NCBI GenBank assembly: GCA_000697355.1
Contig: JNEN01001165.1
Span: 1 to 64,000, forward strand
DNA from: Syncephalastrum monosporum B8922
Taxonomy: Eukaryota > Mucoromycota > Mucoromycetes > Mucorales > Syncephalastraceae
Length of the DNA stretch: 64,000 nt
Direction: 5' to 3'
This document shows, one piece after another, positions 1-64,000 of the stretch (positions are counted from its first letter, which is position 1; every line of letters starts with the position of its first letter). The notes beneath the pieces are model-generated. The model saw only the letters and a program-made list of their open reading frames with translations. It did no database searches and was not told where the DNA came from. Position numbers and translations under genes: made by a program.

Positions 1-1248
1 TTTGTCATGCCCGCCCCCCCCCCCCCCCCCCCCGCAGTCCCCCGCCGCCCTCCTCCTCCTCCTCCTCCGCCACGCTATTACGTATAATTTCCTTCTTGTC
101 CATCCCATCCTATCCCATTGTATTCAGTATTAGGCATCCCTTATAATTTACACAAATAATACCATTAATAAAGCACGCGCAAGCACACACCTGTTTCGTT
201 CATTTACCCGTTCCTTCGTTGGATAATGGTAAAGTCTTATTCTTTTTTTGTTCTATTTTTTTTTTTTTTTGAATTACTATGCAGTTGCGAAAGGTTGCAG
301 CTGTGCACGTCAACAGATATCTACCTTGAAGTACACTTGCCGCACCGCGCGGGCCGATATGCAACTAGAACACAGCATTTTATGCGCGGTTGGATGATTA
401 GACTGTCTAAGCTGCACATAGATATCTCCTCATCTGGGCGCACTTCATGTACAGGGATCGTTCCTTCCCTGCCCGGCGTGGTTTTTTTGGTGTATAAACA
501 AATCCGTGAAATCTCCCGCCCCCTAATTTTTTTTTAAAAAAATCCTCGAACCACCCTCACCCTCAGGGCCTGCTGGATGCATGATGCATTTTGACCCTGG
601 ATATAAGAAAAAAAAAAGATGGTCCGATCGCTCTCTCTTCCTCTTTCTCTCTGTGTGTCTGCCTATCTGCCGCTCCTGTGTATGTGGCCGATTCAATTCT
701 CTCTTGTTTGCCTTATTTATGCATACCAACCGATCCGGATGCTTCCCTATCCATCGGCGCGTACATTCAAAAATAGAGGATAACGATATCACCTCCCTCT
801 TTTATTAAAAAGCATGAGCGTGGGTAAAAAGCAGCCGTATGCTCAGGTCTGTCGAAGATCGATGTACTTCTAAGTCGGTCGCCGCCCTCGTGGATGCACT
901 GTATAAATATGTATAAGACTTATCGCGTCCAAGGATGTTTGTGTATGTTTCTGCATGTATATATGTATATATGTATGTATGTATGTGTGTGTGTGTATGT
1001 GTGTAAATGGTGTAAATAGAACATATGTATAAGGTACAACAATAGGCCCGCAAACATGCATGTAAGTACAAGATATGAAAGAGAATAATGAAGAAAAAAT
1101 AATGAATTTAACCAGAACATGTTACTTGATATGCCAAAAGAAAAAAAAAAAAAAGAGGAAGTTGCTGAGAGAAACAAATTGTAGATATTCCTACACCATG
1201 CGATCAGATCAGTCCTTGAGTCAAAAATAAGCTGCAGTTTTAACTTAC
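1..1248. other. Intergenic / 3' flank, low complexity
   Basis: I see no supportable gene here. The left edge has a run of about 20 C followed by TCC repeats (to about 68). There are T tracts near 247-271 and 529-536, and an ATGT/GT-rich microsatellite at about 958-1005. The part next to 1249 is the 3' flank of the RRM gene on the minus strand. Short open frames exist but are built on the simple repeats and show no domain or codon signal. Confidence 0.6.
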
Positions 1249-1846
1249 CTAACCGGTGCCATAGTTGCTGCCATGGCTCCCACTGTGCTGCTGCTGCTGT
1301 TGTTGTTGTTGCTGCTGCTCGAAAAAGGCCGGATTGATATACATACCTAAAAGGAGAGAAACCAGAGCACCGGATTGTTTAATAGACCCCAGATTGAGAA
1401 ACACCTCTTCCTTACCTCCACTTGACGTGGGCGGTCCTCCTCCTGCGGACGACATACCGCCCCGTCCCATGCGCCCTGCGCTCCCTCCACTTCCAGTGGC
1501 ACCGCCACCTCGCATGGGGCGCTGCTGCATACCCATCATGTCGAAACCACCGCCCATGTAGTTGCCACCGCCCCGGACGGCTGCTGCAGCTGCCATGGGA
1601 TTGAACGCGTACGGGTTCATGGCAAACGCCGGGTTGAATTGGCCGCCCATCATAGGGTTAAACCCGCCCATCATCTGGTTCGCTGGGCTAGGGCTAGCAC
1701 TGTTGCTTGGCCGCATGTTTTGCATCCGCTGTGATTTCGGGACGGGTTCTTTGGGTGTGTGTCGGAAGGGGTTGTTGTAGCTCGTAAAACAGACGGTGGG
1801 TCGCTTGCCATCGTATTCACTGAGGGCGCGGGAGCGATTTAGTTGA

Positions 1847-1878
<32 letters not shown>

Positions 1879-2863
1879 TTCTGATGAGATAGTACGAGAA
1901 TGGACTTACGTTCTTTCCAAGGCATCCTTGGCTTGTGCGGCGGCTTCGACCGAGTTAAACTCCAGAAAGCAGATACTATTCATGATGAGTCTCCTTTCTT
2001 TTTCTTTTTGTTACGTGTCCCTTCAAGACCTACCCTCGCGACTTGCCGTTGACCTTGTGTTCAGAAAAGCTGAGCTCCTTGAGCTCCTTCTCTAGACCGG
2101 CCTTTTTGATAGGTTGCTTCACCTCCTCGTCCGTGACGTACTAACCTATGGATTCAGTTCCTACGTCTCCGACATTCGCTCGCTACGTACCCAAGGGAAT
2201 TCGCCAACATAGAAGGCATGCATGGGGTGATTGACAACGCCACGCAAGGTGGTCATCGACTGTGGCAGTTCGCGCCGTGAGGGGGACGCGTCCGTCTGGG
2301 TAATGCGAGTCCCTGTGTTGTAAGCCTGCACACTGGAGGGAATGCGCTGCGTGGAAGAGTTAGAGGACGAAGGAGATTGGCTAGCAGGTTGTCTCGTGTG
2401 ATCTACGAAGCCTAATCAGATATCTTCTATCCATATCGCTTCACGTGCACGCAGAGATGTGAATGGGCCTACTTACCTGACGGTGTGCTTTGCCGCGTTG
2501 GTTTTTGCTGTTGGGAAACTTCATCCCGCTATAAAAAGGTGACAATAAGAGTAGTTTAGACATCTATCTTTCTCTTATTTTTCTCTCCCCCCCCCTTTTC
2601 TAATGTGAACTCGCTTCATCGTCAAACTACCTTTTCGTGCGTGGCTGCCGCCGGACGTTTCTCTTCGCGCGGCGGTTGGGGGTTGGGCTTTCGTCGCTTA
2701 GGCTCGCGTTCATGTTCGCCCACAATCTCACCCAGAATATCATCCGACTATCGAACAAGAAAGAGTTAACGCAAAGCAAAAACCTTTGATGAATTATGGC
2801 TGTACTTGCCTCATCAAGGCCCAGGACATCGTCTCCGTAAATGTCGTATTCGCTGTCTGCCAT
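1249..2863 (-). CDS. CPSF6/CFIm68-like RRM protein
   Basis: Predicted RNA-binding protein of 372 aa, probably nuclear and acting in pre-mRNA 3'-end processing (inferred by family). Exons, minus strand: 2810-2863, 2631-2747, 2477-2528, 2191-2411, 2034-2140, 1910-1975, 1416-1819, 1249-1346; all phases join. The N-terminus is acidic (MADSEYDIYGDDVLGLDE), like the aspartate/tyrosine-rich start of CPSF6. One RRM spans about residues 139-225: RNP2-like AFYVGEFPW, a VTDEEV helix, RNP1-like ICFLEF, then DGKRPTVCFTS. The rest is Gly/Met-rich, with poly-Ala and a C-terminal poly-Gln run (CAG/CAA). The first intron uses a GC donor (gcaagt). The last codon is followed directly by a gtaagt sequence, so an alternative 3' splice form is possible. 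CPSF6 identity rests on overall layout; another RRM protein cannot be excluded. Confidence 0.8.
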
Positions 2864-4036
2864 TTCTACAAGGTTTGGAGCGTATCAGATCGTGCTCTGT
2901 TCGATAGGGATACCCGGAGATATACATATATATGTATATATATATGTACATATATAAAGAGAGAGAGAGAGAGAGAAAAGTATAAAAGAAGAAAGGTCGC
3001 GTTGCGTTGTGTTTATCCCGGTCTCGGTCTCATATTTGGCGTGAACAACAAGCACGGCGGCTGTTCATGGTTCTCCTGCTACGATTACCACAGCTAAACA
3101 ATGAGTGTGTTGACGGTGCAAGCAAGCAAGCAAGCAAGACGGTTTCATTCTTCAAGGCCGAGAAATCTCGAATAATGTACAAATAAAAGAGAGACAGAGA
3201 CAGAGACAGAGACAGAGACAGGGAGAAATCGGTAGACAACGGGCGACTGGCAAGGAACAATAGAAATGGGACGACGTTGCATGGGTCGCAACGGTGGAGT
3301 ACAACAAAAGGACGGAAAAAAGTACAGCAAATGAAAGAATGGACTATGGCCAACTAACCTTGATTAGCGATCAGGTACGTGTGATGTGTGATGAGGTAAG
3401 ATGGGTAAGAAAAAAGTAAAGTGGGGACAAGAGACAAAGAAAAGAGGAGAACAAGGAGCTGAAGAGAGGTCGATGCCACCACCTCCCACACCCAATGGCG
3501 CTTTCAATTGTCAGACCGACATCGAAATTGCCCAGATAATTATGGAAAAAATAAATACGGCTATAATGATCAAACTGCTGGAAACACAAGTTGCTTTTAT
3601 TTTTGATGGCTTCTTTTTTTTTTTTTGTTTGAGAGAAAAAGCAATGGAAAAGAAAAAAGGGTTACAAGAGCGGTATAAGTGTACAAACGAATGGTTGGGG
3701 GGGGGGGAGAGAGAGAGAGGGCGTAGTATTTACAAAGAGGGGAAGGAGTAACAAAGGCAATAACGAAGGTTAGAGCCAAACATACAAGGAAGTGTACAAG
3801 ATACTTGGAGACTGTAGAACATGGGGAATGAAAAGAAAATACAAAAGAGAAAGTGAAAAGTGAAAGAACGAAAGCATACAAACAAAGGTTGGTGAGGAAG
3901 GGGAAAGAGGGTGTGGGGGCGTTGAGTACAGGAAGGTGCGATATAATGGCAATAAGAATAATGTGACATGAGGGTTGAAAGGGAAGTGCGTGTGTCGGGA
4001 GAGAGGTGGGGGGGGGGGAGAGTGAGGATGGGAAGC
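2864..4036. other. Intergenic region between RRM gene and CDC24
   Basis: Holds the 5' flank of the RRM gene and the 3' flank of CDC24, both transcribed leftward. It is rich in simple repeats: TATA/TATG then GA (2923-2977), CAAG repeats (3119-3138), AGAGAC repeats (3190-3222), a G run with GA repeats (3697-3718) and another G run (4008-4017). I see no coding region. Confidence 0.6.
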
Positions 4037-6886
4037 TTAGAGGTTGACAAAGAGGTTGACGGTGTTGGCCGTACCGCGGCTTTCAAAAGCCATCTGGACG
4101 TCTTCGTCCGAGTTGATCGTGATATAGTCGTCGTCCTCGTCCTGGTATTTGAGGCGGAGCGGGTCGTTGGACTTGAGGTTGGCGACGATACGAATCTTCT
4201 TTTCGACGCGCTCCATGAGCTCGGCAAAGCGAACCTGTTCGGGCGTGACAATCACGTAGATGCCCTCGTTGTAGTTGAGCTTGACCTTGAGCGTGCCAGG
4301 CGACAGCGGCGCCGAGGTCATGAGCTTATCGCACTGGGCCTGCAGCGAGGGCGAGCGCGCACGGTCTGACAAGCGCGGGGTGGACGCGACGCTGCGGATC
4401 GCGGCCGTCTCCGGGATGGACTGGTAATACACCGGCGGCATCTGCGGCGGCGGCATGGCAGGGTGCTGCGCGTTCGCGGCCTTGTGGATGTTCGGGCTGC
4501 TCTGCGACCGCATGCGCGTGTGTTTGATCGAACTGGACGGCATGGCGGGCACGAACGACGCGCTGCTCTGCGACTGCGTGCGGCCGACGGGCGGCGGGAC
4601 GTGCGGCATGCATGGCGGGCGCATGTCGTCATACGTGGGCGTGGGCATGTCGGTCATCAAGCGCGACGCGGCTTCGGTCAGCGGCGCGTCCTCCATCGGG
4701 TGTCGGCGCTGCCACATGCCGCCCGAGATGCGCGTCGAGCTGGTCGGCGAAGACGGGTGCGACGGCGGCGGCGAGGCAGGGTACATGCCGTAATCCTGGG
4801 CATGGTGGTGGGTCGTGGCTGAGGTGCTCTGGCGCGGGATAGGCGAGAGATTCATGCCGGGCATGAAGCGGCCCGAGCTGTTTTCGCGGGACATCTTGGG
4901 GCGCGTCAGGTTGTTGAACAGAGCGGCCGACAACGAGTTGCTCCGCGATCGAACGTGTTGCTGGTACTCGTCGTCTTCCTCCTCGTATTCGTCGAGGTCG
5001 TCCTCGTCGTCTTCCTCTTCGTCCGTGAACGACACGTGTTCGGCCTGGGTCGGGCTCGGCATCGAATAGAGATGTGTGTTGGGGGTTTGAGTGCGGGTAG
5101 CCTTGACGGCTTTGTTCAGAGAGGACTCCCATAGCTTGAGCGATTCCTCGCTGCGGAACTTGAGCACAAACGACTCGATCTCGGGCGACTTGTAGTCAAT
5201 CTGGAGCGCCCAAACGCCGTTCTGGGAACGGTTGTGGATGGCGAGGATGCGCGGGGTCCGGATACGGACCTTGAGCTGAAGGCTGCCGCGACGCTTCTTC
5301 TTCATGGCAATCGCATTCGTCTTGATGATGGTCTTTTCCTTGCTCTCTTTGCAAAGCGTGAGCTCCTTCTCGAAAAAGAAGACGGAATACTCGCGGTCGG
5401 CGTCCTTGGAGGTCAGGATAAGCTTGTCCTGCAGGAGGAGCGAGCCGCAATCCTCAATGGCGCGGCCCTTCCACGAATCGACACGGCGCTTGAGTTCTTC
5501 GACGGCCTGGTCGTTTTCGTGTTTCCGCTGGGTCTCGTTGACCTTCTCGGTCACGCGCTTGACGGCTTCGAGACCGTCGGTCATGTCGGCGTAGTACGGC
5601 CAGTCTTTGGAGGTGCTCTTGATGAGCTCGGTGAGAAGGAGCGGGTATTTACAGATGCGTTGGATGGGTTTGATGAGCATGGAGGGCAGTTCGTAGGTCG
5701 GGTTGAGGACGTGGGCGAGTTTCTGCAGTTTAGGAGCTTCCTGCACGACAAGGTCCTGAGCGGAGTAGTAGTTGGCGCAGTAGGGCTCGTAAACTGCAAA
5801 GGCCTCTTCCATCTGGACAAAGAGGAGGCCAAAGTTTTGCTCCTTCTCGGCTGCGTCCTCGAGCTGAATCAAGAATCGGCGCTGGAAATCGGCAAGGGCG
5901 TTCAGGTTGCCAAAGAGATAGTGGATGGTGTTGGCGGACAGGATCTTTTGCTGCTGCAGCTCGCGCATGTATTTCTGCAAACCGAGTCCAAGTTAATACC
6001 GGTGTACGGATAGGCGCGAGTAGTTATTGGTTATTGGTTACTGGTTATTGGTTATTACCTGAAGGATCTCCAGATCGTGGACGTATTTACGCTCAGTCTC
6101 CAGGAGTTCAAGTACGACCTTGTCTCTCGTGTCCTTGGGAGCGTTTGGGTCGGAGTCACGATTCGAAGAGCGAACGGAAATCACGCCCTTTTCCTCCAGA
6201 AGATCCAGAACCTTGTTGATTGTGCTGACAACCTATATGCAATAAAAAGCAATAATAATAAAAATAGATGAGGTCATTGTTCCTGATTTCCTCCACAATG
6301 GGGAAATGATCTGGCGCGCTGATTTGCTGATCTTTTTTACCTTGACAAAGCAGTTTGTATCGTCATTGTACAAATCCATAATGGTAAACAGATCCTCTTC
6401 GGGGAAGGAAAGCTGGTTCCGGCAAGCGACAATGAATTGATAGACGCGGGCCTTGCAGGTGTTGACCTGGTTGAGGTTGGGGTCTTTGTTGACCTTGAGG
6501 GGCGTGTTCGGACACAGCGCATTGAAGAGGATGCAGAGCGGCGAGCCTTGGCGACAGACCGACCAGAGCTTGGAGAGCGGATCGTTCGCGGATTGCGTGG
6601 TGGGCGTGGTGGGTTCATCCGATGAGGCCGATGAGGTCGATGACGAAGGTTGCAGGACGCATTCGACGAATTCATCCATGCCTTCGACGCAGGCCAGTTT
6701 GTCGAGCACCGAGCGGCAGGTGTGGTACAATGAAGCGCCTTGGCCAGGCTTTTGTTGCAATAACGGTGGGGACTGCGGCATGCTACACGGGGTTGGCATA
6801 TCGGCCATCATTGTCGGCTGCTCTTGTGGGGGAGGCGTGCCTACAGAGCCCAGCGAAGGGGTTCTGCGCTTCACCAGTGTTGCCAT
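4037..6886 (-). CDS. CDC24: Cdc24-type RhoGEF (CH-like, DH, PH, PB1)
   Basis: Guanine-nucleotide exchange factor for Cdc42, expected to act at the cortex in polarity and hyphal tip growth. Three exons (6341-6886, 6059-6232, 4037-5974) join in phase 0 to give 885 aa; yeast Cdc24 is 854 aa. An N-terminal calponin-like Cdc24 domain (about 60-200) is followed by the DH domain (about 217-408; LLETERKYVHDLEIL at its start, then PSMLIKPIQRICKYPLLL, the conserved DH core helix). A PH domain follows (about 420-545). The linker is long, Ser/Pro/His-rich and carries an acidic run. The C-terminal PB1 domain (about 798-885; LKVKLNY and the acidic DEDDDYITINSDED motif) would bind the scaffold Bem1. The domain order is that of fungal Cdc24, so identity is firm. 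The start is the first Met of a long open exon, followed by a Ser/Pro-rich leader. Confidence 0.96.
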
Positions 6887-7735
6887 ATCCGAAACAGGTA
6901 TGCTTTAGAATCAAGAAGTGGTGGGAGAAAGAAGGGGGAAGCGGGAAAAAAGAAGAGGGGAGCGAGCCAGACAGAGAAATAATATCCTGGTAAGTCTTAA
7001 AGTGAACAAGGTGGGTATTGTATATGCAGATGTGTATGTATAAGTGTATGTGTGTATGAAGTGCGTGTATGTGTGTATGTGTGTGTGTGTGTGTGGGAGG
7101 CTGCGTAAGAGCGTGCGTGTGCAAAATAAAAAGATTCAAGAAGAAAAGGGGAGAAAGGGATTGCGAAAAATCGTTTGAATGGTGTGTGGTGAAACAAACT
7201 ATCAATACCCACTCTTTTTTTGTTGCTGCCTTATTTAGGTCCAAGATCCGCATCGTTATGCTTTTTTTTTCTTTCTTCACCTTCCGCTTGCAAAGCATTT
7301 CCAACCTGCCCCCCCTTACTTACTTTGCTCAGGCATACGATATGCATGCCCTGACAGTTTCTTAACTTACCGTGGGGTGTTTGTCCTGGCTTTGCTCATG
7401 GGGCCATGTCCATCCACGCACCTGATCAGTCCATCCCCCAATGTCCCTCTCCATTTTCTACGACCCCCCCCCAAAAGATTTGCAGGAAACTTTAAAGAGA
7501 AACATGGCCATTGGATCCGTCCACATCCGTTCTGGGCACCCGCCCCGACGCGGCCTTTGAACTCACTAGTCGAATGCACTGACCCGCCGTCCTCTCCTTT
7601 CAACATCCAATAGACGCCCTATCTCTGTCCAACGCTGCTGGATTGCGTATACATACACGACAAAAAGAATAAAAATGATCAATAATAATAGTAAAATAAT
7701 AATAACAACAACGACAACAATAATACAGCTTTTTT
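6887..7735. other. Intergenic / 5' flank of CDC24
   Basis: Upstream region of CDC24 and downstream region of the small gene ending at 7736. It contains a GT/TG microsatellite at 7060-7095 and purine-rich tracts at 6920-6975. Open frames here rest on the repeats; I see no gene. Confidence 0.55.
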
Positions 7736-8271
7736 TTATTCATGTGAAATAACCGCCCAGCTCGTGCAGCACGCCACAGCCACGCACGGCAACCATCGCT
7801 CGAGCGCAGTGCGCATGCGGCTCCGCGCCAGGTCGTCCCGCACTAAAAACGCCTCTTCGTCTTTCACCATGCGATAATCGAGCCGTCCACGCCAGGCCCA
7901 CCCGACCGCGTACAGCGTCAGTGCGACCGAGCACGCTTGCCGTAACCAATAGCGCTTGGAGCTGCTATTGCTTTGTTTGGCTGTCTGGCCGACCACCAAT
8001 CCCCAGGCCGCCGCGGTAAAGACGCCCTCGACCACCCGCCACCGATGCACGCGTTGCCAATGGTTGCGCTGTGCCTGCTTCAGTGCCTCGCAGTCCCTTT
8101 GGACGTGCACGATCGGGACACCGGCTGCAAGCACGCGCTGCAAGTCATGCCCGTTCGCAATCCCCACAGCCAATGCCGGGATCGTGTCCTCGTGCCTTAA
8201 CCGGCGCGCCAAGCAGCGCTTGTTGCAATTCGCTCTGGCAAGTTGGACAATGCGAGGGATGTCTGTTCCAT
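7736..8271 (-). CDS. Hypothetical protein, probable membrane segments
   Basis: Not recognised. My preferred model has two exons (8202-8271 and 7736-8124), giving 152 aa. The start ATG sits in a strong context (CTCACCATGG), the donor is gttaag and the acceptor cttgcag; the join restores the long downstream frame. Without splicing, the downstream frame is open up to 8479, so a single-exon protein of up to 247 aa is the alternative. The C-terminal half has Trp/Ala-rich hydrophobic stretches (around VFTAAAWGLVVG, SVALTLYAVGWAW and WLPCVAVACCTSWAV), which suggests two or three short membrane segments. The stop codon overlaps an AATAAA-like signal (GAATAAAA). GC-rich codon use resembles neighbouring genes. 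Function unknown; spliced versus unspliced form is uncertain. Confidence 0.45.
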
Positions 8272-8657
8272 GGTGAGATGGTTTGCACGTGAAGTAACAG
8301 CGATATTCATAGTAGCAATACCCGTTGGATCGACGGTCGAAACCTTGGATGAAACAATGCTTCTTTTGTGTTAGTCTTGTTTTGCTGTTTTCGTTCTTCT
8401 GCCAACCAACCTGAAGCCTTCGTGAGCCGTGATCATCGAAAACGTGTGCAAGAAGCTGTTGTTTTTTGTTCACGTGCAAGTAATGGAGTCGTGGGGTTGA
8501 CCCATTTCGCAGTCTATAATGCCCTCAGTAGCGTGCCACCAAATGTTGGCCCGTGTATTGTCATACACTTGGTGGTACGCCCCTCAGATCATGAAAAGCT
8601 GTTCATCCACCCCGAAAAGTAAAAGGCAACCACTACGCGCGCGCGCGGTTAAAGTTG

Positions 8658-8682
8658 TCTGGCTGGCTGGCTGGCTGGCTGG
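8658..8682. repeat. GGCT tandem repeat
   Basis: About six copies of a CTGG/GGCT tetranucleotide in tandem, just upstream (gene sense) of the small hypothetical gene. Ordinary microsatellite. Confidence 0.8.
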
Positions 8683-9779
8683 CTCAGCGTATCCAGCAAA
8701 TAATATACCACCCGGCGGGGGTGGGGGGAGTGGGATGAGCAGTCTTATCGATAGACACGGGCGACCAATGGACGGAGCGTCCGACATTTGCTTTCCCGTG
8801 CAACACAAGAGCTCAAAACAGGAACAAGGTCCGATTTAAGGTACACAACACCCCTTCGGTTCCGTTCATCGCTCTTTCCTCAGAGAGAAGGTCAACACAC
8901 TCGCTCCAAGTAGGAGAAGTGAGCGTCCATGCGAAAAGAGAAAGGAGGCCCTCTGATTAAGCCATGTGAGGTACGTGTCAACAAACAGGATAATAGTAAT
9001 AATAACAACAACAACAATAAGAGGGCGCTTCCCCTGTTTGGCATTTCCGGACCTGTCTGCTGTCTTTTTTGCTCTGACGAATGTGTCCCCACGCCGATCG
9101 GACCAGATATTTTAATACGAAAATGAAAAAAAGAAAAAAAGGTTATGGGGGGAGAGTCTAGACCAGGCTGTTGCCCTGAAATTTCTGTCTGTCTGACAGT
9201 CGGACATTCTTCCCAAATTCACCAAATCAGGGGCCCCTTTTCAGTTTCTGTCTGTCAATAGTGTGGTGTGTGACGTGATGGAAATCACTATTTTGCCTTC
9301 CATCATTGTTCTCTGACGGTTTCTGCTGGTTTCGAAAGCTAATTTAGTATACGCGCATGGACGAGAAAGATCGCTCTCGCAGATTAAATTCTTCCGTTTC
9401 TATTTCGGATATCTGCTGCCCATCCCGAGCTATTGGGGCCTGCATCAGTCCCGGTTTGGAGGATGAGTTGATGTGGGTCAATTTCGAGTAGTCGTCATGC
9501 CAAGTATGGGAATATTTCAAGCATCAATCTTGCTCTCATTTCGCTTTTCACAAATAAAGAGAAACAACGCACGACGTCAGTGCTCATTTCCTTCTATGAC
9601 AGGATAATGTAGCATCTTTTTCTTGCAATTTCCATTCCTTTCGTTCAGCATCATCAGACAAGTTGCGCGTGTCGGATGTATCTAAGCAGAAGAGATTTAT
9701 TTATTTCGTTGTCTCCGTGAATGACGCCAGGTTGATTTCTCCTACACAACGCACTACTAACATGTTGGATGACACAGTT

Positions 9780-9917
9780 CACTGATATAAAGCGAGCCAG
9801 CGCGTTCACTACCCAGCATTTTCATTACACGTAACCTCTTCTTGTGTTTCTCTTACCTTACACTTTGACCAACTTCTTACTTCATACGCCAACATGATCT
9901 GTGGCTAATGTGATGCA
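9780..9917 (+). promoter_or_regulatory. TATA-like promoter in front of a stub frame
   Basis: A GATATAAAG element (about 9784) is followed by about 100 nt of pyrimidine-rich leader (CTTACC, CTTACTTCATACG) and AACATG at 9892-9897. The frame opened there has only four codons (Met-Ile-Cys-Gly) before TAA. The layout looks like a real core promoter and leader, but the product is truncated, so this may be a dead gene or coincidence. Confidence 0.25.
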
Positions 9918-10620
9918 GTATGACTTTATATTCAGCCATTTATTTATCTTTGTTTATCCTGTCGTCTCAAAGTGCCAAATAACGTCATAGCAAGAAGACA
10001 GAACGAAGAACGAAGAATCTTCTACCCGGACAAAGAAAATTTATGTCTGTTTGTTTGAATGTATAAAGCCAAAAAAATTTGGATATGCGAACATTGGACT
10101 CGTTCGAAGGAAGACTGACGGTGCGGATCAGGGTGCTACACACGCGAAAACTGTCGAATTAGTGCGTGGACTTACTCATTCTCTCGCTCATGGAGCTTTC
10201 ATTGGGCACCTGTAGTTAACAAACATCTTTGAAATAGCTTTTGTCCTGGTGAACATATTGATCAAATGGAGCCAGATAAAAGTACATCTGTGCATTGCTT
10301 GTCAAAACGGGCGTGATTATGCTAGATGCTCACTTAAAAATCGCATGGTCAGTGGAGATGATATTGCGACAGATGCTTTTACTATGAAGAGAAGAGGTGA
10401 TATACAGATTCAAAGCAATTTGTTCAATCCTCATGAAATGGTGTAAATATCCAAGTACTCTTTGTCTATCGAAAAGAATCAATTGCAGATTTACAAATAC
10501 AAAACTACCCACTGACTTTGATCCCGTTATCATCTTTCTTTTCTTTCCTTTTCTTATCCTCGTACATGTTAAACACATACCTTGTGGTTTGACTTGTCCT
10601 CATTACATATTCCGCATCTA

Positions 10621-11760
10621 CTACTTCTCGTTGTTAAACTTCGGAGTAGTGTACGAGGCAGGAAAGGATCCACAGGAGCCTACCGTGAAAGGTAACGCGA
10701 CTGTTGAGCGGAATCCTTTCTTGTGGCAGAGACACATCCCCCCCCCCCCCCAACGGGATGAGCGAGAATGTCTCAGAATGCTGACTTTGGACATCGGATC
10801 CACAGGCAAGTTCATCGAGATTTTAAACATGTCTCTTTAACGCGGCTCTTAGTTAACTACGGCAAGGGGACTCGGTGAAAGGCGCTGATGTCAAAATATG
10901 TGGTGGCGTTTTATTCGAGAGGCCTTCGTAAGCTACAAGGATATCTACGGGCTGCAATACCTTTATTCAAAGCTAATTTGGCCCTTCTGCTTAACCACGA
11001 ACAGGAGTATTTTGGCGACACCGTGAGTCGGCGAAGCGGTGTAAAGGAGGTGAAAGGCAGAGTGCTTTATGTGGATAAAGGTAGGAAGATTACATTAAGC
11101 ATGAGTAAGCGTGTTATCTAAAGACAGAGCGACTGTTTGCGCTTCTAATTAGCCTACTCGAGATACTTGCCAGACGACGCATTCACCCGCCATTGCAACA
11201 CGGCGGTAGGCAACTGGAAGAATGTAGGGTACATTCGCAAGTCGCCCTCGAATAAAGCCGAAGAAACACGCATCAGGCTTCTCAACAAGATGTCGAGAAA
11301 GCTGCAACATAAGACGCGGCATCCTATTGTTTACGCGTCGCCCTGTTGCACATCGACATCGCCAATTGTCAAGAGGGACTTTGAGCCTAGTACCATTTGG
11401 GAAAAGCTGGATCAAGCCCATGGCTCAATGCAAGGTAATAGTGAACCACGCGTATATAATGGTCAAGAGTAATTAGGTAATATACTAGACATGTGTCACT
11501 GGTGAAACGCGGAAAGTCTATCCGCTTATGCGTAATCGACTTCGCGGGTTTAACAAACGACCCCGAGGATCTCAAGAAGTTCCTCAGGTAAGAGGTTTTA
11601 ATACTATGTGCTATTCCTAATATGTTATATGATTTCTAGGACGTGTAAGCAAGTCAAAGAAGTGGTGGTCGATACACGGGGCAACTCGCAAGTCCTTTTG
11701 CGGCATGAGCTCCTGTATGAAGGGAACGTCCAAATATTCAAGTGTAGACTCTTTTTTCCA
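10621..11760 (+). pseudogene. Decayed multi-exon gene, family not named
   Basis: Several coding-like blocks on the plus strand look like exons of one gene. Block 1 (about 10640-10840) includes a poly-Pro run encoded by 14 C and ends LTLDIGSTGKFIEIL before a stop. Block 2 (10888-11098, YVVAFYSRGLRKL) joins block 3 (11147-11434) through a 48-nt intron with gtaagc donor and attag acceptor. Block 3 includes VGYIRKSPSN and ETRIRLLNKM. Block 4 (about 11495-11588, CVIDFAGLTNDPEDLKKFL) joins block 5 (11640-11753, QVKEVVVDTRGNSQVLLRHE) across a clear gtaaga...ttctag intron. Stops between blocks 1 and 2, and the failure of block 3 to join block 4 in frame with any visible splice pair, suggest decay. 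The blocks remind me of uncharacterised multi-copy proteins of Mucoromycota, but I cannot confirm that. Confidence 0.45.
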
Positions 11761-12155
11761 CTCCCTTCTTGCTGTCTTGCTATTACTTTTTCCTTTATTG
11801 CTTTTTTACTCTTGCTTCGATCATACTCTACACTTGCATATCCACCTTGTATAACTTTATTATAACATGTCGCATTCGATTAAATCACTAAGTCGACGGA
11901 TGCTGAACCTTTACATTTACTTATTCATCATAAGAAGCTCAGCAAAATGCGCATTTTATCTTTTTCTGGGCTTTTGAATGAACATCCAAATTCACCCGCT
12001 GATTCATCCAGCACACGCTGGAGCACAGTTATTCGCTATTTATTCATTTTGGCTATACGGGAAGATCTCTTTGCTGGAGTTGTTTTATGTGACATGCTCT
12101 ACGATCACAATGCTTGAAATTTTAATAGAAAAACTCTTGATACGCACATGAGAAA
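11761..12155. other. Intergenic
   Basis: AT-rich spacer between the decayed gene and the 3' end of ALG11. I see nothing else in it. Confidence 0.6.
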
Positions 12156-14131
12156 TCAATGAACAAGGCTTTTCCGCAAAGAACGCATCATGTCGCGTCC
12201 AAAGGTGACCTCAGAAAACTTGTCGGATGCCGAGGCACGTGCGTTGAACGCCATCGTTTCATAATCGTCATCGCTCAGCGACAGCACCGCGTTCATAGCG
12301 TCTGCAAATGTCTCGACCGAGTCGGCGAGGTAGCCTGTGGGTTGGCCATTGTACTCGGTCACAATGTCTAATTTGGGACCAGCCGAATTGTGTGCCACAG
12401 GAATCAATCCTGCCGCCTACACAGTTGTTCATGAATATCATCACTAGAGGCCATGTTTTCTTCGTGACTCACCATGTATTCGACGACGCCAATCCCAAAA
12501 TGCTCATTCCACATGGTATGTAGCCCAATTTTGGCCGCGCCCAGGCTTGACACAAGTGTGTCGTAGGTAGCGTTGACTTCAAAGCGGACGCGTGCCGAGA
12601 CACCCAATTTTTCGGCAAGTCGCTTCAAGTCGGCAATGCGGTCCTCGTCGCCTTGGTTACGCGAGCTACCGATGAGGATGAGCTCTACCTCCGGGTCCTC
12701 TTTCCAACGTGGATACGCGTCGAACAATTTGGCCAGCGCCTCAATTTGCATGGCATGGTCTTTTTCCGGTCTATCATGGACACAGATCAGCATCCACATT
12801 TTTTTTCCCTCAGATGACCACACATGCTTCTCCCTTTCTTCTCATCTCTCGCTTCTAACGTGTCCGCACTCACACGTATGCTTCGTACTTACCGAAACTG
12901 AGCGACGCTCACAATCTTGGGCTTGCGTGAGGCCAGGCTGAGCGTGTTGAGGCGTTCAGTGTCACATGGCGGGTACACAATGTCAGCTGTTGTCCGCCAA
13001 ATACTGTCAATGTGGCCCTTGGTCCATGTGGAGTTGACCATCACCGTTTCGGCAAACGAGCCGCACCACCCGTATGCAAGCGCAAACAGCCGATAGTATC
13101 TATTGTTCGGATGAGCCATGGCATGGCGAAATAACGAATACGTACATGACTTTGCCATAAGTCCACAGCGCGCTCTGTGCATAGCGTGTATCATTATTGT
13201 ACTGCCTTCGGCGCTCAAAGACGCGCTGGAGCATATCTGAGCTGAAACTAACGTGTTAATGAATCATGCTGTGGAGAGTGGGGGGGGGAGAGAGAGAGGG
13301 CAAGGTAAATGAGTAGAACAAACCTGATGGTCGGATAATGCGTGTAAGTGGCGATCTTGGTGTGTGCAAGGTAATGAACCACAGGGTAGGTGAATGCATA
13401 TCCCATGGTGTCTGTGTTTGCGTAATAAGTTCATGCATTCGTCTGCAGATATATCGTTTTTGTCTGGGGTCATGTCGTACCAAAATACAAGTCGGGGACA
13501 AGTTTGGCGATCGCTTCGTAGCCCATCACCATCGACGACAGGCTCTGCAGGAGCAAAGTGAGGCGGGGGTATCTACAGTAACTTATACTTAGTATTTCTC
13601 TATTTCCGTGATTTCTTCTAATGTACCTTGAGTCCTCAACGAGATAACGTGTAGTCAGATAGACAAAGACGAGAGAGCGGGGGCTGAGCTCGATGTCGAA
13701 TCTGGCCTGTGCGCAGTCTTTGTCAATACCTATTATATACATTTCAAAAACCATTTATACTCATACCTTGACTTTGGCGAGAATTTGCTCCTTCGAAGCA
13801 TCGAGGTCACCCGTGTAAACAATGCATATCACGTTTGGAAAATCGCGTTGCACGTCGCGAATGGCGGTCCACAATACGCGCTCGCCACCTCCGCCGGCGT
13901 TACTGATTTCCGAATAAGACACTAACATACAGGGAAACAAATAACTTACCAGTAAGGATGGAAAAAGCCAAGGAAGACGGGGTCATCCACTAAGGCGCCA
14001 GGAACGCGAGATAGTTCTTGGACAACTTTTGCCCGATTCGGCTCGATGGAGTTTTGAATGCGCAGGCGGAAGAAACGCAAAAGGAGCCAAGCTGAGACCA
14101 ATGCCGCAGTGAGCCAAAAAGAGATGGCCAT
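12156..14131 (-). CDS. ALG11: ALG11 alpha-1,2-mannosyltransferase
   Basis: GDP-Man:Man3GlcNAc2-PP-dolichol alpha-1,2-mannosyltransferase. It adds the fourth and fifth mannoses to the N-glycan precursor on the cytosolic ER face. Nine exons (13950-14131, 13767-13902, 13627-13706, 13481-13572, 13324-13411, 13146-13247, 12893-13099, 12473-12770, 12156-12416) join in phase to 481 aa; human ALG11 is 492 aa. An N-terminal membrane helix (about residues 4-20) is followed by family motifs: [17 protein letters not shown] at the first junction, [22 protein letters not shown], the GT4 region VAQFRPEKDH, and [19 protein letters not shown] with the glutamates of the nucleotide-sugar site. It is divergent from UBC6, with only 193 bp between the start codons. 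Confidence 0.96.
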
Positions 14132-14324
14132 GATGGGCTTGTGGTGAAAAGGTACGAGATGACCAAAGAGTGGGATTAAATATTAAAGCGTACAACTCAA
14201 CGTCTGTTGTAAGTCTGCCACGTTGAATTGAAAGCGGAACGGGCGGTTTAAAAAAAAACTCCACTCACTCTTGTCCTCGTCTTTTGCTCAACAGATTCCT
14301 GCAAATAGAAAGGCGTTATTCATT
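14132..14324. promoter_or_regulatory. Shared divergent promoter ALG11/UBC6
   Basis: Only 193 bp separate the start codons of ALG11 (leftward) and the UBC6-type E2 (rightward), so both core promoters must lie here. It includes an AT-rich segment (about 14166-14187). Both products act at the ER membrane, which would suit co-regulation; that is an inference. Confidence 0.6.
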
Positions 14325-15500
14325 ATGCCAGACAAGTACAATACAAAGAACCCAGGTAGGGTCATTCAGCGCATGCTGCGTCGCACCCATTCTTATGCTG
14401 CCTAGGTGTCAAGCGCATCATGCAAGAAGCGAGAGAGTTGGCCATGGAGCCCTGCTACGAGTACGAAGCACACCCGCTCGAGGTCCGTCGCTAGTCACGC
14501 TCGTTTCATAAGCTCACCTCGAAAAAACAGGACAACTTGTTCGAGTGGCATTTTACTGTACGCGGTCCAGGCGATACCGAGTTTGAAAACGGCAGGTATT
14601 GCATGTTCTATAAATTGGTCTGTCACGCATATATTCATACAGAATAGATACCATGGTCGTATTCTCTTACCTATCGAATATCCGTTCAAACCGCCAGAGC
14701 TTATCTTTCTGACAGTGAGTATATATACTTTGTACCTGCTGAAGCTCATACGAGACATGATGTAGCCAAACGGACGCTTTGAACTCAACACCAAGGTCTG
14801 CCTCAGCATCACTGGGTATCACCCCGAGTATTGGCAACCTGCATGGGGCAGTATGTGAAAACATATCTCTGCTATACATATACATGCTAAATGATTTCTA
14901 GTTCGCACTGTGATCCTGGCCGTGATGGGTTTCTTCCCAACGCAAGCACGTGGTGCGATCGGTGGTCTAGATTATACAAAGGAAGAACGCCGCAGACTGG
15001 CCCAAGAGTAAGTCTTGGCTCTAGAAGGATGCATGTATATTGAACGGATAGCTAGATCGGCGTCTTGGACATGTACTGTGTGCAAGACATGCAACAGCGA
15101 TCTACTGAGCGACGAGGCGCCCCGTGCCTCTGGAAAAGAACAAGACACGCCCACGCCCAACTTCACTTTGGCTTATCCTCCCTCAGCAAATGCATCAGAA
15201 ACCCCTTCCCAGAAGAAGGAAGAGAAAGGTTCAGAAAAGGAAACGGATACAGAAGATACAAAGGAAACGGTTGAGCGCCAGAGTGCACAAGAGTCAAGCA
15301 GGGCACATGCACCTACCCTGCCTTCATTATCGAGCCAGAGCCGTCAGGGCGAGAGTAGTTCTTCACCATTAGGATCCACGCCACCACCGCCAACAGCAGT
15401 GCACGCAGACAGGCAGCGACCACCGATATGGCTCGATGGAATCATCGGTTGTCTTGTCTCGTTGCTCATTGCACTCATTGTCCGGCGGTTTGTCTTCTAG
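14325..15500 (+). CDS. UBC6: Tail-anchored ubiquitin-conjugating enzyme (UBC6/UBE2J)
   Basis: E2 enzyme of ER-associated degradation, with catalytic domain in the cytosol and a C-terminal ER anchor. Seven exons (14325-14355, 14406-14482, 14531-14595, 14648-14714, 14766-14850, 14902-15007, 15056-15500) join to 291 aa. The UBC fold covers about residues 1-150. The active Cys is about residue 92 in LNTKVCLSITGYHPEYWQPAW, the Ubc6/UBE2J signature that replaces the usual HPN-type motif. A Ser/Thr/Glu-rich linker follows and the protein ends in one hydrophobic helix (IIGCLVSLLIALIV) with Arg-Arg-Phe-Val-Phe at the terminus, a typical tail anchor. A CTCK-like pair (CTVCKTCN) after the UBC fold is unexplained. 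It is divergent from ALG11 and convergent with PSF1. Confidence 0.95.
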
Positions 15501-16094
15501 ATACCCTCCTTCGTCGCCTGTACCACCGCGCTTACCTTCCAAGGTAATAGCTTCTGTTACTTAGCGTTGCGATCCGTCAAAACGTGTCTTCCTTATTCGT
15601 ATGCCTCGCCCTGTATACTTTGATACAATATACCTTCTACGTATACAATTCTTGGATGCCCCTGACGGCAGCAAATCAGATAAAATCGCAAAGAGAAGGG
15701 TGTTGAGACAGTGAAAGGATGAACGAATAAGAGCTGCATTTGCCTCGGTAGCCGTGGTCACTTATTACCGGTAATCCTACGATTCATATTTTATTGCAAA
15801 GGAATAAGAGCTTTGTTGTAACCTGGCAAGAAAGCGAGATACCAAGAACGCAAGCTCCAACGTCTACCTGTCAACGAACATATGGCGGAGCTCATTAGAC
15901 TTCGTAAATCACATGACCCAGCGTGTTTGCACAGTCGTTTCAAGCGAAGGATCTTTATTCTGAGTAACCCATGTCAGACAACAGGAAAAAAGGCTCTATT
16001 TAGTTTGTATTTATGCAGGTGAACAGAGAAAATGCAAAGATGAGGTATATGGAGTATGATGACGGGGAAAAAAAAAAAGGACGGGGGGGGTTGG
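15501..16094. other. Convergent intergenic region UBC6/PSF1
   Basis: Shared 3' flank of two convergent genes. No coding signal. A G run and A tract lie near 16066-16090, next to the PSF1 stop codon. Confidence 0.6.
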
Positions 16095-16706
16095 TTATTT
16101 GACATGTTTGAGGTATCCAGCCTTGATGAGCCATTCAACATCGGCGCGACGCACATACTCTTGGTTGCCCTTAACGAGATTGAGGGTGCCGTACTCTGTG
16201 TTGATACGACCACAATCCTTCATGACTCGGACCTCGATGAAAGGGTCCAGCGGGGGCTCGAGGCCCAAGGCACCGTGCCCGCCCAAGTCCAGCTCGAGAT
16301 AGTTCTCCTTGTACGAGTCGACGAGCTTGCCATACTCTTTAAGGAAGTTCTGTTCCGTGCCGCCCAGTGATACTTCAATGTCCTGCTGGAGTTCGTCGCG
16401 CAGCGCCACGCTCCACGACAGCTCCTTCAATCGCTCCGTGCGCATGCGGTGGTAGGCAAACAAGACCCGCTTGTTGCGCTTGATGCGTAAATGTTGCACC
16501 ATGATGGTCGTCAGCAGCTTGTTCTTGTCCTCGAGAGGCGCCGACCGCATCGCAATCACTTTGGACTCTGCGTCATTGTGAAGCCACCGTGATTCTCGGC
16601 AAATGGTCTGGACGAGTTCCTTGTTGTAGGGAGAGACAAGTCGGTCCTGTGTGCGCTTGGCTTCTTGGGCCAACTTGTAGCTCGATTCACAAAAGGCGGC
16701 TGACAT
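16095..16706 (-). CDS. PSF1: GINS complex subunit Psf1
   Basis: Subunit of the GINS complex, part of the CMG replicative helicase (Cdc45-MCM-GINS), in the nucleus. A single exon of 203 aa; human PSF1 is 196 aa. The start was chosen because MSAAFCESSYKLAQEAKR matches the family start (Met-Phe-Cys-Glu in human); the same frame stays open further upstream. The alpha-helical A domain contains HLRIKRNKRVLFAYHRMR, matching the conserved R-N-(K/R)-R-C/V-x-x-A-Y block, and LKELSW. The C-terminal B domain has PFIEVRVMKDCG, then GTLNLVKGNQEYVRRADVE and an end in IKAGYLKHVK, all as in Psf1. Upstream ATG codons in frame leave the exact start slightly open. Confidence 0.93.
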   Translation of the reverse strand: MSAAFCESSYKLAQEAKRTQDRLVSPYNKELVQTICRESRWLHNDAESKVIAMRSAPLEDKNKLLTTIMVQHLRIKRNKRVLFAYHRMRTERLKELSWSVALRDELQQDIEVSLGGTEQNFLKEYGKLVDSYKENYLELDLGGHGALGLEPPLDPFIEVRVMKDCGRINTEYGTLNLVKGNQEYVRRADVEWLIKAGYLKHVK

Positions 16707-17345
16707 GGATAAATAAGAGTGAGAAGAAGCAAGGCAAAAATGGATCTGGGATATGGAAACGCGTGCCTTGAATTTTTCCGTTTTCTCGTGGTTGGAGACG
16801 CGATCCACTCAGGGCGCGTGTTTTCGCGCGCAGAAGACATGAATGTCCGAAGATATCTGTAAAATACAAAAGGGAAACCTTTATTGACAAGTGATCAAAC
16901 AGTCAGAAAAAATAGAAAAAAAGAAAAGAGAAAATGGAATTGACATAGGTGCAAACAGATTGGGGAGATATTTACAGGTCAAAGCATACATAGAGTGACC
17001 TCGATAAAAAGGCAAGGAAAAAAAAAGAAAAGGAAAAAAGATAGAGTAAAAGTGGGAAAAGAATAGAAACGTGCTGCATCCAGTGCATGAGAAATAGAAA
17101 AAAAAAAAAAGGCAAGAGTAAGCAGAAAAAAAATAAAAAAAGAGGGTTACAAAGAGAGATGGATGCATATGTAATCAAAACTGTCGCATACAGATTACCT
17201 CCCCTCTAATATAAAGTTTGGGGGGTGGGGAAGGTTTGTTGGTGCGTTAATCTACAAGAACTTGATGGCGTGAGTCCAAAGAAAGATACTCTATCACTCG
17301 ATATGTGCTCACCCGTCGTCATCAGCAGCAGCATGCACATCTTCA
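16707..17345. other. Intergenic PSF1 / bHLH gene
   Basis: 5' flank of PSF1 and 3' flank of the bHLH gene (both leftward). It is marked by many A tracts (16910-17150), which in gene sense are T/pyrimidine tracts. I see no gene. Confidence 0.55.
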
Positions 17346-18764
17346 TTATATCTGCGGATGTGTCCAGCTGTAGGCTGGAGGTGGCACTGCATACGAGGTC
17401 TCGGCACTTGCAGATGATATGGAGTGATGCCGCTGCTGCTGCTGCTGCTGTTCTTGGGGTGGCTGTTGCGAGGCGACCATCATCGTAGGGTCAAACGCCG
17501 CCATGTTAAACATGTCGGACGGGCTAAAAGGGAGCTGCTCCGGCTGTCCAGCCATGTTCATCATGAACATGCGACTCGGGTTGTAGTAAAAGGCTTGGCG
17601 CTGCGAGGACAGATGCGTCGCTGGTTCCTGGTAAGGCGGCTCCTGATGCTGTTGCACCATACCAGGCATCGCGACTGGGTGATATCCGGTCACAGCAGCT
17701 GCCGCTGCGGCAGCCGCAGCCGCAGCCGCGGCGGCTGAGGCCGTGGTGGTTGTGGGCTGCATCTCATAAGCTTGCATCATGTCAAAACTGGTACTGTTGC
17801 TGACTGGAAAAGCAGTATGTTGTGCTACGTTCTGTGCAGTAGGATTTGGGTAAGGCGCCTGGGTGGACGACACCGGCAAAGGCTCGGAAGTCTGGTCCAA
17901 GGGTGGCGCGGCCGAGAACGAACCGCGCTCATGCATGACCATCACTGGCATAAGGTTCGTTTTCGTCATATCTGTGTCGCCATTGGACGTGGTCGACTCG
18001 CGGCGGTTCATTGACACAGACGGTTGTCGTTTCTTCTTGGAGGAATGACTGTTGCTGTTACTTCGCGAGCGGGATGGTGCGGTGGTGTTTGACGAGAGAG
18101 ATGGCTCGGATGTGATGGTGGAGAAACTTGGGACATGTTTCAATGACGACGAGGCGCACGAGTCCTTAAGCGACGAAGGAGGCGATGCAGGCGGCGACCC
18201 ATTCGTGCGGTGACTCTTGTGCGAGGCAGGGCGCGGGGAGGGTGTCTCCTTGGACGACTTTTTCATAGTGCTAACAGTAGATGTCGTCGTTGCCGTGGAA
18301 CACAGCCGTGAATGCTGGACCTGGTTACGCAAACGCTCGTTCTCTTTGCGCAGTTGCTCGATCTCGTCCTGAAACTTTGTGTCTCTCTCAATCGAACGAG
18401 ATACTAGGATGGCAGGATGTTATTGTACGGTAAGCGGCTACAAGTAACAAGCATACCATACTCAAGCGACTGAGCGACAATGACCGTCTTGCTCGGACGG
18501 CGGACACTTTGGAGCGAGGGCAAAGCATGGGCGAGTTGCTGAAACTTTGAATTGAGGTTTTCGCGGCGTTGTCGCTCCAGGGCGTTGTGGGCAGATCGTT
18601 TATCACCGTGAAGCAATTCATTGATGTTGCTGCAATGGCATTGTTTTTTTTAATATTTATACCAGGGCTTAATATTGGCTGCGACAGGACATATCATAAT
18701 TGGAGACTTACCTTTCATCAAGGATCATATGGGAGGTGCCCTGACTCATATTGGGCCCCAGCAT
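17346..18764 (-). CDS. bHLH transcription factor with coiled-coil extension
   Basis: DNA-binding regulator of 427 aa in three exons (18712-18764, 18457-18629, 17346-18403). The basic helix-loop-helix domain (about residues 25-75) starts KRSAHNALERQRRENLNSKF; the basic region has the His-x3-Glu-x3-Arg triad of E-box (CANNTG) binders. The loop is short (SLQSVRRPSK). Helix 2 runs on into EIEQLRKENERLRNQV, a heptad-like zipper for dimerisation. The rest is Ser/Pro/Thr-rich with a run of about 14 Ala (GCN repeat near 17700-17742) and Gln runs near the C-terminus, typical of an activation region. The start is the first Met of exon 1 (MLGPNMSQG); further 5' coding exons are possible because the frame stays open upstream. 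Targets unknown. Confidence 0.85.
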
Positions 18765-21700
18765 ATCTTTTTGATTTGATTTGATTTGATGTATTAATTG
18801 ATGAGTGTGGCTGTTCTCTTGACCATGTTTAATGATGGTGACACCTACCATAGGTGAAAGAAGAAGCCGTGCTGGAGAAGGCGTTGAAGAAATTGTTGGC
18901 CGCGTTTCGCATGGATCGCCCCGTACTCGTATTTCTGAATCTGTCGGATGGTGGCATAGGTATAGCAGTAGGTACAAGGTTGTTGCAAAAGAGCTAGAAA
19001 ATAGGAAGAAGAAAAGAAAAGAAAAAAGCTGAAGTGATTTAAGATGAGACAGTGGAAGAAAGTAGGAATATAAAATTGAGGGCAAAAGTGAGGCAAAAGC
19101 TGTGGAGCGAAGACACCGTTTGGCTTATTTTGATTTTCGCTGTTTGTTGTTGTGGCCAGAAAGGCAAATAAACGTAGAAAAGATAAAAGAGCCTGAAAGG
19201 CAAAATGGGAAAAGGTTGAAAAGAAAAGTGAAGACAAAAATGAAAAAGAAGAAGAGCCTCGAGAGGATAGAATGAGTGGAAAGTTGATTCCTTATTTATA
19301 TGGATTCTCAGATCTAAGGAGGGATTTGGTATAGAGTCAAGAAAAAAAAATGGGCCTGGCAATCGGATATCACAGACCGTGTGTAAGTACTATACGTGCG
19401 TGCGTACTTCCATTTGAGATAAATTGGTGGTTTGACGATCGCTCATACTGCGTGTTCAAGCGTTGTGTATGTGTGCGTGTGCTGTCGGGGAAACCTAAAT
19501 TTGCTTTACACCTTTCTTATCGGCCTCTACGTAGTTGGTCTGATTTCATTTCATATGTTTACTTCAATAGACTTGTCTGCTTCCTTTGAACAGAGAAGTA
19601 TATTGACAGAGCGCGTCCAGATATCCTTACGTGGAAGAGACAGGGTCCTCCACAGAATGCAAAGGGTTGGGGACTGTGGTTGCCTTTTCTATAGTGCACC
19701 TCCGAGATCACGCAGAGACCCATTGAATAATAGACGAGCATAATGTACAAAGGTCTGTGCATATGCTTTGCATATACCTACTACTCTTTTATGTCCAATT
19801 TTTATAATAATCATTCAGTCATACTGAAATGACGATGCATACTAAAAGACAGACTCTGCTTCATTCGCTCTCCTTCGCTTTTTTTCTTTTCCTTGATACA
19901 TTATATGTCTTCTTAACATCGAAGATGTACTCCAGTGGAGAGAGAACACCATACGGGATATTACACACTGTGCAAAAATACGATTGAGCTCGGCCTTTAC
20001 CAAATACAGCCATGATCGACGTTTGCTGAAGGAGTTACTGAAGCACCGATCGTTGTCCTTGTCACACACACACGCTTTTTATGGACCAGACGTCGCCGGA
20101 TATGTAGTAGAACGTTGCACGTCTCTTGACATTAACTGCCTTTTCCTCCCTGTCCCTGTAGCATAGGGCTTTGGGGACATGTCATTCATGTCCATGTGGT
20201 TGCACGAGCCAGGCACGTACCTTTTTTTTTTTTTTTTGCCTCTCTGTCTCTATTGCGCGCGCGCGAAAATTGCACGCCAAGTAGCCCCATCAAATAAGCA
20301 GCAGAAAAAAAGGGTTGCTGCTACGCCCATGATGGCTCGAGCCACCCAAGAGAAAAAAAAAAGAAAGCCTAAACCTCTCTCTCTCTTTTTACCATGTATA
20401 CTATTTTTTTGTTCACTTTCTTGAGTAGCCTGTTTGAAACGAAATAGAAGAGATTATACGGGGCCTCACTTAATATGGAGCGCCTTCATTTCCTATGAGA
20501 ATAAAAGAGAACAAAAAATGGAGAAAGATGCCAAGGAGTAAGCTGCAATCCGCGTGCAAGCTTTACTGTATTCTCGTGCTTCTCCGAGCGAACGAATGCA
20601 AATCATCTCCAGAAGAGAAAGGAGACGCCTTTAGACATCGATCGTACACGGTCGATGGCTTCTCGAACCCCCAGATTCGGGTTATCATCGACAACGCGAA
20701 ACATGGCCCCCTTACCCTGGATACGTAATGCGAATATTTCACAACGCGGCCTGTCCGTGGCGGATGATTCACAGCAGCAAGGGACCTTGATTTTTTTTTC
20801 GCAGGGTTTTCTCTTTGCTAACGAACAGGAATGCTACGGGCGTTTATTCCCGTCCTTAGCAGCAAGCTCAACTCTATCAATGGTACTCACTAGGATGACG
20901 AAAAGAGGGCGAAGAAAAAAAAATTACTCCTCAGCCCTACTCTACGGTCGCTCGGCTCGACGCGGCAGTAGGTGTGGGCGGGGAGGCCGATGAGAAAAGA
21001 TTGGAGCCATCCAGATCGCTAGAGTAGAATAGTGTTCATAGCTGCACATGTGCGCGTACGTGTGTTGCGTGGAAGCACAGCAGCAGCTTGATATGCTTGC
21101 TTATTTGCTCTACACATTGACCGATGCGAAATAATCTCTTGATCCGATTTAGACGCGTGACTGTACAACCCACACTTATGCAGACACGATCTTTTAAAGT
21201 TGACAAGTTGCGTATGTGCGGCTGACAGTTTTTTCCTAGTGAAGAAAGAGGGAAGAAGTTCGATACAGTAATGATGAGCGCATTCGCAAGTGTTGATCTT
21301 TCTCTCTTCCTGCTAAGGCCCCTGCTTTCTCTTTACCAAATCAAGTACTGCTTCCATACACGCGCATGCCGCACGCTCCAATCTTGGTTCGGGTGTTTCC
21401 GAAAATTTTATTTTGTAAGCCAAGGCGCCGATGTTAGCTTAACGAAAATAAAACTTGCCCTTGTTTTGTGCGACATGCATATCAACTGCTGACGCGTCCA
21501 TGTAGGACGGTCGTATGTGATTGACATAGTTTGATGGACGATCAACTTGAGCACGCTTGTATCGCTTTTTGGTCAATTCGTCAATGACGAAATGGATGCT
21601 GAAGAAATAGGCGGAAACAAAAAAAAAAGCATGAGGAGGGCTGCATATTCTCCCGATTCTCCAGAAGGACCCGCCATCATTTCACAACGTCATAATATGT

Positions 21701-24700
21701 CAAATGGCGCCCGCTCGTAATAGGTAATGGAAAACGAAAGGTTAGATCTGCTTCTCTCATTCGGTTACAGAGTCTACCCTTATTTGAGGGAATAGGATTG
21801 CCTCACGGCCCTTCATTTTACCCATTTGGCTTCGCTCAGTTTCTTGAAAGATCACAAAAGAAAAGGGGTGAACAGGCCAATCTGTACACTGGAAATAAAG
21901 TAAAATATAAGTAAAAATAAAAGCGTGCTTTGACAGATCGCGCCTCTTTTCCATTATTACTCTTTTGCTTTTGGTGTCAGTGCATAGTCATCTCTTTCTT
22001 TCCAACGCATGCATTTACCCCCTGCTCTTTACATACATGCATCTATCAAGGCTAGGTTGTCAAAGTGCCCATAAAAATGTTTATATAAACTAGTCAGCAG
22101 ATAATTTTCCAGTTAGGTAATGATCATCCTGATCGACCGGCCATATCCTTCCTTTTACATTTACCTAGCAGCACCAAAGTAGACCTTACCCTTGCTTGCT
22201 CTGTGCGCATGAACAGTCTCAGTACTCCACCCTCACACAAAAACAATGCGTATAATTTTGGAAACGTCTGTGCCTCCCCGCTTAGCGCCTAGCACTTACG
22301 CTGTGTGAAAATGACAGGAAAAATCATCGCTATCTGTGTACGCCCGTATGCCATTTCTTTATTTTAAGCAGAAAGATAGAGAGAAACAATGTAGAAAAAC
22401 CTGGCTCTCAAGAATCAAAATCTCGGTAGATTCTTTCCGAGCTGCTCAATATTCGTAGTAATTATTCAGCATGAATGTATTATCCGTGTGATGACTGAAA
22501 GAAATTAAGGGACAGATACATGATCAGATGAAATAAAAGTACTGTAAAGCGACAAGATACAAGCAACGAGAATAAGCAAGTGAGAGGGAGCGAGATGCTG
22601 CACAACAACGCGGAGTGGCCCTGATCTGTGGTGTGTGTAACAACGTGTGCATATGATAAATAACTACAGTGCCGTTGACCACTGGGAAGAGAGAAAGCGT
22701 TCTTAAAATATTTACCCGATAGATTTACCTCTATTTCTTCCCCTCTAAACCCCGTACCCGATTCCGAATAAACCGAATAAAATACAAGAAAAAGTCCTCC
22801 TTGGGTGTATATATGCATTGTATCGTCGAGAGCTAAGAAGAATATCAAGATCGCATGACAGAAGGGGAGGGATAAGTCCACTGCGAGACTTTTTATTTGT
22901 CATGCATGGTGTATATCATCTCGACGCCAAACGTGGCGTACATCCATGGAAAAGGTCACAGTCTCTACGCAGCAAATAGGGTGAGATATTTCTCTCCATC
23001 CATCTCCAGTCATGTACATACATTGTATCATCCAAGGAAGTGGATGCTAGTAATATTTGAGAGTCGAATGGTAAACATGTGTTCTCAGTGAGATAATAGA
23101 AAGTCGAATAACACGATATGTGTCTACGCCTCGCCATCTCCTTTGTATTTATTTTGACAACAGAGCAGGCTCAATTTCTATCGCACAAGTAGACACGTAC
23201 CGCTACTATATACATTGAAATACTTTCATTTACGGAACAGATATAACTGTGCATCCTAAGCTTCGATATCTAGAATTACCGTGTAAGGTATAGAATCTTT
23301 CAAATACCATACGCTTCAGCATATGACAGTCCGCAGCCTGCGATATGATAGGACAATAATTTATGAGACCGAGTAACAGATACCGTTCGGTAAGTTGGGT
23401 ATAAGAGACATCTGTCTCATAACGTAGACATAATCATGACGTTTATTGGGAAAAGGATATAGGGGCATGCGTTCTTCTAACTTCTGCAAATACGCCATAT
23501 ATAAGCTATTAATACGCTCTTTTTTCACTACGCCAAACCTACGATGTTCAGCTATAAGGTGGCACAGCTTGAACGTTAATGAGAATATGTAGCCTTTTGA
23601 AACGTCAAGACAGTAAGCAACTAGCACGTAAGGGAGTATTAGGATAGAATTAAAATATTACGGTCCCATTTTTATTTTCTCTCCTTTCTAGCGCACCCGT
23701 GAGGCATAAGAACAGACGTGCCGCCTCCTGATTTTTGTTCGTGCGAATTTGGATTTTCGTTGGTGTATGTGTCTACGTCTGTTCCGTGTAAATGATGCAT
23801 ACGAATACGGACGTGGCTACAGCTACTATCTTCGCGTGTATCGCAGATAGAAATTGATCACGCATCCGCGAGATCCGAACGCAGTCTCGCTGTAAATCTC
23901 TACATGCAAGGTATGAGCCGCGAAGCGTCAGTAAAACAGCTTGGCGGATCCCCGTATGCGACGGTTTGTTCACCTCCTTGACCCCAAGAAGACTGTTCTC
24001 CGTCTTCCAGGAAAAAACTCTATATCCTACCCAGCTCCCACGAACCAATCGTTCGGTACACCACTATAAAAATTCCAAAGTTATGGATTGAACTGAAGGG
24101 ACACTAGAGCCTTCTTTCCGGGGTTCTGAGATTCTCGTTAAGGGATCCTTGCGCATCTTTAGCTCCAGTTTGGCTGGCCTCAATGGATAATGTTACAGCT
24201 GCATGCATGTTTACTTTAGGCATCATTTGTCGCCAGCGACATACACTAAATGCTGGTGCATCTCTTCTGGGAGACTTACTCTCCACAAAATTTCAAACCG
24301 AAAATTATAGGAGGCCTACATTGGCGTTAGCGATCCCAAGCGCACTGTTTCAATAATTCTTGGCGCTTTTGGCAAAAACTTTGTACATGGAATGACCCTT
24401 TCTGGAAAAGAACATATGAGCCATGGGCTGATATGTATCTATCTTTTATGGCACATGACAACAAATGCTCGCTCCGTTCTGCTCCTATGCTTGAGATTGC
24501 AGATGAGGTGCCACTATATTTGTATTATTGGTATACTCCTTATCAGCTTTCAGTTCTCAGTATGCTTACAAGAAAAAAAGGTCAACTATACATATACTTA
24601 TTCGTGAAAAAAAAAGACTCGTGTATAATCAATCCACGGCGAACGTCTTATCTCTCTTTCTTCTCTCCTACTTTTTGAAGATCACAGAGAGGAAAAGAGG

Positions 24701-25497
24701 CAACACCCATAATGTCATATTACAATGATGTCTTCCTACACTGTTTGACATAATTACACGTTCTTTCCCTCTTTCATGATGGGTCCAGCTGACAACAGGA
24801 GCAAAATATTGCGTTGTACGTCCTGCTCCAGCGATAGCCAGAAACTGCGAATAATACCATCAGATAAGTATTCAATCATACAATCAGAGATTGACATCTG
24901 CTCTTTTTATCCTCTATGCCTCCTTCTTCAGATAGACATACACGCCCATATTATTAGTCACGCGTATGTAGTATGTTTTGGGGATATAGCTGCGGTTCGC
25001 TATACAACTGAGCTGATAGGCATGATGTAAGCAAACATACAATGGGAGTATAATGGGCATGTTGACATCCCTGAAACCAAATCAGAATTGCTACAACGAC
25101 AGCAAAAGAGTATAGGCCGTGTCGTGGGTTTCAGACAAATAAAAGAGTCTGTCAGACCCTCGAGACAACGACAACCGGGAGTGTACCTTGCATTTATTGG
25201 AACTCCGTATGTATGTACAACAAAATACAGGTGCCTGAAAAGGAGCCATTTGAAGCGACTGTTTGTGTATTTCAGAGAGACATTAAGCACTGGCAAGAAG
25301 CGACGGCACTCCCTGATTCTGTTTTCGCCAAAGGGCAGACGAGCCCTCCCTAAGTCCCTGCTGTACATCGCTTCTCTCTCTGTCTCTCTCTCTCTCTGCT
25401 CTGTCCCTCTTCCTCTTTTACACCTTGAGATCCCTCGTCGTATCTCTTCTTTTTTTGCTTTTTTTTTTCTTCGCTTCATATTTGTAATTTGGATGGC
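18765..25497. other. Gene-poor stretch of about 6.7 kb
   Basis: The longest stretch without a supportable gene. Its left end is the pyrimidine-rich (gene sense) 5' flank of the bHLH gene, with a TTTGA tandem repeat at about 18769-18790. The rest is AT-rich unique sequence with A/T homopolymers (for example 20221-20236) and a TC-rich run (25374-25400) just before the membrane-protein gene. Short frames (such as 20655-20993 on plus and 23773-24048 on minus) show no recognisable domain or convincing splice pattern. No terminal repeats, transposase or RNA gene were found by eye. Confidence 0.5.
18769..18790. repeat. TTTGA tandem repeat
   Basis: Four or so copies of a pentanucleotide (TTTGA) directly in front of the predicted start of the bHLH gene, in its 5' untranslated region. 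Confidence 0.7.
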
Positions 25498-26753
25498 ATG
25501 CGTTTGGTGACATTGATCAATATCACTCGCTTCTTGGTCTTTATCGTCAGCCTCTGTGCCTTGACTGCTCATGTTATCCAATGTATCATGTTGGATGGCG
25601 AGGCAAGTAGTGACTATATCTGAGTCATTATCTCATTTATGGGCGCGGGAAAATTGGTCTGGGTCGATTTGTCTAAATCTTTGTATGTATCTTAACATAG
25701 GCCAAGGTACCGAACTGGTTGAGCGTTGGGCATTGGCAGGTAAGCCAAACTCTGACTGCTAAATATATCTCCTCATACCATCGCTTCTAGTACCTGGCAT
25801 GGTATGTAGCGCTCTCCATCTCGACCCTCAGTGGCGCGGCGGTCTGCATTCATGCATGCTGTTGCGGAAGAGCCCACCTTGTCCGAGGAGACCGCTTCCT
25901 GAGCGTCCTCAACGTCCTCCCACTAGCAACCTCAGTTGTCACCGCCATGCTAGCCGATGATACCGAGCCCTGGACGGCTGGTACCGTCCCCTTTCGGCGA
26001 CCTCTGATGGACCCGATCCACTCGTGCGAGGTGCTGAGCACCCAGCCGCTGCTGTATCGCCGATGTCTTTTAGCGGACAGCACCTTGATTGGTGCGACTG
26101 CCGCGTGTGTCTTTTGGCTCTTACTCGCGTGTCTCACGTGTGTTGCGCCGCGAAAGCCGATGAAACCTCTGGTGGAGCCTGCACAAGAGCCAAAATGGGG
26201 TCGATACATCCCTGAACCGCCGGCGTCGCTGCGGTCTGCCAGCATCATGTCGCCTGCTCTGCAAAACAACCGTAATTCCATCCTGTCACAACAGTGGCAG
26301 CGTAACGAAGACTCCTTTGAGGATGGCCATTACTACAATTATAATCATCAACCTTATCCACGACGACCATCCTCTCAGTATGATATTTATAATTACCCTC
26401 CGCCTCAGCAATCCTACGCATATCAGCCGCAGCCCACTTGTTACAATACGCCGCTTCCAATGCTGCCTCAAATTGAAAAAATTGAGCTGTTCGATACCTC
26501 CATGCAGGCGACGCCTTACCCGGTGGCAGAGTACAATTATGATGCAGCTTCGCCGCCACCGACTGCTCCACCCTCCCATCAAGCTGCTGAGAATCCGGGT
26601 CCTTTGCCCATAATTACCTCCCAGCATCCATATAATATCAGCGATAAAACGTACGCGGCGGCAGAGCGCAGGGCGTCACTCATGTCGACTGCCTCTGTCG
26701 GTCCTCCAGCACCGCGGCAAGTTGGTGGTGGCGGTGGTGGTGCCATCATGTGA
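25498..26753 (+). CDS. Four-helix membrane protein (MARVEL-like layout)
   Basis: Predicted integral membrane protein of 368 aa; function not known. Three exons: 25498-25602, 25701-25739 and 25791-26753. The first intron has a GC donor (gcaagt) and joins in phase 0. Four hydrophobic segments are visible: TRFLVFIVSLCALTAHVI (about 10-28), WYVALSISTLSGAAVCI (52-70), FLSVLNVLPLATSVVTAM (84-103) and LIGATAACVFWLLLACLTCV (about 147-166). The loop between helices 3 and 4 is longer and has paired-looking cysteines. The C-terminal half is a hydrophilic Pro/Tyr/Gln-rich tail ending in a Gly run, probably cytosolic. This shape (short N-terminus, four helices, long tail) is common in fungal MARVEL-type cortical proteins, but sequence alone does not prove the family. 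It ends 110 bp from the convergent small secreted-protein gene. Confidence 0.75.
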
Positions 26754-26863
26754 GAGAATGCAAGACTTTATCTATCATTTCCTTTGTAGATCAACACTAT
26801 ATAGCACGCTGTTCAATGTCATTTCGTTTGTCAAGGCGTATAATCCTCCTGTTTCTAATTAAA

Positions 26864-27199
26864 TCAAAGCTTATCACAGATACACTCGTCCTTGACGCAG
26901 CCAACCGTCCTGTGATTGACGGTCGCACAAATGGCATCGCAGTCTTGTCCGCTGGCTTTACAGGAGCCACCGCCAATGGAAGCGCAGTAGCAGGTCGAGT
27001 CCATGCAGAGGGGTTGGAGGGCTCGTTCTTCGCATTTTGTATCACACTGGGTCTTCTCTTTTGTGTTTCGGCAAGTTCCAAGGCGGAGGGTGTGTTTGTC
27101 ACCGGGATAAGCATGGACAGTGTCGCCAATGAGCAACAACAACAGCAATAATGCCGACAGGGAGATGAAATATGAATAAGAGCCACGAGGAGTTTTCAT
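26864..27199 (-). CDS. Secreted 12-Cys protein, double defensin-like unit (copy 1)
   Basis: Small secreted protein of 111 aa in a single exon. The start at 27199 (MKTPRGS) gives a good signal peptide with a Leu-rich core (ALLLLLLLIGDTVHA); an in-frame Met lies 16 codons upstream. The mature part has 12 Cys in two blocks: C-x8-C-x3-C-x8-C-x4-C-x-C, then C-x6-C-x3-C-x9-C-x4-C-x-C. Each block has the six-cysteine order of the CS-alpha-beta fold (C...CxxxC...C...CxC) known from fungal, insect and plant defensin-like peptides. A TATATAAAAG element lies about 80 bp upstream. Its neighbour at 27497-27841 is a paralogue in the same orientation. Activity (antimicrobial, signalling or other) cannot be told from sequence; another disulfide-rich fold is possible. 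Confidence 0.85.
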   Translation of the reverse strand: MKTPRGSYSYFISLSALLLLLLLIGDTVHAYPGDKHTLRLGTCRNTKEKTQCDTKCEERALQPLCMDSTCYCASIGGGSCKASGQDCDAICATVNHRTVGCVKDECICDKL

Positions 27200-27278
27200 A
27201 TTTTTGTCTCTGGTGTATGGAGTTGATAGATATGCTAGGAAGGACAAAAAACGTCAAGAGTTACTTCAATTGCTGACC

Positions 27279-27288
27279 CTTTTATATA
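27279..27288 (-). promoter_or_regulatory. TATA box of secreted 12-Cys gene
   Basis: TATATAAAAG on the minus strand, about 80 bp before the start codon at 27199. A CCCCTTA (STRE-like CCCCT) lies just upstream. Suggests a strong, inducible promoter; inferred only. Confidence 0.55.
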
Positions 27289-27496
27289 TTTGATTAAGGG
27301 GACTGATTTATTCTTTCTTGATTTGTACATAAAGGGTGCACTCTGATCATGATACCCTTCCAAGAAGGGGGAGCTGAGGGGGGTTGAGGAAGCAGAAATG
27401 CGTTGTCATGGTATTAAGTGAAAGGTATGAATATAAGTACATATACAGAGTGGGTAGGATTTCATGCAGAGTAATGATGCTAAAAATAATGGAATA

Positions 27497-27841
27497 TTAT
27501 GAAAGACAGTTACATTGCCCTTCGTTGCAGAAACCGATCAAGTTGGACGACATTTCCTGACAGATAGCGTCGCAGCCCTCGTGGTTGTAGTCTTCGCAAT
27601 TGCCAATGCCGACATCGGTGCAGTAGCAGGTGTCATAGATGCAGATGCCATTGCCGTCCATGACTTGCTCACAGGCGTCGGCGCACGCGGTGCTGTCTTC
27701 ATTGGCTATCGTGCATACGCCTGTATGGTGAAGGGGCTCGACCGCGGCTGTCAAAGTACAGAAGCAACAGAGTAGAAGGAGCAGCATCAACGAGAGAGCA
27801 GCGGGTGTCGTTGACCGTCGTCGTGGAGCAGTGACAGCCAT
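27497..27841 (-). CDS. Secreted 12-Cys protein, double defensin-like unit (copy 2)
   Basis: Paralogue of the gene at 26864-27199, same strand, 297 bp upstream of it. It encodes 114 aa in one exon. The start at 27841 (MAVTAPRRR) precedes a signal peptide with core LSLMLLLLLCCFCTLTAA; the frame is open further 5' (to 27985) but those residues would bury the signal. Mature spacing is C-x9-C-x3-C-x9-C-x4-C-x-C, then C-x7-C-x3-C-x10-C-x4-C-x-C, matching the neighbour cysteine for cysteine. Shared residues at the same places (CYC at the end of unit 1, CDAIC in unit 2) show common descent. The mature chain is acidic, unlike most cationic antimicrobial defensins, which weakens an assumption of membrane-active killing. 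Predicted extracellular; role unknown. Confidence 0.85.
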   Translation of the reverse strand: MAVTAPRRRSTTPAALSLMLLLLLCCFCTLTAAVEPLHHTGVCTIANEDSTACADACEQVMDGNGICIYDTCYCTDVGIGNCEDYNHEGCDAICQEMSSNLIGFCNEGQCNCLS

Positions 27842-29318
27842 GGATGCTCGCGCTTTGCGCTTTTCGGCATTGCAGAGTGTGGGTGAAGTGCAGGGCGAGG
27901 TGTGATTCATACGTGCTGTGTACAAGGTGCGCGCGGGCGGGTATGATGGCTGTAAGATACTGTGGGTTGATGAAGGGAACGGCAAGGGCGATCAATTCCG
28001 AGACACGGCTTGCTGCAGCGTCTTTCCGGGATGAAGAGGCAGAAGGGGAGCGTTAGGAAAGAAAGAAAGAAAAGAGAACGACAATGAAACCTTTTTTATT
28101 TTGAAAAGGATCGTCCATGCCGACTCCTAGAAATTAACAGCACTCCTCCGTGTCAAAGCGCAAATAAAGCAATCTTCTGTAAAGAACACTCGACCCGCGA
28201 CCTGCATCCTCCGCACAATGTTTGGTATGACAGCTTTCCACACACCGCCCGTTTGTGATACCACTGTCATTGCTTGGCTCCATACAAGCGAATGCCTGGG
28301 TTTACCGTTTTGCCTATTTTTGGTACCGCGGATACCCTCTTTTTCTTTTTTGCTCTCAGTGTAATTAAAACATGCCTGTTTCACACACTCGCACCCCACA
28401 TCGCATACGGGTGGCCCGAGTCTCTCTCTTCAAATCATCCCATAGACTGTGTTTTCGAGCAGACACTCGATCACAGTAAGCAGTGGGCCCATGTTAAGGT
28501 ACACAGAGCTAGTGTGGTACCTTTTCATTGTTCTTTTAGCGGAAAGTGCTCAAGCTTTTTGGTACATGTTTCCAAAAATGAGGCTAGCGCGATCGGCTCG
28601 TCCCGCCACATCGGTCAAGCAAACCCCACGCGCGCACTTTGGACATATTCCCATGAGATACGCGGTTTAACAATCCGCTCTTTGCATTTATATGAATAAT
28701 GGTGTATCAAGAACATTCGAATTTATGCGTAGGCAGAGCTTGTTGTGCTTGTTCTCAAATTTCCACATGCTGAAATGGTCCATGTATGGTTAATTGACAT
28801 CTTTTCTTTACTTTCTCTCGACTGGAATTGATAACACCATTTATACTAGTACACAGCGTGCGTTGACAGCAGCAGCAGCGGAAGGACTCCAATCTACTAG
28901 ATAATCTTGGCAAAAACTTATCATAAATCATAGTAATAACACTGTTAAATAATAATCTTCATGTAGCAGATCCTTCTGTATCAAACAAGCAATATCGCAT
29001 TGGGTGCGATGCTTGCAAGGTTGATGCAATTGGCGAGTCAATATACCTCGCATAGACCTGATAAGGGAGTTTGACAAAAATGTGCAACAGACAGTTGGTG
29101 CCACTCGAACTGCTTCCGTTAATGCACATTCCCAATTCACGCATTCAAACAGTAACCTATTAAAAGGAAAATACGTAGGTACAAGGGAGCAGGATACATT
29201 TGAAGCAATGTCGCAAAGATAGAAAACTACATAAGCAAAAGGGAGTTTGAGGGTATTATACTAAAGTTTTGTACAGAGATAGAGTAAGAGAGGGAGGAGG
29301 GAATTGATGGTACATCCA
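27842..29318. other. Intergenic
   Basis: 5' flank of the second 12-Cys gene and 3' flank of the BYE1-like gene. AT-rich with scattered short frames, none with coding character. No RNA gene or repeat family seen. Confidence 0.5.
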
Positions 29319-32300
29319 TTAGCGCCGGGTGATGATAAGGACACCAAGGAAGGCATCCACATCACGCACCATTTCATCGACACGCACGACGTAGACGCAG
29401 TCGGGCAAATGTTGACCCTTGTGGAGTGGCAAGAGGTAGAAGTCTTTGATCTTGAGCTTGTTGTGACCGACGACGCCGTACCGTTGGCGCTTTTCAAAGT
29501 AGTTGACAAGGTACTGGGCTTTCGTGTAGTCGTCGGGCGTGTCGGCTCGGATCTCCAAGAGGACGATTTCACGGCTGCTTGAATATTGCATCTGGTTGAC
29601 ATAGTCGGTGACGACCTTGGTGCGGATGCGGCCCTCGACCCACATGGTCGGCGACAGCACGTCCTGCCACTCGGCTTCGCTCAGCGTGCGTCCGCCAATT
29701 TGGCGCGCGTGGGCGGCAAAGTCGCTCTCTTGGGGCATGTTGACACGCCCACGCCACACCACCGGCGGCAAATGGGCTTCGGGGGGCGGTGGCATGGGCG
29801 GCGTCGTCGGTTGTTCACTGTTGGCGCTTTCGGTACGTCGGCGACGCGTGATCATGTTGCCCTGGTCATCGTACTCGAGCTGCTCGTCGTCGGCTTCATC
29901 GTCTTGGTAAAAGTGCTGGCCAGCCGACGCGCCGTGATCGAGGGTGGGGTGCATCGGGTCGTACGGCGCGTCGTCCACGGCACTCGCGTGCTCTGTCGCC
30001 GCCGTCTGTACTTCTTGCTTCTGCAAACGCTCGCGCTCACTGTGGGCCAGCATGCGCTCGACCATGGCCTCCATCTCCTCGGCTTCCGCGTCTGGCGCAG
30101 CAGGCTGCGGCTTGGGCTCCATGGGCGGGGGATGGAAGGTTCGGATGCGCTTCCGCTCCGGTTCAGGAACCGGCTGCACGTCGTCGTGACGCGGGATCAT
30201 CTCAATGTCGCCCTTGTGGGTCTTCTTGATGAGCGGGACATTCTCCTGCTTTAGGATCGTGTTCTTGAGGCCCTTTTCGCGCAAGGTTTCTGACATGGTG
30301 CGCAATTCCGGGTTGGCCATGTCTTCTGAGGTCATCTTGACGAGATCCTGCGGAGTCAGTTCGCCGGTCACGACGCGACGCCGAAATGTCTCGTTGGCTT
30401 TGTCTTTGAGATTGTGTAGCAGCGTGCGGAACTTGTGCTTGTATCGCTCACCGCACACCCGTCCTTGTGTCTGCGCAAATGACGCGTGTGGATCGCCGAG
30501 CTCTTCGTACATGGTCTCCTCGATCTTGATTGCCAACGCGCTGGCTTCTGCTTCTTCCTTCTTCTCCTCATCCTTCTTTTCGTCTGCGTTGTCCATTGCA
30601 GTAGTAGCAGTAGCAGTAGTAGTAGTAGTAGTACCAGCAGCAGCATCAGCAGCAGAGGTAGTAGCAGTAGTAGTACCAGCAGTAGCAGTAGCAGTAGCAG
30701 TGGTAGTCATAATGCTTTTCAGGAGCGTGGTCATATTTTTGATTACATTTTTACGAATGGGGTTTTCTTCAGCGCTAAATCCCTCCTGGGAGGGACTCGC
30801 TTCTTTGATGTCATGCCGGGGGCTGTTGGGGTTGCTCGGGCTGTGGCTGGCCGCATTCGATCGGGCCGGCGGTGGGGTTTTATTCTTCTTTGACTTTTTG
30901 GTGTCGCTCGTCGAGGAAGATCGTCGGCTGGTGGTGGTGCTGGAGAGGGTGCTGTCGGGGGGCGATGCGCTGCCCTTGTCCTCTTCCTCGGGCACGTACT
31001 CAGAGTCCCCTGACTTGCGCATCGCGTCTTGTGCCGCGCACACATCGCTACAGTAGGAGTCGGCCCGAGTGCGTTTGGGACAGGGCGGATACAAGCATTT
31101 GCGGGACGCACGGGCCTGTCGGGTCTTGTTTTCCAAAGCATGCATGAGTTTTTTCGACTGCTTCTTTTCCTTTTTTAGGTGGTTTGACTTTACCTTTCTG
31201 TTCAGTTCCTCCTCTGGCTTTGGCTCCTGCTTCTGTTCTTGTTTGCCTACAAGTCGCAATGAAAAACACGTGTTTAGTGAGGTTTGTCTCTTTTTATCTG
31301 ACGGGTGGTCATAGTTTAGATATTGAAAAGCCAGCCCTCTTTGCATAAACTGACAAAGAGCACCTGAATAAAATTGGGATAGAAAGCAAGGGTCTGCCTC
31401 TTATAAAATTCAATTTACTTCTTTTTTCTTGTGCTTTGTATTCAAAAACGTAATTTTTGAAAGCAAGGTGTGTAGTATGTTTGGAAAGTCGGAAGAGGCC
31501 TTTTCCATTTGCAGACAGACACGAAAAAGAGACAGAAACAGAGACAGAAAGAACGGGGGCAAAAAAGAGAAAGGAAGGAAGAAAGAAAGAGAAACTACCA
31601 GGGAAATGAATCCCGCGTGACATACCTTTCTCTTGACAACCATTGCAAAGCCAGCTGTCCATATTTTCCACGTCGTCTGCATCCAGGTTCAAACAAGCAC
31701 AGTGGTACCTAGTGAAAATCAAGGAAAGTCAGCTTTTCCGGATAACAAAAAAAAAAAAAAAAAAAAAAAAAAGAACCAGCACTGTGTCTTACCAATCTTG
31801 GCATGTATCGCATTGGACCATGGGCTCACCGTCATAAGGCTTTTGGCATATACAGTACAGCTTCTTGGCACGCGCCTTCTTCTTGGGCGCCGGTTCCTCT
31901 GAAGTCTGTTGGCTCTGACGACGTCTCCGAGCCGAAGAGCGCGTCTTCATTCTCCCGTCCTCCTTCTCTTCCGGTTCTGTTTTCTTTGCATCTTCCATGA
32001 CGACGTCCCCTCCCTTATCTTCTGACTCCTGTTGTTGTTGTTGTTGTTGTTGTTGATGATTCGTGGTCAACAGGAGCTGCTCGGGTGGGACAAAGCCAGG
32101 TGTAGCTTGAGATATGAATTCCGTCTGCCCTTGTTGCTGCTGTTGCTGCTGTTGAGAAAGCAGATTAGAGAGGGCAGCGGTGGTCATGGGCGAATGGGCC
32201 CGCAGCATGGAATCCCAATCCGCACCGTCTAAGGTGGGAAAATAAAAAGGTGAATTACTGTCTGCTGCGGTACTGAGGGGGAGATTCACACCATTGGCGA

Positions 32301-32517
32301 GAACAGCAGCAGCAGCAGCCGCAGCAGCAGCCGCAGCCGCAGCCGCAGCGCTATCCGGATTATTCGACCATTCAACACTCTCGTCTGACGCGGTGGTCTG
32401 GCCAGACGTCTCGGTCGAAGGGTCCGTCATCGCAGTATCTTTTGGAGTCAGGTCGGGCGAGGCGTGGGTTCCGTTTTCTTCTTGTTGATCGCGTAAATCG
32501 AGGTACTCGTCAAACAT
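29319..32517 (-). CDS. BYE1: BYE1-like PHD / TFIIS-central / SPOC protein
   Basis: Predicted RNA polymerase II-associated regulator of 911 aa in three exons (31793-32517, 31626-31708, 29319-31246). Low-complexity N-terminus with an Ala run and Gln runs. The PHD finger (about 226-270) has the Cys4-His-Cys3 ligands: YCICQ, MVQCDTCQDWYHCACLNL and WLCNGC; the aromatic Trp before the His is as in H3K4me readers. A TFIIS central-like domain (about 505-620) includes KFRTLLHNLKDKAN and GELTPQDLVKMTSEDMA. The C-terminus (about 770-911) is SPOC-like (VWRGRVNMP, then YFEKRQRYGVVGHN, KDFYLLPL). This order is that of yeast Bye1 and animal PHF3/DIDO. Between PHD and TFIIS domains lies a Thr/Ala repeat (30598-30712). 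Intron 1 carries a 26-nt T tract in gene sense. Confidence 0.9.
30598..30712. repeat. Thr/Ala-coding trinucleotide repeat in BYE1-like gene
   Basis: Degenerate AGT/AGC repeat that codes for alternating Thr and Ala runs between the PHD and TFIIS-like domains. Probably length-variable between strains. Confidence 0.7.
31747..31772. repeat. 26-nt A tract in BYE1-like intron 1
   Basis: Uninterrupted A run (T run in gene sense) inside intron 1 (31709-31792). It may serve as part of the pyrimidine tract. Confidence 0.8.
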
Positions 32518-33303
32518 GGCGCAGAGGAAATCAGTACCACAATAAAGAGAAACGAAGTCTTTTTTTCTTTGTGGTGAGGTGCGTCTCTATGTGAGGCAGT
32601 CAACAAATAGTCACTCGGGTCATTTTTATCCAATCAGATTTGAACAAGCCCGAATGTTCATGACAGTCTTTGTCTCACCTCAAACACCCACCTTCCAATT
32701 ATTCATTCCTTCTCAAGTAATTTAAGCATCTTGGAGAAAAAATATATCAATGTTTATCTTTCTAGTACATACTTATGCTTATTCTTATTCTTATGCTTCT
32801 GCTAGACTTGTTTCTAATGAAAGTTAGCTGAAAGGATAGTTATAATGGATATACAGTATGTACAGTCTTCCGCGATGAAAATGAAAGGATAATATTGAGG
32901 CATTGATAAGCGTGGCATGTTTTGGATTCTTATGCAGAAGAGAGTACACATATGCATAGACACACTTCTAAAGAATGCTGACGCGAATTGCTTCCTGGTG
33001 CATTTCCTACTATATGATACCAGAGCCTTCACATCCAATCAACACATGCTGAACACTCCCAATAAGTACACTAAAGATGCTGAAACACTGTGAATGGATG
33101 GGAGGACGCTAGTCCAGATCCCTGGGATTGGATGGATTGAAGATGTATTATGTGCACGGTCTCACAGGATGTTCTTACGGTAGTCGATAAACTCTGATTG
33201 CGAAAATAATAAGGAACAGGTACGCAGGTGAACGTAGAAAGAAGCGTGATTGGGTGGTGGCTTTCTTTTCTTTTTTTCTTTCCCGCTCTCACTCCCTTGC
33301 CGA
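32518..33303. other. Divergent promoter region BYE1-like / MRI1
   Basis: 786 bp between two divergent start codons. Contains AT-rich stretches (32700-32830) and a pyrimidine-rich leader directly before the MRI1 ATG (33262-33300). No gene seen. Confidence 0.55.
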
Positions 33304-34440
33304 ATGTCAGCTACGCTCGAAGCGATCAAGTACAAGGACGGCCAGCTCGAGATCCTGAACCAGCTGGCCTTGCCGCACGAGACCATCTTTGAGAAGGCCG
33401 AGACGATCCAGGACGGTCATGCCGCCATCAAGACCATGAAGACCCGCGGCGCCCCTGCCATTGCCATCGTCGCAGCCCTTTCGCTCTCGGTCGATCTCCA
33501 GGCCCGCCAGGCCCGGGGCGAATTCAAGACCGTGGAAGAGGTGCATTCCTTTGTGCTGGAGTCGCTCGAGTACCTCAAGACGTCGCGCCCGACCGCGGTC
33601 AACCTGTTTGATGCGGCAGCGAAGCTGAGTGCGCTCGTCACCGCTGCCAAGCACACCGCGCCCGATGCCGCCGCCCTCGTGGCCGTCTACGTCCAGGCCG
33701 CCGAGCAGATGCTGATCGACGACGTCCAGGACAACAAGAACATTGGCAAGTTCGGTGCCGAGTACATCTACGCCAACGCCACCGACAAGAGCAACATCTG
33801 CGTCCTGACCCACTGCAACACGGGCTCGCTCGCGACGGCCGGATGGGGCACCGCCCTCGGCATCATCCGCGACCTGCACAAGAACCAGCACCTCAAGCGC
33901 GCCTACTGCACCGAGACACGTCCCTACAACCAAGGCTCGCGCCTGACCGCTTACGAGCTCGTCTACGAACAGATCCCGGCCACGCTCGTCTGTGACTCGA
34001 TGGCATCGGCCTTGCTGCGACTGCCCCCCGAAGTGCAGGCCATCGTGGTCGGCGCCGACCGCGTGGCCGCCAATGGCGACACGGCCAATAAGATTGGCAC
34101 GTACCAGCTCGCCATCACTGCCAAATATCACAACATCCCCTTCATCGTCGCTGCCCCGACCACCTCCATCGATACCGCCATCACCAGCGGCGCCCAGATT
34201 CCTATCGAGCAGCGCCCCGCCAACGAGCTCGTCACTACCACCGGTCTCCTCGTCGACTCGACCCACGAGAGCAAGACCATCCGCACCGCCGCGCAGGGCA
34301 TCGATGTCTGGAACCCCAGCTTCGATGTCACCCCCGCCAGCTTGATCTCGGCCATCGTCACCGAGAAGGGCGTCGCCATCAAGCCCGAGGGTCAGGATCA
34401 GTTTGATATGCCCGCATTCCTCTCATCATCTTCTGCATAA
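33304..34440 (+). CDS. MRI1: Methylthioribose-1-phosphate isomerase
   Basis: Converts 5-methylthioribose-1-phosphate to 5-methylthioribulose-1-phosphate in the methionine salvage pathway; cytosolic. Intronless, 378 aa, close to the usual fungal length. The start at 33304 (MSATLEAIKY) follows a pyrimidine-rich leader; an in-frame upstream ATG at 33250 would add an unlikely Phe-rich leader. Family signatures are MKTRGAPAIAIVAAL near the N-terminus, the catalytic Cys in VLTHCNTGSLATAGWGTALG, TETRPYNQGSRLTAYEL, and the catalytic Asp in VVGADRVAANGDTANKIGTYQ. These separate MRI1 from the related eIF2B subunits. Strongly GC-rich third positions, unlike most neighbours, suggest high expression. Convergent with DDI1, 151 bp between the stop codons. 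Confidence 0.97.
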   Translation: MSATLEAIKYKDGQLEILNQLALPHETIFEKAETIQDGHAAIKTMKTRGAPAIAIVAALSLSVDLQARQARGEFKTVEEVHSFVLESLEYLKTSRPTAVNLFDAAAKLSALVTAAKHTAPDAAALVAVYVQAAEQMLIDDVQDNKNIGKFGAEYIYANATDKSNICVLTHCNTGSLATAGWGTALGIIRDLHKNQHLKRAYCTETRPYNQGSRLTAYELVYEQIPATLVCDSMASALLRLPPEVQAIVVGADRVAANGDTANKIGTYQLAITAKYHNIPFIVAAPTTSIDTAITSGAQIPIEQRPANELVTTTGLLVDSTHESKTIRTAAQGIDVWNPSFDVTPASLISAIVTEKGVAIKPEGQDQFDMPAFLSSSSA

Positions 34441-34591
34441 ATATGTATAACCCTAACTGTATTTATCTACAAAGCTTTTTTCTTTTCTTTTCTCTTTTTT
34501 TTTTTTCATCTGACAATGATAAAGCACACTACGTATGTATTTCGTTTCTTCTCGTATTGGCGGATCATTTCCCACTTAGAAAGGTAAAGCA

Positions 34592-36312
34592 TTACATTTG
34601 GAACAGTAGACTCGCTGCCAGGTCTGGGTTTCCTGATGCCATGTCGAGAGCGTGGATGGCCTCCTTTTCATCCATGGAAAAAGTGAGTCGTCCATTTCTG
34701 TAACATGCGCTTCCATCTTTTTACCTGTCGACTGACACCCAGGTTCACCAGGATATTGATGTGTTCATCGGGGTATTTCGAGGATTCTGCAAAAAAAAAA
34801 AAAAAAAATTAATTACGCATCACCGAAAGTAGTCCTGAGGCTTACCTTGGGTGGATGACGGAGCGGGTGGCGCGCTCGACCCACTGGAAGGGGCAGCAGT
34901 AGAAGCAGACGGCGCACTGGAAGCGGCGGGGGCGGCCGCGTTCGCCGACGCCTGGGGTCCGGCCACACGGGCCTCGGTCGGCATCTCGTCGTCGGCGCTG
35001 CCATGGATCTCAATCATGCGCTGCTTCTCGGGCAGCTCGTGCTCGGCCAGGAAAGGAATATCGCACGAATCAAAGGTGAGCGCATTCTTGCGCAGATCAA
35101 TCGTCGCCCGATGTCGTCGCAGCATGTCCAGGCCAAAGAGCAGCTCGGACCCTTTGCCTTCGACGACAATGAAGGAACATGCTAAAAAGAAGTCCTGCGA
35201 GAGCCGCATCTGCGCGCTGTGAATGCGTCCGAGGATCTTGGCCGTGCCGACGCCCTTGGCCACGCCGCTGAACCGGGTATCGACGAGGCGCATCAGACCA
35301 CACTGCTCGGCGGTCTCGGGACTGACTAGAGGAAGACAAGAAAAAGGCAGGCCAATCGTGTCAGCGGAGGGGGGGGGTTCCCCATCGATCACCCTCTGTG
35401 TGTGTGTGTGTGTGTGTGTGTATATCGTCTGTACTTACTGACAGTGCTTTGGGCACCTGAATCGACGAGCGCCACCAGCTTTTGATGGTTGATCTCGACG
35501 TTGATGTATAACCGGGTCACGCGCGCGAACGACTCGGGGTTGTATTCCATCGCAGCTTCTAGGTTGGCCGCGATATTTTCCTGCCGGATCGCATCCTCGA
35601 TGCGTTTCTGGGCCTCAATGTCCATTGGGTCGTCGTGGATCGATGACCGCCGCTGCTCGGCTTGCCGTCTGCTTTGTTCCAATTGCTGCACCATCGCGGA
35701 AAAGCGGGTCGGGTCGTTCAGTGCCGCACGAGCCAATTCGGGATTCGTCTAATTATTAAAAAGTAGTAGCAGGAGTTAAACAAAGAATTAGAGGGTGAAT
35801 CAACAGCAACCGCTGTGTCGTTCTTTTGCTCTTTACGTTTGCCAGTTGCTGTAGCAGACGCGGATCTGCCAGCACATGTTGTCGCATGAGGTCAAAATTG
35901 GGGTTCTGTCCACCGCCATTCGAGCTGTTGCTACACACACACAAAAATGCACATTGTCAGCTTTGGAAAAGCGGTTCCCGTAAGTCTCAGTGCAGATCAT
36001 GGTTTACTTGAGAGGCACAGAGCGCTGTCGTAGTAAGAGCAGGTCATCTTGGGCGACGCCATATTCTTCGAGAAGCTTCTTGGGCTCTGTCAGTTCGCGG
36101 CCATTGTGGAAGAGTTGCTGACTGGCTGGCTCCATGCCAGACTAGACACACAAGGGCGGACGCGTGCCATGTGAGCTATCGTTATACTATACGTTTCTTT
36201 GTAGAGTGTGTACCTCGGTCTCGAGGAGCGCCTTCAAGTCCTCAATGGCCATTTGACTGTCTATTTCCAGGTTGTAAATGGCATCTGTTTCGGTAGTGAC
36301 AACAATTCTCAT
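34592..36312 (-). CDS. DDI1: DDI1 ubiquitin-receptor aspartic protease
   Basis: Proteasome shuttle and retropepsin-like protease that acts on heavily ubiquitinated substrates. Seven exons (36214-36312, 36008-36141, 35837-35930, 35439-35748, 34846-35325, 34725-34786, 34592-34663) join to 416 aa; yeast Ddi1 is 428 aa. It shows the full UBL-protease-UBA layout. The N-terminal ubiquitin-like domain starts MRIVVTTETD; the catalytic Asp is in LVALVDSGAQSTV; the partner motif MRLVDTRFSGVAKGVG and the LLFGLDMLRRHRATIDL block follow. An Ala/Ser/Pro linker leads to the UBA domain split over the last two exons (YPDEHINILVNLGVSRQ, then EAIHALDMASGNPDLAASLL). The catalytic region is split by an intron immediately after the DSG loop, with a GT microsatellite in that intron (35396-35422). 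Confidence 0.96.
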
Positions 36313-36571
36313 GGTGTTATAACGAAGGGGAGAAGAAAAAGGAAGGAAGGGGTGGAGCAGGTTGTCCCCGATTGTCACTCCGGTGGACAGAAGTTGCATC
36401 TCCATTCTTTGAAACACAGTTCATGCCTGCCATTATTTAATAAGGATAGAAAAAAAAAAACGTAGTTATTATTACAAAATTCAAACTGTAAAAAAAGGTG
36501 TGTGTGTGTGTGTGTGAGTGTGTATTGAAAGGATATCCATAAGACGAAAGAAGATACAAAAACGAGAATAT
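36313..36571. other. Short intergenic with TG repeat
   Basis: 5' flank of DDI1 and 3' flank of the MGA2-like gene; both are leftward. TG microsatellite at 36500-36522. Nothing else seen. Confidence 0.6.
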
Positions 36572-39500
36572 TTAAAAGGGATCAAGCATGAAGTTATAGA
36601 CTTGACCGACCGCGACGCCGAGGTTCTTGATGCAGGGCGTGTTGGTAGAGACGGTGTACAGGTTCGAAAGAAAGACGTTGATGCGCGCAGGCAGCATTGC
36701 CTTGGCGGACTCGACCGCCTCGGAGGGAATGAATTCAGTGAGGGGAATACGCACGACGGCCGGGTTCTTGGTGCTATTGCGTCGTGGCCTGTCATGCTTC
36801 AAGAGGGCGACCACGTCCTGATGGCCAGCCTCGACCGCCATCTTCTCCGCCGTCTTGCCCATGATGTTGCGTTTCGACACGTTGGCCTTGTGGAGCAGGG
36901 CACGCACGATTTTTTCTTTGCCAGTCCAGCTCGCAAAATGCAGCGCCGTGAACCCGTTCTGGTCGGTCTGGTCCACGTCGCATCCGAGCGTCATCAGGAC
37001 CCGGACGAGCTTGTCGTAGCCGCAGATCGTCGCCAGGTGGAGCAGCGTGTGCTGGTTCCGGTTCGTGAGCGAGAGCGCGCCGCAGCATCGCGTCTCGAGC
37101 CGCAGCGTCGCCACCAGCGCTGCAATCACTTGTTCCTCGAGTCGGTTGATGAAGAGCGTCTTGGCGTTATGGTACACCGCCATGGCTGCCTTGGTCGTGA
37201 GCATGTGGCGGTACTCGACCGGACCGCCGGCGAGCGTCGAGGAGGAGCCAGACGGCATCGAGGGCGCGTGATCTTTGCGGTCCGAGTCGCCCTGGACGAT
37301 GCGCATCGCGATCTGGCGTGCGTCCTCGACCCGACCCATCGTCTTGAGGCCCACGACCTGCAGCGCGAGTTCCATCAGCGCGCGGTCGCTCTCGTCAAAG
37401 TACGTAAACAGGACGACGTCCTGGCCCTCGAGCATGAGCGGGTGCTCCTTGAATGAGACCACGACCGGGCCCGGGCTGGCCGCGGGTGGCAGGATGCACA
37501 GCAACGTGTTGGAGCTCCAGCAATGCGTCGGCACAGCCGGGTTCTCGCCAAACAAGCACGTCAGGCCCTCGTAGAAATTGGACCCGAGCACGGTGACCTC
37601 GGCGCCGCCATAGATGGGGCCTTCGGACGGGATCAGGCGGTGGAGGCGGGGCGGGTTCGACGCCGTGGCGCGCTCGGCCGCCTGCTTTTGCTGCATCTTG
37701 GCGTAGATCGTCGAGGCCTGGAACTGCTGCTGCGAGCAGCTCATGGTGGGCCGTCTGCGGTGGTGGTGGAGGGGCGAGGAGAGCGGGTTGCGGGACAGGA
37801 GGGCGTTGTGTGGTGGCTGGTCCGTCGGTAGGTCGGCTGAGGACGCGGAAGGTGGGAGGAGATGGTGTAGGGATGGGTTTTCGTGGAGTAGATTGTAAAG
37901 TTCACCTTGTGGTATCTGTTCTTGTTGCTGCAGGGCATGGTGGATATTGGTGGGTGTGTGGTCCTGCTGGAGTTGGGACAGGAAGCTATGCTGTTGCTGA
38001 GGGGCGGAGGAGGAAGACGAGGAGGGGAGGGTGGATTCGACAGCGATGCGCGATGGCTCGGATGGTTGTTGTTGCTGTTGCTGTTGTTGTTGCTGTTGGA
38101 GCCAGGTGAGCTTAGGGCTTATGGAGTCCTCCTCGACTTGTGATGTAGGCGTAGGCGGCGTGGACGCAACCGGACTCGAGACGCCCGAGTCGGTCTCTCC
38201 CTCTGTGGCTGGCTTCTTTTTCGTAGGATTGGATGGCTCGCCTGCTTCAGATTGTTGGTCATATTCGTTGCGCGTGCGCTTCCTTGACGGAGCAGCCTGT
38301 GTCGCTGCTGTAGCCGCAGCTGTAGCCGTGGTGGTAGCCGTGGCTGCAGCCGCACCAGTTTGGACCTTGGAGCTTTTGTGGTCGTCTGTGATCATAATGG
38401 GGGGCGATCGGCCGGTCGCCACCACGTGATTATGGGCGTCCTTGACGGTGAACACAATACTAAATAATAGAAGTGATGATGATGGTAATAATAAATGGTT
38501 TACCCGAGCATCAGTGATATGTTGTCCCACTCTGCAAAGTGACACTTACCGAAATCCGACCTTCTCACTATGATGACGACAGTAGCACGTTACGCGAGTG
38601 GGCAGGGTGACTTCTCCGTCGTCAAACTCAACATATTCGCTGCAGTTGAACAGCAGGATCTTGCGTCGCTCCTGCGCCATCACCTCCTCGTTGGACAAGT
38701 CCGGCAAGTCGTGCGCAAACAACGCAGCCAGCTTCGCCGCGTTGCCTTCCTTGTTGGCTGCGCGCGCCACCTTGTTGTCCCGCTTGCGCTTCAGACGTTT
38801 GCGCTAATTTAAAATGAAAAAAAAAAAAAAAAAAGGAGAGAAGTTTGAGTCATCCATGTCAAAAAGATAAGACGAGAAAAGAGGGTGATGTCGTACCTCT
38901 CTATGGACACAGCTCGTACACATGATGATCTCATTATCTGGATGGCTGCTGCACACTACGGCGGCCTCGAGGTTCAGTATATTGGAGTCAGTTAAAGACG
39001 ACTTGTCGGCGGCTTGCTTCTGGTGCTTGCGTTTCAGCTTTTCCTTGGCTACCATGTGCTCCGGCAAACGAAGGTGGGACCAATCGGTGGCGAGTTCGCC
39101 GGATGTGTTGATGAGCTGCAAGCAGACCTTGATCTGGGTCTCGACGCGCGACTTGGCGCCGGTAGGAGGTAGACCCAAAACACGGATGGTGCATGGGCTC
39201 TCGATCCTGCTCGAACTGAAACCCGAAAAAAAAAAGAAAACATACATGTCAGTCGGGACTATGCCAAGAAATGCTTATATAACGTACGGCACAATGAACT
39301 TGTTCTTGGTCGGGTCGAGCAGTAAGTTATCGGGTGCAGTAAAGTTGGGATCATGCCCCGATTTAGAGCCGTAGAGACCATTTTGCCTATAAAGATACAT
39401 GCTTGTGCTTTAGCAAGAGAAAAGAAGAAAAAAATGAAGCTAATTCAGGTCCTGTGACCCTGCTGGCTTTACCCATGCAATGCAGCCTGCGCAAGGAAGT

Positions 39501-40083
39501 CTTCAAAGTTCAAACAGTTGCGAGCGAGCACCGGGATAGCATGTAAAAGCGGGTTTGCAAAGACCTGGGGATAGGCCAATTCATCAATACAGTTTCAGAT
39601 TAATTGCATGCATAACCTACGTTGAGCAAGGAAGAGTGTTGTCCATTCGCCGTCTCTTTGCCCTTGGATTTCGACTTCTTCTCAGATGAGGACGTTTTCG
39701 CATTCGACTCCGTCTGCTGCTCGTGCAGGATGAGCTGCTGCTGCTGTTGTTGTGAGTCGTCTAATAAGGGTGCGGTTATGCTGTCGGACCGTGGCTTTTC
39801 ATCGTGCGCCATCATGACCTGAGAAGGATCGAGCACTTTTTTTTTTGTGTTGTGAGTCACATTGTTGCCTGGCAACTCAAATTATTTAAAATAGAGTACC
39901 TGAACTGCCATCGTTGACGTTGTGGTCGAGGACGTATTGCTGGGCGTTGTATTCAGAGACTTGGTTGAGCATATGAAGGAAGTCGTCACTGGTATGGTCG
40001 ACAAAAGAGGATCGTTGTGAACTGAGGGAAGTGCCATCGTCTGCGTCAGGGGCAGGATCGGTCGAATCTATTGAGGGAGGCAT
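36572..40083 (-). CDS. MGA2/SPT23-like IPT-ankyrin regulator
   Basis: Transcription regulator of 1027 aa. In yeast Mga2/Spt23 are ER-anchored precursors that, after ubiquitin-dependent cleavage, activate OLE1 fatty-acid desaturase. Seven exons: 39900-40083, 39621-39868, 39473-39564, 39288-39386, 38897-39215, 38550-38803, 36572-38459. The N-terminal half has the family region (PCTIRVLGLPPTGAKSRVE; IIMCTSCVHRE; RKRLKRKRDNK, a likely nuclear signal; LLFNCSEYVEF). Gln runs and Ser/Pro stretches lead to an IPT/TIG fold (about 670-755; GPIYGGAEVTVLGSNFYEGL) and ankyrin repeats (about 868-960; HTLLHLATICGYDKLV, FTALHFASWTGKEKIVRALL). The C-terminus (ending YNFMLDPF) shows no strong membrane helix, unlike the yeast proteins. 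A missed 3' exon cannot be ruled out. Confidence 0.88.
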
Positions 40084-40441
40084 GACGGATAGAAACCAAA
40101 CGAGAGAGTGAAAAAAGAAGGAAGAAACGGCAAGGTCTCTTTTCCTTGTGAAAGTAGAAAAATAGAATAGAAAAAAAAAAGGGTATAAAGACCAGAAAGT
40201 GGCGAACCCCCACATCATCGTGAACGAGCGAAGTAAGCGGAGTTTTCAAACTTTATTGAATGAAATGACGAGGTGGAGGTAAGAGAGTTTAAATGAATGA
40301 TCGAAAAAAAAAAAAAAGGGATGAAAGATGGGGGAAACGCTGCATTTTTTTTCTTTGTCGTTGGTTGATATTGACAAGCACAGTATTCTGTCTCCTCTGT
40401 CTGTTTTTTTTTTTCTTTTTCTTTTTTACAGTGTTCGCTAT
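40084..40441. other. Intergenic MGA2-like / eIF3g
   Basis: 5' flank of the MGA2-like gene and 3' flank of the eIF3g gene. T-rich (40402-40428) and A-rich (40166-40180, 40304-40317) tracts; no gene seen. Confidence 0.6.
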
Positions 40442-41122
40442 TTACTGGCTGCGGGCAAACTCGACACGCAGAATGAGGTTATCGTAGCCACGGCCGTTGA
40501 TGGCAGCCTGGGCCTTCTCGGCATCCTCCCGGTCAGTGAACGAGACAAAAGCGAAGCCCTTGCACAGGCCCGTCTCACGGTCGCGTGCCAGGTACACGCG
40601 AGCGATCTGACCAAAGCGGTAGAACAGGTCGTAAATATCATTGTCGGTAACATCCTCGGACAGGTTGGTAACGCGGAGGGTGGCGCTGTCATCACGGCGG
40701 TTATCGCGCATCGTCTCGCCGGTCGCGGCGGCGCCCTTGCGCAGATGGGGCGGTACGTACGAGCCACCGGCTGGACGGCCAGCATCCGCACTTGCGCCCG
40801 CTGCTGCTGCCTTGGCCGCTTCGGCACCTAGGATAATAAAGTTTGTGGGTTTCATGCCTGTGGTCAATCACATGCAAAACATGCAAAGCGCAAAGGCCAT
40901 GTGAAAGTTCTTTAAATCCCACTTACCAGCGTCGAGTTTGACGGACTCGAGCGAGTTGGTGATCTCGTCCAATGGCGGCAGCGTATCCTTGTAGGGGCAC
41001 TTTGCTGTGAAATGTTCGCCTTTACAAATACGGCACATGACGTTCTTTGTTTTAGCCTGCCGACGCACTTGTTCTTGTGCTTCTTCGGCCGCAGCTTCAT
41101 CCGCATCCTGGTGATACGTAGC

Positions 41123-41162
<40 letters not shown>

Positions 41163-41762
41163 AAGGTAATGATGATGGTGAGTGTCTTATAAACATGCGA
41201 GTGTCTAGGTGTCTCTTCGTGCTTACCTTGCCAGTGTTGGAACCGAGCTTCAGGGGAATATTCTCACCGATAGTGGTGGTTGACAGATCAGGGCCGGGTT
41301 TGTTTCCTTCCTCCTCACCGAATTTGGCCCACTTTTTGCGGGCTGCCACCGCCTTGTTGACGTGTTCTGTCACCAACTTGGTGCGAATCTTGCGTGTCAC
41401 CTAATCAAGGATTCATCTCACGTTTAGCGCTCGCTCATGCTTTCTTCAGGCCCGAATCGTCATGAAGGCCCGCATCGTACCTTGACTTTCTTTCCGTCCT
41501 CGTTTTCCCGAAATTCGACAATGGTTTTAATGCCGTTTTCGTCAGTAAAGACCTTGGGCTGGTAGGCATCTGTCAATTCAGAGAGAGGCATTAGCGGGTG
41601 AAAACAGGAGTGCAAAACAGGCACGATTCCAGTAGATTGATCGGCTACCTTCTTCCTCTTCGACTTCGTCCGCCCAGGAATGCTTTGTGGGAGCTCTGTT
41701 GAGGAAATGAGTGACATGAGATCGATAAAGACGGGTACGATGGATGCTTACACAGCGGCCAT
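40442..41762 (-). CDS. TIF35: Translation initiation factor eIF3 subunit g
   Basis: Subunit g of eIF3, which binds the 40S ribosome and mRNA during scanning; cytosolic. Six exons (41752-41762, 41649-41695, 41481-41569, 41227-41400, 40927-41107, 40442-40827) join to 295 aa (yeast 274, human 320). The first coding exon is only 11 nt. The N-terminal eIF3g domain has [12 protein letters not shown] and [34 protein letters not shown] follows. A CCHC zinc knuckle ([13 protein letters not shown]) precedes [10 protein letters not shown] and a C-terminal RRM with RNP2 LRVTNL and RNP1 CKGFAFVSF. Intron 4 (41108-41226) has an unbroken 32-nt T tract in gene sense. All motifs and their order match eIF3g. 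Confidence 0.97.
41129..41160. repeat. 32-nt A tract in eIF3g intron 4
   Basis: Uninterrupted A run on the plus strand, i.e. a T run in gene sense, about 20 nt after the donor... acceptor interval begins, within intron 41108-41226. Probably length-variable. Confidence 0.85.
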
Positions 41763-42199
41763 GGTCTATTATAGTGTTAACGTGTACCAGCTTTAAAAAA
41801 TTGCGCACGCTCGTCAAGAAGACGAAAATCAGCCACCCATGTAAGCCTTCTCATTGGCTCATATCATCCAATCAAACCAACATAACTATTTTGTCTCTCA
41901 TCTGCATCCAACTCATATTTATTCGCGCTCCATGTCAGTGTACCTGTCTATGAAGCAGTGATACAGAGTAGCATGTCGTTTACTGATTAATATAAGATAG
42001 CGTACGAGCGTCTTTTAGCCCTGCGAGAGCTACATCCACGTCTATCTTCTGGGAACATCGATCACACTGCTGGATGATGTCACCCAGACACGGCGCTGCA
42101 CAGGGTCGTCATATCGACTGCAGTTCTCAGCGATAAATAGGAAGAGTATATTGGATACATAATAGAAAGCATCGTACAGTAGAGGTTATATATAGCGTC
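41763..42199. other. Intergenic eIF3g / J-domain gene
   Basis: Promoter side of eIF3g and 3' flank of the J-domain gene. No open frame of note and no clear repeat. Confidence 0.6.
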
Positions 42200-43041
42200 T
42201 TATTTCATGACCCCCGCCGCACCCTGCATAAAGAAGCGTGTGAGCAGAGCAGACAGGATGTCCCTGCGTTCGTTGGCACTCAGGCGTTGAAAAGCGGTAT
42301 AGACCGACACACCCTTTCGGTCTCGGATGCTTCCGAGTGTTTTGCCTGCAAAGGCGCCCTATCATAAACAAGAGGAAAAAAAAAAACAAAGGATGAATTC
42401 GTATACGCACACACACAGATTTTAGACAATGGATTGGGGGACTTACGACGGCTGCACCGGGAACGTTGGCGAAAATGAAGCCAAGCAGGGCACCGGCACC
42501 GGCACCCAGACACTGCCAGATAGGCTTCACATGTTCCACTGCATGACTCTGTCAGCTCCACTTTGCCTTTTTCTCTTTCTTGATCCGTATGCCAAGCATT
42601 TCTTATGTTCTTATACTTTACCTTCGGGTCGCAACAGCTCCTCAAAGACGTTGCCAAACATACGGTTGGCGTCGTTCGGCGTGTTGCCAGGCATCGCTTC
42701 TGACATGGGCGTTGCTTTTTGCTGCTTTCGGCGGGTTTGGTCGTACGTCTGCCGACGGTGGGTGTCGCCCAGGATATAATACGCATCCGCGATGATCTGG
42801 AAACGCCGGGTCGCCTCTTCTCGTTCCTCAGCAGACGTATTATCGCTCAGGCGATCCGGGTGGTGGAGCAGCGCTTGCTTCTTGTAAGCTTTGAGCGGGT
42901 GCCAAGAAACGGAAAAGGAAAGCGTGTGAGCCTGAGACGATAGATAACCGTCTGCTATAACCCACCTTCACGGACGTCGGCTTGGCTGGCTGTCTCCGGA
43001 ATTTCAAGAATGCCATAGTAATCGGGAAGTTGGCTCTTCAT
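42200..43041 (-). CDS. J-domain (DnaJ/Hsp40) protein with glycine-zipper tail
   Basis: Hsp70 co-chaperone of 197 aa in four exons (42966-43041, 42622-42888, 42447-42538, 42200-42358). The J domain covers about residues 7-75: DYYGILEIPETASQADVREAYKK, the HPD motif at 35-37 (LLHHPDR) needed to stimulate Hsp70 ATPase, then FQIIADAYYILGD. No Gly/Phe region, zinc-finger or DnaJ C-terminal domain follows, so this is a class C J protein. The C-terminal part (about 118-160) is a Gly/Ala-rich hydrophobic stretch (GAGAGALLGFIFANVPGAAV, then GAFAGKTLG) that resembles a glycine zipper and could insert in a membrane. No N-terminal targeting signal is visible. Partner Hsp70 and location are unknown. Confidence 0.9.
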
Positions 43042-43639
43042 GCTGCACGGTGAATGAGAGAAAGAAGGGAAAAAAAAAGTGGGAAGAAAGGTGAAAGCTG
43101 ATCGTGTCACGTCCCATGCGCCCGTTTCATGCTCCTCCCCCTCCTCCGCGACTGCATTAGTGGAAATGATGTAATCCCAAAAGCGGTAAATTATGTGAAA
43201 AAAGGCACTGATCAATGTACCTTTTGCTTTGTCTCGCCTCTTTTCATCCTTGTTCTCTAGTGTCCACAGGGCCACCTTGCACTTGCTAGCCCAGGTGCTA
43301 ATATCCTTATCTTGGCTCCATGGGGTGCTACTCGTTTTGTGCAGCACACCTCATCTTCGGGTCGCCAAGCATCCGCATACCCAGTAGGGCGACTACCGTC
43401 TAGCAGTCAAGAAGACAATGACAAAAGTATCCTCTACCACGCCATGTTATATCGAAGAAAAGAAGCACGTCCATTTTTCCAAGTTCTGCTCCATTTTGCG
43501 TTTTTAGCAACGAGCCGCCGTAACACCGAGAACTCGGAAAAAGCTGATCACCGTAAAAGGCACATACCTCTCCCCCATATGAATACCAACGTTACTTTGC
43601 GTCGGTCTGAGACCAGAGTACTTTACAATGAGGGCATCT
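43042..43639. other. Intergenic J-domain gene / deubiquitinase
   Basis: 5' flank of the J-domain gene and 3' flank of the USP gene. Short frames without domain signal; nothing else seen. Confidence 0.55.
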
Positions 43640-45712
43640 TTATTTCTTTTTATCGCGGATTTTTCGACCTAGACCCCACCGAGACCGCTTCTCAAGGGTC
43701 TCGGGAGGGGCCGCACTGCTGCTACTGCTCGGTTCGGACGACACCGGCGTAGGAGAGGGTTCCGTATGATTGCGGTGGTGGGGTGGGGGCGGCGTATGCA
43801 GCTGGAATGAAGGATTGACAACAGGTGTGGAAAGGGAAGGATTGTTACCGGCAGGGGAAGTATGAACGGACGGCGACGGCCTGCCGTTCGCCGCATAAAG
43901 GGGGATCATTTTGTTTTGGAAGACATCCAGCGACTCCATGTCGAGATTCACGGCCTGATAGAACAGGACGTAGCCCGACCCACTGCCTGGCAAGTCGCCA
44001 AAGTACTTTTGAATCTCGTCTTCATGGATAGGCTGAATGAAAAAATGCGTTCAGTGCCTCTGCATGCGAATTTTTTTCCCCTCCATGGGACACTTACCGT
44101 AACAACGTCATCGTCAAACAGGATCCATTGGTTGTTGCTCTTGATGATCGTCACATAGTGTCCATGGTGAGGGCCACTCCCAATGTGTATCACGCACGCC
44201 CAGAGTTCATAAAGTCGATCCGCGTCATCGGTATCATCACACTTGACCCGTGTCAGCTAAACCAAGTTCATCTCCTTGTCTTTTAGGCTTACCGTGTTGA
44301 ACAGTCGCAGCTCAAATGGGAAAACGACGCGGTAGGTCAGCTTGATATACTTTTGGAGTTGTTCTTGGTATTTAAACCGCTTCAAATGAAGCGCCAGGAT
44401 GTTGGGCAGCTTCTTGATCTTCATCCTTCGCTCGGCTTCCTGCAAGCCACGACAGACATCGCAGAAGTATTTGTTTTTGTGGCAAAGCGTTTCGCTAGCA
44501 GAGAACTGGCGAAGGCAGGATGTGACGGAGGAGTTCATTTCGACGTCGATGGACAGGTCCATAAACGACTCGTCCCGGCTGGTCACCGTCTCGCAGGTCA
44601 AGCATCGTGTCTCGTTTGAGAAGACACCTTCAAAGAGTTGGTGGACCCACGTCACAGGGGCAGTCGTCGTTGCCTGAGGATCCTTGTCGGAATCTAGCGA
44701 TCCCTGCTTCAGCGTATGAACTCGTTGCTTAATGACATGTCTACCTTCATCGTCTTGTGTCTGCTTCTCAACACCCTTCTTGCCCTTTTGGTACTTTTCA
44801 ACGTCTTCTGCAATACTGTTCAACAGATAATTCAGAAATTCATGCGCATCCTGATGCATGCTTGACCGAAATAGTTCTAAGGACGGAAACGAGGACGAGA
44901 GTTAATTTACTGCCCCATGTTCCTCGTCTTCCCGATATCTCCCCCCGCTGCGCATTTACCGTTTTCTTTCTTGACCTTGTTGATAAAATTGACAGGCGCA
45001 ACGACACCAGTTTTCTTTCGGTGCGTTGATATCTTCCAAAAGAGGTCTTTGAGGGCCGCAAAGAGCGTGTCCTCCATGCCGGGTGCTAAGGGGAGGTTGC
45101 GGGCATCGCTGTCAATGGGGTTGCGTGGAGACGTCACGACCGAGGCGGTGGAGCGGGATTGGCCGCCGTTCACGAGACCGTTCGTGGGAGTAGCGATGCC
45201 GGGGGAGTTGAGGTTGAGACCGGGCGAGCTGGGATGACTGCTCAGAGGAGAAGGAGGCGGCGGAGGAAGGGCAATTGGGTAGTTGGTCACGCATTCCCGG
45301 AATGGTTTGCAATAATAAAGCGCTTGAATGACAGAGTTGCTGTAGCTGTCGTGATAGGGGAGATTAGGTGCAAGTTCATTGAGAAGAAAGGAAGGGGAGA
45401 GGAATGGAGCTCTTGAGTAGTTGAGTAGTTTACTTACCAAGTATTGCCAAACTATATATAGACAACACAGGGCGAAAATAAAAAATAATAAAGAAGCGTG
45501 AGTGCGAGTAGCATAAGAGCGACGGTGATTACGTTTTCTAGACCAAAGTAGCGTTCACCCTCGTCTAGTAAATCAGTGTCGATGGTCGGTTTTCCGGATT
45601 GGCCCTGGCATGGAGCGGGTTAGGTAAGCAAGATAAAGAGGTGGCAAGAATGCATAGAGAGTAGGAAGTTAGTTACCAGGCCCATCCATTTGAAGAATGA
45701 GGTGCTCGTCAT
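43640..45712 (-). CDS. USP12/46 (Ubp9/13)-type deubiquitinase
   Basis: Cysteine protease that removes ubiquitin; family members work with WD-repeat partners. Seven exons (45677-45712, 45533-45604, 45438-45451, 44960-45345, 44293-44876, 44098-44241, 43640-44032) join to 542 aa. The Cys box reads [20 protein letters not shown]; the catalytic Cys (residue 41) has its codon split TG|C across the end of a 14-nt exon. The family block [10 protein letters not shown] follows. Other motifs are [13 protein letters not shown], a zinc site made of CLTCE and [19 protein letters not shown], the His box GPHHGHYVT and [10 protein letters not shown] Pro/Ser-rich insert (about 60-110) and a Pro/Ser tail ending in basic residues are outside the core. 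The insert after the Cys box is longer than usual in USP12/46. Confidence 0.94.
45438..45451 (-). other. 14-nt microexon carrying the USP active-site motif
   Basis: Exon 3 of the deubiquitinase, bounded by atatatag and gtaagt. It codes Phe-Gly-Asn-Thr plus the first two bases of the active-site Cys. Skipping it would shift the frame by two and remove the catalytic motif. Confidence 0.8.
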
Positions 45713-46475
45713 GTCAACGAGGGAGCATTAATAGTGTAGTAAGGTAAGAAGGGAGAGGAGCCGATTATATAAATAAATGTATAGTATAAAAAGAGAGAGA
45801 GAGAGAGGCAGGCAAAGGGTGTGCGACAAAAAGAAAAAGAGAGAGAAGGAACGAATGAAGGGTAGGGTCCGAGATGGCCTGAATAGGCAGGACTCGTTGG
45901 TACGCTGTGTGTATGTGTACAATTTTTGGGTTCACTTTTTCTTTGGCTTTACACGCCGACCCTGGCCGATTTCAACCCTTCTTGGCAGCCCCACATACTC
46001 GTGCGTATCCTTTCTGACGTCCCTGTCATCTACCATTGTCAATAGCATATTGCACGTAAATATGCAGACAAAGTAGTGCCATCTCATTTTATTAACCTGA
46101 CGAAAAAAGAAGTCATGGAACACGTAGGATTTTCATCCCGTTGGCACGGAGACATGATCTTTGTGCAACTTGAACGTCGTTTGCATAATTGGTCCTCTGT
46201 TCACCCTGTTATGAGCATCAATCTGAAAAGCACATATCGCTAGAGAGCCAGAGAGACATCTACTCGGTTCCTTGCAATTACACACCCTTGTAAGCCATGG
46301 ATGCATCTAATTCATACATCCTGGGGCCCTGCCGCTGACACGTATGGCTGTACATATTAGGTCAGAACCAAACCATGCGCATACATAACGTCGCTGCAAG
46401 CAGCAATGAGATCACATGGTCTAATAATGAGACGTTTTCGTACAGTTGCGTCCTCGCCTTTTTAGGAAGGTGTAC
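45713..46475. other. Intergenic
   Basis: 5' flank of the deubiquitinase, with GA repeats (45790-45808) and AT-rich sequence. No gene seen between here and the decayed gene. Confidence 0.55.
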
Positions 46476-47676
46476 TCAGAACGAACGTATGATGTCTGCA
46501 GTTCCTCTCTCCCCTCTTCGGCTGCTGAGGCCTCCTCCACAATAGGAATTCAGCAGCACTTGATGCCTCGCAACAAAAACGGGACTGACACCTGAGTCCT
46601 TGACTGGATTGGAAACATGTAAGCAGAGGCCCTGAAGGTGGATTGAGCTTTGACCAACATGTCGAGCGAATTCAGTGGACATTACAGCCGTAAACTCCGT
46701 CTCTGAAGGATGATATCTAAACACATATGGGTGGTCAATGAAATTGCGACCATATTCCATTCCCCACAAACTACTGTTTCTTCTGCTTAGCGTAAGGTAC
46801 CTGCGTGCTTCATACCCCCATATCACTTCAAAAAAATCTCGGTAAAAAGTTGTAGGATGCGGTTGGGGGGGTGGAAGACCAAGCTGAACAGGGTACAAAA
46901 GGTATGCGAACGAGTGGATTGTCTATTATACACATGCACTACAAATAATCAAACATCTATAATGATAAAAGTCGTTGCACTGCTGTCTAGAGTCCATATA
47001 CTTGCTTACGTTAGTGAATGCTTAAAGATTGATATTCGAACCAACAGCATCAAGATACTTTATTCCACCATTCATAGAGCAATCTAGAACAAATTACATT
47101 CGTACCTGAGCGTCTATTTTCGGCGACCTTTTCTTTTTTATTCACTTTACAGTAGGTGGAAAGAATGCTGGTTGTGATAGTAATCATAAGTAAACGCATG
47201 GCCCCCGACACTCTATTTTGATGCATAGCTGGAAACAGAATGGAAATGATACCACCTACCATACTTTTGCTTTTCCACTTCCGTGTGAACGAACCGTCTG
47301 CGTGTCCAAGTGTCAAGATATGAATCGACCTAAAACATTAAGAAAAAAATTCAATTCAATGCGTAGCACGTGTCCCCAGTTGGGGAGATGGGCATACGCT
47401 CACAATGCTTGAAGAAAGAACCGGATAGACATATTCTCTCAGACACGTCTGATTGAATGTATATGCCCATAATGATAATTAATCCCTATACTTACGGGTG
47501 ACAGTGTCAATGGACCTGTACACAGTTGTCCTTTTTTCAACGAGCCAAAGACGAGTACGAGCATTGTAGCTCCTCTTGAACTTTAGTGCCGGCCAATGCA
47601 CAGACCAATTCTCCCGCACCCGATCAACTACAGTAAAGCGTGCGTTGTCACCGGCTATAACTATCCGCTGTGTCAT
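46476..47676 (-). pseudogene. Decayed multi-exon gene, possibly F-box/WD-like
   Basis: Coding-like blocks on the minus strand: 47499-47676 (MTQRIVIAGDN, VRENWSVHWPALKFKRSYN, then a gtaagt donor); about 47260-47328 after a ttttag acceptor (VDSYLDTWTRRRFVHTE); a short block ending near 47107 at a gtacga donor; and 46476-46898 (EVIWGYEARRYLTLS, SLWGMEYGRNFIDHPYVFRYH, GVSPVFVARHQVLLNSY). The order is compatible with one gene, and the first two blocks recall the segment between an F-box and WD repeats. However, blocks 1 and 2 do not join in frame with the visible splice sites, and I cannot connect the later ones cleanly. A degraded gene fits best; a diverged live gene with unusual splicing is the alternative. 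The family call is a guess. Confidence 0.35.
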
Positions 47677-48947
47677 CGACTTAAATGCCTTTTACCAGCA
47701 CTGACGACTGTGCGCAGATCGGAACTGCTCTTGTTCTTCGCTTGGAGCGCACGCGAACTCTAAGTTCATGCAAGGTAAAAGTTCTCAAATTGTACGCGAC
47801 GTTTCAACATTCCTTTTTGTTACAGCCAACTGCGGCAGACTTGTCCCGAACTCACCACGTCTAATGAATACATGACAACTCCACAGGCTCAGCCAAATAG
47901 CTATACTATCCTCAGATGCGGCTCTGTGGCTCCCGACTGCTGTCTGAAGCCGTCCTTGTGAAGAGGCACAGCTCGTTTTTGCTTGATTGCGGAGCCCTGC
48001 GGCCGTGAGCTTTTATCCTGACCTTCTGTGAGCAGCAGCCTGCCGTTTTTTTTTTTTTCTTTCTTGTGTCAGTCCCTAAAGTACCCGGCATCTGTGAACT
48101 AATGTCATTCGAAAAACAGAGCGCTCGTATAAGCTATAGAAAGCATATTGAGTTATGCTTTCTTTGCAGGTAAACAGAACTTACGTCCGGCTCCTCCCTT
48201 TCAGAAAACGTCTGTTATAGTCTGAAAGGACCTTTTCCTAAAAAAAAAAGTTCGATTCGAATAACCGAGTTATAGAGCCTGAAAACTTGGAGCATTGCGA
48301 GTAGTTTTTTAGAGACAAAGATGACTCGAGCTTTTGCTCCGTCTAGCTACAAGGATAGTGAGGAAGCAAAATGATTTAGTTGACCTACTAACAAAGTGGG
48401 GTCTTTTGGGCCCAATTGTATTCGGCTTAAACTGAGCTATCATACACACTTTTTTGGGTTCCCTTTTACCCCATTGCCTTTAGTATCTCAGGATATAAAT
48501 GATCTCAATTAGAATCTTACTTGATCTTACATAGGCGAGTGATATGCACTATTCACATACACTATCCCAAAAACGCTACGCGTTGCTGTTCGCTAACTTA
48601 TGTATAAAAGTGTCGTCGCTGTCCGAGGTACAGCTGGAAGACACGTACCGAATACGTTTTGGATGCCACTGGCGTAGCGAGTGAGTAGGCGGGGTACAAC
48701 CCCTCTTATTAAAGCTCCACGAGAATGCGATGGGCTCAGTTACATACACTCTACCATTTCAGATACGTTGAAGCGCTGTCATGGGTTGGATAGAGCCATT
48801 CAGGGGCAGCGGCAATGATTCTGTGTATAGTTAGTTTCTGGATATCGGAAATCAATCACTGGATGACCATTTTTCTCTTTTCTGGTGAATAGAATGGAAT
48901 CAAAAAGAAATGCCTGTCCGTCATTTTTTAATTTTCTTCCCGCAGCC
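47677..48947. other. Intergenic
   Basis: No gene supported. Holds the upstream region of the WW-domain gene; a plausible 5'-UTR intron acceptor (ttttcttcccgcag) ends at 48945, two bases before its ATG. AT-rich elsewhere with short T and A tracts. Confidence 0.5.
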
Positions 48948-49664
48948 ATGAGTAGCAAAGACCCAAAAAGCCCTACGCCTGATACTCGAGAAGAAGAAAA
49001 CACAGAGAAAACGACGCAGGACGTCCAAGTCAACAAAGACGAAGCACCGTCCTCTCCATCGTCGAGTGATCCGCACGTAGACACCCGAAAAGAAGAAGGA
49101 CAGAACGACACATCCAAAGAATCCACAGCGGATCCGTCCGACGATCGTTCAGCAACAGCAGAGGACAAAAAGGAAGACACAAAGGAGGAGGCACCGGCGG
49201 GATCATGGGCAGCAGCATGGAACGATCAGTACCAGACGTACTACTGGTGGAACACGGTTACCCAGGAAACCACCTGGGAGAATCCCTACGAGACGGGCCG
49301 GGCTGTCGCGCCTCTGCCACCGTCCGAAGGCGAATCACCTGTACCGCAAGAATCAAGCGATGGGGCACAGCTCCCGCCGCAGACGTATGCCTACCAGGCC
49401 TACTTTAACACACGTACCGGCAAATTCCAGGCCGCGAGCGACGTCGATCGTCTGAATCCCGAGCGCATGTCCATCGAGAATCGGGCCAAGCGGCAAATGC
49501 AGTACTACTTTGATGTCGACGCTTATACCGAACAGCGGAACCAGGAACGCATGGCTGCCCAGGCAGGCCAAAAGCGACCGCTCACCAAACGCGATATCGA
49601 ACGCTTCAAGAAAGCCAAGCATGAAAAGAAGATGAAACGCGCGCGAGAATGGCTGTGCGATTGA
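48948..49664 (+). CDS. WW-domain protein
   Basis: Protein of 238 aa in one coding exon; function unknown. The start (MSSKDPKSP) lies two bases after a strong intron acceptor (ttcttcccgcag), so the 5' UTR is probably spliced; upstream in-frame Met codons are then intronic. The N-terminal third is highly charged and Ser/Thr/Glu-rich. One WW domain (about 84-115) has both tryptophans and the central aromatics (SWAAAWNDQYQTYYWWN ... TTWENP), expected to bind Pro-rich ligands. The C-terminus has FNTRTGKFQ, NRAKRQMQYYFDVDAY and a basic Lys-rich end with EWLCD; I recall similar C-termini in uncharacterised fungal WW proteins but cannot confirm. The basic tail suggests nuclear location. Convergent with the TAF2 gene, 212 bp between the stop codons. 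Confidence 0.88.
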   Translation: MSSKDPKSPTPDTREEENTEKTTQDVQVNKDEAPSSPSSSDPHVDTRKEEGQNDTSKESTADPSDDRSATAEDKKEDTKEEAPAGSWAAAWNDQYQTYYWWNTVTQETTWENPYETGRAVAPLPPSEGESPVPQESSDGAQLPPQTYAYQAYFNTRTGKFQAASDVDRLNPERMSIENRAKRQMQYYFDVDAYTEQRNQERMAAQAGQKRPLTKRDIERFKKAKHEKKMKRAREWLCD

Positions 49665-49876
49665 AAAAAAAAAAAAAAAAAAAGTTCAAAGAACCTGATA
49701 ACTTTTTCCTTGTTTTTCTTTTTCATTATGTAAACCAATCTTTTCTCATTGTTTTGTTTGTGGAAAAGTTTGAGGGAAAAGCAATCGTATGTACAAAGTA
49801 GAACAATAAAAAGAAGAAAGAAAAAAGAAAGGAAGGAAGGAAGAAAGCGAGACGAAAGCAAAGAAAAGATAGAGAG
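49665..49876. other. Convergent intergenic WW / TAF2
   Basis: Shared 3' region of two convergent genes, starting with an A run right after the WW-gene stop (49664-49683). AATAAA-like sequence at about 49805. Confidence 0.6.
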
Positions 49877-52800
49877 CTATGACTCGTTGATCTTGGGTCG
49901 CTTGGACGGATCATAATAGTCATCATACTCGTCGTCGTATTGCTGGAAACCCCGTTTACCGTCCGAGGTAAGCAAGCCATGGGCGGGCGGCATGAGCTGC
50001 ACCGGCGCCTCCTCGGCAGGCGGCATCACGACCGGTGCGGGCGGGGGTACCTTGCTCAGCGCATCGCTGGTCTTGAGCGCCTTGGCTGCACAGAGCTTGT
50101 TGAACTCGTTCTCGAGCTCAATGCCCATCTGGTACACCACGTCGTCCGGCAGATTGAACGTGTAGCAGTTGATAAATACCTGCTCCGCGTCCTTGAGCAG
50201 CTGGGCTGGCTCGGTATACTTGCCCTGTTCAAACTTGGTGCGCATCGTGCCGAAATCCATCGGATGCTTGATAATGTCAAAGTAAGTCGGCACCTGGAGC
50301 AAGACAGGGTCGACGGGGGCGCCAAACGCATAGTAATGCGGATGGTTCTGAAGTTTGTCGAGCACCTGCTTGTATTTGCGCAGCTCGGCCTTGGCCCCGC
50401 TTGCTTTACTGGAGCCAGAGGCTTTGCTGCTGCCCGAAGGGGTGGGACGCTTGGTCGCAGGGGATGCAGACGACGATGCTGCTCCTGCTGCTGCTGCTGC
50501 TGCTGGACTCGCAGCAGGCGGTACTTGCTGTTGCTGTTGCTGGCGCACCTGCTCTTCCTTCTTTTGCAGCGCAGGCATCTCCTTATTGAGCAGCTTTTCA
50601 AGCACCTTGGCATTCTGCGACACCGGGTGGTCAAAGCCGTTGAAGGTGTAGCAGTTGGTCAACATGAGCCGGATATCATTCTCAAACTCCTTGACCGTCC
50701 TGTACTCGCCTCGCTTCAGCTTCGCTTCCCTGGTATAGAAGAATATTAAGTTTGCTATCTATGGCAATGACTTTGCAAGGTCTTACACTGTGCTTAGATC
50801 CATCGGCTTCTTGATAATCATCGGATAATGCGGAATACCGAGCGCGATGGGGTCGACGGGCTGCAAGAAAGCGAAGGCCATCTGGTGGTTCATGAATTTG
50901 GAGAGCAGCGACTCGACCTTGGCCTTGACCTGCGGGGCCATCGTCTTGGGTTCCTTTGGCGACACCGGCGCGGGTGAAGGAACCGAGGCGGGCGTGCTTG
51001 CGGCAGGCGTCGCCGGAGCAGGACTCGCTGAAGTTGCAGAAGGCGCCGAAGCTGCAGGCGTCTTGGTGCTGCTGCTACCGCTCGGCTTACTGGGTGTCTT
51101 GGCCTTGGACGGCGTCTTGGCGCTCGTACTGGCAGCAGGCATATGGGTCGGGGTGGATGCCTTGGGCGATGCGCGCGCGGGCGACGCCGCGGCTGCGTCC
51201 TTCACCCGGTGCCGTAGCTCCTTGCCGATATTGCTATTGTAGTACTTTTCGAGCCGCTTGCCTTGCTCGTACGCAAACGTCGTCGGCCGGTTGTACGCAA
51301 AGCAGTTGGCAAACACGAGCCGGATATCGGCATCCACGTCCCGCAGATCGGTGTACTTGCCCGACGCGATCCGCTCCGCGATGGTCCTCAGGTCCATCGG
51401 CTTGGCAACCACCTTGAAGTAGTCCGGCAGAGCCTCTGCGTCGACGGGCTCCCGGAAGAAGAGCGACGCGTCGTGGGCCAAGAGCTTCGTGACGACCTTG
51501 GTCACGAGCGCAAAGTCGTCTCCGACCAGCATGTGTGGCTCGCCAAACTGCTGCCGCCAGAGCTCGTTGAACAGCGTTTCCACTTCCTTGGCCTGCTGTC
51601 CGATCCAGGACGTCACATCGTTGAAGCGGTAGCAGTTCCAAAAGATGAGGCGCGTCGTGTGCTCAAATTCACCCACGGTCGCAAAGTCGCTCTCGTCGAG
51701 CTTCCGCCGCAGCGTGCCGAGGTCCATGGGCTTCTTGATGATTTCATAGTACTGCGGGATGTTGGGGTCGACCGGGTCGTAGAAGGGCGGTGCGGCCGGA
51801 TGCTGCCACAGCTTGTCGAGGATACGGGCGCAGTGTTGCTTGTTCTCCTCGGTCATGCTGGCACTGACCGCCCCGTTCACCTTGGCTTCTTTGGAGACAG
51901 CCTTGGCCTGGGCAGGCGCACCCGGCGCGGCGGCCTGTTTCGCGGGCGCTGGCTTGTTCTGCGCCTTGGGCTGCGGCGCTTTGGGAGGGGGGGTCGGCTT
52001 GGAGGGCGGTTCAGAAGCCTTGGCGGCTGTGGGCTGTTTGGCCTGCGCGGGCGACGGCGCCGGTTTGGGCGGTTTGGCAGGCGGCTGCTGTGCGGGCTGC
52101 GTCTGTTTCGACTGCGCAGGACTGGCAGTGGCAGGCTTGGCAGGAGGGCGATGGTTGGGTTTCGCAGGCTGCGTGGGCGAGGCCGTTTGGGCCGGGGAAG
52201 CAGAGGCAGTCGCCTTGGATGGCGTCGAGGTAGGCGTGATAGATGGAGCGGAGGAAGAGGATGGCTGCGGTTTGTGGGAGGCTTTGGCTTTGGGAGGCGA
52301 GGCATGCTTCTTGTCACCAAAGTACTGCCGCCATGCCCGGGTATAGTCTTCTTTGAGAAGCATGCCTTTCTGGTAGACATAGGACGGCGGTGCGTTGAAC
52401 GAGAAGCAATTGTTGAACATGAGCTGCATATCCGCATCAAAATCGCTCGCGGACGCGTATTTGTTCTGCTTGAGATTGGTGCGGATCGTGCCCAGGTCCA
52501 TGGGATGCTTGATCATAGTAAAGTAGTGCGGGATGCCCTGCTTGATTGGATCCACGGGTTGCATAAACTCGTACGCGTGCTCGCTTTCGATCGTGCGCGC
52601 CAGGACGGCAATGCATTTTTCTCTGGGCGTCTTTTCGCGCTCGACCTTGGGCTCGGCTGGCTTGGGCGGCAGCGGCGAAGGCGTTGGCGTGGCGGCCGAC
52701 GCGGTCGCGGTCGTTGTCGTTGTCGTGGCGGGTGCTGCTGTTGCTGCCACCGGCGTCGGTGCCGCTGCAGGGGCGTGGACCACCGTGGTGCCCTCGGGTA

Positions 52801-55800
52801 CGGAGGGCTCCGGCCGGGTATGCGCGATGGTGGTGCCCTCCGGCATCGATCTACCATCCTGAGCCGCCTTTTCGTTCTCCTTGTCCAAGATGGCCTGGAG
52901 TTCTTTCTCAAACACAGTCTCGAGGGCCTGACCCTCGTCATACACGAACGTGCCCGGGCCATTGTACGCGAAACAGTTGTTGAGCATCAGGCGAACGTCG
53001 TCCTCGAGCTCGGTAAACTTGGTGTACTCGCTCGACTCGAGCTTTTCCCGGATACGACGCAGATCCATTGGGTGTCTAGACACAGAGAAGAGGGGGGGGG
53101 GGGGAGCGAGAGGTGAGTAATGCATAAAAGAAAGAAGTCACTTTCTCCAACTCACTTGATAATCTTGTAGTAATCAGGCGCGCCATCATTGACCTCGTCC
53201 ACAGGCTGCATAAACGGTGCCGCTGAGCGGTGCCGCTGGAGTTTGCCCAGCAATCGACGGCACTTTTTGAACTCGCTGAGAGACATGTTATCCGGCTTGC
53301 GGGTTGACAGCTTGGGTACGGTGGGCGTGGCGGATTTCTCTGGAGCCACAGCAGGTACCGGCACCGGGTGCTTGGTGGATTCGACCGATACAGGTTTCTT
53401 TTCCGTCTTGCCGTTGATCTCCTTTTGCTTGTCTTTTGTAGGCCCAGGCAAGGGCTGCTGCTGTTGTTGTTGCTGCTGCTGCTGTTTCGGCTTGTTAAGC
53501 TTGAGGATAGGCGGAGAAGGAGTCGGCGGTTCAGAAACGTCTTCTGGAATATCCTGCACCTGGAAAAGAAAAATGATAAATCAGATGGACTGATCAAGCA
53601 GAAAAAAAGGAAGGCTTTCTGCATGACTTTTTTTTTTTTGGCTTACCATCAAGGCTGGCATACGGATGGTCACCTTAAGACCAACGTCGGCAGGCTTGAA
53701 GAGGTATTCACAGATCTGAAGTAGGTTCTTGCGGATGCAATGATCAAGTGCAACGCTCTTGCTCGTACTAGTAAAGACGAAAGGTGAGACACACCCTCCC
53801 CGGCTATCCCCCCAACTTGGACTCACTTGAGAAGATTCCAGAGGTCCTGTTGGAGCTCTGTGTTGTTCTCGAATTGCTTGCGCAGGTTTTCGAGGTTGGC
53901 GATTTCCTCGGATTCCGCGGTCTTGCCCATCTTCCAGCGATCCTCTTCGAGGGGCGCCCGGCCCTCTTCTTCGGCAAACTCTTCGACATAGCGATTCTGG
54001 AATACGTCTGCCTTTTCCTTCATGGCAGGGCCGAGCCAGGCCAGCATCGCGCGTGTGACGTAATGCGAGACATGTGCGCACGGATCATTGACAATAATGC
54101 TCAAGAGATACTCCACGAGCTTATTGTCGTTCAGACCGCGCAGGACGATCAAGCTGTCGAGCGCGCACAGGCGGATGCCAAGATAATTGCCGTACCTATT
54201 CCGTTTGTGAGTAGGGGCATACTACCTTTCGCGCCTGCTCTCATTTACCTCGTGTATTGGACAAATAGACTCCAGTCGGGTTTGATAATGTCATTGAGCA
54301 TCAGCTTCGTGAGAGTCTAATCACACGTCATTAGCAAGAAAAGACAAAAAAAAAAAAAAAGCCAGGCTCGGTAATCACAACGTTTACCTTTAAGCAGCTC
54401 ATGGTGACCACGTTGTGATAGGTGGGAATGACGCAATCCAAGGTACGGAACCGCTCAATCTCAGACACGGCTGCCTCGAGCAGCTTTTCGTTTTCCGGGT
54501 CATCCTCTTCCATGCCGTCGACAATATCCTGGGTGGGTATAAAGGCGTCGCCGAGGGTAGAGATGATGGTCGCAATGTAGTAGCCATCCGAGAACTCATT
54601 ACCGATATTGTCATTGTACTTGAGTAGATCCAGCAAGAACTGGCGCACCTTAGCCGGCGTGCGGCCGTACGGGTCGCGGACCTGAGAAAACGCAATGACG
54701 ACCCCTTTCTGGACAAAGTAGTCCGGCAACGTGGAAAAGTTGTTGGGCTTCGGGATCACGGGTGCGAGCGGGATATGCGTAACGCTATCGAGCTGACTTG
54801 GCTGGGTCGGGAAGCAGAACCGCGCCACGAACATTTTGTACAGTTGGTGGAGGCCGACGTAATCCAGCGCTGCACCGCCACACTAATAAAAAAACAGACA
54901 TTGATGGATCAGTTATCCGAACGAGAAGGATGCGAGGGGTGTGTCTTACCACCGCCAAGGCATAGGCCGCCTCCATGCGGATTTTGTAAAAGCACTTTGG
55001 GTCCAGCACGGCGCGGAGCAAGCTGGTGGTCGTGGGCAGGGATGGCATGTGCTTGAGCGCCTCAATGGCCTATAAAAACACGCGTCGTAAGGCACGGCTC
55101 ACTCTTCGCTCCCAAAGCAAAAGACTTACATCGTACTGGGCCACAACATCACGGTCCTTGGTCAGCTGACCCGCCCACATATAGTCCGGCTGAGAGAACT
55201 CGATGGCGCAGAGCCATTCAAAGTCGGCGTCGAGGCGGATCCAGTCAAACATGGCACTTGCCGCACCGCTCGTATCTTCCTCGTCCTGACCCCACTCGAC
55301 GACCTTCCACTGCTCGCGCTGGACCGGGTCTTCAAACACCGGCATACCCAGGCCCAGCGCAGGAATGATGCCGAGCACGTTTGTTGTGCCACCTTCACCG
55401 TCCTCTTTTTCCGCATCCTCTTCGGCCACCGCGGCTGCGGCCGCCGCCTGCTTGGCCAAGAATCGCTTCGTGTTGCGTCGGATACGCTTGTACTTTGTGT
55501 TGAATTGGACCTCAAACTTGTGCTTGGTAGACTGGATATCGAGGATATGTTCGTACGGCGTGCCGTCGGCTTCGTGGATGCGCACGGTGAGGTTGCCGGT
55601 GAACATGGGCGCGACCATGTCGAGATAGTCGACGCCGCCTTCCATGTCGAGTGAGGGTGGTGCCTTGGTTTTGGGTGGGCCCAGGCAACTGTTTGTGTTT
55701 TCCTGCCGCATATAAAACTCGACGACCATCTTCTTGCGGTTAAAGTGGAATGAAAACTGGAACTTGGGACATCCTGAACGATAGACCCATTGGTCCGCAA

Positions 55801-58050
55801 AGGTCTTTGTGTCGAAGCCGCTGACCTTGCGGCAGAGGCGCATAAAGTAATGGGTGCCGAGCGCATTGTTGACGAGCTCGCCACTGATGGCGGAGACGAG
55901 GATCTTGGGTATCACGCGCGAGAGGCCGAGGGTAGCACCGCCCTTGCACATTCGCTTGTCGAGCATGTACAATACGAGTGGCGCTTTGAGCTCAATAAAC
56001 TCGAGGTCTTCTGGATCCAGCGGAGATGGCAAGGCCAGGTTGTACAGCGGCGGTCGGTTCACATCCAATGAACAGCAGAGCTCCATGTCCTAAGAGGTGT
56101 GTGAATAGCGATCCCGATAGCATTCCGAGTCCGTTGGTACTTACGCGCTTCATTCGTAACCGGAACTCACTGTTGCCGAGGTGACGTTTGATGAAGAGGG
56201 CACCCATAAGGTTGGCCATGCCGTAGATGAGCCAAGCATCCGCCCAGTCCTTTTGTACAATATGAATGCCAAACCACTGTTTTGCCAGCGCCAGGCTGAG
56301 TATCCGCCGTGTACTGTAGGTCTGATCAATGATCTCGGGTGGGTGCAGTAACCGCGAGCTACGAATGTCAGATTCAGTTCAGTCTTTCGTTCTCACCATC
56401 ATTTTCTTATTCATCGCTGCGCTCTTACCTGCAAATAGCGAGTGATGCACTAGAGGCGGTATCTGTCCATGCATCTTCGACAAAGACGAGTTTATAGTCC
56501 GAAAAGGGGTAGGAGCCGTACTCTTGCGCATAAAAATGCATTGCCTGATGTCCCTCGAGGGTTAATTACAATTCTTTCCATGCCAAAAAAAAAAATATAA
56601 TGCAAAGAGCCGTGATACTTACATGCATGAGAAATGAACAACTGACATTGAGCTCCTCTTCTTGACCGGGCAAGGCAAAGGCGTAGATGGTAGACATCAT
56701 GTTGATTTCGGCGAGCAGACTCTGCTGCTGGTTTTCGTCGAGGTTTGCACCGGTCAAGACTTCCTCCTGGAGCTGGGCGGGCGTCAGTTTGATGGTCTCA
56801 AAGGGGCCAATGGCAAAACCGATAAACGGCGCTGCGGTCGGGACGGGCAGATTGTAGCGCACAATCTTTTTGTTGGCATCCAAGGGATGAATGACCTGCC
56901 ACACAACGTTGAAAATAGATGAGCACACAGACACACACGCACCTACACACATAGATTTTGCTTTTTTTTTTTTTACCTGCTCCACGACTTCGCCTGAGCA
57001 GACGACCACAGTTGGGTATTCTTCCTCGTCCATCATGATATCGCCATCCCCATCCGGAGTCGCCAGCGAGCCGAGTTTGGCGGGCACAATGAATTCCATT
57101 TCCCATGTACATCGTTCATGGATACGGTCAATGCAGGGTAGCCATGCACGGGTTGCTCCGGGTAACGGCTGGCCGACGGTATAGACATGATGATACCGCT
57201 AATGCATGCAAAAGGTAATGATAGAATGAAGGAATGAATATCGAATGAATATCGACCATGTCGGAATAGGTTGCGCTTCGCTTACGTAAGGAGCTACGAT
57301 CTCATCGGGTTCGACAAAGACAAGGCCGGTTTTCGGATTTCGCAGGACAAATTCGATGCCAATGACGACGGGCGCGTAGGTTGGTGCCTTGTGCGTGGGA
57401 GCATTCTCGTCCTGCAAGTCTAAATACGGGGCGGTTCAGCATATCAGATCAGATATGATATAGAAAGCGAGCGTTCTCTTTACCTGTTTGTGAAGTGGTG
57501 CTGTGCAGATACACATCGCTTGTTAATAGGCGTGCTTCTGACTCGGACATCTAGCGAAAAGGGGGAACAGCATAAGTAAGTACAAAGAAGGTAGAGACAA
57601 ACGGAGACGGACCTGCTGAATACAGTCTGGGGGTATGGAAACGCGAAGTTCGCCCTCGTCTGCTTCTCGTAAGGCGGTAAGGTATCTGCTTTTGTAAACG
57701 TGATGATGGCCGATCGTCGAATTCGCGTCCAAGTTGAGTTCGGAAACGGGATCGCAGTACGCATGTTGGACGGGTTGGCCATTGACGGTGGTGCGAGTGA
57801 CGTCTTTTGACAGAGGGAAAAGGGTTCAATGGAGGAAAAGTGGGGGCCAATGAAAGACGAGGGAGCTTACCGAGTTGCCGACAATTGATGCGCACTGTCG
57901 TGAGTTTGTTGTGTGTAGGGTGGATCGTCAATTCTGCCGAGCCCTGAAGTCGCCGGTCTGCGTCAGAGCCCAAGTCATCTTGTACTTATTTATTATTCTA
58001 CCTTTATTTGCCGTCGACTCGGATCCACTTCTACAACGAACCGCTCATGA
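49877..58050 (-). CDS. TAF2: TFIID subunit TAF2 fused to six bromodomains (5' end incomplete)
   Basis: Very large TAF2: about 2,339 aa seen, start exon not found. Eighteen exons: 58002-58050, 57871-57943, 57613-57803, 57484-57550, 57286-57419, 56977-57198, 56623-56895, 56429-56544, 56145-56358, 55130-56089, 54950-55069, 54388-54882, 54249-54316, 53827-54195, 53647-53767, 53156-53559, 50787-53075, 49877-50729; every phase joins. The first ~1,157 aa are TAF2 (M1-aminopeptidase-like, no HExxH): HERFVVEVDPSRRQIKG, AKQWFGIHIVQKDWADAWL, then the helical repeat half ending LKVTIRMPALM. Six bromodomains follow, at roughly 53310-52870, 52620-52320, 51840-51540, 51510-51225, 50930-50580 and 50390-50070. 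Each keeps the PVD ZA-loop motif and the acetyl-lysine Asn (FAYN, FSFN, FRFN-type). Ala/Pro/Lys linkers separate them; the end is acidic then basic. BD1 and BD5 are split by introns, so the fusion is one transcript by splice logic. Confidence 0.9.
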
Positions 58051-58913
58051 CTCGTAGAAAAAACGAACAAGGGCGAGTTAGGCTTGACATGTGGGATATA
58101 GAGGATAGAATACTTATAGAGTGAAAGCCTTTTTGGGGGCGTCTCGTTGCATCACAGCTTTCGTCTCTCTCTCTCGGCAAGGCAGCAAAAAAGCACACAC
58201 TTGGGAAGCAGAGCAAAAGATCACCCTTCTTGCAGGCGGACTTGCAAATTTTACCCGTGACGCGCTGAGCGATCAAATAATTCACTCCATAACAAATTTC
58301 ATTCTTTTTTCCATTGCCATATCCAAATAAAGCTCGCATTCATTCCATCATGGAGCTCTTTACAGGAATGAATCATGATAGCCTATCATGTGTGGGAGAA
58401 ACAAAATAAAAAACCACTGCCGAACGCAACTGCGTCCGACGGTGTAGGTGTGCAGCATTGACCGAACAGCTCGCTAGTCTGCAATCATGTAGATATGGAT
58501 GTATGTGCTTTGGCAACAAACAGTGAGAAACGCCACTTTGGGGTTTATTTTACCGATCTTTGCTCGATGACAGGCAAGCTTTAGAATGCTTTTTTTTTAA
58601 GTCGATAAAGTAAAAAAAGGGAGCCAACGCCTGCATACGTGTTAGCTCAGGAACACCAGAGGACGTGCCGATCCGTGCTTCAGCAGCATAGCACGAATCT
58701 AAGCCATATACGGTATCTTATGCCATGAACCCATTCGCTGTGATGCGTTCCAACCAACTCTGGAAGGATATATGTATCTCATGTATGAGCATGTCTGCTG
58801 TGTATGCCTGGATGGATCATGTAAAAAAAATGCGATGCAAAGTTTATTTGTATATGTAAATAGGGAAAGAAAAAAGGGCAAGGAAGAGCAGAAAGAAAGA
58901 AAAAGTAAGCAGA
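58051..58913. other. TAF2 5' region and UTP5 3' flank
   Basis: The start codon exon of TAF2 must lie here. A good branch site (CTAAC) and T tract precede the acceptor at 58051, so at least one upstream exon exists, but I could not identify it with confidence. The rest, to the UTP5 stop, is AT-rich spacer. Confidence 0.5.
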
Positions 58914-61128
58914 TTAATAGTCCTCGTCCTCATCCTCATCCTCGTCGTCGTCTTGTTCATCTTGATCCATCAAATCGTCGTCGTCTTCGTCTTCACTTGC
59001 GTCGTCTTCTGCGCCGCTCATGAAACCATCCAATTCCTCGTCGTCTGACTCCCGCTCGGCGTCGTCGTCCGAATCCTCCTCGACGTACACGTTCTGAGCA
59101 TGCTCTGCGCCCTCCTGCTCGGCCACAAACTTGGACCGGATCTCGATCTGGTTCTGGATCAGGTCGAGACGGCCCTGCAGCGCGAGGAGCTTGGGGAAGA
59201 CCGAGAGACGGACATCGAGGGCCTGGTAGAAGCTCGAGAGCTTGTAGACGAGATCGGGGACGGTCATCAGGTAAGTGGTATGGACCATCAGGACGATGCG
59301 GATCCAGACCATGAGCCGTGACGCGCGGTTCGGGCTCTCTTGGAATCGCGCGATGAGCTCGTTAAGCAAGGGGATGATGTAGGCGGTCGGTACGCGTTGG
59401 ACGGTGGTCTGGATGACTTCGGGTTTGTTGTGCTCCAAACAGGCCTCGAGCAGGGCGCGGTCGTTGGCATGCAGGGCTTGGGTCAGGACGGTCTGGAGCG
59501 AACCCGCCGAGGGCACGAGACCCTTGTCAGTCTTTCGCTTCGTCGAGGGCTGGCTGCCGTTCTCTTCGACGTGCATCTCCTGCAGCTTTTCTTCGATGGA
59601 CATGTCGGGCTCGGCCATCTCGACGTCTTCCTTCATGGTCGGGTTCTGGATCGCAAAGTCGGTCGCGCCCACCACCTTGACAGACGACTCGTCGTACTGC
59701 TTTCGTGATGCTTTGACGTTCTCTGCTGCGGCCGAGTCGTCGTTGATCAGGAGGTTGCCTGCGGGCTGGCGTGTTAACACAATGTCGCTCAGAATATCGC
59801 CTGTGTTCTCATTGACGTATCGCTACAAGACAGAGACACATGTGTGAATATAAGCAAACGTCGTGTCGTGTATATATATATATATGTGTGTGTGTGTGTA
59901 TTGTATACATACCACTGCCTCAAAGGAAGGACGGACACTCGATCCACGTGCAATCATGATGGACTGGCCATAGTTATCCGAGACAAAGGTCGCGGACAGG
60001 ATGGGAATAACCGTATCTTCGGCTTTGCTCGACACAACCTTGACAGTCGAGTCGGTCTGACGGGTGATACTCCGGGCTGCTTTCCGCCGGCTGGTGGGCG
60101 TGGCCTGCGAGGAAGCGTTCCGCCAGAGACCGACGACACCATCCTCGGCGACGGCGAGCACGGTGGGCTCGCTGCCGCTGAAATCGACGTGGGTGGCGTT
60201 GTCTTCCAAGGTGAGGACGGTCAGCGTGGTTGTGTTGGTGTTTGTGGATTGAGCGTCCCAGACGTTCACGTAGCGGTCGTCCTCGGCGATGGAGACCAGG
60301 ATATCGTCTTGCCTAGAGAAGGCGAGTTCGCGTATGGGGCTGGCGTGGCCCGAGAACTTTTTGATGACCTTGCGCTCTCTTGCGTCCCAGAGTGTGATGA
60401 CATGGCCGGCCGTCGCCAGTTTCCGCTCGTCATGACTCAGCTTGAGTTTACGCATGTTTTTCTCGCTCGCCTTCCATTTCCTATCCAGCCCGTTTAAGTA
60501 CGCTCGCCTTGCCATACAATAAAAACGGATCTCTATGCACTTACGCAGTCTCCTTCTGAAGGGCAATGTCCCACTCGACGATGTAGTTATCTTCTGCGAT
60601 GGAGTAGCCCTGGGTACCGGCCTTGTTGAGGCAAAAGTCGGTGACAGGCATGGTGTGTGCGCCGCTCAGCTCCTTGACGATCTCGCCATGGGCCAGCGAG
60701 AACAGGTGGATCGCGCCGGCGTGTGTGCCGAGAGCGACCACGCGTGTCTTCTCTCGAGAGTTCCGGTTCTTTTTGTTCGCATTGGCGTTGGAGGACTAGA
60801 TTAGAGGAGGAAAACCAAGAGTTGTCAACATAAATAGAAGCTTGCAGGTGCGATCGATCCTTACTTTGCCGAGACCATCGTCACGGATATTGCCCCAGCT
60901 TAAGCTGGTGTATTTGGTCTTTTCTTCGGAGGTGTAGTCGTTGTTGACGGTGCCGGAGCGCACGTTGTAGACGCGGAGACGGTGACGATCGATGCCATGC
61001 GAGACGAGGGCAAAGTACTCTGCGTTCGAGGTTGTGTCAAAGGCTTGCAAGATCCCGGCCGTGGCAGCCGCATTGGCTTCGACCGCAGCCGTGTGATTGT
61101 TCGCAGAAGTGCTCTTTGCCTTGCCCAT
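58914..61128 (-). CDS. UTP5: UTP5/WDR43, small-subunit processome
   Basis: WD-repeat protein of the t-UTP/UtpA part of the SSU processome, needed for pre-18S rRNA transcription and processing in the nucleolus. Four exons (60865-61128, 60545-60795, 59913-60480, 58914-59822) join to 663 aa (yeast Utp5 643, human WDR43 677). The N-terminal propeller starts with ILQAFDTTSNAEYFALVSHG and HRLRVYNV; repeats end in VITLWD, YVNVWD and VVGLWR. A Utp12-type helical domain (about 455-585) has LLEACLEHNKP, YIIPLLNELIARFQ and RASRLMVWIRIVLMVHTTYL. The last 75 residues are Asp/Glu-rich. Intron 3 holds a TA/TG microsatellite (59870-59900). Divergent from the EST1-like gene, 825 bp apart. Confidence 0.95.
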
Positions 61129-61953
61129 CGAAAAAAAAGCGGTATTAAAAGTGTACAATAAAGCACCTTTCGAATTCAAGCAAGTGGTCTTGAAAAATCC
61201 CCCAGGGTGGCTTGTTCAGGTCGGCTTTGAGCTGCTGTCAAATCACCATCCCTTTTTAAATGCAAACTCTAATGGGATAAACCTAAAATAGATGCACATA
61301 ACAACAGACAGGACTTTCGTACCAGGCAAAATAGCATGCGTGTACGGCTATGAAAAGATCAAAGACCTGAGCAAGAGGTTTTGCTTTTTCCAATATACAT
61401 GACACAGGAGGAATGCATGAATACCGCATGGAAGCGTTTTCCGCCGGGCATCGGATCAAAGAGATACAGCCCATGCTACATACTGCATAGGATATCATGC
61501 CAAAGTAAGTAGAGAGCGATTTTGTCCATGAATTGGGTACGTAGAGATGTATTCAGGGTCACACATAAAATAACCCGCGCAATTTGTCCAAGAAAAAGAG
61601 AGAGAGAGGGCAAGTTCAAGGGCCGACGGGGAAGGAGACGGGGAGAGGAATCCAAACCAAGAGCAAGTGGTATGGAAGACCTTCTTCTTTTCCTGCCTTG
61701 ATATTCCCTGCGACAGCCCTTTTCCCCGTTTCTTTGCTATTTCCCTGTGGCACAAACAAACCTACCGCTCTTTTGTCTTTCTTGGTTTTCTCTGCTACTG
61801 TACCCTGACATAGTGCCATCAAACACTAGTTCTCCATCCATAACCGCTTGCTTCGGGTTTGACTCATGCGTCATCAGCAAACACACCTCTTTGCCGGGCT
61901 GAGAACAGTATCGACGAAACGCTATCATATTTAACGCTCGGCCCAACCCAACC
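61129..61953. promoter_or_regulatory. Divergent promoter region UTP5 / EST1-like
   Basis: 825 bp between two divergent start codons, so it must contain both promoters. AT-rich near UTP5, with a GA run (61585-61610) and pyrimidine-rich sequence (61680-61800) before the EST1-like gene. No gene seen. Confidence 0.5.
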
Positions 61954-62247
61954 ATGAGTCGTTCCAGGAGACCTCCCCCCACCGCAAATGCAAGCGCAAA
62001 CGCGAGCAGCAACACACGAGACGAGTACAAGCGTACCAACGTCGACTCACGCAGACGGCAGCTCTTCAATCCCCAATCTGACCATCCGATCGCTTTCAAC
62101 AAGGAGGCTGATCCAAAGCAGCCGCCGCACAGGCCCTTGGCCGGTCAGCGCCGCGAAGGTCCGAACAAGAAACCCATCGAAATCCTAAAGAAACAACCAC
62201 GACCACAGCAAGCGCAACAGCAACAGCAACAACAGCAACAACAGCAA

Positions 62248-62288
<41 letters not shown>

Positions 62289-64000
62289 ACAATTACAACC
62301 CCAGAAGTCGACACCTACTTCGCAGGCTTCCTCTGAAAAGGATGCCCACAAGCGCAAGATCAAGGCACTCTATGCCGATCTGCAGGAGATAGAGACCCGC
62401 ATTGCCAAGACAAACGAGCGCACGGCGCTCCTGCCCTTCTTTGAAACCAACGACGACGACCTCTTTAACCGCGGCCGCGGCCAGGATGCCCAGCCCACCG
62501 TCGCCGTTCCGCCCATGACCCAGCGCGACGCGCGCCGAGCCGCCGACATCTGGCGCCAAAAGATCGATCTGCACATCGCCCTCGCCGACAAGTACCTCGA
62601 GCTGATCTGCTTCGACTATGTCTTTTCCGAAAAGAAGAGCCTCGAGAGCCTGTGCTGGAAACGCGCCATCTACTCGCTCGTCGAGCAGTTCCGCCATGCC
62701 TTCAAGCTGCGCGCACACGCCGCTCCGGGAGAGCAGGAAGCAGAAGAGGACGACGACGAGGAGGACATTGAGGTGCCTGTGATTTCAGAAACGGGCATGA
62801 CCATGATGCGGCTCTCGCCTGCGTTGACAAACGAAGACCATGACACGGACGACGATGAAGATGACGAGACGCGTCGCATCAGTCATGCCGAGCAACTGTT
62901 GATGTTGAAGCGTTGGTTCAACGATTTTTTGAACAAGGCGGACGACTTTTACCGTCGCCTGATGCTCGCCCTGCGCACGCTCGACGTCGGCGACCAGGAC
63001 CACGCCGCCTTCTTCCAATCCACCGAGGCCCACCTCGAGGAATGGCGCCGGACCCGCCGTCTCAAATGGTACAAGAGCATCCCGAACCGCGGCGACCTGG
63101 CCCGCTACCGCTTGGCGTATGTCGCCGGCGAAGACGGCGTCGTGAGTAAGCGCTACGCATTCGGCGAGGCCTGGCGCTGGTACGCGCACGGCGTGTGGCT
63201 GATGCCCGCCACCGGCAAGCTCTACTTTCACCTCTCGCTTCTCATGACAGGCGGCAACAAGGTCATGCAAGAGCTGCAAAAGCTCTACTTTGGCGTGCGC
63301 AGTCTGATGGTGCGCCGGAATGGGTTCATCAATGCGCGCGAGGGCCTCGTGATTCTATTTGAGGCCAACCGCCGCTGGGTCGACACCTACCTCGAGCAAA
63401 CGCAAAAGCAAAAGCAAAACCAGAAGCACCCCGCCTCGGCTCTGTCGTCGCCTGAGGAGGCCCAGGAAGCCGTGGCGGGCTTGCTGGTGCGCCTGCACGG
63501 TATGATCTTCACCAAGATCGGCCTCGACCAGTATGCCCAGATCAAGCGCCGGTTCTTGGCGTCCTTGTTTCCCGCCACACCGCCGCCCCGCGCGACCCAC
63601 ACGGATGTGCTCAGCCTTCTCAACGACGACCTCGACAACGCAATGGACGGCTGCCTATCCGGCGCCCAGATGTTTTGGTTTGAGACCGCGATCCTGAGCA
63701 TTGCCTGCCTGTACAACTACGACTACTCGACGTCCAAGTTTGCCAAACTCCTCACGCTCCAGTCCAAACGCGTGTTTGGACTGGCCCTGCCGCCCGACAT
63801 GGCTGCCACGTACGAAACCTTGCTCGAGGAGACGAACGACAGCCCGCTGTTCACGTACGGCATCGACTTGCAGTGCCAGATCGCCATCGAGTTGATGCGG
63901 CGCGCTCTCGACCCGGGCCTGCCCGGCCCGTGTGCCCCGAGTCTGCCCCTCATACCGCAGTCGCCCATGAACCTCAAAGACAATGAAGCTTTTATCTTTG
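61954..64000 (+). CDS. EST1/SMG7-like TPR protein, N-terminal part
   Basis: At least 682 aa, open at the right edge of the window, no intron so far. Family members act in telomerase recruitment (Est1) or nonsense-mediated mRNA decay (Ebs1/SMG5-7). The start MSRSRRPPP follows CCAACC and precedes an Arg/Asn-rich leader and a long Gln run (CAG/CAA, about 62206-62290). The 14-3-3-like TPR fold then follows: IWRQKIDLHIALADKYLELICFDY, RRLKWYKSIPNRGDLARYRL, the phosphopeptide-pocket-like KWYK/R-Y residues, AWRWYAHGVWLMPATGKLYF and FHLSLLMTGGN. The Est1 DNA/RNA-binding domain begins with YFGVRSLMVRRNGFINAREG. The acidic insert (62740-62870) is a lineage feature. Whether it serves telomeres or NMD cannot be judged, because a possible C-terminal PIN domain lies outside the window. 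Confidence 0.9.
62206..62292. repeat. CAG/CAA repeat coding poly-Gln
   Basis: Mixed CAG/CAA tract coding a run of about 28 Gln in the EST1-like protein; interruption by CAA makes it fairly stable. Near this are no other repeats. Confidence 0.85.

What the first reader, a model, noticed from the sequence alone, without database searches (positions are those of the whole stretch)
49877..58050. TAF2 fused to a six-bromodomain array
A complete-looking TAF2 (about 1,157 aa) continues through in-phase exons into six bromodomains (about 1,180 aa). In animals the TFIID bromodomains sit in TAF1 (two), and in budding yeast in the separate Bdf1 protein. Here six would sit on TAF2, the subunit that touches promoter DNA. 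All six keep the PVD motif and the acetyl-lysine Asn, so all may read acetylated chromatin. I do not know of a described TAF2 with six bromodomains, but I cannot search.
Basis: partly seen in the sequence, partly recalled or inferred. Interest (0 to 1): 0.88.

Follow-up and report, generated by a model that had tools for sequence, protein, structure and literature searches.

The report
Fungal TAF2 carrying six bromodomains
In this mould, and in many fungi other than the yeasts and other ascomycetes that were checked, the promoter-binding TFIID subunit TAF2 carries a row of acetyl-lysine-reading bromodomains at its end, a job that animals give to TAF1 and baker's yeast to a separate protein.

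Summary
The minus strand, 58152 to 49877, encodes one 19-exon gene: a complete TAF2 (about 1,170 aa) running in frame into six bromodomains (2,351 aa). No transcript data were available, but three things support one protein. Fennellomyces has almost the same residues across the doubted exon junction. A second TAF2 copy in the same genome runs into its first bromodomain in one uninterrupted frame. And 120 of 120 listed long homologues carry the fusion. All six domains keep PVD and the acetyl-lysine Asn.

The fusion is not unique. It occurs in Mucoromycota, Zoopagomycota, a chytrid and Basidiomycota, mostly with 2 to 6 domains; 13 of 29 listed Mucorales entries have six. The ascomycete TAF2s listed lack it, so it probably arose early in fungi and was lost in Ascomycota. 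TAF1 of this genome ends without a bromodomain.

Most likely the array is TFIID's own acetylated-nucleosome reader, carried by TAF2 instead of TAF1 or Bdf1; this is inferred from sequence. Databases already name such proteins TFIID subunit 2; my searches of open papers listed none describing the array, and one relevant review could not be read. Verdict: a real, ancient and apparently undescribed variant.

The parts
49877..58152 (-). whole gene, 19 exons, TAF2 plus six bromodomains, 2351 aa (ATG at 58152, TAG at 49879-49877)
   Evidence: model; Pfam; homologues
58118..58152 (-). exon 1, 11 codons (MQRDAPKKAFT) plus 2 bases
   Evidence: matches N-termini of P0001 and P0002
58054..58117 (-). intron 1, AT-AC type (ATAAGT...CCTAAC...CTAC), 64 nt
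   Evidence: inferred from the homologous N-terminus, not from cDNA
56160..56628 (-). M1-peptidase-like region of TAF2 (three exons); LALAKQWFG stands where active M1 peptidases have HExxH-type zinc ligands (recalled)
   Evidence: Peptidase_M1, 26.8 bits, just below the 27.7 cut-off
55187..55777 (-). TAF2 Ig-like domain (PF25316)
54003..55186 (-). TAF2 C-terminal TPR-like region (PF25577), several exons
53560..53646 (-). intron at the TAF2/bromodomain junction, GTAAGC...CCAG, 87 nt; encoded residues on both sides conserved
52889..53262 (-). bromodomain 1, split by intron 53155-53076
52322..52615 (-). bromodomain 2
51548..51832 (-). bromodomain 3
51218..51505 (-). bromodomain 4; joined to BD3 by a linker of exactly 14 residues in 15 of 15 six-domain proteins
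50567..50917 (-). bromodomain 5, split by intron 50786-50730
50081..50374 (-). bromodomain 6

Best explanation
This is the TFIID subunit TAF2 of a Mucorales fungus (placed by its closest homologues), in a form that appears ancestral for fungi: a TAF2 core (M1-peptidase-like, Ig-like and TPR-like regions) with a C-terminal array of bromodomains. Shown: one in-frame gene, intact reader residues, conservation of the array across fungal phyla, no bromodomain on TAF1 in the same genome. Inferred: TAF2 sits at promoter DNA within TFIID, and its arm of six readers binds acetylated tails of neighbouring nucleosomes, so that acetylation raises TFIID occupancy by avidity. That is the role given to TAF1's double bromodomain in animals and to Bdf1 and Taf14 in budding yeast. 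BD3-BD4 form a closely spaced tandem of fixed spacing; the other domains hang on longer linkers of varying length.
For: In-frame spliced model. Pfam and PDB matches for both halves. 120 of 120 listed long homologues, of 379 hits, carry two or more bromodomains after TAF2 (the candidates had to be long and the scored region included BD1, so the list is biased towards fusions). Junction residues conserved. Paralogue with TAF2 and its first bromodomain in one open frame. Domains group by position: BD2 (94), BD4 (92), BD5 (97) and BD6 (99% ultrafast bootstrap) across the sampled Mucoromycota. Asn kept in 407 of 430 full-length domains. BD3-BD4 model at mean pLDDT 92, both halves bromodomain folds. 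TAF1 frame followed to its stop without a bromodomain.
Against: No transcript, protein or binding data. The genome also has two loci with bromodomains and an ET domain and three YEATS loci, so reading may be shared with other factors. Domain number varies from 2 to 6 (one fragmented entry gives 7); 16 of 29 listed Mucorales entries have four or five, some of them partial models or second copies. The first domain has T or S instead of Asn in 23 homologues, so not every domain need read acetyl-lysine. BD1 of Endogone and Mortierellales does not group with BD1 of Mucorales, the BD3 group takes in a chytrid domain of another position, and the basidiomycete second and third domains do not group with BD3-BD4, so the history of the array is not fully positional.
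Confidence: 0.8

Rival explanations
1. Two neighbouring genes, a plain TAF2 and a separate multi-bromodomain protein, merged by the gene model.
For: An intron lies at the junction, and an internal Met (MSLSEF) precedes BD1; no transcript was seen.
Against: Residues on both sides of the intron match Fennellomyces without a break; full-length homologues in several fungal phyla; the paralogue needs no splicing at the junction.
Confidence: 0.03
2. The array binds acetylated non-histone partners or holds TFIID in clusters, rather than reading promoter nucleosomes.
For: Long Pro/Ala/Lys/Gln-rich linkers (by eye) of varying length; bromodomains in general can bind acetylated non-histone proteins (recalled).
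Against: Best sequence matches of the domains include histone readers such as BRD4, Bdf1 and GCN5; the position on TFIID favours nucleosomes (inference).
Confidence: 0.15
3. BD3-BD4 are TAF1's own double bromodomain, moved from TAF1 to TAF2 in early fungi.
For: The TAF1 of this genome lacks bromodomains; TAF1 tandems are among the top Foldseek matches across both domains; full-length TAF1 chains align collinearly over BD3-BD4.
Against: TAF1 domains do not group with BD3 or BD4 in the tree, although only 60-80 residues of each were available; the tandem does not superpose as a unit on TAF1 (TM 0.36-0.44, rmsd 8 A or more), and a BRD4 chain ranks first over both domains.
Confidence: 0.08
4. Some domains are vestigial and the array is drifting under weak constraint.
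For: Variable number across lineages; Asn lost in the first domain of 23 homologues.
Against: All six in the window keep the key residues; among 430 full-length domains no exception lies outside a first domain; the BD3-BD4 linker is 14 residues in 15 of 15.
Confidence: 0.1

Closest known systems
TFIID subunit TAF2 of yeasts and animals (6hqa Taf2; 1,199-aa TAF2, human by recall)
   Same: Same core: M1-like, Ig-like and TPR-like regions; 6e-146 and 1.6e-99.
   Different: Budding-yeast TAF2s listed have no bromodomain and the human one has none by recall; the S. cerevisiae Taf2 tail binds Taf14 (PMC6220335 and PMC9177701, passages seen).
Annotated but apparently uncharacterised fungal TAF2s, such as Sporisorium 'related to TAF2', Suillus 'Taf2', and Cryptococcus CNAG_03273
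   Same: TAF2 core followed by bromodomains (CNAG_03273 not searched here). PMC12844337 (passages) reports CNAG_03273 as a TAF2 orthologue hit by Spt7 only through the bromodomain region.
   Different: The basidiomycete forms listed have three domains (70 of 71) or two; this one has six.
TAF1 double bromodomain (TFIID, animals)
   Same: Tandem bromodomains on a TFIID subunit.
   Different: Another subunit, six domains, tandem does not superpose as a unit.
Bdf1/BET proteins
   Same: Domains of similar sequence; Bdf1 is linked to yeast TFIID (reference title seen in PMC9177701).
   Different: No ET domain here; covalently part of TAF2.
Polybromo PBRM1
   Same: Six bromodomains in a row (five pass the threshold, the sixth does not).
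   Different: No BAH or HMG domain here; fused to TAF2; different complex (recalled).

Membership tests
TAF2 (TFIID subunit 2) | TAF2 Ig-like (PF25316) and TPR_TAF2_C (PF25577) domains | tested here: met
   5.9e-31 and 1.2e-56, both above cut-off
TAF2 (TFIID subunit 2) | M1-peptidase-like fold without catalytic zinc motif | tested here: inconclusive
   Peptidase_M1 26.8 bits against a cut-off of 27.7; LALAKQWFG lacks HExxH by eye
TAF2 (TFIID subunit 2) | present in the TFIID complex | not testable with these tools
   needs purification
Bromodomain | PF00439 profile and fold | tested here: met
Bromodomain | acetyl-lysine Asn and ZA-loop P/V/D | tested here: met
   six of six
BET/Bdf1 | ET domain (PF17035) | tested here: not met
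   not among the five Pfam families at E <= 0.001; ET matches lie at three other loci of the genome, two of them with bromodomains
TAF1 | DUF3591 core (PF12157) | tested here: not met
   absent; the genome's TAF1 lies on contig C172
Polybromo/RSC1-2 | BAH and/or HMG domain with the bromodomains | tested here: not met
   no such family

The most novel reading that the evidence does not exclude
Fungal TFIID originally read acetylated chromatin through a bromodomain array on TAF2. Ascomycetes, which supply the model yeasts, lost it, and yeast Bdf1-TFIID and Taf14-Taf2 contacts are later replacements, so a major mode of TFIID recruitment has been overlooked because the model yeasts and animals happen to lack it.
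Probability: 0.45. Interest if true: 0.78.

Novelty: new variant of a known kind. Interest (0 to 1): 0.58.

Why it matters
TFIID is the first general factor at most promoters, and how it senses histone acetylation is worked out in animals (TAF1) and budding yeast (Bdf1, Taf14). A covalent array on TAF2 in mushrooms, moulds and a chytrid would be a third solution and perhaps the older fungal one. It makes a testable prediction (array removal weakens TFIID at acetylated promoters) and suggests that results from ascomycete yeasts may not carry over to many other fungi.

Tried and rejected
Two-gene model: rejected. TAF1 origin of BD3-BD4: not supported; the overall origin of the array (BET-like or other) stays unresolved, because deep nodes of a tree of about 80-100 residues carry little weight and only seven human reference pieces were used. 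TAF1 tandems were absent from the 50 rows shown by VIA; that list is filled by single domains and shows nothing either way.

Literature: searches in the open PMC library gave capped listings (for example 20 of 55, 30 of 88, 6 of 43); in them I saw no paper on bromodomains of TAF2, and the phrase search returned 0 papers. I opened passages of four papers, none in full. A review on TFIID evolution (10.1101/gad.300475.117, identified from memory) is not held and could contain it.

Open lineages: Geosiphon (1,117 aa), Ambispora (partial) and Coemansia biformis (partial) appeared without bromodomains, whose length limit excludes long proteins. The same list holds short entries without PF00439 from groups that do carry the array (Phycomyces 849 aa, Rhizopus 901 aa, Suillus 1,117 aa), presumably truncated, which I did not check. 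An early script did not find the start and was redone.
Full report
Observation. The gene lies on the minus strand. Joining exons at GT-AG sites gives one open frame from the TAF2 N-terminal region to a TAG at 49879-49877. I saw no ATG in frame ahead of the first of those exons. A further exon, 58152-58118, joined by a 64-nt AT-AC intron, supplies MQRDAPKKAFTL ahead of SHERFVV, which matches MQRTFTLSHERF and MQRAFTLSHERF of Fennellomyces and Zychaea. The full model has 19 exons, 2,351 residues and one stop; residue numbers are 12 lower. Pfam finds TAF2_3rd, TPR_TAF2_C, a sub-threshold Peptidase_M1, a DUF7877 match inside BD4 and six bromodomains. The TAF2 part matches Taf2 of 6hqa (K. phaffii by recall) and a 1,199-aa TAF2 (human by recall).

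One protein or two. The junction intron (53646-53560) could in principle hide a transcript end. Three results speak against that. First, Fennellomyces reads VTIRMPSLVQDIPEDLSEPPTPSPPVLKLNKPK where the window reads VTIRMPALM, intron, VQDIPEDVSEPPTPSPPILKLNKPK; Zychaea and Radiomyces show weaker versions of the same stretch. Second, the same genome holds a second TAF2 on contig C154, 64-70% identical over about residues 173-905 and 33-42% towards the ends. Its 358-codon open frame runs from the TAF2 C-terminal repeats through the linker into the first of two bromodomains. Third, among 120 listed of 379 long homologues, 120 of 120 carry two or more bromodomains by a profile built from the window's six: 3 with two, 71 with three, 27 with four, 4 with five, 14 with six, 1 with seven fragments. 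That search admitted only proteins of about 1,290-4,090 aa and its scored region included BD1, so it says nothing about TAF2s without the array.

Distribution. The 14 six-domain proteins are 13 Mucorales entries and one Endogone. Of the 29 Mucorales entries (P0001-P0029), 13 have six, 3 five and 13 four; several of the shorter ones are partial models or second copies, but Rhizopus microsporus and R. delemar entries also have four. The two Umbelopsis entries and most Mortierellales have four, Dispira four, Tieghemiomyces three, Calcarisporiella two, Spizellomyces (a chytrid) five. Of the other 71 proteins ranked 49-120, 70 have three and one two; those with names are Basidiomycota. For Ascomycota, a 6hqa Taf2 query that admitted proteins up to about 2,290 aa listed 120 of 1,265 hits, the named ones budding yeasts; none of the 120 has PF00439 and my profile finds nothing above 2.1 bits. 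A search limited to short proteins (about 394-1,254 aa) listed 120 of 438. It includes complete-looking TAF2s of Schizosaccharomyces, Pneumocystis, Saitoella, Protomyces, Lipomyces, Penicillium, Monascus and Blastomyces without PF00439; 3 of the 120 do carry it, two basidiomycetes and Basidiobolus, all partial. That limit would hide any longer ascomycete form, and short entries from array-bearing groups also appear in it. The simplest reading is presence in the fungal ancestor and loss in Ascomycota; this is an inference from presence and absence, not a reconstructed history.

Array anatomy. For a tree I took 22 of the 121 proteins (96 domains spanning at least 80 profile positions), 13 other bromodomains of the genome and 7 human pieces. 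Domains group by position across the sampled Mucoromycota for BD2 (94%), BD4 (92%; 99% with the fifth chytrid domain), BD5 with the third Mortierellales domain (97%) and BD6 with the fourth Mortierellales and second Calcarisporiella domain (99%). BD1 groups only for Mucorales with Umbelopsis (88%); Endogone and Mortierellales BD1 fall elsewhere. BD3 of Mucorales, Umbelopsis and Endogone forms a clade only together with the first chytrid domain (99%). Basidiomycete second and third domains do not join BD3-BD4. The likely reading is a six-domain array before these Mucoromycota split, with BD5-6 missing in Umbelopsis and BD3-4 in Mortierellales. BD3 and BD4 are separated by exactly 14 residues in 15 of 15 six-domain proteins, while their other linkers range from 33 to 303. 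The Asn is kept in 407 of 430 full-length domains; all 23 exceptions are a first domain, and the named ones are smut fungi, Malassezia and four Boletales by recall of their taxonomy. AlphaFold2 gives BD3-BD4 at mean pLDDT 92 and pTM 0.84. Foldseek lists a BRD4 chain first and then many human TAF1 tandems over both domains, with rmsd of 8 A or more and query TM 0.36-0.44; Rsc4 tandems follow. Single domains fit at about 1-3.6 A in the rows shown. BD3-BD4 is thus a tandem, but not shown to share the TAF1 arrangement.

Context in the genome. TAF1 is on contig C172. Its frame runs through a zinc-knuckle-like stretch (by eye) to a stop at L041:6527, followed by a gene that looks like an aminotransferase by eye, with no bromodomain in the 9.5 kb searched. 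Two loci with bromodomains and an ET domain exist, a third ET match without a bromodomain, and three YEATS loci, so other acetyl readers are available.

Mechanism. For yeast, PMC6220335 (passages) describes Taf14 and the C-termini of Taf8 and Taf2 as a yeast-specific module that may stand in for the metazoan Taf1 double bromodomain. PMC9177701 (passages) contrasts Taf1 bromodomains in metazoa with Taf14 YEATS in yeast. PMC3770614 (passages) reports that H3K9 or H3K14 acetylation on H3K4me3 nucleosomes raises human TFIID binding 1.2-1.4 fold and says TAF1 can explain it. In the fungus here the readers are part of TAF2 itself. I infer that the array reaches neighbouring acetylated nucleosomes and raises TFIID occupancy by avidity, with BD3-BD4 as a closely spaced pair. 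I found no test of any of these steps in such a fungus.

Novelty. Databases already name many of these proteins TFIID subunit 2 and record both domain sets. PMC12844337 (passages) reports that the Cryptococcus TAF2 orthologue was hit by Spt7 only through the bromodomain region; in the passages seen it does not discuss this. Eight searches of the open library, with capped listings, showed no paper that describes the array; subscription papers and one relevant review were not available. I therefore call it a new variant of a known kind, with the caution that it may have been noted in print I could not read.

Noticed in passing
58117-58054 (minus): First intron appears to be AT-AC with a U2-like donor (ATAAGT), a CCTAAC branch-like motif and CTAC at its end; a rare intron class by recall.
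   Followed up: partly
L040 2306-7792 (contig C154): Second TAF2 gene in the same genome with two bromodomains, both resembling BD1 of the window gene (VDExxDxAPxYY by eye). Dichotomocladium, Zychaea and Sporodiniella each have two TAF2 entries in the homologue list.
   Followed up: yes
window protein residues 1852-1887, within BD4 (numbering): Pfam DUF7877 (PF25289) matches this gene and three relatives inside a bromodomain; the model may partly describe bromodomain helices.
   Followed up: no
48867-49664 (+): Convergent neighbour reading a WW-like motif (YYWWNTVTQETTWENP), ending about 210 bases from the TAF2 stop (by eye).
   Followed up: no
58914-60795 (minus): Upstream neighbour with WD-repeat-like sequence and an acidic tail, by eye resembling a ribosome-biogenesis WD protein.
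   Followed up: no
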